From positions 1 through 35,345 of the forward strand of contig JAIQEZ010000044.1 in NCBI GenBank assembly GCA_020073545.1: 35,345 nucleotides of DNA. The letters are read 5' to 3'. A program made the translations under genes and the position numbers. The notes beneath the pieces are model-generated. The model made no database searches, was not told where the DNA came from, and saw nothing but the letters and a program-made list of their open reading frames with translations. Positions 1-35,345 of the stretch are shown here, one piece after another (within the stretch, counting starts at the first letter, position 1; each line of letters starts with the position of its first letter). The stretch is from Terriglobia bacterium. Lineage in GTDB: Bacteria > Acidobacteriota > Terriglobia > UBA7540.

Positions 1-474
1 AACAAGCTGATCCGCACCTCGCGCCAGCTCGTGCAGGAGTACGGGCGCGAGCCGACCTCGGAAGAAATCGCCAAGCGGATGGAAATCCCCGTGGCGAAGG
101 TGCGCAAGGTGCTGAAAATCGCCCAGGAGCCCATTTCCCTCGAAACGCCCATCGGGGAAGAGGAAGATTCGCACTTGGGCGACTTCATCGAGGACCGCGG
201 GGTGATTTCGCCCGCCGAAGCGGTCATCAACATCAACCTCAAAGAGCAGACAGAATCGGTTCTGAAAACCCTGACGCCGCGCGAGGAGAAGGTGATCAAG
301 ATGCGCTTCGGCCTCGACGACGGCAGCGAGCACACCCTGGAAGAGGTCGGGCAGAGCTTCGCTGTGACGCGCGAACGCATCCGTCAGATCGAAGCCAAGG
401 CCCTGCGCAAGCTGCGTCACCCCTCGCGCAGCCGAAAACTGCGGGCCTTCCTGGACGCCACGGTGCGGGAGTAG
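1..474 (+). CDS. rpoD: RNA polymerase primary sigma factor (RpoD type), C-terminal part
   Basis: The gene is cut by the left window edge; the open frame runs from base 1 to the TAG at 472-474, giving 157 residues. The visible part holds sigma region 3 (the stretch containing [15 protein letters not shown]) and a complete region 4. Region 4 starts at [15 protein letters not shown] and carries the region 4.2 helix-turn-helix with [20 protein letters not shown], which reads the -35 element. The spacing and the near-consensus [14 protein letters not shown] tail are typical of primary (group 1) or closely related group 2 sigma factors. The N-terminal half is not in the window, so RpoD proper cannot be separated from an RpoD paralogue. 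The spacer to the next gene is filled by a heptamer palindrome. Confidence 0.92.
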
Positions 475-485
475 TCTGGGGCAGG

Positions 486-598
486 GACAAGTGGCGAGTG
501 GCGAGCAGACAAGCAAGAAACAGAGCGTAGGGCGATTCGATAATTCGGCTTCCTCCACCGTTTGCTGGTCACTTGTGACTCATCACTTTCTTGCTTGG
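486..598. repeat. Heptamer palindrome A, between rpoD and the zinc-ribbon gene
   Basis: This is an imperfect inverted repeat built of degenerate 7-nt units of the GTGACAA/GTCACTT word class. The right arm reads as successive heptamers GTCACTT, GTGACTC and ATCACTT around 568-589. A perfect 11-bp inverted pair, CAAGCAAGAAA at 510-520 and TTTCTTGCTTG at 587-597, closes the structure. It fills most of the spacer between the rpoD stop (474) and the next start (612). It uses the same word class as the palindrome at 27061-27173, and both share a TTCNGCTTCCT core in the loop region. Confidence 0.7.
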
Positions 599-611
599 CG
601 GTTCTGCCTCC

Positions 612-938
612 ATGAAGACGTGCCCGTACTGCGGTCACTCCAACGACGCTCACGTGACGGTATGCCGCAATTGCGACAGTCCCTTCCTGGCGACGCCCGG
701 GACCGTCTATTCAGGCCATGCGTATCTGGTCGGTCCGAGGCGTGCCCGCCAACTGCGCTCCCGGGCGCTCTCCATGATCGTCCTGGGCTTGCTGATCAAG
801 GTTTACTGGGGCGGCTACGGACCGTGGCCGGTGATCGACTATGAGCCCTTTGCTCATATTCGCCCGTGGCTGGAGCCTCTGCTTCTTTTCGGCGGGATCG
901 CGCTCTACCTGCTGGGCTGGATTGCACGGTTCGTTTGA
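612..938 (+). CDS. Small zinc-ribbon membrane protein, function unknown
   Basis: This 108-residue protein begins at ATG 612. A TTG at 591 would add seven residues drawn from the upstream repeat, so it was not chosen. The N-terminus carries a zinc-ribbon pair, CPYC near residues 4-7 and CRNC near 18-21. Two hydrophobic segments follow: IVLGLLIKVYW near 57 and LLLFGGIALYLLGWIARFV at the extreme C-terminus. The arrangement suggests a cytoplasmic zinc knuckle on a small membrane protein. I do not recognise a named family. It follows rpoD in the same orientation. Confidence 0.7.
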   Translation: MKTCPYCGHSNDAHVTVCRNCDSPFLATPGTVYSGHAYLVGPRRARQLRSRALSMIVLGLLIKVYWGGYGPWPVIDYEPFAHIRPWLEPLLLFGGIALYLLGWIARFV

Positions 939-1281
939 TTCTCTGCGACCAACTGCTGGTGATTTCGTAGGGCCGCCCCTCGGGGCGGCCTAGGCCGGGG
1001 CAACCTGTTCCGGCGAAGTTGGGAGTCGCAGCCCTGCATACGGTGCAGCGCTGGCGCCCGGCTTTTCTGAAACCTGCAAGGGCTCTGGCCCGTACAATAG
1101 TCCTGCTTGCCTTGCATCAAGCTGGTACTTTCATGCGAGAGACGCAGGTTGTACTCTGAAAAACGAAGCAGGCCTCGCAGCCGACCGCGGACGGGGTGCT
1201 CCCCGAACTTGGCGGCGGGCTTGCTTCCTGGCCACGTTGCTCGACGCGCGGGCAGCGGTCGGACTCACTAAGGAGTGAATC
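939..1281. other. Intergenic region with a dispersed GC repeat
   Basis: No gene is supported in this 343-nt stretch. It holds one copy of a 36-nt dispersed repeat at 967-1002, annotated separately. A TACAAT at 1093-1098 resembles a -10 hexamer but has no convincing -35 partner and lies about 180 nt from the next start. A clear Shine-Dalgarno AGGAG at 1271-1275 belongs to the YIP1 gene. Confidence 0.5.
967..1002 (+). repeat. Dispersed 36-nt GC-rich repeat, copy 1
   Basis: This copy matches the reverse complement of 28287-28322 at 33 of 36 positions, including an uninterrupted 20-nt core at 982-1001. It contains a short inverted repeat (GGCCGCCCC / GGGGCGGCC) and can form a hairpin. The second copy supplies the 3' end of obgE. 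Confidence 0.8.
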
Positions 1282-2037
1282 ATGAGCGACACAATGGTAG
1301 CGCCTCCCGGGCCGGAAGAGCTGCCGGCCGACTCTTTCCTGAACCGTGCGCTGGGGATTTTCATCTCGCCGGGGCCTACGTTCGAGTCGATTGTGCGCCG
1401 GCCAAACTTCCTGGCGCCTTTGATTACGGCTATCGTCGCGGCCGTCACGGTGACGGAAGTGATGCTGGACAGGGTCGGAATAGATCGGATCGTGCGCCAG
1501 TCGCTCGAGCTCAGCGGCCGCGCCTCCAGGATGACCGCAGACCAGATGGACCAAGCCGTTCGCCAAGCTGGTACAATCACTGCCGTCCTGGCGCGGGCTG
1601 CAGGGTTGCTGGCCCCGCCGATCTATTTGCTCATCATCGCCGCGCTGGGCTTGCTCATTGTCAACACCATTTTTGGAGCGACAACGAATTTCAAGGTGAG
1701 CTTCTCCGTCACCTGCTATGCCTACTTGGTTGGCTTGGTGGGCGCCGTGCTGGGCCTGGTCGTGATCCTCTTCGGTGACCTCGAGCAGTTCAATCCACAG
1801 AACTTCATGCCCAGCAACCTCGGGTTTTTCCTGAACCCGCGGGAGACCTCGAAGCCGCTTTACACGATCGCCAGTTCGTTTGACATTTTCACGACGTGGT
1901 TTCTCATTCTGGCCGCCTTGGGGCTTTCCACCGCGGCGGCGAAGAAGGTTCGGCCCCTTCCGATTTTCCTCACTTACCTGGGGATGTGGGTGATCTGGGT
2001 GCTGGGCAAGACGGGTCTGGCCATGCTGACGGGATGA
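1282..2037 (+). CDS. YIP1-family integral membrane protein
   Basis: This 251-residue polytopic protein starts at ATG 1282 behind AGGAG at 1271-1275. The first 40 residues include a Pro-rich leader and the FISPGPTFESIVRRPNFLAPL stretch, where an SPGPTFE-like amphipathic segment precedes the first membrane helix; this is typical of bacterial YIP1-domain proteins. About five hydrophobic segments follow, near residues 44-60, 110-133, 140-166, 200-222 and 229-250. No catalytic motif is visible. YIP1 proteins are small membrane proteins of largely unknown role in bacteria. It lies upstream of tgt in the same orientation, with a heptamer palindrome filling the gap. Confidence 0.75.
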   Translation: MSDTMVAPPGPEELPADSFLNRALGIFISPGPTFESIVRRPNFLAPLITAIVAAVTVTEVMLDRVGIDRIVRQSLELSGRASRMTADQMDQAVRQAGTITAVLARAAGLLAPPIYLLIIAALGLLIVNTIFGATTNFKVSFSVTCYAYLVGLVGAVLGLVVILFGDLEQFNPQNFMPSNLGFFLNPRETSKPLYTIASSFDIFTTWFLILAALGLSTAAAKKVRPLPIFLTYLGMWVIWVLGKTGLAMLTG

Positions 2038-2043
2038 AGAGCA

Positions 2044-2160
2044 GGTGTTAGGTGCTAGGTCCTGGGTGTTAGTCGCTGGCGAAAACCCAGGTCCTACGCC
2101 AGGACCTAGCACCCAGAACTTAGCCCCTGAAACCTGGGGCCTGACACCTGACACCTGAAG
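2044..2160. repeat. Heptamer palindrome B, between the YIP1 gene and tgt
   Basis: The left arm is five 7-nt units from 2044 to 2078, with words such as GGTGTTA and GGTGCTA. The right arm is ten in-phase heptamers from 2086 to 2155, with words such as TAGCACC, TGACACC and TGACACC. A perfect 15-bp inverted pair lies at 2051-2065 and 2099-2113. It occupies nearly the whole spacer between the YIP1 stop (2037) and the tgt start (2167). No Shine-Dalgarno is visible before tgt, so the element forms its translation-initiation region. Confidence 0.85.
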
Positions 2161-2166
2161 CACCGC

Positions 2167-3336
2167 ATGCCCATCCAGTTTGAGATTGTCGCTCAAGACA
2201 AGGTCACACGCGCCCGGGCGGGATTGCTGCACACCCCGCACGGCGCCGTGGAGACACCTGTGTTCATGCCCGTGGGCACAGGGGGCACGGTCAAGGGCAT
2301 GAGGCAAGAGGACCTCGAGACCCTGGGCGTCCAAATCCTGCTCGCCAACACCTATCACCTCTATCTTCGTCCCGGGCACGAACTGATTCGCGACGCCGGC
2401 GGGCTGCACCGCTTCATGGCCTGGCCGCGGCCCATCCTGACGGACAGCGGGGGCTTTCAGGTGATGAGCCTGAAGCCGCTGGGCCGTGTGACGGAAGACG
2501 GCGTGTGGTTTCGCTCACACCTGGATGGCTCCGCGCACTTTCTCTCGCCCGAGCGCGCTGTGGAAATCCAGTTGGCGCTGGGCGCGGATATCATCATGAC
2601 GCTTGACGAGTGCGTCGAATATCCGGCCAGCCGCGAAACGCTCCACCGCGCGGTGAGCTTAACGACGCGCTGGGCAGAGCGCGCGAAGCGGGCCTTCGCG
2701 AGTGGTTCGGGATTCGGGATTGGGGATTTGGATTCCGAACCCCCAACTGCGAATCCCGAATTCCGCGCCCCGAACCCCGCGTTGTTCGGCATCGTGCAGG
2801 GCGGGACGGACAAGGACCTGCGCCGCCAGAGCGCTGAGGCGTTGCTGGACCTGGATTTTGAAGGCTACGCGCTGGGCGGGCTTTCCGTGGGCGAGCCGAA
2901 ATCGGAGATGTACGACGTGGCGGAGTTCACCGCGGAGCTTCTGCCGCGCGAGCGGCCGCGCTACCTGATGGGCGTGGGCACCCCGGAGGATCTGGTGGAG
3001 TGCGTGGCGCGCGGCATCGACCTGTTCGATTGCGTCCTGCCCACGCGCAACGCTCGCAATGCCTGTGCGTTTACTTCTGAGGGCAAAGTCATCCTCAAGA
3101 ACGCCCGCTATGCGCGGGACGAACGGCCGCTCGATCCCGCCTGCACGTGCGCAGTCTGCCGCCGCTACTCACGTCATTACCTCCGCCATCTGTTCGTTTC
3201 CGGCGAAATGCTCGGCGCGATCCTAGCGACGCACCACAACCTCCACTTTTACCTTGACACTATGCGCAAAATCAGGCAGTCTCTCCTGCTTGGAGAGTTC
3301 GCGGAATTCCACGCTAGGGTGCGCGCGGGACCTTAA
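2167..3336 (+). CDS. tgt: tRNA-guanine transglycosylase (queuine/preQ1 insertion)
   Basis: This enzyme exchanges guanine-34 of GUN-anticodon tRNAs for preQ1 in queuosine synthesis. The 389-residue protein has the full TIM-barrel signature: TPVFMPVGT near 30-38, the active-site TDSGGFQ with Asp93, the FGIVQGG loop, and GGLSVGEP. FDCVLPTRNARN carries the nucleophilic Asp. The zinc site is CTCAVCRRYSRHYLRHL plus a later HHNLHFY histidine. It is longer than the usual ~370-380 residues because residues about 180-204 are an insertion encoded by heptamer palindrome C. This insertion lies between the WAERAKRAF helix and ALFGIVQGG, where most homologues have only a short loop. The frame is kept and every catalytic motif survives, so the gene looks functional. 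No Shine-Dalgarno precedes the start. Confidence 0.95.
   Translation: MPIQFEIVAQDKVTRARAGLLHTPHGAVETPVFMPVGTGGTVKGMRQEDLETLGVQILLANTYHLYLRPGHELIRDAGGLHRFMAWPRPILTDSGGFQVMSLKPLGRVTEDGVWFRSHLDGSAHFLSPERAVEIQLALGADIIMTLDECVEYPASRETLHRAVSLTTRWAERAKRAFASGSGFGIGDLDSEPPTANPEFRAPNPALFGIVQGGTDKDLRRQSAEALLDLDFEGYALGGLSVGEPKSEMYDVAEFTAELLPRERPRYLMGVGTPEDLVECVARGIDLFDCVLPTRNARNACAFTSEGKVILKNARYARDERPLDPACTCAVCRRYSRHYLRHLFVSGEMLGAILATHHNLHFYLDTMRKIRQSLLLGEFAEFHARVRAGP
2704..2776. repeat. Heptamer palindrome C, inside tgt
   Basis: The left arm has four heptamers from 2704 to 2731, with words such as GATTCGG and GATTGGG. The right arm has six from 2735 to 2776, with words such as CCGAACC and CCGAATT. A perfect 10-bp inverted pair lies at 2712-2721 and 2752-2761. 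It uses the same word class as palindrome D (3793-3867). It is translated in frame as roughly residues 180-204 of Tgt. Confidence 0.85.
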
Positions 3337-3379
3337 ACGCTTTCATTCCTGAAGCGAATCCGGAAAGCCCGAACCCACC

Positions 3380-3408
3380 AAATCCCGTCTTTCAGCGGCG
3401 GGGTTTTT
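3380..3408 (+). terminator. Probable intrinsic terminator after tgt
   Basis: AAATCCCG at 3380-3387 can pair with CGGGGTTT at 3399-3406 (8 bp with one G-U pair), and a five-T run follows at 3404-3408. It lies 44 nt past the tgt stop and just before yajC. It could uncouple tgt from the sec genes or act as a weak attenuator. Confidence 0.5.
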
Positions 3409-3439
3409 CATCCCAATCCGTAAGATTCACGGCTCGACC

Positions 3440-3796
3440 TTGATCGAGTGCCTGTTTGTCAACCCCGTCGTTCTGGCGGCGGACCCCGGCATGGGGGGTG
3501 CGCTTACCCAGTTCCTTCTCCTTTTTGCACCTCTCTTTGCGATTTGGTACTTTCTGGTCATCCGGCCGCAACAGCAGCAGCGCAGGAAACTCCAGAGCAT
3601 GCTCGGCAGCCTGAAAACGGGCGACCGCGTGGTGACCAGCGGCGGCATTTACGGGACCATCGTGGGCTTCCGCAATGGCGTGGTGCAATTGCAGATTGCC
3701 AACCAGGTGAAGGTCGATGTGGCGCGCTCTGCCATTACGGGACTCGCCACCGAGGAGGCAACGGGATCGGGCAAGCAGGAGAAACCTCGGGGTTAG
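3440..3796 (+). CDS. yajC: Preprotein translocase accessory subunit YajC
   Basis: YajC is a small single-span inner-membrane protein that associates with SecDF. The hydrophobic segment LTQFLLLFAPLFAIWYFLVIRPQQ leads into the diagnostic RPQQQQRRK, followed by the soluble SLKTGDRVVTSGGIYGTIVG domain. The tail of about 15 residues is low-complexity. The start is uncertain: a TTG at 3440 gives 118 residues with a short N-terminal extension, and an in-frame ATG at 3491 gives 101 residues starting close to the membrane helix. Neither has a clear Shine-Dalgarno. The TAG stop at 3794-3796 falls inside the first heptamer of palindrome D. Gene order yajC-secD-secF confirms the assignment. Confidence 0.9.
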   Translation: MIECLFVNPVVLAADPGMGGALTQFLLLFAPLFAIWYFLVIRPQQQQRRKLQSMLGSLKTGDRVVTSGGIYGTIVGFRNGVVQLQIANQVKVDVARSAITGLATEEATGSGKQEKPRG

Positions 3797-3867
3797 GGAT
3801 TCGGGACTCGGGATTAGGGTTTCGGTATCGGGTCCCGATTCCCTAATCCCGAACCCCGAGTCCCGGG
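3793..3867. repeat. Heptamer palindrome D, between yajC and secD
   Basis: There are five left-arm heptamers from 3793 to 3827 (TTAGGGA, TTCGGGA and CTCGGGA are the first three) and five right-arm heptamers from 3833 to 3867. Perfect inverted pairs are 12 bp (3808-3819 with 3841-3852) and 11 bp (3802-3812 with 3855-3865). The yajC stop lies in the first unit. The last unit provides the GGGAG that serves as the secD Shine-Dalgarno. Confidence 0.88.
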
Positions 3868-3874
3868 AGTTTGC

Positions 3875-5491
3875 ATGGAAACCAAGATCCGCGGGCGACT
3901 CATTCTCATTGGCGTGATCGTTGTTCTGTGTATCGTGGGAGTCATGGGTCTCCCCAAGAACGTGCAGGAACTGCAGGACAACATCCACAACCGCATCCGA
4001 CTGGGGCTGGACCTGAAAGGCGGGACGCACCTGATCCTGCAGGTGCAGGTCGAGGATGCCGTGAACATCACGGCCGACCAGGTGCTGGAGCGGCTGAAGG
4101 ATGAGCTCAAAGCGAAAAACATCCCTTACGCGGATGTTCAGAAGAACGATGACACCGCTGCCAACCCCCCCATGCACCGGATCATTATCAAGGGCATTCC
4201 CCAGGGAAAATCTGCAGATTTGCAGGCCCTGGTCGGCGAGCAATTCTCCGACTGGGAGCTGGCGCGGGTTCCCGGCGATGAGGCGGCGCGGTTGCTGACG
4301 CTCAAGACCACCGCTGCGGCGGCCCTCCGCAACCAAGCGTTGATGCAGGCCATGGATACCATCCGCCGGCGCATTGATGCGCTGGGAGTGACGGAACCCA
4401 CCATCGCCGAGTACGGCCAGAGCGATTTCGAATTGGTGGTGCAGTTGCCGGGCGTGGATGACCCGACCCGCGTGAAGGACATCATCCAGTCTACCGCGCT
4501 CCTGGAGCTGAAACTCGTCCAGGATGGGCCTTATCCCTCGCGCGAAGCGGCGCTCGCCGCCCACGGCGGAGTGCTGCCTCCTGACACGCAACTGACGCCC
4601 GGCCCCACCGGCCAGAACGGCCAGGAGACCTACTATGTGGTGAATCGCATTGCGGCGGTTACCGGGCGCGATTTGAGCGGCGCGGACCCCTCGCATGACC
4701 AAGCCGGACGGCCCAGCGTAAACTTCACGCTCACCCGCGATGGCGCCGCGCGCTTCGGGCGCGTGACGGGCGCCAACATCGGGAAGCTCCTCGCGATCGT
4801 TCTGGATAACCGCGTCTTCGATGCCCCGGAAATTCACGGCCAAATCTTTGACCGGGGTGAGATCACCGGCGGCGGCTTCACTCCACAGAAGGCGCAGGAC
4901 TTGGCTTTGGTGTTGCGCTCCGGCGCCCTGCCCGCCTCGATCAAATATCTCTCGGAAGAGACGGTGGGACCCTCGCTGGGGGCGGATTCCATTCGTCACG
5001 GCGTGATTGCCTCGATTGTGGGCTTACTCGCAGTAATGGGTTTCATGTTGGTTTATTATCGCGGCGCGGGAATCAACGCGAACGTGGCGCTGGTGCTGAA
5101 TTTGCTCATTCTTGTCGCTGCGCTGGGCTATTTTGGCGCGGTTTTGACCTTGCCGGGCATCGCCGGGGTCATTCTCACGGTCGGCATGGGTGTGGACTCG
5201 AACGTGCTCATCTTCGAAAGAATTCGTGAAGAATTGAGGCTGGGGAAGGCTGTTGGGGCGGCGGTCGCGGCCGGATTCGAGCAGGCTTTCCGTACGATTA
5301 TTGACACTCACGTCACTACCGTGGTTTCCGCTATGATCCTTTTCGCCTTCGGAACCGGGCCCATCCGCGGTTTTGCCGTGACCTTGACGATTGGCTTGAT
5401 CGCCAATCTGTTCACCTCGGTCTTCGTCTCCAGGGTGATCTTCGACCATGGTCTGTCGCGGCGTGAGAAGGGTGAGGCGCTGAGCATCTAG
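3875..5491 (+). CDS. secD: Protein translocase subunit SecD
   Basis: SecD is an RND-superfamily membrane protein that, with SecF, uses the proton-motive force to pull exported proteins off SecYEG. The 538-residue protein has an N-terminal membrane helix at about 9-25, the conserved LGLDLKGG motif at 43-50, and a large periplasmic domain. A C-terminal block of membrane helices contains GPSLGADS, the VGMGVDSNVLIFERIREE motif near 430-452, and GPIRGFAVTLTIG. The length is within the family range. Start ATG 3875 sits behind GGGAG at 3865-3869, which is the distal end of palindrome D. secF follows after 64 nt in the same direction. Confidence 0.96.
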   Translation: METKIRGRLILIGVIVVLCIVGVMGLPKNVQELQDNIHNRIRLGLDLKGGTHLILQVQVEDAVNITADQVLERLKDELKAKNIPYADVQKNDDTAANPPMHRIIIKGIPQGKSADLQALVGEQFSDWELARVPGDEAARLLTLKTTAAAALRNQALMQAMDTIRRRIDALGVTEPTIAEYGQSDFELVVQLPGVDDPTRVKDIIQSTALLELKLVQDGPYPSREAALAAHGGVLPPDTQLTPGPTGQNGQETYYVVNRIAAVTGRDLSGADPSHDQAGRPSVNFTLTRDGAARFGRVTGANIGKLLAIVLDNRVFDAPEIHGQIFDRGEITGGGFTPQKAQDLALVLRSGALPASIKYLSEETVGPSLGADSIRHGVIASIVGLLAVMGFMLVYYRGAGINANVALVLNLLILVAALGYFGAVLTLPGIAGVILTVGMGVDSNVLIFERIREELRLGKAVGAAVAAGFEQAFRTIIDTHVTTVVSAMILFAFGTGPIRGFAVTLTIGLIANLFTSVFVSRVIFDHGLSRREKGEALSI

Positions 5492-5555
5492 AAAATTCGG
5501 GAACTTGCCGCGCGGCTGCGGTGTCAATTTCATCGGCGAGGTCTGGAAGCAATCC

Positions 5556-6803
5556 ATGGAGTTTTTCCACGAACCAAAGATTGACTGGATGGGAATAAAG
5601 TGGTATTTCATCTGCCTCTCTTTGGCCCTGGCGCTGGCGGGGATTGTCTCGATGGCGGTTCACCGGGGATTGGTTTACGGGATTGATTTCCGTGGCGGCA
5701 CGCTCGTTTACGTAAAGTTCGCGCAGGCTCCCAACCTCGATGCGATCCGGCGGCATTTGGACCAGCAGAACCTGCGGAACGCCACGATTCAGGGGTTTGG
5801 GGCTCCGGGGGATCACGAAGTGATTATCGGGCTCGATCTGCAGACCACGACTTCCAGCGACACCCTGGACACCGGCAAACGGGCGATCATCGCGGGTCTG
5901 TCGGGTCTCTATGGCGAGGGCCCGGCAGGCAAGGCCGACTTCAACAACTCGAGCCCCCAGACCGTGGCGGAACGCCTGACCGCCGCCGACCCCTTGGGGA
6001 TCGGATCCAGAGGTCTGGACGCTGCGACCAAGACCTATCGCGATCTTGCCGAAGCCATAGTCAACTACCGGAACTCACCACCGCGCAGCGGCCTGATAGC
6101 GGGTCTCGGGGAACTGCGCAACGTAAAGGGCGTCACCCCGGGAGTGATCTCGGCGATGTCGAACGACTTCTACTTGTCCAGCTACGCCGTCACGAACACG
6201 AAAATCGTGGGGCCGAAGGTGGGCACGGATCTGCGTCGTCAGGCCCTGTATGTGACGCTGGCGGGGCTGGGCGCGATGTTAATTTACATTTGGTTTCGCT
6301 TTGAGTTAATCTATGGGGTGGCTGCGGTGGTCGCCACTTTCCACGACGTCATTATCACGCTCGGATTTTTCTCCTTGCTGAATAAGGAAATTACCCTGAC
6401 GGTCATCGCAGCCTTGCTGACGCTGGTGGGCTACTCCATGAATGACACGATCGTGGTCTTCGATCGCATTCGGGAGAACGTGCACATGAACAAGCGCGAG
6501 GAATTCAGCAGCCTCGTGAACCATAGCATCAACCAGACGCTCAGCCGGACCATCCTGACCTCGGGTTTGACTTTCCTGGCCGTTCTCTCTCTCTTTCTGT
6601 TCGGGGGTGAAGTCATCCACGGCTTCGCTTTCGCGCTGGTGGTGGGAGTGATCATTGGCACTTATTCCTCCATTTTCATTGCCAGCCCCATCGTGGTGTA
6701 TTTTTACCAGCGCTTCACCAAGGGGGGAGCAGGTCAGAGGGTCAAGGTCTCGGGCGAGATCCCGCTCCGCCCCGCTACGGGCGGCCGGGCGGCCTCACGT
6801 TGA
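5556..6803 (+). CDS. secF: Protein translocase subunit SecF
   Basis: SecF is the RND-type partner of SecD. ATG 5556 is chosen because GGAAG lies just upstream and the protein then opens with MEFFHEPKIDW, a usual SecF start; a TTG at 5505 would add 17 residues. Visible motifs are a first membrane helix near 18-36, GIDFRGGT at 42-49, a helix block from LYVTLAGLGAMLIYIWFRFE, VGYSMNDTIVVFDRIREN, and SRTILTSGLTFLAVLSLFLFGG. The total of 415 residues is about 100 more than a typical SecF. The excess lies in the first periplasmic region, about residues 95-210. The C-terminal tail beyond the last helix is basic. Confidence 0.95.
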   Translation: MEFFHEPKIDWMGIKWYFICLSLALALAGIVSMAVHRGLVYGIDFRGGTLVYVKFAQAPNLDAIRRHLDQQNLRNATIQGFGAPGDHEVIIGLDLQTTTSSDTLDTGKRAIIAGLSGLYGEGPAGKADFNNSSPQTVAERLTAADPLGIGSRGLDAATKTYRDLAEAIVNYRNSPPRSGLIAGLGELRNVKGVTPGVISAMSNDFYLSSYAVTNTKIVGPKVGTDLRRQALYVTLAGLGAMLIYIWFRFELIYGVAAVVATFHDVIITLGFFSLLNKEITLTVIAALLTLVGYSMNDTIVVFDRIRENVHMNKREEFSSLVNHSINQTLSRTILTSGLTFLAVLSLFLFGGEVIHGFAFALVVGVIIGTYSSIFIASPIVVYFYQRFTKGGAGQRVKVSGEIPLRPATGGRAASR

Positions 6804-6840
6804 TTTGGAATGTGGCCAGTTTTTGAGGAGGCGATAATCC

Positions 6841-7869
6841 ATGTTTGAAAACACCTTGCTGGAGTCCTCGCCTAGTGCTGCGCCAGTCTTGAAACCCTGG
6901 CATTGGCTCCTCTCGATTGCCATGTGCGTGCTGGTTTTCTTGGCAGGGTTTTTCTTGCTGCCCGTGGTTTCGTTCGGGGTCGAGGAAAAGGTGATCGTGG
7001 CGCAGTCAGTTATCTTGGGCGTGGTGCTCGGCAGCTTTACCCTGATACTTTGTTACGTAGGGGCGGACGCGGGGCGCTACGGGTTCAGCCGCGGCATTTG
7101 GTTTACCGTCACCCTGCTGTTGAACCTCGTGGGCTTCATTGTTTACTTGACTTACACGGCGGCCAAAACGGGGAACTGGAAGCGCGCAACCCTTCCCATT
7201 GCGTACATCTTTGAGGCCATCATTATCGCCATGACGATGCTGTACCCGCTTATCTATACGGAGGCGCTGCCTAGGGCGCAGTTGATGACTTTCCTGTCGG
7301 CTCCCCCGCCTCCACCGCCGCCGCCACCCCCGCCGGCCGCCGCTGCCCCCAGGATCATCAGGAGAATGACTGCCGAAGACATCATGCGAGCTCCCACCGT
7401 TATTCCCCGGACCATCGCGCAGATCAAGGACGAGGAGCCGCCTCCCAGCGCCATCGGCGTGGTGGGTGGCGTGCCGGGCGGCGTGCCGGGAGGCCAGATG
7501 GGCGGTGTCATCGGGGGCGTCATCGGTGGCATGCTCTCCGCCGCGCCTCCTCCTCCTCCTCCGAAGGCGGCAGCTCCCAAGCGCATCCGCGTCGGTGGTC
7601 AAGTGGAAGCGGCAAAGTTGATCTTCCAGCCCAAACCCGAGTATCCGCCTCTGGCCAAGATGGCGCGTATTCAGGGCACGGTGCGGCTGGAGGCCGTCAT
7701 CAGTAAGGACGGCACGATTCAGGATTTGAGAGTGGTGTCGGGCCACCCGTTGCTGGTTAAAGCGGCGCTCGAGGCCGTACAGCGCTGGCGCTATCAGCCG
7801 ACGCTGCTGAACGGCGAACCGGTGGAAGTGGTTACGGAGATCGATGTGAATTTCACGTTGACGGAATAG
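6841..7869 (+). CDS. TonB-family protein with a polytopic N-terminal membrane domain
   Basis: This 342-residue protein starts at ATG 6841 behind GAGGAGG at 6825-6831. Its C-terminal domain (about 262-340: EYPPLAKMARIQGTVRLEAVISKDGTI, then ALEAVQRWRYQP) is a clear TonB C-terminal fold, which contacts TonB-dependent receptors. A Pro run near 153-165, a Gly-Val-rich repeat near 210-230 and a second Pro run make up the periplasm-spanning linker. The first 145 residues hold about four hydrophobic segments (25-48, 54-80, 88-112, 119-143) instead of the single helix of classical TonB. Its place directly before exbB-exbD-exbD indicates it is the TonB of that motor. Confidence 0.88.
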   Translation: MFENTLLESSPSAAPVLKPWHWLLSIAMCVLVFLAGFFLLPVVSFGVEEKVIVAQSVILGVVLGSFTLILCYVGADAGRYGFSRGIWFTVTLLLNLVGFIVYLTYTAAKTGNWKRATLPIAYIFEAIIIAMTMLYPLIYTEALPRAQLMTFLSAPPPPPPPPPPPAAAAPRIIRRMTAEDIMRAPTVIPRTIAQIKDEEPPPSAIGVVGGVPGGVPGGQMGGVIGGVIGGMLSAAPPPPPPKAAAPKRIRVGGQVEAAKLIFQPKPEYPPLAKMARIQGTVRLEAVISKDGTIQDLRVVSGHPLLVKAALEAVQRWRYQPTLLNGEPVEVVTEIDVNFTLTE

Positions 7870-7910
7870 TCAGAGGATTTTGGAAAATTCCGAGGAGGGA
7901 ACACAACATC

Positions 7911-8645
7911 ATGTTAGCGTCAAACCTTATGGCTCTGGGTCTATGGTTATTCCAGGAAGAGGCTGCGGTGGGTTTTGATCCTGTTTCCATGTGGCGATCG
8001 ATGGGCTGGCCGGCCCGCACGGTCGTGATCGTGCTGTTGGTCATGTCGGCCTGGTCGATCGGGGTCATCATCGACCGTTGGATTGCCTTTAGCTCCGCCC
8101 GCAAGCAGTCGCGGATTTTCGCCCCGGCTGTGGCGGGCGCCTTGAAGGATGGCAAGATTGACGAAGCCATTTCCATTGCCGAGCAGAACAAGCGGAGCCA
8201 CCTGGCGAAAGTGGTCACCGCGGGTCTGCAGGAATTCCAGGCGCACCAGGTTTCTGCGGAAATTTCCGGCGAGACCATCGAAGCCTCCAAGCGCGCTCTG
8301 GAGCGGGCCGCGGCCATCGTGCACGCGGAACTGAAGCGCGGCGTTTCCGGGCTTGCCTCGATTGGCTCCACGGCTCCTTTCATCGGCCTGTTCGGCACCG
8401 TTCTGGGCATCATCCACGCGTTCCAGGGAATTTCCCAGGCGAAGTCCACGGGTCTGGCGGCCGTTGCCGGCGGTATCGCGGAGGCGCTGGTCACCACCGC
8501 CATCGGCTTGTTCGTGGCCATCCCGGCCGTGATGGTCTACAACTACTTCACCACCAAGATCGAATCGTTCGACGTCGAGATGGACAACTCCTCGTCCGAG
8601 TTGATTGACTACTTCATCAAGCGGACGTCGCGGGGGAAGAGGTAA
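7911..8645 (+). CDS. exbB: ExbB/TolQ/MotA-family proton-channel protein
   Basis: This 244-residue inner-membrane protein starts at ATG 7911 behind GAGGAGGG at 7892-7899. There is a membrane helix at about 38-58 (VVIVLLVMSAWSIGVIIDRW) and a cytoplasmic helical region rich in Ala/Glu. The conserved block GLASIGSTAPFIGLFGTVLGIIHAF is the ExbB/TolQ signature helix, and VAGGIAEALVTTAIGLFVAIPAVMVYNYF is the last helix with its characteristic Thr residues. With ExbD it converts proton flow into mechanical work on TonB. Its stop abuts the ATG of the next gene. Confidence 0.93.
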   Translation: MLASNLMALGLWLFQEEAAVGFDPVSMWRSMGWPARTVVIVLLVMSAWSIGVIIDRWIAFSSARKQSRIFAPAVAGALKDGKIDEAISIAEQNKRSHLAKVVTAGLQEFQAHQVSAEISGETIEASKRALERAAAIVHAELKRGVSGLASIGSTAPFIGLFGTVLGIIHAFQGISQAKSTGLAAVAGGIAEALVTTAIGLFVAIPAVMVYNYFTTKIESFDVEMDNSSSELIDYFIKRTSRGKR

Positions 8646-9095
8646 ATGGCCAAGAAAACCACGACGCTTGGGGCAGTCTCTGATATCAACGTGACCCCCA
8701 TGGTGGATGTGATGCTCGTCCTGCTGATCATCTTCATGGTGATTACACCGATGTTGCAGAAGGGTGTCAGCGTGGACTTGGCGCGTGTCCAGAATCCCCG
8801 GTCTATGGCGGACGCCGACAAGGAAGACGCGGTGGTGCTGGCGGTCTCCCGGGATGGGAAGACCTATCTGGGGTCCACTCCCATCCAGATCGACCAGATC
8901 ACCTCCACGGTGAGAGAGCGGCTTACCAACAAGTTGGACAAGACGGTCTACGTCAAAAGCGATGCACGCACTAGGTACGGCGACGTGGTCACCGTGGTGG
9001 ACGACGTCCGCGCCGCAGGAGTGGACGCGCTCGGTCTGCTGACCGAACGAGTTGAACGCCGCACGGCGGGAACGGCTCCGGAAGGCCTGCAGTAA
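8646..9095 (+). CDS. exbD: ExbD/TolR-family protein, first copy
   Basis: This 149-residue single-span protein starts immediately after the exbB stop codon, implying translational coupling. It has the family hallmark: a short cytoplasmic N-terminus with DINVTPMVDVMLVLLIIFMVITP, in which the membrane Asp (VD of PMVDVMLVLL) is the proton-carrying residue. The periplasmic domain includes VYVKSDARTRYGDVVTVVDDVRAAG. It differs clearly in sequence from the second copy downstream. Confidence 0.92.
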   Translation: MAKKTTTLGAVSDINVTPMVDVMLVLLIIFMVITPMLQKGVSVDLARVQNPRSMADADKEDAVVLAVSRDGKTYLGSTPIQIDQITSTVRERLTNKLDKTVYVKSDARTRYGDVVTVVDDVRAAGVDALGLLTERVERRTAGTAPEGLQ

Positions 9096-9149
9096 ACGCG
9101 CACCCGGCGCGCTGGCCTCGGTTGGTTTAACCCGAAGGAGGGTAGTACT

Positions 9150-9575
9150 ATGGCTATGGCCGCGGGGGGTGGCAAGAAAGGTGTCATGGTGGACATGAAT
9201 GTCACCCCGCTGATCGATGTCTTGCTGGTGCTGCTCATCATCTTCATGGTGATCACACCCCTGACGCCCAAAGGATTGGACGCGCTCGTTCCTCAGCCGA
9301 ATCCGAACAAGGCGCAACCCGAACCGAGCACTAACCGCACCGTCGTGGTCAGTATCGATGCGCAGCGGCAAATCAAGATCAATCAAGAACCGACCAATAT
9401 CGCCGCGCTCGGCTCCCGGCTCGAGGACATCTTCAAGACTCGAAACGAGCGTGTAATGTTCGTGAAGGGTGATCCCACGCTGCCTTTTGGCGATATCGCC
9501 GAGATCATTGACATTGCCAAGGGCGCCGGGATTGACAAGATTGGGTTAATTACCAAAGCGGTTGAGGAAGGCTAG
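9150..9575 (+). CDS. exbD: ExbD/TolR-family protein, second copy
   Basis: This 141-residue protein starts at ATG 9150 behind GAAGGAGGG. It again shows DMNVTPLIDVLLVLLIIFMVITPL with the membrane Asp, then a periplasmic domain with VMFVKGDPTLPFGDIAEIIDIAKGAGIDKIGLIT. Tandem exbD genes suggest a heteromeric ExbD pair in the motor; this is inference. The following TPR gene starts 37 nt after its stop. Confidence 0.92.
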   Translation: MAMAAGGGKKGVMVDMNVTPLIDVLLVLLIIFMVITPLTPKGLDALVPQPNPNKAQPEPSTNRTVVVSIDAQRQIKINQEPTNIAALGSRLEDIFKTRNERVMFVKGDPTLPFGDIAEIIDIAKGAGIDKIGLITKAVEEG

Positions 9576-9612
9576 TAGTTCCCCACTTGCTTCAGTTGAG
9601 GGAGGAACCCCG

Positions 9613-10437
9613 ATGAAATATTACAGGCTCGCCCCGCTCTGTGGGGCGCTGCTGCTCGCAGCCGTTTCTTGCGGGTGCAGCAAGTTGAAGGCGCGTGACC
9701 AGCTCAACAAGGGGGTCGTCGCGTTCCGCAACGCGCAGTTCCAGCCCGCGATCATGTACTTTAAGAATGCCGTGGCTCTTGATCCGACGATGCTTAATGC
9801 CCGGCTTTATCTCGCCACGGCGATCGCCCAGCAGTACATTCCGGGCGGCGACTCTCCCGACAATATCAAGATTGCTGACCAGGCGATCGAGGCTTTCCAG
9901 GATGTGCTGAAGATGGATCCGGGGAATATCACCGCCATCGCCAGCATCGCCCAAGTCTATTACAACATGAAGAAATTCGACAAGGCCAAGGAATTCCAGC
10001 AGCGCCGGCTCAAGCTTGAACCCACCAACCCGGAGCCTTACTACTGGATCGGTGTGCTGGATTGGGCCATCTGCTACCCGCGCACGCAGTTGCTTCGGAG
10101 GGATCTGAAGATCGACACGCCCAAGGATCCTAAACAACCGGACGTGCTGCCGCCATTTCCCAAGAAGGCGCTCGCGGACCTGTCCGACCAGAACGGGTCG
10201 CTCGTCGAAGAAGGCATCAACGCCCTGATGAAGGCCATCGAGCTCAAACCGAACGATTCCGATTCGATGGTCTATCTCAATCTGATGTATCGCCAGAAGG
10301 CGGAGATCGAGACGGACGCGGTTGCGCGCGAGGCAGATGTAAGAACGGCCAATGATTGGATGGAGAAGGCTCTCATCGCCAAGAAGGGGGGAGCCGTTGC
10401 CGTGGGTGCGAGCCCGACCAGCCCTGCGGGCCAGTAG
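9613..10437 (+). CDS. TPR-repeat lipoprotein
   Basis: This 274-residue protein starts at ATG 9613 behind GGAGG at 9601-9605. A frame-consistent upstream codon at 9562 lies within the preceding exbD and is unlikely. The N-terminus is a lipoprotein signal with LLLAAVSC, placing the lipidated Cys at residue 20 (or 22). TPR-like helical pairs follow: NKGVVAFRNAQFQPAIMYFKNAVALDPT, a second containing AFQDVLKMDPGNITAIASIAQVYYNMKKFDKA, and a third near residues 195-225. It ends the TonB/Exb run and is closed by a strong hairpin. The role is unknown; an envelope scaffold for the motor is a guess from position. Confidence 0.82.
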   Translation: MKYYRLAPLCGALLLAAVSCGCSKLKARDQLNKGVVAFRNAQFQPAIMYFKNAVALDPTMLNARLYLATAIAQQYIPGGDSPDNIKIADQAIEAFQDVLKMDPGNITAIASIAQVYYNMKKFDKAKEFQQRRLKLEPTNPEPYYWIGVLDWAICYPRTQLLRRDLKIDTPKDPKQPDVLPPFPKKALADLSDQNGSLVEEGINALMKAIELKPNDSDSMVYLNLMYRQKAEIETDAVAREADVRTANDWMEKALIAKKGGAVAVGASPTSPAGQ

Positions 10438-10463
10438 ACCGACACTTCCCCTTCTCGAGATTC

Positions 10464-10509
10464 AGGCCGGATTCGTCTTGGCCCGCACGGGCGAAGGCGA
10501 ATCCGGCCT
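10464..10509 (+). terminator. Strong hairpin, terminator of the sec/ton run
   Basis: A perfect 12-bp stem (10464-10475 with 10498-10509) encloses a second small hairpin (GCCC 10481-10484 with GGGC 10489-10492). A short T-containing stretch follows (CGCATTTTC). It lies between the convergent TPR gene and the binding-protein gene and could stop transcription from both sides. Confidence 0.65.
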
Positions 10510-10555
10510 TCGCATTTTCAACCCCGCATAGCGTTCCGCTTGCCACCGTCCAGGA

Positions 10556-11554
10556 TCATAGCGGGTTCGGGCGGTTAGCGGCAGCCGCGCGGAAGTCTTC
10601 CAGATTGCCCGCGTTGATGACGTTGGTGCCGGTATCCACGCGCGTCGGCAGTGGCGAAGCGGGCGCCGTTCGCCAGTCCTTGAACTCGTGCACCACGTTG
10701 TGGTGCAGGTCGTCCAGGAACCGCAGCCCGTAGAACGCCATCGTGTAGGGTTTCTGGGTGATCGTCGTCGAGATCACTTTTTGCTGGATAAAGTCGAGCG
10801 TCTCCGGGTCCCTGTCCATGGCCACGATGGGGATCTGGCCGCCCAGGTTGAGCCGGTGCAGCGTCTCCGCCGCGCCCGGACCGCCTGAAGCCTCCAGGCA
10901 CAGGAAGCCTTCGATCGTTTCCTTTTTTGTAAACAGCCCGGAAATCAGATCGTTGGCCGTGCGGGGATCGCCCTGGTCGTCGAGCGTGCGGGCGATCTTG
11001 AGGTCCGGGTACTTCGCAAAAACCTCCTGCGCGCCGCGCAGGCGTTCCTCCAGGTTGAGCTGGCCGGGGACCGTGATCACCACCAGCCGGCCCTTACCGT
11101 TCATCAAGCTCGCGATTTGCCTTCCGCTCTCTATGCCGGCTTGGCGGTTGTCCGTGCCGATGTATAGGATGCGCTTGGAATCGGGCGCGTCCGTGTCCAT
11201 CGTGGCCACGGGAATTCCCGCAGCGATGGCCTCGTTGATGGCCGCGGTGAAAAGCTCCGGCCGTCCGGGCGCCACCAGGATCCCCGAGGGATGTTGCGCT
11301 ACCGCTTCCTTGAACACCTGCAGTTCTTCCTCGGGCGAATAGAACGTGGGCCCTCGGAAGTCTGCCTTCACACGCAATCCATGCGCAGCATCCATGAAGC
11401 CTGCCCGCGCTTCTTGCCAGTACGAAAGGTTGATGTTCGCGGCCACCAGGATGTACCGCTCCGTTTCTTCATGAAAAGGCTTCTGGCAGGAAACGGAAAA
11501 AGCGGTGACTAGAAGCATCGCCAGGAAAATCACGATCGGATGACGCGGTCGCAT
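10556..11554 (-). CDS. Periplasmic sugar-type substrate-binding lipoprotein (RbsB-like)
   Basis: This 332-residue protein starts at ATG 11554 behind a strong GAGGAGG. The N-terminus is a lipoprotein signal peptide (IVIFLAMLLVTAFSVSC, Cys near 23). The mature part resembles type I periplasmic binding proteins of the ribose/galactose class: ILVAANINLSYWQEARAGFMDAA, then SGILVAPGRPELFTAAINEAIAAGIPVATMDTDAP. Further matches are YIGTDNRQAGIESGRQIASLMNGKGRLVVI and the C-lobe IPIVAMDRDPETLDFIQQKVISTTITQKPYTMAFYGL. No ABC permease or ATPase gene lies nearby, so it is an orphan. It might serve a distant transporter or act as a sensor. Confidence 0.82.
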   Translation of the reverse strand: MRPRHPIVIFLAMLLVTAFSVSCQKPFHEETERYILVAANINLSYWQEARAGFMDAAHGLRVKADFRGPTFYSPEEELQVFKEAVAQHPSGILVAPGRPELFTAAINEAIAAGIPVATMDTDAPDSKRILYIGTDNRQAGIESGRQIASLMNGKGRLVVITVPGQLNLEERLRGAQEVFAKYPDLKIARTLDDQGDPRTANDLISGLFTKKETIEGFLCLEASGGPGAAETLHRLNLGGQIPIVAMDRDPETLDFIQQKVISTTITQKPYTMAFYGLRFLDDLHHNVVHEFKDWRTAPASPLPTRVDTGTNVINAGNLEDFRAAAANRPNPL

Positions 11555-11921
11555 GGTTTCCTCCTCGCTTTCGGTGCACCTCTCCGGGCAGGAATCCGAA
11601 TTACGGAAGTCTCCCCCCGGCACTCGCTTGCAGGAAGAAAGGGTATCACAAAATCCCGCCGTGGGGGTCCTGTCCTCCCGCCCCAGCGTCATCCTGGGGG
11701 CTGACGACTGCACCGCTCCATGCCCGGGTGGGGCGTTTCCCGCCCGCTCCCTCGCTTGCATCCGTGTCGTCGCCGCCCCGGCGGGCTCCGGAAAAGCGCG
11801 CGGGACGCGCGGCAGGCCGCGTGGGCATCGCCGCTCATCAGGAAGTTTCCCCTCACGATGTGGGACCTCCGGCCGCGGCTACACCGTTCTTCCGCAACCT
11901 GCTAGAATGGCGGAAGGAGTT
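11555..11921. other. Divergent intergenic region between the binding-protein gene and rel
   Basis: The region carries the upstream sequences of two divergent genes. TAGAAT at 11903-11908 is a plausible -10 for rel, and GGAAGGAG at 11912-11919 its ribosome site. The rel frame is open back to 11553, but the translated extension has no domain character and no good start context, so it is treated as non-coding. I see no repeat or RNA gene here. Confidence 0.45.
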
Positions 11922-14069
11922 ATGCTTCGATTCGAGGACATCTTACGCGAAGTGCAGTCCTACCGCCCGGGTGAGGACCTGTCCCTGCTCCGCAAGGCTT
12001 ACGAGTTCACCGCCTCGCAGCACGCCCGGCAGATGCGCCTTTCCGGCGAGCCGTTCATTTCGCATCCGCTGGAAGTGGTGCATATCCTCGCGGAGATGAA
12101 GCTCGATCCCGTCTGTCTGGTGGCGGGCATGTTGCACGACGTGATCGAGGACACGCGCACCACGCCGGAACTGGTGCGGCAGGACTTTGGCGCCGAGGTG
12201 GCGCGCATCGTCGAGGGCGTCACCAAGATCAGCCGCATCAAGTTCCTGAGCCCGGAAGAGCAACAGGCTGAAAACTTTCGCAAGATGATTCTCGCCATGG
12301 TGGACGACATCCGCGTGGTCCTGGTCAAGCTGGCGGACCGTCTGCACAACATGCGCACGCTCGAATATCTTCCCCCCGACCGTCGCGAGCACGTGGCGCG
12401 CGAAACCGTGGAGATCTACGCGCCCATCGCTCACCGCTTGGGCATGGGAAAGGTGCGCGGCGAATTGGAAGACCTCGCCTTCCGTCATCTGGAGCCGGCG
12501 GCATTTGAGGAACTCAAGGGCGCCGTGGAAAGCCGTCGCAAGGTCAGCGATGAATTTCTGGCCGAAGTGCGCGCGCAGGTCGAAGCCAAAATGAAGGAGA
12601 CGAATGTCCCGGCGCGTGTGGAAGGCCGCATCAAGCGCCTTTACAGCATCTGGCAGAAGCTGCGCCGCCAGCAAATCTCCATCGAACAGGTCTACGACCT
12701 GCTCGCCGTCCGCATCATCACCGATAACGTCAAGAACTGTTACGCGGCGCTGGGGGTCATTCACAACACCTGGCGGCCCGTCCCCGGTCGCATCAAGGAT
12801 TTCATCGCCATTCCCCGTCCGAACCTCTACCAGTCGCTGCACACTTCCGTCATCGGCCCGCACGGCCAGCCCTTTGAAGTGCAGATTCGCACCGAGGAAA
12901 TGCACCGCCTCGCGGAGGAGGGCATCGCCGCGCACTGGAAGTACAAGGACGGCCGCCCGCTCCGGCAGCAGGACGAGGAGCGCTTCGCCTGGCTGCGCCA
13001 CCTCGTGGAGTGGCAGCAGGAGATGCGCGATCCGGGCGAGTTCCTCTCCACGCTTAAGATCGATCTCTACCCGGAAGAGGTCTATACCTTCACGCCCATG
13101 GGTAAAGTCATCGTCTTACCGCGCGACGCCACCCCTGTCGACTTCGCCTACGCCATCCACACCGAGGTCGGCCATCACTGCGTGGGCGCCAAGGTCAACG
13201 GCCGCATCGTGCCGCTCAAGTACCGGCTGCGCAACGGCGATATCGTCGAGATCGTCACCCAGGCAAACCACGCGCCCAGTCGCGATTGGCTCGGGCTGAT
13301 CAAGACCTCCCGCGCGCGCAACAAAATCAAGCACTGGATCAATGTCGCGCAGCGCAAGCAGGCGCTCGATATCGGCAAGCGCCTACTCGAAAAGGAAGCA
13401 CGCAAATACGATATTACCTTGAAGAAGGTTACCGACGAAGATTACGCGCGTGTTTCGCGCGATTACGGCTGCACGGCGGCCGACGATCTTTACGCCGGCA
13501 TCGGCTACGGAAAATTCGCGGCGCGGCAGGTGCTCTCGAAATTGGTACCCTCCGCCCAGCTCGAGCCCGCCCCGGCCTCGCGCCTTGCGAGTTCCTTCAA
13601 ACGCGCATTCGGCGTGTCCTCCGACCTCGCCATCCAGGTTGACGGGCACGACGATCTGATGGTCTATCGCGCCAAGTGCTGCAACCCCGTGCGCGGCGAG
13701 GAAATCATCGGCTACATCACGCGCGGCAAAGGCATCGCTGTGCACGCCCGGCACTGCACCAACGTTCAGAATCTGCTCTACGACGCCGACCGCCGCATCG
13801 ACGTCGAGTGGGTCGGCCCCAAGTACGGCGTCTATCCGGTCAAGCTCGTGCTGGTCACGGAAGATCGCCAGGGCATGCTCGCGGACGTCACCTCCGCCAT
13901 CGCGGGCGTGCACTCGAATATCCAGAACATCGGGGCGCGCACCGGCGACAACCGCGCCAACATTGATGTCACCGTCGATATCGTAGATCTCGAACACCTG
14001 GAAAAGATCATCTCCTCCCTGCGCAAGATCGAAGGCGTCTTTGAGGTCCAACGGGTCATACAGTCCTGA
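11922..14069 (+). CDS. rel: Bifunctional (p)ppGpp synthetase/hydrolase
   Basis: Rel/SpoT enzymes make and degrade (p)ppGpp in the stringent response. The 715-residue protein starts at ATG 11922 next to GGAAGGAG; an in-frame ATG at 11907 is the alternative. The hydrolase HD motif is intact (H72-D73-V-I-E76-D77). The synthetase domain shows RIKDFIAIPRPNLYQSLHTS from residue 290 and EVQIRT from 319. A TGS domain follows near 380-445 (VYTFTPMGKVIVLPRDATPVDFAYAIHTEVG), then a helical/zinc-finger region with CCNPVRGEEIIGYITRGKGI, and a C-terminal ACT domain near 640-715. Both catalytic halves look complete, indicating a bifunctional Rel. ridA follows in the same direction. Confidence 0.95.
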   Translation: MLRFEDILREVQSYRPGEDLSLLRKAYEFTASQHARQMRLSGEPFISHPLEVVHILAEMKLDPVCLVAGMLHDVIEDTRTTPELVRQDFGAEVARIVEGVTKISRIKFLSPEEQQAENFRKMILAMVDDIRVVLVKLADRLHNMRTLEYLPPDRREHVARETVEIYAPIAHRLGMGKVRGELEDLAFRHLEPAAFEELKGAVESRRKVSDEFLAEVRAQVEAKMKETNVPARVEGRIKRLYSIWQKLRRQQISIEQVYDLLAVRIITDNVKNCYAALGVIHNTWRPVPGRIKDFIAIPRPNLYQSLHTSVIGPHGQPFEVQIRTEEMHRLAEEGIAAHWKYKDGRPLRQQDEERFAWLRHLVEWQQEMRDPGEFLSTLKIDLYPEEVYTFTPMGKVIVLPRDATPVDFAYAIHTEVGHHCVGAKVNGRIVPLKYRLRNGDIVEIVTQANHAPSRDWLGLIKTSRARNKIKHWINVAQRKQALDIGKRLLEKEARKYDITLKKVTDEDYARVSRDYGCTAADDLYAGIGYGKFAARQVLSKLVPSAQLEPAPASRLASSFKRAFGVSSDLAIQVDGHDDLMVYRAKCCNPVRGEEIIGYITRGKGIAVHARHCTNVQNLLYDADRRIDVEWVGPKYGVYPVKLVLVTEDRQGMLADVTSAIAGVHSNIQNIGARTGDNRANIDVTVDIVDLEHLEKIISSLRKIEGVFEVQRVIQS

Positions 14070-14183
14070 GCTCGCCGGGCGTTATTTCTTCCTCTCAAAT
14101 GCGGCAGCTTGCCGCGGCGCGGTGTAAAGTTTTCACGCGGTGCCGCACCTTCGCCGGGGCCCCGTCGCGTGTGGCGATTTGTT

Positions 14184-14213
14184 TTGCGGCCTGACAAGCC
14201 GTCACACTAGAAT
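14184..14213 (+). promoter_or_regulatory. Possible sigma-70-type promoter of ridA
   Basis: TTGCGG at 14184-14189 and TAGAAT at 14208-14213 are separated by 18 nt. The -10 is good and the -35 weak. It lies 36 nt upstream of the ridA GTG start. The call is by eye only. Confidence 0.35.
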
Positions 14214-14248
14214 GTCTGCGCACTCTCGTTCAACGGTTGGAGGATCAC

Positions 14249-14635
14249 GTGAGCAAACAAGCGATCTCCACGGCGCAGGCGCCGGCGGCCATCGGCCCAT
14301 ATTCGCAGGCGATTCGATCCGGCAACCTGATTTTCGTCTCGGGGCAAATTCCTCTTGACCCTGCCACGGGCCAGCTCGTGGAAGGCGACGCCGGGGTTCA
14401 GACCGAGCGCGTGCTGCGGAATCTCGCCGCGATTCTCGAGGCCGCGGGCGCGAGCCTTGCACAGGTTCTGAAGACCACGGTCTATTTGAAGGATCTAGGG
14501 GATTTCGGAAGAATGAATGAGGTCTACGCGCGTTTCTTCGGCGACCGCCCGCCGGCGCGCGCTACGGTGGAGGTGGCACGGCTGCCGCGCGACGTGTCGG
14601 TGGAGATTGAACTGATCGCCGAAGTGGAGGGGTGA
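14249..14635 (+). CDS. ridA: RidA-family enamine/imine deaminase
   Basis: RidA hydrolyses reactive 2-aminoacrylate-type imines released by PLP enzymes. The GTG at 14249 is chosen because GGAGG at 14239-14243 precedes it; a TTG at 14237 overlaps that site. The 128-residue protein shows [28 protein letters not shown], then [22 protein letters not shown] and the substrate-binding [12 protein letters not shown] with Arg104, matching the family's conserved Arg105. The C-terminus [11 protein letters not shown] is standard. The length is normal. Confidence 0.94.
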
Positions 14636-14730
14636 GAACCGGGACCCGCAGCGCTTCTCGCTTGCGCCCTGGGGGCGTGGCAGCGCGCCCGTGTCCCCTC
14701 CCATCTGATTGCCCACAACGCGCGGGCCGC

Positions 14731-14818
14731 GCGATCAGTGGTGACCCCTCACCCGTCCCGACGAGTCGGGACACCCTCTACCCCAAGGGGGAGAGGGCTG
14801 TTAACTCGAACTGATCGC
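14731..14818. repeat. Nested-hairpin repeat element between ridA and rpmB
   Basis: A perfect 9-bp outer inverted repeat (GCGATCAGT 14731-14739, ACTGATCGC 14810-14818) encloses two hairpins. The first is an 8-bp stem with a 2-nt loop, GTCCCGAC / GTCGGGAC, around 14755-14772. The second is a nested CCCTC..CCCC / GGGG..GAGGG stem around 14774-14797. It lies between the convergent ends of ridA and rpmB and may also act as a terminator. It resembles the core of the larger repeat at 24633-24972. Confidence 0.6.
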
Positions 14819-14866
14819 CCGGGCGACAGGGGAGCGTAGTTGTCAAGAATCAAGCGGGACACGGCA

Positions 14867-15058
14867 CTAGCTGACCTTGATGACTTTCCCCGAGCGAATG
14901 CATGCCGTGCACGCGTAGATGGTTTTGTGCGCGCCGTTCACAACCGCACGCACACGCCGCAGGTTGGGATTCCAGCGGCGCTTGGTCACATTGTGCGCGT
15001 GACTGATCCGGTTTCCGTATTTGGGACCTTTTCCGCAAAGGTCGCACGTGCGAGCCAT
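14867..15058 (-). CDS. rpmB: 50S ribosomal protein L28
   Basis: This 63-residue protein starts at ATG 15058 behind AGAGGTG. It has the L28 signature MARTCDLCGKGPKYGNRISHAHN, then TKRRWNPNLRRVRA and a C-terminal CTACIRSGKVIKV. Both Cys pairs (CDLC and CTAC) are present, so this is the zinc-binding (C+) form. A longer frame upstream of 15058 lacks a ribosome site. It is a lone ribosomal-protein gene, divergent from the parvulin gene. Confidence 0.95.
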   Translation of the reverse strand: MARTCDLCGKGPKYGNRISHAHNVTKRRWNPNLRRVRAVVNGAHKTIYACTACIRSGKVIKVS

Positions 15059-15153
15059 CGCTACACCTCTTCTGATCTCAACAACTGAAGTTCGCCATGG
15101 GTTCATTCTATCAGACCCCTGCTATTTTGCCACCGGGAAAGCACGTCGCGAGT

Positions 15154-15165
15154 TACAATGGGCTC
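15154..15165 (+). promoter_or_regulatory. -10 element placing the transcript start at the ATG (possible leaderless mRNA)
   Basis: TACAAT at 15154-15159 is followed by six bases and then ATG at 15166, so a standard start site would fall on the A of the ATG. No Shine-Dalgarno precedes this ATG. No good -35 was found at 16-18 nt. Confidence 0.35.
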
Positions 15166-16233
15166 ATGGACAATCCAGAATGTCATCGCCGTCGTACTAT
15201 TGGAGCCGCCGTGCTGGCGCTGTTCGGCGCACTCGCCCTCCTGCCGGGGTGTGCGCGCAAGCCTACGCCGGGTCACGAGGTCTGGGCCGAAGTGGACGGC
15301 CAGCCGATTTATCGCGAGCAGGTGGAACGCCTCTACCATGGCCGCACCGCCCAGGGGGCAGAGGCCGCCAGCCCCGAGGAAGCGGCAAGCTTCAAGCTCA
15401 ACATCCTGAACGAACTCATCAATAATCAGATCCTGGTGACGCACGCTTCGCACTCGCGCATCACGGCCTCGGAAGCCGAGATCGACACCAAGGTGGCGGA
15501 GCTGAGGAGCCCTTACTCCAAAGATGAGTTCCAGAAGAAACTCCAGGAGCAGGGGTTGGACTCCGACGCTCTGCGCAGCCAGGTTCGAGAAGGTATTATC
15601 ATCACGAAGCTGATTAACAAAGAAATTGTTTCACATATTAGCGTTACCGACGCTGAAATCGCCGCTTACTATGAGAAAAACAAAGCGAACTTCGCCGTGG
15701 CCGAGACCACCTATCACATTGCGCAGGTCCAGGTCACGCCGGGCTCGGACGCCGAGGTTCGCAATCTGAAGAACGACGATGCCAAGACACCGGCGACCGC
15801 CGAGCGCAAGATCCAAGCGCTCTATGCGCGTCTCCTGAGCGGCGAAGACTTCGCGACCGTAGCCCAGGAATACTCCGAGGACCCGCGCACCGCGGCGGGC
15901 GGAGGCGACATGGGTTTCATTCCCGCCTCCGCGCTCAATTCCTCTCCGCAGTTGAAGCAGATGGTCACGTCGCTCAAGGTGGGCCAGATTTCTCCCATCA
16001 TCCGCTCCGGCGGCGGCTTCCACATCATCAAGCTGCTGGGTATGGAAGAGGCCGGCCAGCACACCCTTACCGACCTGCGCGTGCAGGGCGCCATCCGCCA
16101 GACCCTGCGCAATGAGAAAGAGCAGCTCCTCAAAGCGGCCTACATCGAGATGCTCCGCAACCGCGCCAAGGTGGCCAATCACCTAGCGGAAGATATCGTC
16201 AAGGCTGGTGGCATTCCTCCCAGCGCCGGCTAG
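15166..16233 (+). CDS. Parvulin-type peptidyl-prolyl isomerase lipoprotein (SurA/PrsA-like)
   Basis: This 355-residue protein is predicted to act in the periplasm as a folding chaperone. ATG 15166 opens a lipoprotein signal with basic HRRR and the hydrophobic AAVLALFGALALLPGC (Cys near 29). An N-terminal SurA-like helical region begins WAEVDGQPIYREQVERLYHG, followed by a long helix pair with LNELINNQILV. A PPIC rotamase domain spans about 183-285 (YHIAQVQVTPG, DFATVAQEYSEDPRTAAGGGDMGFI, ISPIIRSGGGFHIIKLLG). The C-terminal helix LRNEKEQLLKAAYIEMLRNRAKV is again SurA-like. It converges on the minus-strand genes. Confidence 0.9.
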   Translation: MDNPECHRRRTIGAAVLALFGALALLPGCARKPTPGHEVWAEVDGQPIYREQVERLYHGRTAQGAEAASPEEAASFKLNILNELINNQILVTHASHSRITASEAEIDTKVAELRSPYSKDEFQKKLQEQGLDSDALRSQVREGIIITKLINKEIVSHISVTDAEIAAYYEKNKANFAVAETTYHIAQVQVTPGSDAEVRNLKNDDAKTPATAERKIQALYARLLSGEDFATVAQEYSEDPRTAAGGGDMGFIPASALNSSPQLKQMVTSLKVGQISPIIRSGGGFHIIKLLGMEEAGQHTLTDLRVQGAIRQTLRNEKEQLLKAAYIEMLRNRAKVANHLAEDIVKAGGIPPSAG

Positions 16234-16697
16234 TTATTCCCCGAGGGTCCGGCAGAATCTCCGCTCGACTGGCTGCGCGGGGGCCCGGCGCCTTCCAGGC
16301 CGAGAATTCCGCACCAGTCTTCGCAGGCGAGGATGGAATTCGTCGGCTGCTTCGGGTCGTATTTCACGCTGGTTATATGGCCGGGAAGGAAGGGCGCGGC
16401 GGCGGCGATTTCCGGCAGCGCGCTCACGTCCTGCGCCGCCGCGTAGGTGGCGCCAGCCACCTCGTATTCATAAAAAAGGGTAGGTCCGGCAGGGCCGTCC
16501 GGGACCGGCTCCATCAGCTCCAGGATTCTTCCCGTGCTGATGCGTCCACAAGCGTTCACACCCAGGCGGCGCAGGCGCTCGATTTCGGCGGGGTCCTTGC
16601 GGCGCCGGCGGCGCAGGGTCCTCCACCTCCACACTCCTGCGAGTGCCGCTACGCCCGCGCCCGCCACGGCAATCCCCAATTCCTTCCAGAGGGTCAC
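16230..16697 (-). CDS. Small membrane-anchored protein, DUF3592-like, function unknown
   Basis: This 155-residue protein starts at a GTG (16697) that overlaps the TGA of the upstream transaldolase gene in a GTGA arrangement, indicating translational coupling. One N-terminal membrane helix (residues 8-24) is followed by a very basic [10 protein letters not shown] patch. The soluble domain contains [35 protein letters not shown] and a later [17 protein letters not shown]. The pattern of extracytoplasmic beta-strands ending in YDP.xP.NS is reminiscent of DUF3592-type domains. This is resemblance by eye only. Its last 4 nt overlap the end of the convergent parvulin gene. Confidence 0.6.
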
Positions 16698-17341
16698 GGT
16701 GCCTTGACTTTTTCCCAGTCCTTGAGGAACTGTTCCTGCCCCCGGTCGGTCAGGGGATGTTTAAAGAGCTGCTCGAACACCTTGAAGGGCATAGTAGCGA
16801 CGTGCGCACCGGCCTTGGCTGCGTCCACCACATGCAACGGGTGCCGCAGCGACGCTGCCAGGATCTGTGTCTTGAATCCGTAGTTGCGGTAGATGGTCAC
16901 GAGGTCCCGGATCAATTCCATGCCCACGTGCGCGATGTCGTCCAGGCGCCCCAGGAACGGGCTCACGTAAGTAGCGCCGGTCTTCGCTACCAGCAGCCCT
17001 TGCGCCGGCGAAAAGCACAGCGTCACGTTCACCTTGACGCCCTCGCTCACCAGGCGCTTCGCGGCCTTTAGCCCCTCCCGGGTCGTGGGAACCTTCACCA
17101 CCACCCACGGGTGGAGCTTCGCCAGCTCCCGTCCCTGCCGGCACATGCCTTCGGTGTCGGTCACCGTCACCTCGGCGCTGACGGGCCCCTGCACGATTTC
17201 GCATATCTCCACGACGCGCTTCTCGAAGTCGGCTTTTTCCTTGGCGATCAGCGAGGGATTCGTAGTCACGCCATCGAGCACGCCGATGCTCGCCGCTTCA
17301 CGGATTTCTTCCAGGTTTGCGGTGTCGAGAAAGAATTTCAC
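16694..17341 (-). CDS. Fructose-6-phosphate aldolase / TalC-type transaldolase
   Basis: This 215-residue TIM-barrel aldolase belongs to the short transaldolase subfamily. Motifs are [28 protein letters not shown], the active-site strand [17 protein letters not shown] with the Schiff-base Lys, [32 protein letters not shown], and [33 protein letters not shown]. The usual assignment is transaldolase activity or dihydroxyacetone-dependent fructose-6-phosphate cleavage; the sequence alone does not decide. It starts at GTG 17341 behind AAGGAG. A TATAAT lies just upstream on this strand, so it probably has its own promoter. The next gene downstream is coupled through GTGA. Confidence 0.92.
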
Positions 17342-17383
17342 TTCTCCACTCCTTGGCTAGAATTAACTCGAAGCCCAATCTTC

Positions 17384-17389
17384 ATTATA
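17384..17389 (-). promoter_or_regulatory. Consensus -10 hexamer upstream of the transaldolase gene
   Basis: TATAAT on the minus strand at 17389-17384 lies 42 nt before the GTG start, giving a leader of about 35 nt that contains the AAGGAG ribosome site. No good -35 was recognised. Confidence 0.45.
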
Positions 17390-17433
17390 GCGCAACCCGC
17401 CTTCGCCCGTTCGGCCAGCGCCGGCGTGCGGCC

Positions 17434-18594
17434 TTACTCGGTTTCCACTTCCACTTTCTCCGAGGGCTGGCTCTCATTGCCTGCCAAGTCGACTGCCGTC
17501 ACATAGTAGGTGAGAGTTTTTCCCGGCTCGGCGTTCGTGTCGCGGAAGATGGGCGTGCGCAGCAATTCCTTGTTCAGGCGCTGGGGTGGCGGATTCTCCA
17601 GGCGATAGACGTTGTATCCCGCCAGGTCGCTCTCCAAGTTGGCCGTCCACACCAACTCGACGCCGCCTGCGGCGTAGATGCCCGTCAATCCCTGCGGCGC
17701 GGCGGGCGGGAACGTATCGCGCGGCGTGATCTTGGCGAGCTGCGAGTCATCGCTCATGGCCCAATGACCGGGCTCGCCGAAAACTGCCCGCACCCGGTAG
17801 TAACACGTGCGGCTGAACTCGAATTGGCGGTCCCGGTACGGCGGGGCTGTGGTCTCCCCGATCATTTCGAAGCTGCCGCGTGCGCCCGTATTGCTCCGAT
17901 AGATCCGATAGCCGGCGAGGTCATGGAGCGGCTGGCCACTGAGCATCTTTGCGGGCGGAGCGAACCGGACTTCCAGGGCTTTTTCCGTGGTTACGCCTGC
18001 CACGCCGCCCACCGGTTCCGAGACGTCGAAAATCGGAACGTCCACCCAGTTCGAGGGATCGCTTTCCAGCGCCCGGTGCCGGAACCCGCGCGTGAGCGTA
18101 CGCACCGCCAGCACCAGGGTCTGGCCGCGCCAGGTGCGGAATTCCTGCTCCGTCAAGTGAGCGGAGTAGGAGACCTCACCGCCCTGCGCGTAGGGCAGCC
18201 ACTCATTCCGGATGAGCCTCATCCAGACTTCCGGCTCCGGCAGCTTGGAGACGCCCGCGCCCGGGGGCGCGACGCCACGCAGAATCTCCACCTCCAGCGG
18301 CTTCGTCAGGCGCTCGCCGTAGCTTGTCTGCTGCGGAACACTGAAGTGAACTTCCAGGGCTTGCCCAACCTGCACGACGGAGAGATTCGTGATTCTTTCT
18401 GGGCGCTCCAGGCGCGGCGGACGCGGGGGCCCCTGCACGCCGCATCCGTACAGCCACCCGGCGGCGGAGACTACGACCAGCGCCTGCCAAACGCGCGTGA
18501 GAAGGCAGGCTCGGCGGAAAGAGAAATTGTACACCGAAAGGCTTGGGGCTACGTCGGGGGCGGCGGGTCGCCGCGCTCGGAGATGAAGTTTCAC
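17434..18594 (-). CDS. Fibronectin type III-domain lipoprotein
   Basis: The frame starts at GTG 18594, overlapping the hslU stop as GTGA, and gives 386 residues. An in-frame GTG at 18534 would yield a more normal signal peptide (basic [11 protein letters not shown], hydrophobic [14 protein letters not shown]), so the true start is uncertain. After the lipobox Cys comes [20 protein letters not shown], a Pro-rich start seen in envelope lipoproteins. Fibronectin-III-like beta modules follow: [17 protein letters not shown], a second with [28 protein letters not shown], and a third with [22 protein letters not shown] ending in [17 protein letters not shown]. It is likely an extracytoplasmic protein with a binding role; the ligand is unknown. 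Confidence 0.78.
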
Positions 18595-20003
18595 AGGATG
18601 TATCGGCTGAGGTCCTGATTCTTGACGATGTCCGCCAATTGCTTCTGCACGTAGGCCGCGTCCACGCGCACGGTTTTCTTCTTCAGGTCCGGGCCTTCGA
18701 AAGAAATTTCGTCCAGCAGTTTTTCCATGATGGTATGCAGCCGCCGCGCCCCGATGTTTTCCGTGGCCTCGTTCACCGCTGCGGCGAATTTGGCGACCTC
18801 CTCCAGGGCGTCGTCGCTGAAGGTGAGCTTGATGCCTTCCGTCTCCAGCAGCGCCGTGTATTGCTTCACCAGCGCACTTTTGGGTTCCTTCAGGATGCGG
18901 ATGAAATCCTCCGTGGTGAGCGAGTGCAGTTCCACGCGGATGGGAAAGCGGCCCTGCAGCTCCGGGATGAGGTCGGAGGGTTTACTCACGTGGAATGCGC
19001 CCGCCGCGATGAACAGGACGTGGTCCGTGCGGATCATCCCATAGCGCGTATTGACCGTCGTGCCCTCGACGATGGGCAGAATATCGCGCTGCACGCCTTC
19101 GCGGCTCACGTCCGGCCCTTGCCCGCGCTCGCGCCCTGCAATTTTATCGATCTCATCCAGAAAGATAATACCCGACTGCTCAGCGCGCTCCACCGCCGTG
19201 CGCGTCACCTGGTCCATGTCGATCAGCCGGTTTTCCTCTTCCTGGATCAGGTAGTCCATCGCCTCGGTGACGTGCATGCGGCGCTTCTTGGTGCGCTGTC
19301 CGAAGAGCCCGGGGAGCATATCCTTTATATTGATATCCATCTCTTCAATACCCTGTGAAGAGATGACCTCGAAGGCCGGCATACTGCGGTCGCGAGTCTC
19401 CACTTCCACTTCGCGGTCGTCCAGCTTGCCTTCCCGAAGCTGCGCGCGGAGTTTCTCGCGGGTGCGCTGGAACTGTTCCTGCACCACCGCCGCACGCCCT
19501 TCGTCGTTGTCTCCCGGAATTTTCTCGTGCTTCCGCACCAAGGACGGAGGCGGCAGCAACAGATCGAGCAATCGTTCCTCGGCGTTCTGTTCGGCCTTCT
19601 CCGCGACTTCATCCACCTTCTCTTCGCGCACCATGTCGATGGAAACCTCCACGAGGTCGCGCACCATCGACTCCACGTCGCGTCCCACATAGCCGACTTC
19701 CGTGAAGCGCGAGGCTTCCACTTTCAGGAAGGGCGAATTCGTCAGGCGCGCCAGGCGGCGGGCGATTTCCGTTTTGCCCACGCCTGTCGGCCCGATCATG
19801 ATGATATTCTTGGGAAGGACGTCTTCGGCGAGTTCCGGCGCGAGCTTCTGGCGGCGCATGCGGTTGCGTAGCGCGACGGCCACCGAGCGCTTGGCATTGG
19901 CCTGGCCCACCACGTACTTGTCGAGTTCCGCCACGATCTGACGCGGGGTCAGATCATCAAGCGACGTGGTGGTCTCGAGATTTTCCGGCAAATAGAAAAC
20001 CAT
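18591..20003 (-). CDS. hslU: ATP-dependent protease ATPase subunit HslU
   Basis: HslU is the AAA+ unfoldase that feeds substrates to the HslV peptidase. The 470-residue protein starts at ATG 20003. It shows [17 protein letters not shown] at the N-terminus, Walker A GPTGVGKT at 71-78, and the pore region [26 protein letters not shown]. The acidic I-domain (about 120-250) is slightly longer than in E. coli (443 residues in total). Walker B IIFLDEID lies at 279-286, and sensor motifs include [10 protein letters not shown] and [15 protein letters not shown]. The C-terminal LSRYIL is the docking tail for HslV. No Shine-Dalgarno is evident; the spacer to hslV is entirely palindrome E. Confidence 0.96.
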
Positions 20004-20016
20004 CGTTGAGTCTTTC

Positions 20017-20194
20017 AGTCCGGAGTCCGGGGTCCGGAGTCGGAAAACCAGTTGAGGGTCTAGAGTCTAAAGTCTAAAGTTGAAGAACCCCTCCCTCTTT
20101 CAACTTTCAACCTCTACCCTTTAAACTCTAACCTTCAACCTCCAACCTGCAAGCGTCTTTAGACTTTAGACTTCGGATCTCGGACTTCGGACAG
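20017..20194. repeat. Heptamer palindrome E, between hslV and hslU
   Basis: This is the largest member. The right arm is 13 uninterrupted heptamers from 20099 to 20189, drifting from TTCAACC-type words to GACTTTA- and then GACTTCG-type words. The left arm holds AGTCCGG-type heptamers from 20017 and GAGTCTA/AAGTCTA-type heptamers from 20056 to 20083. A perfect 16-bp inverted pair lies at 20064-20079 and 20157-20172. The element fills nearly all of the spacer between the hslV stop (20197) and the hslU start (20003). Confidence 0.9.
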
Positions 20195-20196
20195 CC

Positions 20197-20739
20197 TTAA
20201 AGTTCCTCAATCACGATCTGGTCGTTCGTGAAGATGCAAATTTGCCCTGCCAGGAGCATGGCCTCCTGAACAATTCCCTTGGCGCTCATTTCCGTGTGCT
20301 TGGCGAGGGCGCGCGCGGCCGCCAGCGCGTAGGACCCCCCCGAGCCGATGGCTACAATGCCGTCGTCCGGCTCGATCACGTCGCCGTTGCCGCTCACCAG
20401 ATACGTGTTTTTTTCGTCCGCCACCAGCAGCAGCGCTTCCAGGTGGCGCAGCGCGCGGTCCGTGCGCCAATCCTTCGCCAGCTCCACTACCGCGCGGCTA
20501 AGGTTGCCGTGGTATTCCTCGAGTTTCTGCTCGAAGCGGGAAAACAGGGAGAGCGCGTCCGCCGTGCTGCCAGCAAAACCAGCCAGGACTTTCTCGCTGT
20601 AGAGACGGCGGATTTTGCGCGCCTTTTGTTTCACCACGCTCTCGCCCATCGTCACCTGGCCGTCGCCGCCCATCGCCAGGTGGCCGCCGCGGCGCACGCA
20701 AAGAATCGTGGTGCTTCGGGTCTGGGAGAAGTTTTTCAC
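20197..20739 (-). CDS. hslV: ATP-dependent protease peptidase subunit HslV
   Basis: HslV is an N-terminal-nucleophile threonine protease of proteasome-beta type. The 180-residue protein starts at GTG 20739 behind GAAGGAG. A nine-residue propeptide is predicted to be removed to expose Thr10 of [10 protein letters not shown] as nucleophile. Further motifs are [100 protein letters not shown], and the C-terminal [14 protein letters not shown]. It is cotranscribed with hslU, separated only by palindrome E. Confidence 0.96.
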
Positions 20740-20756
20740 GCTGGCTCCTTCAAGCC

Positions 20757-20762
20757 ATTATA
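20757..20762 (-). promoter_or_regulatory. Consensus -10 hexamer upstream of hslV
   Basis: TATAAT on the minus strand at 20762-20757 is followed by GG and the hslV ribosome site. The expected leader is only about ten bases. No clear -35 was found. Confidence 0.4.
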
Positions 20763-20778
20763 GCAGATGTCCGCGGCC

Positions 20779-21588
20779 TCACTCCGGCGTGAAGTAGTTG
20801 GCGGGATAGTTCTCATTGTAGTGCGCGGAGTTGCGAAAGGTTTCACTAATTCGGTCCCCATTCGCATAGCGGGTGATGTGCATGGGTGTCTGGATCCCGT
20901 CGACCGGCTTGTAGTCCGCGTACGCGTCCGCGTACTCATCCCAGTCTCCGGTCTTCGGGTTCCGTACCTGGTAGGTGATGCGGGTGGGGAGGAAAGTCTG
21001 CCGGTTCACGTCCAGCCGCACGTTGCTCCCTCCCGCTTCGGTAATCTCTATGCCCTGCGTGGGGGCATTATCCACAAAATCCACACCACCCGTTTGCACG
21101 AGCACGCCGGGTTCGTTGATGCGCTCGCGCAGCAGGTTCTCAAGGCTGTAACGGTTGGAGGCGATCCAGCGCTGGAGCTGCTCCTTGGGCTGGTTGATCA
21201 GCCCGTAACGGTCGAGTTCCCAGCCCTTGTCGCCGTCATTAATAAGGATGACAGGTGGGGTCTTTCCGTACGAGAAGCGGCGCTTGTCCGGGTACTGAAC
21301 ATAACTCTGATAGGGTGCGAGGCCGGCGGTGGATTCGTCCCTTATGACATAGACCCGGCCTTTGGTCGTCAGCGTTTTGACGGTCAAGAACACCTGACCA
21401 CCCAGCACCTGGATTGCGCGGTTGAGAAGCTGCTGCGCCTTGGGATCGACGCGCCGGGGAGGTTGGGGTCCCGATGCTTGTTGCGCCTGGAGCGTGGCGG
21501 CTGCTGCCAAGGACACTAGGGCCAACGTACGGGTGAGACGTGGGAACCTGCAGAGAAGCGGCTTAACCACAGAGAACGTTTCCTCCAT
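20779..21588 (-). CDS. Exported LolA-like/outer-membrane lipoprotein-sorting-like protein, function unknown
   Basis: The frame gives 269 residues from ATG 21588, with an N-terminal signal peptide (RTLALVSLAAAATLQAQQ, likely cleaved after AQA). An in-frame GTG at 21570 is an equally plausible start. The mature protein begins PKAQQLLNRAIQVLGGQVFLTVKTLTTKGRVYV, the Ala-rich helix plus beta-strand layout common in LolA/LppX-fold proteins. Strands such as RRFSYGKTPPVILINDGDKGWELDRYG and a final YADYKPVDGIQTPMHITRYANGDRISETF follow. This suggests a periplasmic half-barrel that may bind lipid. The assignment rests on fold-like pattern, not on a named motif. It overlaps the end of the SDR gene by 26 nt. 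Confidence 0.65.
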   Translation of the reverse strand: MEETFSVVKPLLCRFPRLTRTLALVSLAAAATLQAQQASGPQPPRRVDPKAQQLLNRAIQVLGGQVFLTVKTLTTKGRVYVIRDESTAGLAPYQSYVQYPDKRRFSYGKTPPVILINDGDKGWELDRYGLINQPKEQLQRWIASNRYSLENLLRERINEPGVLVQTGGVDFVDNAPTQGIEITEAGGSNVRLDVNRQTFLPTRITYQVRNPKTGDWDEYADAYADYKPVDGIQTPMHITRYANGDRISETFRNSAHYNENYPANYFTPE

Positions 21589-22327
21589 TGATGTTCACAA
21601 CTTCTCCGGTCATATACGTGGACAGTGAAGATGCCAGGAAGAGAATCGGCATGGCAACTTCTTCGGGCCTCCCGAAGCGGCGCAGCGGGATCACGGAGAT
21701 CGCCTGTCGGTACTCGCGGCGGTTCTTTACCACCGGCGTCGCCATATCCGTATCGATCCACCCCGGCGCCACACAGTTCACAAGGATATGATGCGGAGCA
21801 AGCTCCGTGGAGAGGCCTTTGACCAGACTGATTACTCCTCCCTTTGACGCTCCATAGTGGGTGTGAAACGCCTCGCCACGCTGCCCGGCCGTGGACGACA
21901 CCACGATGATGCGGCCTCTCTGTTGACGAATCATCGGCGGGGTGGTGTGGTGAATGACCGAGTAAACACCCTTCAGGTTGACCGCCATCATCTCGTCCCA
22001 TTCCTTCTCAGTCATCTTCTCGATGGGCAGCGGTTGGTAATTCCAGATGCCGGCGTTCGCCACCAGGATGTCGAGTCTGCCAAAGCGCTGGAGGGCTGTG
22101 GCGATCAGCCGTTTTGCGTCGGCCATCTTCGCGACGTTGGCGTGCACTGCGACCGCCTGGCTGCTGCCGCCACAAGTTTCCACCACCGCGCGCGCCTGAG
22201 GGGCCGCACGCAGATAGCTGAACACCACCTGGGCGCCAGCTTGCGCGAAGAGTCTTACCGTGGCGGCGCCAATCCCTCGCGAACCGCCCGTCACGACTGC
22301 GACTTGACTTTTAAGCGTAATGTTCAT
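21563..22327 (-). CDS. Short-chain dehydrogenase/reductase (FabG-like)
   Basis: This 254-residue Rossmann-fold NAD(P)H oxidoreductase starts at ATG 22327. The cofactor motif TGGSRGIG is at 13-20, NAG at 91-93, and the catalytic Ser near 144-145 (VVSST). The Tyr158-x3-Lys162 pair is in YGASK, and the C-terminal part has PEEVAMPILFLASSLSTYMTGEVVNINGG. The sequence is close to 3-oxoacyl-ACP reductases. No fab gene cluster surrounds it, so substrate is uncertain. It lies five bases downstream of plsC in the same orientation, consistent with a lipid role. It overlaps the LolA-like gene. Confidence 0.9.
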   Translation of the reverse strand: MNITLKSQVAVVTGGSRGIGAATVRLFAQAGAQVVFSYLRAAPQARAVVETCGGSSQAVAVHANVAKMADAKRLIATALQRFGRLDILVANAGIWNYQPLPIEKMTEKEWDEMMAVNLKGVYSVIHHTTPPMIRQQRGRIIVVSSTAGQRGEAFHTHYGASKGGVISLVKGLSTELAPHHILVNCVAPGWIDTDMATPVVKNRREYRQAISVIPLRRFGRPEEVAMPILFLASSLSTYMTGEVVNINGGNVLCG

Positions 22328-22332
22328 GGCGG

Positions 22333-23118
22333 CTACCGATTGGCTCCCGCTGCAAAGCGCGAGGCAATTGCGTCTCTCACCTTCTGCGAAAGGGCGTCCA
22401 CATCATGCAAGGTCAGCCCCTGGGTTGGGATGGCCGGGTGCACGATCATTTCGGTTTGTCCCGGCCGCACGTGATAGGTTTCGGGCTTGAGCACTTGGCG
22501 CGTTCCGTTGAGGGTAATAGGCACAATCGGCACGCGGGCGAGGATGGCGATGTAAAAGCTTCCGGCCTTGAAGGGAAGCAACTGGCCGGTGCGGCTGCGA
22601 TGGCCTTCGGGAAACAGCAGCACGGACCTTCCCTCGCGAATTTTCTGCGCCACCATTTCCATGCTCTTCAGGGCCTCGCGCGGGCGATCGCGGATGACGG
22701 GGATATGCCCCGAGCGCCGCAGGTGCCACCCCAGGAACGGCAAGTGAAACAGCGAGCGCTTGGCGACGAAGCGAAACTGCGCTGGCAGGTTCGCGAAGAG
22801 GATGGGGATATCCATGGCGCTTTGGTGATTCACGCAAAAAATCAAGGTCTGGCTGGGGTTCACCTGCTCGAGGCCTTCCACGCGCACGCGGATCCCGCTG
22901 GTTTTCAAGATCAGCCACGACCAAGCGCGCGCGCAGGCGTGCTGCCAACGGCCGTGAGCGTCGAAGAGAGAGCCGAGCAGCGAAAACGTTCCGCAAACAG
23001 TCGTATAGAAATATATCAGGATATTGGTGAAGAGCAGGGAACGCGCGTAGCTCAGGACGTAGCGAACGCGCCCGCCCCTCCGGCTTTTCTTGGCTTCGCT
23101 TGGGGAGGTGGTCTGCAT
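22333..23118 (-). CDS. plsC: 1-acyl-sn-glycerol-3-phosphate acyltransferase
   Basis: PlsC acylates lysophosphatidic acid in phospholipid synthesis. ATG 23118 gives 261 residues and leaves a 7-nt gap to the folC stop; a longer frame would run into folC. There is a hydrophobic region near 21-50, the HX4D motif in NHQSAMD (His98, Asp103), FVAKRSLFHLPFLGWHLRRSGHIPV, FPEGHRSRTG from residue 169 (FPEGTRS-type), and the VPIVPITLNGT block. All four acyltransferase motifs are visible. It may be coupled with folC upstream and the SDR downstream. Confidence 0.92.
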   Translation of the reverse strand: MQTTSPSEAKKSRRGGRVRYVLSYARSLLFTNILIYFYTTVCGTFSLLGSLFDAHGRWQHACARAWSWLILKTSGIRVRVEGLEQVNPSQTLIFCVNHQSAMDIPILFANLPAQFRFVAKRSLFHLPFLGWHLRRSGHIPVIRDRPREALKSMEMVAQKIREGRSVLLFPEGHRSRTGQLLPFKAGSFYIAILARVPIVPITLNGTRQVLKPETYHVRPGQTEMIVHPAIPTQGLTLHDVDALSQKVRDAIASRFAAGANR

Positions 23119-23125
23119 GGCATCG

Positions 23126-24478
23126 TCAGGCAGGCTGCGGGGCGGCGCCGCCGGAGAGACCTGGCAATTGCAGCGTTCCCTCGCGCTGCGCTTTCTTGAT
23201 GGCCCCCACCAGAAAGAGCGATCCGACGACGAGCACGACGTCATCCGGAGAGCTCGCGACACAGGCTCTTTCCAGGGCGCGGACCGGCTCGGGTTCCACG
23301 CGCAGCGCGGCAGGCCGGAACTGTAAGGCGGCCTGAATCTCCTCCGGGGCGGCGGCGCGCGCCACTTCGGGGCGAGTCAGATAGACCTCCTCGGCCAGCG
23401 GGAAGAGGATTTCGCTGATTTCTCCCATCGCCTTGTCGCGCATGGAGGCGTAGACGACGCGCAGGCGCCGTCCGGGTAGTTCTTCTCGGATAAAGGTGGC
23501 GAGGGCGCGCGCGGCTGCGGGGTTGTGCGCGCCGTCGAGCAGCACCAGCGGCCGCCGGAGAATCGGTTCCAGCCGGCCGGGCCAAGCGGCAGCGCCTAGG
23601 CCTTGCAGGATACAGCGGCGGGGAATCTCGAATCCATCTTGCGCCAGGCGCCACACCGCGGCCACCGCGGCGGCCATGTTCTTCACCTGGAACTTTCCCA
23701 ACAGCGGCGAGGACAATCCCGCAAAGTGCTCCTGGTCGATCGCCAGGTCAAACGCGTAGCGGCCCTGTACTCCATGAAGTCCTGTAATCTGTGCAAGCTT
23801 CGCCATCTCCAGCAATTCTGCCTCGGACTCCTGCGCGCGGCGGCGGATGACGGCGGCCGCCTCCGGGTCTTCCACTCCCGAAATCACCGCGCGATGCGGT
23901 TTGATGACACCGGCTTTTTCCGCAGCGATGGCCGCCAGCGTCGAGCCGAGGAAGTCCACGTGGTCGTAGTCAACGTTGGTGATCAACGCCACGCGCGGGT
24001 CGGTTACGTTGGTGGCGTCCAGCCGTCCGCCCATACCGACTTCCAGCACCGCGAACTGCACATCGGCCTTCCGAAAGTGCAGAAACGCCGCGGCGGTTAG
24101 GAACTCAAAGAAGCTCGGGGTTTTTTCCAGCTTGTTTTCGCGGGCCAGCCGCTCGACGGTCGCAGCGACTTCGGTGAACGCGATAGCGAAATCCTGGTCG
24201 GAAACTTCCGCGCCGTTCACGCGGATCCGTTCGTTCACGCGCACCAGGTGCGGCGAGGTGTAAAGCCCCGTGCGATAACCTGCGCGCTGCAGAATGCTCG
24301 CCAGCATTGCGCACGTGGAACCTTTGCCATTTGTCCCCGCCACGATGGCCGTGGGGTAACGCTCGTGGGGGTAGCCGAGTTCCACCACGATTTGCGAGAT
24401 GGGCCCCAGCCCGAACTTCAACCCGTGCAACTCCTGACCCAGGTCGGCGAGGTACTTGACGCATTCGCGGTAATTCAT
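23126..24478 (-). CDS. folC: Folylpolyglutamate synthase/dihydrofolate synthase
   Basis: FolC adds glutamate to (dihydro)pteroate and folates. The 450-residue Mur-ligase-type protein has NYRECVKYLADLGQELHGLKFGLGPI, the P-loop GTNGKGS at 48-54, YTSPHLVRVNERIRVNG, VLEVGMGGRLDATNV, and ITNVDYDHVDFLGSTLAAIAAEKAGVIK. The C-terminal domain contains LLDGAHNPAAARAL. The length and order of motifs are normal. ATG 24478 has no obvious Shine-Dalgarno. It lies downstream of accD across a 499-nt repeat-bearing spacer. Confidence 0.95.
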   Translation of the reverse strand: MNYRECVKYLADLGQELHGLKFGLGPISQIVVELGYPHERYPTAIVAGTNGKGSTCAMLASILQRAGYRTGLYTSPHLVRVNERIRVNGAEVSDQDFAIAFTEVAATVERLARENKLEKTPSFFEFLTAAAFLHFRKADVQFAVLEVGMGGRLDATNVTDPRVALITNVDYDHVDFLGSTLAAIAAEKAGVIKPHRAVISGVEDPEAAAVIRRRAQESEAELLEMAKLAQITGLHGVQGRYAFDLAIDQEHFAGLSSPLLGKFQVKNMAAAVAAVWRLAQDGFEIPRRCILQGLGAAAWPGRLEPILRRPLVLLDGAHNPAAARALATFIREELPGRRLRVVYASMRDKAMGEISEILFPLAEEVYLTRPEVARAAAPEEIQAALQFRPAALRVEPEPVRALERACVASSPDDVVLVVGSLFLVGAIKKAQREGTLQLPGLSGGAAPQPA

Positions 24479-24977
24479 GGAGAGGAAAACCCACAGGCCA
24501 GCGCGAGGGACGGCCTTTCTAAACGTTCGTCGAGAAACGTCACCGGGATGTCATCCTAAGCCCGGCATTAAGATCGGCGAACCTTCGGCGCAATGGCGGC
24601 CCCCGCGAGTTATTCAAGAATCAGCTAGGCCATGAGTCAGAAGTCCGCTGGCAGAGTTTCGCTTCGGGGGTCGGTTCCGCAGCCCCGGTAGGGGCGCAAG
24701 ATCGTAGCCCAGGGCCTCCCTTGACCCGCCGTGCGCGGGCGCGAGCCCTGGGAGACGGAGCCCTCACCCTGCCTTCGGTACCCCTCTCCCGTCGGCCCGC
24801 CGCCCGAAGGCTCTGCCCAAAGTTTCCGCAACACCTGCTGGTCTCTGGGCCGCAGGGCGGGCGGGAGAGGGGACGGGGGTGAGGGAGGAACTCGCTGACC
24901 CGCGGCTCACGCCGTGGGCTACCTTCTTTCGCCCGCTACGCGGGCTGACCTCAGTAACGAACTTCTGACTCAGGACA
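24479..24977. other. Intergenic region dominated by a MITE-like repeat
   Basis: There is no supported gene between accD and folC. The stretch 24633-24972 is a structured repeat unit, annotated separately. The remaining 150 nt next to folC shows no recognisable element or promoter. Confidence 0.5.
24633..24972. repeat. MITE-like 340-nt element with 15-bp terminal inverted repeats
   Basis: The ends are TGAGTCAGAAGTCCG (24633-24647) and its complement CGAACTTCTGACTCA (24958-24972), with one mismatch in 15. Inside are a CCCAGGGC / GCCCTGGG hairpin (24708-24715 with 24745-24752) and a long imperfect stem pairing CCCTCACCC with GGGTGAGGG and CCCCTCTCCCG with CGGGAGAGGGG (about 24761-24885). A GC hairpin of the CCCACGGC-type word lies near the right end. 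No open frame in it resembles a protein. It lies directly after the accD stop. Confidence 0.65.
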
Positions 24978-25829
24978 CTAGGAGTCCCACGCTCGCATCA
25001 GGCGAAAGGCGCGCGCGATAAAGCTCTTCACGTCTTTACGAGGGACAATGGCGTCAACCATGCCGTGTTCCAGAAGAAACTCGGCGCGCTGGAACCCTTC
25101 GGGCAACTTCTGGCGGATGGTCTGTTCGATGACGCGCGGGCCTGCGAAGCCAATGAGCGCACCCGGTTCGGCGATGTTCAGGTCTCCCAGCATGGCATAG
25201 CTGGCGGTGACGCCGCCGGTGGTAGGATCAGTGAGCACGGAGATGTAGGGCTTGCGCGCCTCGTCCAGGCGGGCGAGCGCCGAGCAGATCTTGGTCATCT
25301 GCATCAGGCTGATGGCGCCTTCCATCATGCGCGCGCCGCCGGAGCAGGACACGATCACCAGCGGTAGTTTCTTCTTGATGCAGAGGTCGATGGCGCGCGT
25401 CACCTTCTCGCCCACCACCGCGCCCATGCTGCCGCCCACGAACTGAAACTCCATGCCACAGATGATGGCGGGCTTGCCCTCGATCAGCCCTTCGCCGGTC
25501 AGCAAGGCGTCCTTCATGCCGGTCACTTTTTCGGCATGCCTCAGGCGGTCGCGGTAAGCCTTGGTGTCTTTGAATTGCAGCGGGTCGGTGGAGGCGAGCC
25601 GCGCGTCGTGCTCCGTGTAACGGCCGTCGTCAAACAGCATCTCCAGCCGCGCATGCGAACCCAGTTTGAAATGATGACCACACTTGGGGCAACACTGCAG
25701 GTTGGCTTCCAGATCCTTTTTCCAGAGGATCTGCTTGCACCCGTCGCATTTCACCCAAAGGCCTTCGGTCTGGACGCGTTTCTCCTTGGGTGTTTCCAGC
25801 GGCTGCTTCTCTTTGTGGAACCAAGTCAT
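24978..25829 (-). CDS. accD: Acetyl-CoA carboxylase carboxyltransferase subunit beta
   Basis: AccD with AccA transfers the carboxyl group from biotin to acetyl-CoA. ATG 25829 gives 283 residues starting MTWFHKEKQPLE; a longer frame exists, but its extra residues are translated from palindrome F. The N-terminal zinc ribbon is Cys28-x2-Cys31 and Cys47-x2-Cys50. The crotonase-like core shows TGEGLIEGKPAIICGMEFQFVGGSMGAVVGEKVTRAIDLC, VSCSGGARMMEGAISLMQM and LTDPTTGGVTASYAMLGDLNIAEPGALIGFAGPRVIEQTIRQKLPEGFQRAEFLLEHGMVD. No accA is in the window. Start context has only a weak ribosome site. Confidence 0.96.
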   Translation of the reverse strand: MTWFHKEKQPLETPKEKRVQTEGLWVKCDGCKQILWKKDLEANLQCCPKCGHHFKLGSHARLEMLFDDGRYTEHDARLASTDPLQFKDTKAYRDRLRHAEKVTGMKDALLTGEGLIEGKPAIICGMEFQFVGGSMGAVVGEKVTRAIDLCIKKKLPLVIVSCSGGARMMEGAISLMQMTKICSALARLDEARKPYISVLTDPTTGGVTASYAMLGDLNIAEPGALIGFAGPRVIEQTIRQKLPEGFQRAEFLLEHGMVDAIVPRKDVKSFIARAFRLMRAWDS

Positions 25830-25833
25830 AGGA

Positions 25834-25929
25834 ATTGATTCATTGAGTGATTTTGTGATCGAGTGATTTAGCGATTGGCTGATTGAGCCGACGCTAGGAA
25901 TCTCTGCGCTTTTCAATCACTCAATCACT
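25834..25929. repeat. Octamer palindrome F, between cobalamin adenosyltransferase gene and accD
   Basis: It has the same architecture as the heptamer palindromes but with an 8-nt period. Six left-arm octamers run from 25834 to 25881, with words such as ATTGATTC, ATTGAGTG and ATCGAGTG. The right arm has two exact CAATCACT units at 25914-25929. A perfect 11-bp inverted pair lies at 25842-25852 and 25915-25925. It begins five bases from the accD start and ends 22 nt before the stop of the upstream gene. Confidence 0.82.
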
Positions 25930-25951
25930 AAATGGCCCGACCACCCGATCT

Positions 25952-26497
25952 TTAGTATTCTATCCCTCGCTGAGCGAGGATGCCTTTCTGATACGGATGC
26001 TTCACTTCGCGCATTTCGGTGACCAGGTCGGCAATCTCTAGGAGCGCAGGATGGGCGTTCCGGCCGGTCAGAATCACGTGCTCCATTTCCGGTTTCTTCT
26101 GCAAGGTTTCCACCACCGGCTCCGGCGCCAACATCTTGTAGCTGATGGCGTAGTTGATCTCGTCCAGGATCACCAGGTCGTACCGCCCACCCAAGATCTC
26201 CCCACTTGCGAACTGCCAGGCGTCTTCGACGCGCCGCACGTCTTCCGGATCGGGTTTTTCCGCGCCGACCTTCACGAACCCACGGCCCATGGGCAGGATC
26301 TTGAAGCGCTCCTCGCCCAGCATCTCCGCCGCGTCCAGCTCGCCATAATGCCACGAACCCTTGATGAATTGTACCATCAAGACCTTCAACCCTTGTCCCA
26401 CCGCACGAAATGCCATTCCCAGGGCGGCCGTCGTCTTCCCCTTGCCAGGGCCCGTGTGGACGATGATTAACCCTTTTCGGTCTTCTGGCAAGCGCAC
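25952..26497 (-). CDS. cobO: Cob(I)alamin adenosyltransferase, CobA/BtuR type
   Basis: This P-loop enzyme transfers the adenosyl group of ATP to cob(I)alamin or corrinoids. The 181-residue protein has GPGKGKTT at 16-23, ALGMAFRAVGQGLKVLMVQFIKGSW, YGELDAAEML, the Walker B-like YDLVILDEINYAISY, and VILTGRNAHPALLEIADLVTEMREVKHPYQKGI, all characteristic of the CobA/CobO/BtuR family. It starts at GTG 26497 with a weak ribosome site. No other cobalamin gene or riboswitch is visible nearby, so it probably serves salvage or a distant pathway. Confidence 0.93.
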   Translation of the reverse strand: MRLPEDRKGLIIVHTGPGKGKTTAALGMAFRAVGQGLKVLMVQFIKGSWHYGELDAAEMLGEERFKILPMGRGFVKVGAEKPDPEDVRRVEDAWQFASGEILGGRYDLVILDEINYAISYKMLAPEPVVETLQKKPEMEHVILTGRNAHPALLEIADLVTEMREVKHPYQKGILAQRGIEY

Positions 26498-26519
26498 CTC
26501 GGTCTTTTCGGCTTACGTA

Positions 26520-26582
26520 GCACGGCCATCCTGGCCGTGCGCACGGGCAGGACCCCGATAGATGGGGGCGGGTCCCCCGTGC
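26520..26582. repeat. Two tandem hairpins between rlmH and the adenosyltransferase gene
   Basis: The first is a perfect 9-bp stem with a 3-nt loop (26520-26528 with 26532-26540). The second pairs GCACGGG and GGACC (from 26541) with GGTCC and CCCGTGC (ending 26582). Together they nearly fill the 89-nt spacer. There is no adjacent T-run, so this looks more like a repeat or RNA-processing site than a terminator. Confidence 0.55.
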
Positions 26583-26586
26583 CACC

Positions 26587-27051
26587 TTAGCGCGGGTAAG
26601 GGAAGCCCCGCAAGATCGTGAAACCGCGATAGATCTGCTCGAGCAAGAGTGTCCGTGCCCAGTCGCGTGTCAAGGTCATGCGGGAAAGCGCCAGCAAGAC
26701 ATTGGCCTCCCGGCGGAAGGCCGCGGAAAATCCGTCCGGCCCTCCAACCAGGAAGGCCAGCTCGCGCGTGCCGCGCAAGGCTTCCTGGCCCAGCCACTCT
26801 GCGAATTCCTCGGAAGTCCGCTCGCGCCCCCGCTCGTCGAGGAGGACTTTCGTTGCGCCGCGCAGTTTTTCGAGTAGCGCCCGTTCCGCACTCGTCAGTC
26901 CCGGCTTGCGGCCCTGGCTGGCGCCGCGGACGGGCGGAAGCTCCTGCAAGACCAAGCCGGTAAAGTGTTCGATGCGGCTCGCCAAATCCTGCTGGAGGGC
27001 CCGCAAGTGCGCGTCCTTGGTTCTGCCTTCCCAGAGAACTCGAATGCGCAT
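26587..27051 (-). CDS. rlmH: 23S rRNA pseudouridine-1915 N3-methyltransferase RlmH
   Basis: RlmH is a SPOUT-fold methyltransferase acting on 23S rRNA helix 69. The 154-residue protein contains LDERGRERTSEEFAEWL, LAFLVGGPDGFSAAFRR (the SAM-binding knot strand with GGPDG) and LSRMTLTRDWARTLLLEQIYRGFTILRGFPYPR. The family normally ends in a HPYH(K/R) motif; here the end is GFPYPR, so the usual terminal His is replaced by Pro. Otherwise length and motifs fit. It lies downstream of rsfS across palindrome G. The rsfS-rlmH order is common in bacteria. Confidence 0.92.
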   Translation of the reverse strand: MRIRVLWEGRTKDAHLRALQQDLASRIEHFTGLVLQELPPVRGASQGRKPGLTSAERALLEKLRGATKVLLDERGRERTSEEFAEWLGQEALRGTRELAFLVGGPDGFSAAFRREANVLLALSRMTLTRDWARTLLLEQIYRGFTILRGFPYPR

Positions 27052-27060
27052 GGCTCAAAA

Positions 27061-27173
27061 ACAGTGACAGGTGATGAGTGACAAGTGACGAGCAAGAATC
27101 GTTTGGCGCAGCCATTTGAGGGTTCAGCTTCCTTGCTGGTCGCTTATCACCCTTCACTCGTCACTTGTCACTG
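27061..27173. repeat. Heptamer palindrome G, between rsfS and rlmH
   Basis: The left arm is five heptamers from 27061 to 27095, with words such as ACAGTGA, TGAGTGA and CAAGTGA. The right arm is five from 27139 to 27173, with words such as ATCACCC, TTCACTC and GTCACTT. An 8-bp end pair CAGTGACA / TGTCACTG frames it. The element fills nearly the whole spacer between the rsfS stop (27178) and the rlmH start (27051). It is the same word class as palindrome A. Confidence 0.88.
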
Positions 27174-27177
27174 CTCT

Positions 27178-27519
27178 TCACCCTTCCGTCGCCGGCAGGC
27201 GCGGCGCGTTTTTCCAAAGTCGCTCCAGGTCGTAGAAGTGCCGCGCACGCTCGGAAAAAATGTGGACGACAAAATTCAGGTAGTCAACCAAGATCCACTC
27301 CGCCTGGGTGTAGCCTTCCACGTGGGTTGGCGCGTGCCCGGATTTCTTCAGTTTCTCGAGGATGGCATCACAAATCGCCTGGGTATGGCGGGTGGAGGTG
27401 CCCGTGCAAATCAGGAAATAACTGGTGAACGAGCAACTTCCCCCCAGATCCAAGACGCTCAAGTCCAGAGCTTTGCGATCCTGGGCGGCCCAGACCGCTT
27501 CGCGCAGTTGTGGTGTCAT
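27178..27519 (-). CDS. rsfS: Ribosome silencing factor RsfS
   Basis: RsfS binds L14 and blocks subunit joining under starvation. The 113-residue protein shows the family motif set: KALDLSVLDLGG, FTSYFLICTGTSTRHTQAICDAI, and HVEGYTQAEWILVDYLNFVVHIFSERARHFYDLERLW. Its ATG overlaps the nadD stop as ATGA, a standard translationally coupled nadD-rsfS arrangement. Length is normal. Confidence 0.95.
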   Translation of the reverse strand: MTPQLREAVWAAQDRKALDLSVLDLGGSCSFTSYFLICTGTSTRHTQAICDAILEKLKKSGHAPTHVEGYTQAEWILVDYLNFVVHIFSERARHFYDLERLWKNAPRLPATEG

Positions 27520-28193
27520 CGCTTCAAACGTCTCCGGGTAGCGCCGGGACGGTACAAACCCTCCTTCAGAATGTATTCTTCCACAAGCGGGGGAACAAGG
27601 CCAGTCATCGCCTGGCGAGCGCGGACCGCCTGCCGGATGTCGCGCGAGGCGACGGGGGCGTCCACTCCACCCAGGATGTGGATGGCGCCGTGACGCAACC
27701 CGATTGTCCCGGCCCCCGGCGAGAGGCGCCGCGACGACCGCAGGTCCGGCGGCGCCACCTTCCGGATGGCGCTTGCGTCGAAGCCGGGCCGCGACACGAC
27801 AATGAATTCGACCGAGTCGAGCAAGCGGCGGAATTCTTTCCAGAGCGGCAGATCGAGGAAAGCATCCACGCCCAGCAGAAAGTAGAGGCGGTCAGTGCGG
27901 CGCAGCTTCCGCTCGATCGCGCGCACTGTGTCGATGGAGTAGCGCGGCGAGCCGTCCGCGGTCGGCGCCTCAATCGTCGAGGGGGTCAAGCCCGGCTCTC
28001 CGGCGCAGGCCAGCGACACCATCGCGTAGCGTTGAGCATAATCCGTGAGGTGATCGTGAGTCTTGTGGGGCGGGTTGCCGGTCGGAATGAAAAGAACTTT
28101 GTCCAGGCGGAAGCGGCGCCGCGCCGCGCGCGCCGCCGCCAGGTGCCCGGCGTGGACAGGATCGAACGTTCCCCCGAAAAGTGCGATGTTCAC
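27516..28193 (-). CDS. nadD: Nicotinate-nucleotide adenylyltransferase
   Basis: NadD adenylates nicotinate mononucleotide in NAD synthesis. The 225-residue protein starts at GTG 28193. It has the nucleotidyltransferase signature GGTFDPVHAGH at 7-17 with both His residues, FIPTGNPPHKTH, YSIDTVRAIERKLRRTDRLYFLLGVDAFLDLPLWKEF, and a C-terminal VASRDIRQAV in place of the usual SSTxIR. The segment between LDSVEFIVVSRPGF and the C-terminal motif is Arg-rich and slightly longer than usual. It overlaps rsfS by 4 nt. Confidence 0.94.
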   Translation of the reverse strand: MNIALFGGTFDPVHAGHLAAARAARRRFRLDKVLFIPTGNPPHKTHDHLTDYAQRYAMVSLACAGEPGLTPSTIEAPTADGSPRYSIDTVRAIERKLRRTDRLYFLLGVDAFLDLPLWKEFRRLLDSVEFIVVSRPGFDASAIRKVAPPDLRSSRRLSPGAGTIGLRHGAIHILGGVDAPVASRDIRQAVRARQAMTGLVPPLVEEYILKEGLYRPGATRRRLKR

Positions 28194-28286
28194 CGCTTGG
28201 CAAGTCCTCGTACAGGGTGATCGAAAATCTGCAGTTGGGCCGGGGCTTGCCCCGGCCTCGACACAGGCCGGCCCAAGGGTTGGCCC

Positions 28287-29495
<1,209 letters not shown>

Positions 29496-29576
29496 CTACT
29501 GAACCCTCACCGCAGATGCTCGCGGAGAGACCACCGCGTCCTTTCGGAAAGAAGCCGGAATGGCCAAAAACAACTA

Positions 29577-29616
29577 AAGCGGTGAGGCGCGTTTTTCCGC
29601 TCCGCCCCCACCGCTT
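29577..29616 (-). terminator. Probable terminator after rpmA
   Basis: On the minus strand AAGCGGTG (29616-29609) pairs perfectly with CACCGCTT (29584-29577). A T-rich run including GTTTTT follows within about ten bases. It lies directly after the rpmA stop at 29623 and would end the rplU-rpmA transcript. Confidence 0.55.
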
Positions 29617-29622
29617 CAAGGA

Positions 29623-29886
29623 TTAATTCGTTGATGGGACCAGGATGCTCACGAACCGGCCCAGGCGGCCTTTGTCCTCAAAGCGCACCACGCCCGAAAC
29701 CTTGGCGTACAGCGTGTCGTCTTTGCCGAGGCCGACGTTCTCCCCGGGCTTCAAAGGCGAGCCGCGCTGGCGAACCAGAATCGAGCCGCCCGAGACGAAC
29801 TGGCCGTCAAAGCGCTTCACGCCCAGGCGCTGGGCGTTGGAGTCGCGCCCGTTGCGGGATGTTCCCTGACCTTTCTTGTGTGCCAT
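29623..29886 (-). CDS. rpmA: 50S ribosomal protein L27
   Basis: This 87-residue protein starts at ATG 29886 behind AAGGA. It has the L27 signature [42 protein letters not shown], then [24 protein letters not shown]. The N-terminal residues begin directly at MAHKKG, so no cleavable prepeptide is present. rplU-rpmA-obgE is a conserved order. Confidence 0.97.
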
Positions 29887-29916
29887 ATCAGAATTCCTTT
29901 GGACGCCAGAGAGTTG

Positions 29917-30228
29917 TTACGCCGTAACGATGTCCTGAATCAGAACCTCGCTGAAGGGCTGGCGATGGCCCAGCGTGCGGCGGTACTGCTTCTTGCGCTT
30001 GTACTTCAGCACGCGCACTTTGGAAGCGCGATCGTTGCGCAGAATCGTCCCCTTCACCTTGGCGTTCGCGACCAACGGTGAGCCCACTGCGAGTTTTTCC
30101 TTGCGCACCGCAAATACGTGGTTGAACTCGACCGTCGAGCCCGGGTCGCCCGCCACGCGCTCTACGCGGATGACGTCACCCGGAGAGACTTTGTATTGCT
30201 TCCCGCCTGCGCGGAAGATAGCGTACAT
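29917..30228 (-). CDS. rplU: 50S ribosomal protein L21
   Basis: This 103-residue protein starts at ATG 30228 behind GAGGAG. Hallmarks are YAIFRAGGKQYKVSPGDVIRVERV, FNHVFAVRKEKLAVGSPLVANAKVKGTILRNDRASKVRVLKYKRKKQYRRTLGHRQPFSEVLIQDI. It is the first gene of the rplU-rpmA pair. No upstream promoter hexamers were recognised with confidence. Confidence 0.97.
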   Translation of the reverse strand: MYAIFRAGGKQYKVSPGDVIRVERVAGDPGSTVEFNHVFAVRKEKLAVGSPLVANAKVKGTILRNDRASKVRVLKYKRKKQYRRTLGHRQPFSEVLIQDIVTA

Positions 30229-30976
30229 AGATTTTCTTTCTCCTCATTCGCGGAAACACCCATTATACGAACCGGCAGCAAAAACTGTCAACGAAATGCT
30301 CACGCGGGGAGTGTCCTAAATCTGGCGGAGTGAATTCGAGACAGGGGGTCGGACCTTTAGATCTGACGATTGCCAAAACCTCAAACGGGGCCTTTAGGCC
30401 CTAAAGCTTCAGGGGTAAAGCCCCCGACTGGGCGCCGGCCGATCGTGTCGGAGCTAAACCTCCGCCCCCTAGCCAACTCCATGGGGCGAAGTCCCTCAAA
30501 TCAGGGCGCTACCCTCACGCCCGGTTTGCCAAAGCTGATGGGGGTCGCCACCCAAACGGCCAAATGAGTCGCTACCCCCATGGCCATAGACCAAACCACA
30601 GAAGTTACTGTCGTCAACCCGCCAACTTGGTCCAAGACCCACCGTCCAGACAGGTCGACGGTCATTGCTCCTATGTTGTTGATGTGTTGGGGGTTAAGGA
30701 GCCATGAGGTGCAATGCAGCCACCCGAATGGCGCGCCTCGGGTTCAGGCAGTGTAACCAAAAGAGGACAATTCTGGCAGCCCCCCTGTCGATTCTGCCCT
30801 TTCCGTCGGCTTCTGGCTGTTGTCGGTGGCCTCTCGGGTGTTGGATTCCGCCTGGACCCCACCTAGTGGGGCCGTCGGGCAGTTTCTGAATGGGTGCTGG
30901 ACGCGCTTTGGCACCATATGTGCTCGGAATACAGCGGGTAGGTGCGCGCTTCCTGTGGGGGCGAGAGGGGGGGTTC
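30229..30976. other. Long intergenic region with a mini-hairpin array and possible mobile-element debris
   Basis: There is no supported gene in this 748-nt stretch. The part at 30385-30530 is a tandem array of short hairpins, annotated separately. The part around 30536-30580 shares an 11-nt word (ATTTGGCCGTT on the reverse strand) and general layout with 35052-35103 near the right end, so both may derive from the same mobile element. A CCCCAC / GTGGGG hairpin with a 3-nt loop lies at 30857-30871. Minus-strand open frames here have no protein-like features. Confidence 0.45.
30385..30530. repeat. Tandem array of short GC hairpins with AAA/GAA-type loops
   Basis: At least four consecutive small stem-loops are visible: GGGCCTTTAGGCCC, GGGGTAAAGCCCC, GGAGCTAAACCTCC and GGGGCGAAGTCCC. 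Each has a 4-5 bp stem of complementary G and C runs and a short A-containing loop. They recur about every 25-50 nt. The style resembles dispersed GC hairpin repeats known from some soil bacteria, but the family is not identified here. Confidence 0.5.
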
Positions 30977-31504
30977 ATGCGAAAGACTCTGATTTTCTTG
31001 CCGCTCTTGATCTTGCCGGTACAAGCCTTGGCTCAGCAGACACCCAAAGTGGAAGTGTTTGGCGGCTACTCATACCTGATGGCGGACATAAACGGCTCCA
31101 GCTTCCATCTCCAGGGTGTTAACTTCTCGGTAGCGGAGAATGTGAACTCCTGGTTCGGCGGCGCCTTGGACTTCAGCAGCCACTTCACGACTGAGGCTGG
31201 GTTCAAGACCAACACCGAATCCTTGACGTACGGCCCGGTGTTCTCCTATCGTAAACATCCGAAGGTAGTTCCCTTCGGCCACGCCCTTCTGGGCGCTGCA
31301 CGGGGCAGTCCGGAGTACCTCAGTATCTCGAACCCGGGATTCTGCTTTGGGGTGTTGGCGGGCGGCGGCGTGGATGTGAAGATCAGCAGCCACGCAGCTT
31401 TGCGCCTATTCCAGGCGGACTACCTCCTGACCCGCTTTGGCGCCCGCCGGCAGGACAATCTCCGGCTTTCGGCTGGTATCGTCCTTCGCTTTGGAAAGAA
31501 GTAA
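30977..31504 (+). CDS. Outer-membrane beta-barrel protein (OmpA-like barrel fold)
   Basis: This 175-residue protein starts at ATG 30977 behind a G-rich ribosome site. The signal peptide MRKTLIFLPLLILPVQALAQ is cleaved after ALA. The mature chain begins VEVFGGYSYLMADINGSS, the typical first strand of small eight-stranded barrels. Alternating strands follow: GGALDFSSHFT, LTYGPVFSYRK, VVPFGHALLGAARG, FGVLAGGGVDVKIS, ALRLFQADYLLTRFGARRQDNLRLSAGIVLRFG. The last residues are basic. The ligand and role are unknown. It lies upstream of the second TonB-like gene in the same orientation. Confidence 0.8.
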   Translation: MRKTLIFLPLLILPVQALAQQTPKVEVFGGYSYLMADINGSSFHLQGVNFSVAENVNSWFGGALDFSSHFTTEAGFKTNTESLTYGPVFSYRKHPKVVPFGHALLGAARGSPEYLSISNPGFCFGVLAGGGVDVKISSHAALRLFQADYLLTRFGARRQDNLRLSAGIVLRFGKK

Positions 31505-31558
31505 ACAGTTTCCGGGTCCGGTCGTGGAACCCATTGACAATGGCGAGGTCCGAGCGAA

Positions 31559-33325
31559 GTGAAGGACCAGTCACCGCAATTCGGGCCGAACATAGGAGTG
31601 TCCCGTGGTCGCCACGGCACTACGATCACCGTGGAGGTGCAGCAGGGGCAGTTGTCCTTGTTTCCAGAGGCGCCCCGCCGCCACTCTCTCTCCGAGGTTT
31701 GGTCTGAGTTTTGGGAGACAGACCCGCCCGCCTGCCCGCTCCGTCTAGGTCAGGGCACCCCGTGGCCCAAAGACCGACGGCCAGCGCCGGCCCTGTTGAC
31801 CTCACTTCTGATCCACCTCTCCCTCGGATTCTTCTTTTATAATGTGCCACTTACGATGCCTTTTCACCGGCTGTCGGGGCGACCTCGCGGCGTGATGGAA
31901 GCTCATGCCCGGCTGGTCGTCTACGAGTTTCGGCGGTTGAGCTTGCCGGACTACCTTCCGACGGTGCATCCACCGGGTCCTGGGGGGTCTCCGGGACGCG
32001 GAGCGAAACCTGGGCCTCGCGCACGGTTGGGCAGCACCCATTTTGATCCCCGCATTACGATCATCTCCAATCCCCCTCATCCTGACAATTTCCGCCAAAT
32101 AATCCAGAATCCGGCTGCTCCTTCAGGTTTGAGGACTCCGGCGGACTTGCGTGTACCAGACTTGATCATGGGCGGCTCGGCGCCAATAGCTGAAACAGCA
32201 AGACCCTCGCCGCCCCCCAAAGCGGCAGTTCCGGCTCCTGCGGCGGAGCACGAGAGCATGATTCCGCCCTCAAAGCCTGTGACGCTGGCTCCCGCCCCAA
32301 TCCCCCCGCCGGAGTTGGCGTTGAAGCTTCCGGCCATTCCCGCGCCGCGTCTGGAAGTCCCGCCAGCACCTCCCCAGCCGGAACTGAAGAAAGCAACTAG
32401 CCCCATGGCGGAAGCCTCGCCAGCGCCTGCGACGCAGCCATCTAACGCCAAAGCTGGGACCACCATCGCAGCGGACACGGAGGAGCGCCCCGAGGCCCCG
32501 AAGTTGACCACCCTGAGTGTGGATCCGGTTCCCTTGAAGGACTTTACCTCGTTGCCTCTCGGGAACAGTGAGGGAGCTTTTTCAATCAGCCCGGCAGGAG
32601 CCCAGCCGGGTTCGCCGGGTGGAGTGGCTGGTGCACCACCCGACGTTGGCAAAGGGGGAGGCGGCCCTGGCGGTGACAAGAGCGTGGCCGTGGGGAAGGG
32701 GGAGGCTGGCGGCGGAGGGCCCGGCAGTTCCATAACCAGCCCGTCACTCAGCGTCACCGGCCGCGCTGGCTTAGCAGGTATCCCGGCGGGAACGCTCGCG
32801 CCACTCCAGCCTGAGGCTCTGGTTTATCCTGTGAATGCCGCCACACTCCAGCTCCGCGCGCCCGGCGTCGTCGTGAGCAGTGGCCCTGGGGGCGGCGGCG
32901 GGCTGCGGGTCTACGGTGTGCTGCACGCAGAGAAGATCTACACCATCTACCTGCCGATGCCCGGCAAGAACTGGATCCTGCAATACTGCGCCCACGATGA
33001 TCCTCCCAAGCCGGCACCAGCTTCGCGGGTGGTCCAGATCCACCTGCAACCGCTACTGACGCCGCCGAGGGTTCTTGACCAGTTCGGCTTTCACCGTCCG
33101 CCCGTCACCCCGGACCCTCCAGACGCGTTGATCATTCTGCATGGACTCATCCGCGCGGACGGTGCGGTGGGTAACCTGGAAGTTCTTCGTGGCCTCGATC
33201 CGACCATCGATGCTGCGGCGCTGGCTGCCTTCGCTCGCTGGAAATTTACCCCCGCCCTTCGAGCCGGGAGTCCGGTGGCTGTGGAGATTCTGGTAGGCAT
33301 TCCAGCCGTCGTACCGGGAAGTTGA
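31559..33325 (+). CDS. TonB-family protein with long Pro/Ala/Gly linker
   Basis: This 588-residue protein starts at GTG 31559 with a weak ribosome site. A cytoplasmic N-terminus of about 75 residues precedes a single membrane helix near 77-98 (ALLTSLLIHLSLGFFFYNVPL). Residues 130-470 are a low-complexity Pro/Ala/Gly linker. A TonB C-terminal domain lies near 500-585 (ALIILHGLIRADGAVGNLEVLRGLDPTIDAAALAAFARWKFTPALRAGSPVAVEILVGI). The layout suggests a protein reaching across the periplasm. No exbB or exbD is adjacent, so it might share the motor encoded at 7.9-9.6 kb or act as a stand-alone TonB-like protein. Confidence 0.8.
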   Translation: MKDQSPQFGPNIGVSRGRHGTTITVEVQQGQLSLFPEAPRRHSLSEVWSEFWETDPPACPLRLGQGTPWPKDRRPAPALLTSLLIHLSLGFFFYNVPLTMPFHRLSGRPRGVMEAHARLVVYEFRRLSLPDYLPTVHPPGPGGSPGRGAKPGPRARLGSTHFDPRITIISNPPHPDNFRQIIQNPAAPSGLRTPADLRVPDLIMGGSAPIAETARPSPPPKAAVPAPAAEHESMIPPSKPVTLAPAPIPPPELALKLPAIPAPRLEVPPAPPQPELKKATSPMAEASPAPATQPSNAKAGTTIAADTEERPEAPKLTTLSVDPVPLKDFTSLPLGNSEGAFSISPAGAQPGSPGGVAGAPPDVGKGGGGPGGDKSVAVGKGEAGGGGPGSSITSPSLSVTGRAGLAGIPAGTLAPLQPEALVYPVNAATLQLRAPGVVVSSGPGGGGGLRVYGVLHAEKIYTIYLPMPGKNWILQYCAHDDPPKPAPASRVVQIHLQPLLTPPRVLDQFGFHRPPVTPDPPDALIILHGLIRADGAVGNLEVLRGLDPTIDAAALAAFARWKFTPALRAGSPVAVEILVGIPAVVPGS

Positions 33326-33631
33326 CGGGGCCCGTCATTCCTTCCTCATCGATCGAGTAGGCTAGCGGATGCAGGGGCAGGAAAGACAAACCCAGGATTC
33401 CCGGTATGGCAGCCCAGATCGTATAGTTCAGAATCGGTGCAACCAGACAGACCTCAGGCCAGGAGAGAGCCAGCCCCGGTCTGGGGGATGGGGATTAGCC
33501 AACACATCTTTCCGCGAGGGCTCTAGCTGACCGCGGTCCGCTGATTCTTGCTGATTGCTCCTTTGCCGCTAAAAGCTGACCGTTGAGGGCTTCTTATCCA
33601 AAGAGCAAAGTTGCGCTGCCCGGGAATCCCA
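33326..33631. other. Convergent intergenic region, no clear gene
   Basis: There is no supported coding region or RNA. The 9-nt word AGCTGACCG occurs directly repeated at 33525-33533 and 33574-33582, with GCTGATT units between them. This could be a decayed half of a heptamer-type element, but no inverted arm was found. Confidence 0.35.
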
Positions 33632-34843
33632 TTACCTCGCTATGTAGATAATAATTGTCAGAAGGGCGGTGCCGACCACGCCTCCCACCAGACCCACCCA
33701 CGCCTCTCGTTTGCCGGCTCTTGCGGGGTGCAGCTTCAAATCACGCAGGGCCAGAATCCCGAGCAGGATGGCGATGGGCGCTATAAAGAAGAGGAGAAGA
33801 CCCGCCAGGCCTACGTAACTGGCGGCTAGAGCCAATTTGGTGGGCTTCGCTGGAGGCGGCGCCCCCGGCTGTGGCACTGCCGCCGGGGTGCGCAGTCGCT
33901 CGAAGTAAGGGCGCTGAGACTCCGTGAATTTGATGCCATTCAAGTTCGCGCCTTGGAAGTCAGTTTTGAGTAAGTAGACGCTCTCCAGGTTGGCGCCTTC
34001 CAGATTGGCGTGGTGCAGCTTTGCGAAACAGAGATTGGCCAGGCACAGGTTCGCCCCTTGGAGATCTGCGGATTCCAGCTTGGCGGTGTGCAGAGTGGCA
34101 CGCGAGAGGTCGGCGCCTTGAAGGTGCGCGAAGGACAAATCCGCATACGCGAAGTAAGCTGAAAGCTGCGCTCCGGCTAAGAATGCCCCCCGCAAGTGTG
34201 CGTATTCGAAGCTGGCGCCGCGGGCGTTGACGTTCCTTAAGTCTGCAGTGTTCAAAGCCACTTTCCTGAAGTCAGCCTTCGTCAGGTCGGCGTTCTGAAG
34301 GTTGGCGCCCTCCAAATTGGTAAGAACATTCCCGCCGCTAACCAACGTCATTCCCGCGGGAATCCAACAAGTGGTTCCTTTCAGGCTCGCCCCTTCCAAG
34401 TCGGCGTTCTTCAGGAACGTCCGCCGCAATCTCGCGCCGTCCAGAACCGCTCCCCGCAGGTTGGCCCAACCCAGGTCTGCGTAGCTGAGGTCCAGTCCCG
34501 TCAAGTTTGCTCCCGCCAATTGTTGGCGATGCATATTGGCGTAGCGCAGATCTGCCCCGGAGAGGTTTGCGCCGCCCAACTGGGCAGCGCGCAGGTCCGC
34601 ACCGCACAGATTTGCTCTGGCCAGGTTGGCGTCAGCCAGTTGCGCGCCTTGCAGGTCGGCTCCTTGAAGATTTGCTCGGGCCAGGTTTGCCCCGCCCAGT
34701 TGTGCACTGTGCAGGTTGGCACCTCGAAGGTTTGCTTTATGAAGCTTGTCCTTGTTTTGCTCGCAAGCCACTCGAATGTTTTCGTACTCTCCCTTAATGA
34801 CATTTTTGAAACCCCACACCGCATTCTTTATGACGATTTTCAT
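33632..34843 (-). CDS. Pentapeptide-repeat protein with C-terminal DUF4190-like membrane domain
   Basis: This 403-residue protein starts at ATG 34843 behind GGAGAA. Residues about 38-145 and 172-305 are two blocks of A(N/D)LxG-type pentapeptide repeats, which fold into a right-handed quadrilateral beta-helix. A non-repeat plug with CWIPAGMTLVSGGNV separates them. A Pro-rich hinge near 315-335 leads to a C-terminal two-helix membrane domain (ASYVGLAGLLLFFIAPIAILLGILALRDL, then KREAWVGLVGGVVGTALLTIIIYI), which looks like DUF4190. The membrane part is thus C-terminal. No resistance-type or toxin partner is adjacent; function unknown. Confidence 0.88.
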   Translation of the reverse strand: MKIVIKNAVWGFKNVIKGEYENIRVACEQNKDKLHKANLRGANLHSAQLGGANLARANLQGADLQGAQLADANLARANLCGADLRAAQLGGANLSGADLRYANMHRQQLAGANLTGLDLSYADLGWANLRGAVLDGARLRRTFLKNADLEGASLKGTTCWIPAGMTLVSGGNVLTNLEGANLQNADLTKADFRKVALNTADLRNVNARGASFEYAHLRGAFLAGAQLSAYFAYADLSFAHLQGADLSRATLHTAKLESADLQGANLCLANLCFAKLHHANLEGANLESVYLLKTDFQGANLNGIKFTESQRPYFERLRTPAAVPQPGAPPPAKPTKLALAASYVGLAGLLLFFIAPIAILLGILALRDLKLHPARAGKREAWVGLVGGVVGTALLTIIIYIAR

Positions 34844-35254
34844 AATTGTTCTCCGAGGCTAAGGTCAGTCTCCACGGTCGGGGCCTGCTTCGCGAGGTCC
34901 CCACGGGTGGGGTCACCTGATTTCCGGTGCGTAGGTTACTACGCGCTGGGTGTGTTGACAATCGCACGTATCGAGACATGTTAACCGGAATTTCCGATTT
35001 CAAATTCACCTTTGCGCAAAATCCTATGCCGACTGCCCTGTCGGTTCCAGCTCAGATCGCCACGCCCCCTTTTGGGTGGCATCGCGGCCCGATTTGGCCG
35101 TTCCATTAACCTTCTTGTTATGTTTGCCGCATCCTAGTCCCTAGGGAGACCCCCCGGCTCTGCCGGGGAGGCAGTAGAAGTTTGACAAATACCGGAGTCC
35201 ATCGGGGAAACTCCTTAACGTGAGCCGCCAAAGCACACGAAAAGGAGCTCCACG
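34844..35254. other. Region between the pentapeptide gene and the IS200 transposase start
   Basis: There is no supported gene in this 411-nt stretch. The left part holds the upstream region of the pentapeptide gene. The part at 35052-35103 resembles 30536-30580 in reverse orientation. From about 35140 rightward the sequence reads as the left end and leader of the insertion sequence. Confidence 0.45.
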
Positions 35255-35345
35255 ATGGACGAAAAGGAAAGCCTAAACCATACGAAGTGGGAGTGCAAAT
35301 ATCATGTAGTCTTCATCCCAAAGTGTCGAAGGAAGACTTTGTACC
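35140..35345 (+). mobile_element. IS200/IS605-family insertion sequence, left end only
   Basis: A perfect 7-bp hairpin with a 3-nt loop (CCCCGGC 35152-35158, GCCGGGG 35162-35168) is of the type that TnpA recognises at IS200 ends. A second hairpin GGAGT / ACTCC (35194-35198 with 35210-35214) lies in the leader, as in IS200 elements that limit transposase expression. The transposase starts at 35255 and the element runs off the window. The exact left boundary is estimated. Confidence 0.7.
35255..35345 (+). CDS. tnpA: IS200-type TnpA transposase, N-terminal fragment
   Basis: ATG 35255 lies behind AAAGGAG at 35241-35247. Thirty residues are visible before the window ends, including KWECKYHVVFIPKCRRKTLY. 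This matches the highly conserved start of Y1-transposase TnpA proteins (WxCxYHVVFxPKxRRKxLY). The catalytic HUH and Tyr motifs lie beyond the window. Whether the rest is intact cannot be seen. Confidence 0.85.
   Translation, partial: MDEKESLNHTKWECKYHVVFIPKCRRKTLY

Follow-up and report, generated by a model that had tools for sequence, protein, structure and literature searches.

The window analysed here is a stretch of 35,345 nucleotides from a Terriglobia bacterium (Acidobacteriota; genome G000), in which the tgt gene carries a heptamer-periodic palindrome in frame and further heptamer palindromes lie between genes. The features considered are:

2167-3336, plus strand: tgt, queuine/preQ1 tRNA-ribosyltransferase, host gene of the insert; complete ORF, 389 aa
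2694-2780, no strand: heptamer-periodic palindromic element of the TCGGGNN (GGGATTN) word class, in frame in tgt (period-7 detector)
~2702-2731, plus strand: 5' (G-rich) arm of the tgt element, word pointing inward (RNA fold)
~2735-2766, plus strand: 3' (C-rich) arm of the tgt element (RNA fold)
2038-2167, no strand: heptamer palindrome with TAGGTNN/TCAGGTG words, filling the pre-tgt spacer
3783-3870, no strand: TCGGGNN-class element (the word class of the tgt insert) in the yajC-secD spacer
20010-20200, no strand: nested heptamer palindrome in the hslU-hslV spacer, with TCCGG outer, AGTCTAA middle and TTCAAC inner arms
27060-27187, no strand: intergenic heptamer palindrome with GTGACNN words

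The element in tgt and its host protein

The initial annotation had described a palindrome in frame inside tgt at 2704-2776 (residues 180-204), and the period-7 detector confirms it with wider limits, 2694-2780, encoding about residues 177-205. All six reading frames are open across this element. Folded as RNA, positions 2699-2785 reach -39.5 kcal/mol against -30.0 +/- 3.3 for shuffled sequences (z = -2.8), with 0/200 shuffles folding as stably. The hairpin has no Rfam match, and no GTAG or CGTC tetranucleotide occurs within 2694-2780 or at its ends. The same word class had also been recognized in the yajC-secD spacer, and the TCGGGNN element located there shares 74% identity with the tgt element over ~69 bases on the minus strand and supplies the yajC stop codon in G000. 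Elsewhere the tgt element has no near-identical counterpart, the best match being 85% over 47 bases.

The Tgt protein of the window matches the Pfam TGT family at 4.7e-157, and its AlphaFold2 model (27-sequence alignment, mean pLDDT 89.1) finds its best Foldseek matches in the crystal structures of Zymomonas mobilis TGT (TM ~0.91-0.95). Values of pLDDT below 50 are confined to residues 182-193, which are encoded by the heptamer element, and the predicted fold is otherwise that of a normal TGT, with disorder at these residues only. Alignment with the Z. mobilis enzyme places the insert, 17 additional residues, after the helix that closes at residue 178 and ahead of the FGIVQGG strand. Homologues had been said to have a short loop here, which agrees both with this difference and with a median of 10 residues in wider homologues, most of those outside Acidobacteriota being short. 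No conserved extra Tgt domain was found at the insert site, where the loop is disordered in the model. The catalytic and zinc-type residues are retained, as previously claimed, since the invariant columns of the alignment include D93, D288, C326, C328, C331, H357 and the FGIxQG strand; we take C326, C328, C331 and H357 to be the four zinc-type ligands, and the roles of the invariant residues are those presumed from established TGT biochemistry.

Recurrence and turnover among relatives

A heptamer element occupies the same loop in 13 of 44 related Tgt sequences (in a weaker or partly decayed form in G006 and G015), the relatives' genomes being MAGs. Loops bearing heptamers span 32-107 residues, and their words and peptides are unrelated between relatives. 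The TCGGG class is found in G000 (GGGATTN), G001 (GGGACTC/GGGACAA), G016 (GGGTGTC/GGGACTC), G023 (GGGGTTC) and G031 (GGGATTC), the TCGAA class (GAAACTC) in G011 and G027, the TCGGA class (AGTTCGG) in G018, the TCCAG class (GGTTCCA) in G046, and the word GGTGTCA in G003. An assembly artefact is unlikely because numerous independent assemblies show the same pattern. This variation in presence, length and word among relatives, with neither a uniform insert nor a conserved domain at the site, upholds the earlier proposal that the class can enter coding DNA and be tolerated there. In G023 the insert is a near-perfect inverted repeat over ~43 nt, unlike the word-level pairing seen elsewhere, so that more than one process may act. 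Even without heptamers, the loop exceeds the Z. mobilis length in many Acidobacteriota.

The loop is near-empty in G004, which has eight residues and only a seed-like CGGGACA, and in its sister G008, which has a short single-arm version (AGGGATAAGGGGCAAGGGACA). On a Tgt tree built without the loop residues, both are nested among insert-bearing lineages, and the array of G008 may be a remnant. Presence and absence of the element amount to 8 changes on this tree, of which at least 3 are forced by well-supported branches. The tgt loop acts as a natural recorder: different words repeatedly refill a single orthologous coding site whose boundaries do not move, and the birth, rewriting and loss of such repeats become datable on the gene tree.

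The neighboring spacers were compared within the genus. No heptamer element is present in the pre-tgt spacer of any of seven same-genus relatives (G006, G002, G005, G008, G001, G003, and G004), nor in the yajC-secD spacer of the three that are readable there (G006, G002, and G008). As the tgt element of G006 persists beside two spacers that hold no such element, turnover differs between sites. In the pre-tgt spacer of G006 (L007), a GTAG-containing palindrome, TGTAGCGCCG...CGGCGCTACA, lies where G000 has its heptamer palindrome, and spacers seem to serve as landing sites for more than one unrelated repeat class.

The heptamer class: distribution, word choice and anatomy

A scan of 620 kb of G000 returned 53 period-7 regions against 2 after local shuffling, and other periods gave 1-24 regions, showing that period 7 is special in this genome. 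In a 1.24 Mb sample with roughly called ORFs, 77 heptamer elements were counted, of which 60 are intergenic, 9 lie within ORFs and 8 straddle an ORF edge; 84% of the sampled DNA consists of ORFs, yet only 9/77 elements lie inside them. Intergenic elements often occupy the whole stretch from a stop codon to the next start. A purely intergenic role, against which the initial annotation had argued, is disfavoured by the coding copies, yet the class is mostly intergenic and presence in Tgt carries no information on the role of the intergenic copies. Words vary between elements of G000 (TCAGC, TCAGT, TCGGG, TCGAA, TAGGT, GTGAC, and others), and one word is common to both arms of a single element. 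The nested hslU-hslV palindrome looks as if words had been added in successive layers, and a 492-bp mosaic elsewhere in G000 (L180 9234-9725) strings together five or more heptamer words.

As the seven codons in the cycle show on inspection, neither TCGGGNN nor its reverse NNCCCGA can form a stop codon in any frame with any N, whereas NNGCTGA puts TGA into every frame within three units. TCGGG words make up 5/9 of the in-ORF elements but 2/60 of the intergenic ones (p = 2e-4), an enrichment in line with the inability of the word to make stop codons, and most Tgt inserts in relatives belong to TCGGG, TCGAA, TCGGA or TCCAG. This rule of stop-proof words explains which repeats can turn into protein. 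Other in-ORF copies in G000 lie outside catalytic domains, in linkers of MetG and QueG and at the N-termini of FtsL, RsmH, and FabD; at one locus (L184 17773-19319), the adjacent rsmH and ftsL genes each have their own in-frame TCGGG insert near the N-terminus.

Arrays of the TCAGC word gave 354 inward and 10 outward matches, with inward matches in 26/61 genomes and 6/10 outward matches in G038, and TCGGG arrays gave 24 inward and 3 outward matches, all 3 of the latter in G038; these matches include overlapping registers, and elements are fewer than matches. In G038 (L236), the orientation is opposite for both words tested, CTGAGTN and CCCGAGG pointing inward.

Statistics on spacer bases cover the TCAGC class, not TCGGG. 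A TCAGC unit consists of a fixed 5-mer and two free bases, and the free bases are alike between arms in 6/75 pairs (null mean 6.1), the arms showing independence whether compared in register, out of register or after shifting. Between neighboring units, the two spacer bases agree in 6/125 cases (chance expectation 8%). Where a 5-mer is altered, its partner carries the compensating change in only 1/19 unit pairs, which rules against a hairpin maintained by compensation. When the registers are shifted by 7, pairing is almost as good as in the best register (best 0.73 vs shifted mean 0.56, maximum 0.64). The independence of free bases and the scarcity of compensation imply that TCAGC arms pair at the level of words, that the arms are not copies of each other, and that units are not slippage copies; exact copying between arms is accordingly rejected at word level for this class, though the G023 tgt insert is a near-perfect palindrome. 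Many TCAGC elements of G000 have a common 10-nt centre, YAARGCYTTR (7.1 bits vs 1.9 shuffled), which favours dispersal of a defined core.

Origin of the insert and comparison with known repeats

We consider, with a probability of about 0.7, that the Tgt insert is a neutral passenger of a class of palindromic heptamer elements that are gained and lost, tolerated in a disordered loop. Such miniature palindromes occur genome-wide, with a word array running inward on one side and the same word inward on the other strand, and come and go between species, most settling in short intergenic spacers. Coding copies would persist only where the word is stop-free, the length keeps the frame, and the site is a linker, a terminus or a surface loop; the Tgt loop, lying after residue 178 and before FGIVQGG, has all three properties and is probably for this reason a recurrent acceptor. 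Neutrality is something that we infer, with no Tgt-specific role for the ~25 encoded residues, and the 8-change history with its repeated re-filling could also reflect some use of a long flexible loop. The palindrome itself might be formed by repair-associated DNA synthesis, or an existing palindrome might be copied into the site. The interpretation in the initial annotation is for the most part upheld. Mobility or local generation had both been suggested from the tgt copy, and this holds in part: the YAARGCYTTR centre speaks for dispersal of a core, whereas the different words at one Tgt site in sister lineages, together with the lack of a near-identical copy, speak for generation or rewriting on the spot.

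Slippage of a heptamer seed already in the loop (e.g., the CGGGACA codons), followed by fold-back copying into a second arm, is a possible but doubtful origin. The single-arm array of G008 beside the bare seed of its sister G004 and the near-perfect arms of G023 agree with it, and the preference of bacterial repeats for heptamers has been ascribed to polymerase slippage in a hypothesis discussed in PMC4692102. However, slippage and fold-back would copy spacers, which are alike between adjacent TCAGC units no more often than by chance and independent between arms, and the nested positions of G008 and G004, of which the former may hold a remnant, also speak against it. We regard as slightly more doubtful a preformed palindrome copied by a trans-acting transposase (such as a Y1 HuH/RAYT), with arms that diverged later: the common centre of G000 TCAGC elements, presence or absence at orthologous spacers and nine Y1_Tnp genes in G000 point to it, but the tgt element has no GTAG/CGTC tag at its ends and no near-identical second copy, one site holds different words, and Y1 counts do not track elements (matches/Y1 of 13/1 in G023, 4/0 in G019 and 2/36 in G059), a comparison of raw counts from incomplete MAGs. 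Y1 transposase dosage is disfavoured as the driver, Y1 genes being widespread with numbers that do not follow element numbers in this comparison. A reverse transcriptase was rejected as the source, since RVT_1 is lacking in G046, the genome richest in elements (88 TCAGC matches), as well as in G018, G015, and G023. The inward orientation and the independent two-base spacers set quantitative constraints on any mechanism, which plain slippage fails. They would be explained, together with the word shared by both arms, by a DNA-synthesis activity that writes palindromes, extending the 3' ends on both sides of a break inward before they are joined; each cycle would add a fixed 5-nt word, different for each element, and two unspecified nucleotides. 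We think such an activity improbable; if it were real, the repeats would be scars left by a telomere-like process at break ends, one that reaches into genes as well.

A functional extension specific to Tgt, that is, a flexible loop selected for contact with a partner or tRNA, is very unlikely in our view: the loop is refilled repeatedly and, in many Acidobacteriota, exceeds that of Z. mobilis in length even where heptamers are lacking, but relatives have unrelated words, lengths and peptides there, and the loop is near-empty in G004 and G008, short in most homologues outside the phylum, and disordered in the model. The stable fold (z = -2.8) might suggest an mRNA-level hairpin regulating tgt through attenuation or translational pausing, which is scarcely credible given the lack of an Rfam match, the rarity of compensated pairs and the absence of the element in sister species.

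Heptamer palindromes are common in several phyla without an accepted origin. The GGGNATC and GGGGA(C/T)T heptamers of Xanthomonas and Nostoc, whose function is unknown, form inverted pairs in convergent orientation (~70 in each Xanthomonas genome); most lie between genes (7-11% intragenic), and 83% are conserved between two xanthomonads (PMC4692102). Our class resembles the GGGNATC class in its period of 7, a related G-rich word, inward pairs and mostly intergenic copies; a feature of the GGGNATC class is a run of four unbroken G-tracts with the capacity to fold into a G-quadruplex, and the tgt arm has three (GGG/GGGG) and then GG. Unlike the GGGNATC class, ours has diverse words per genome, independent spacer bases and orthologous spacers that are often empty, and strikes one coding loop repeatedly across genera. 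The TAACTGA repeats of Beggiatoaceae, Cyanobacteria, and Bacteroidetes are also heptamers, with stop codons restricting the orientation able to enter ORFs and a reverse complement, TCAGTTA, that fits the TCAGTNN word found here, but they are nearly always direct and upstream of start codons (PMC4679880), whereas ours are inverted pairs. Rickettsia palindromic elements form families of ~150 bp that lie in housekeeping ORFs and encode a conserved peptide (PMC10969869). They share with the tgt palindrome an in-frame position at a tolerant site of such an ORF, but orthologous Tgt insertions have no common consensus or peptide. REP/REPIN elements with their RAYT transposases are likewise small dispersed intergenic palindromes (PMC3116915, PMC8266576), unlike which our elements have heptamer-array arms, no GTAG/CGTC tag and no tracking with Y1 number.

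New here are the empty same-genus spacers, the inward words, the independent TCAGC spacers, the preference for TCGGG in ORFs and the recurrent filling of one Tgt loop, which shows that housekeeping genes are entered again and again, wherever the protein tolerates it, by a class of repeats that is poorly understood. The filling extends to a case in a different phylum, an Omnitrophota Tgt whose corresponding loop carries a single-arm array of CTAACCG heptamers (L100 3508-3563). At another Omnitrophota locus, TGCGCCA/CAAAGCG heptamer arrays lie near tgt (L101 4990-5079).
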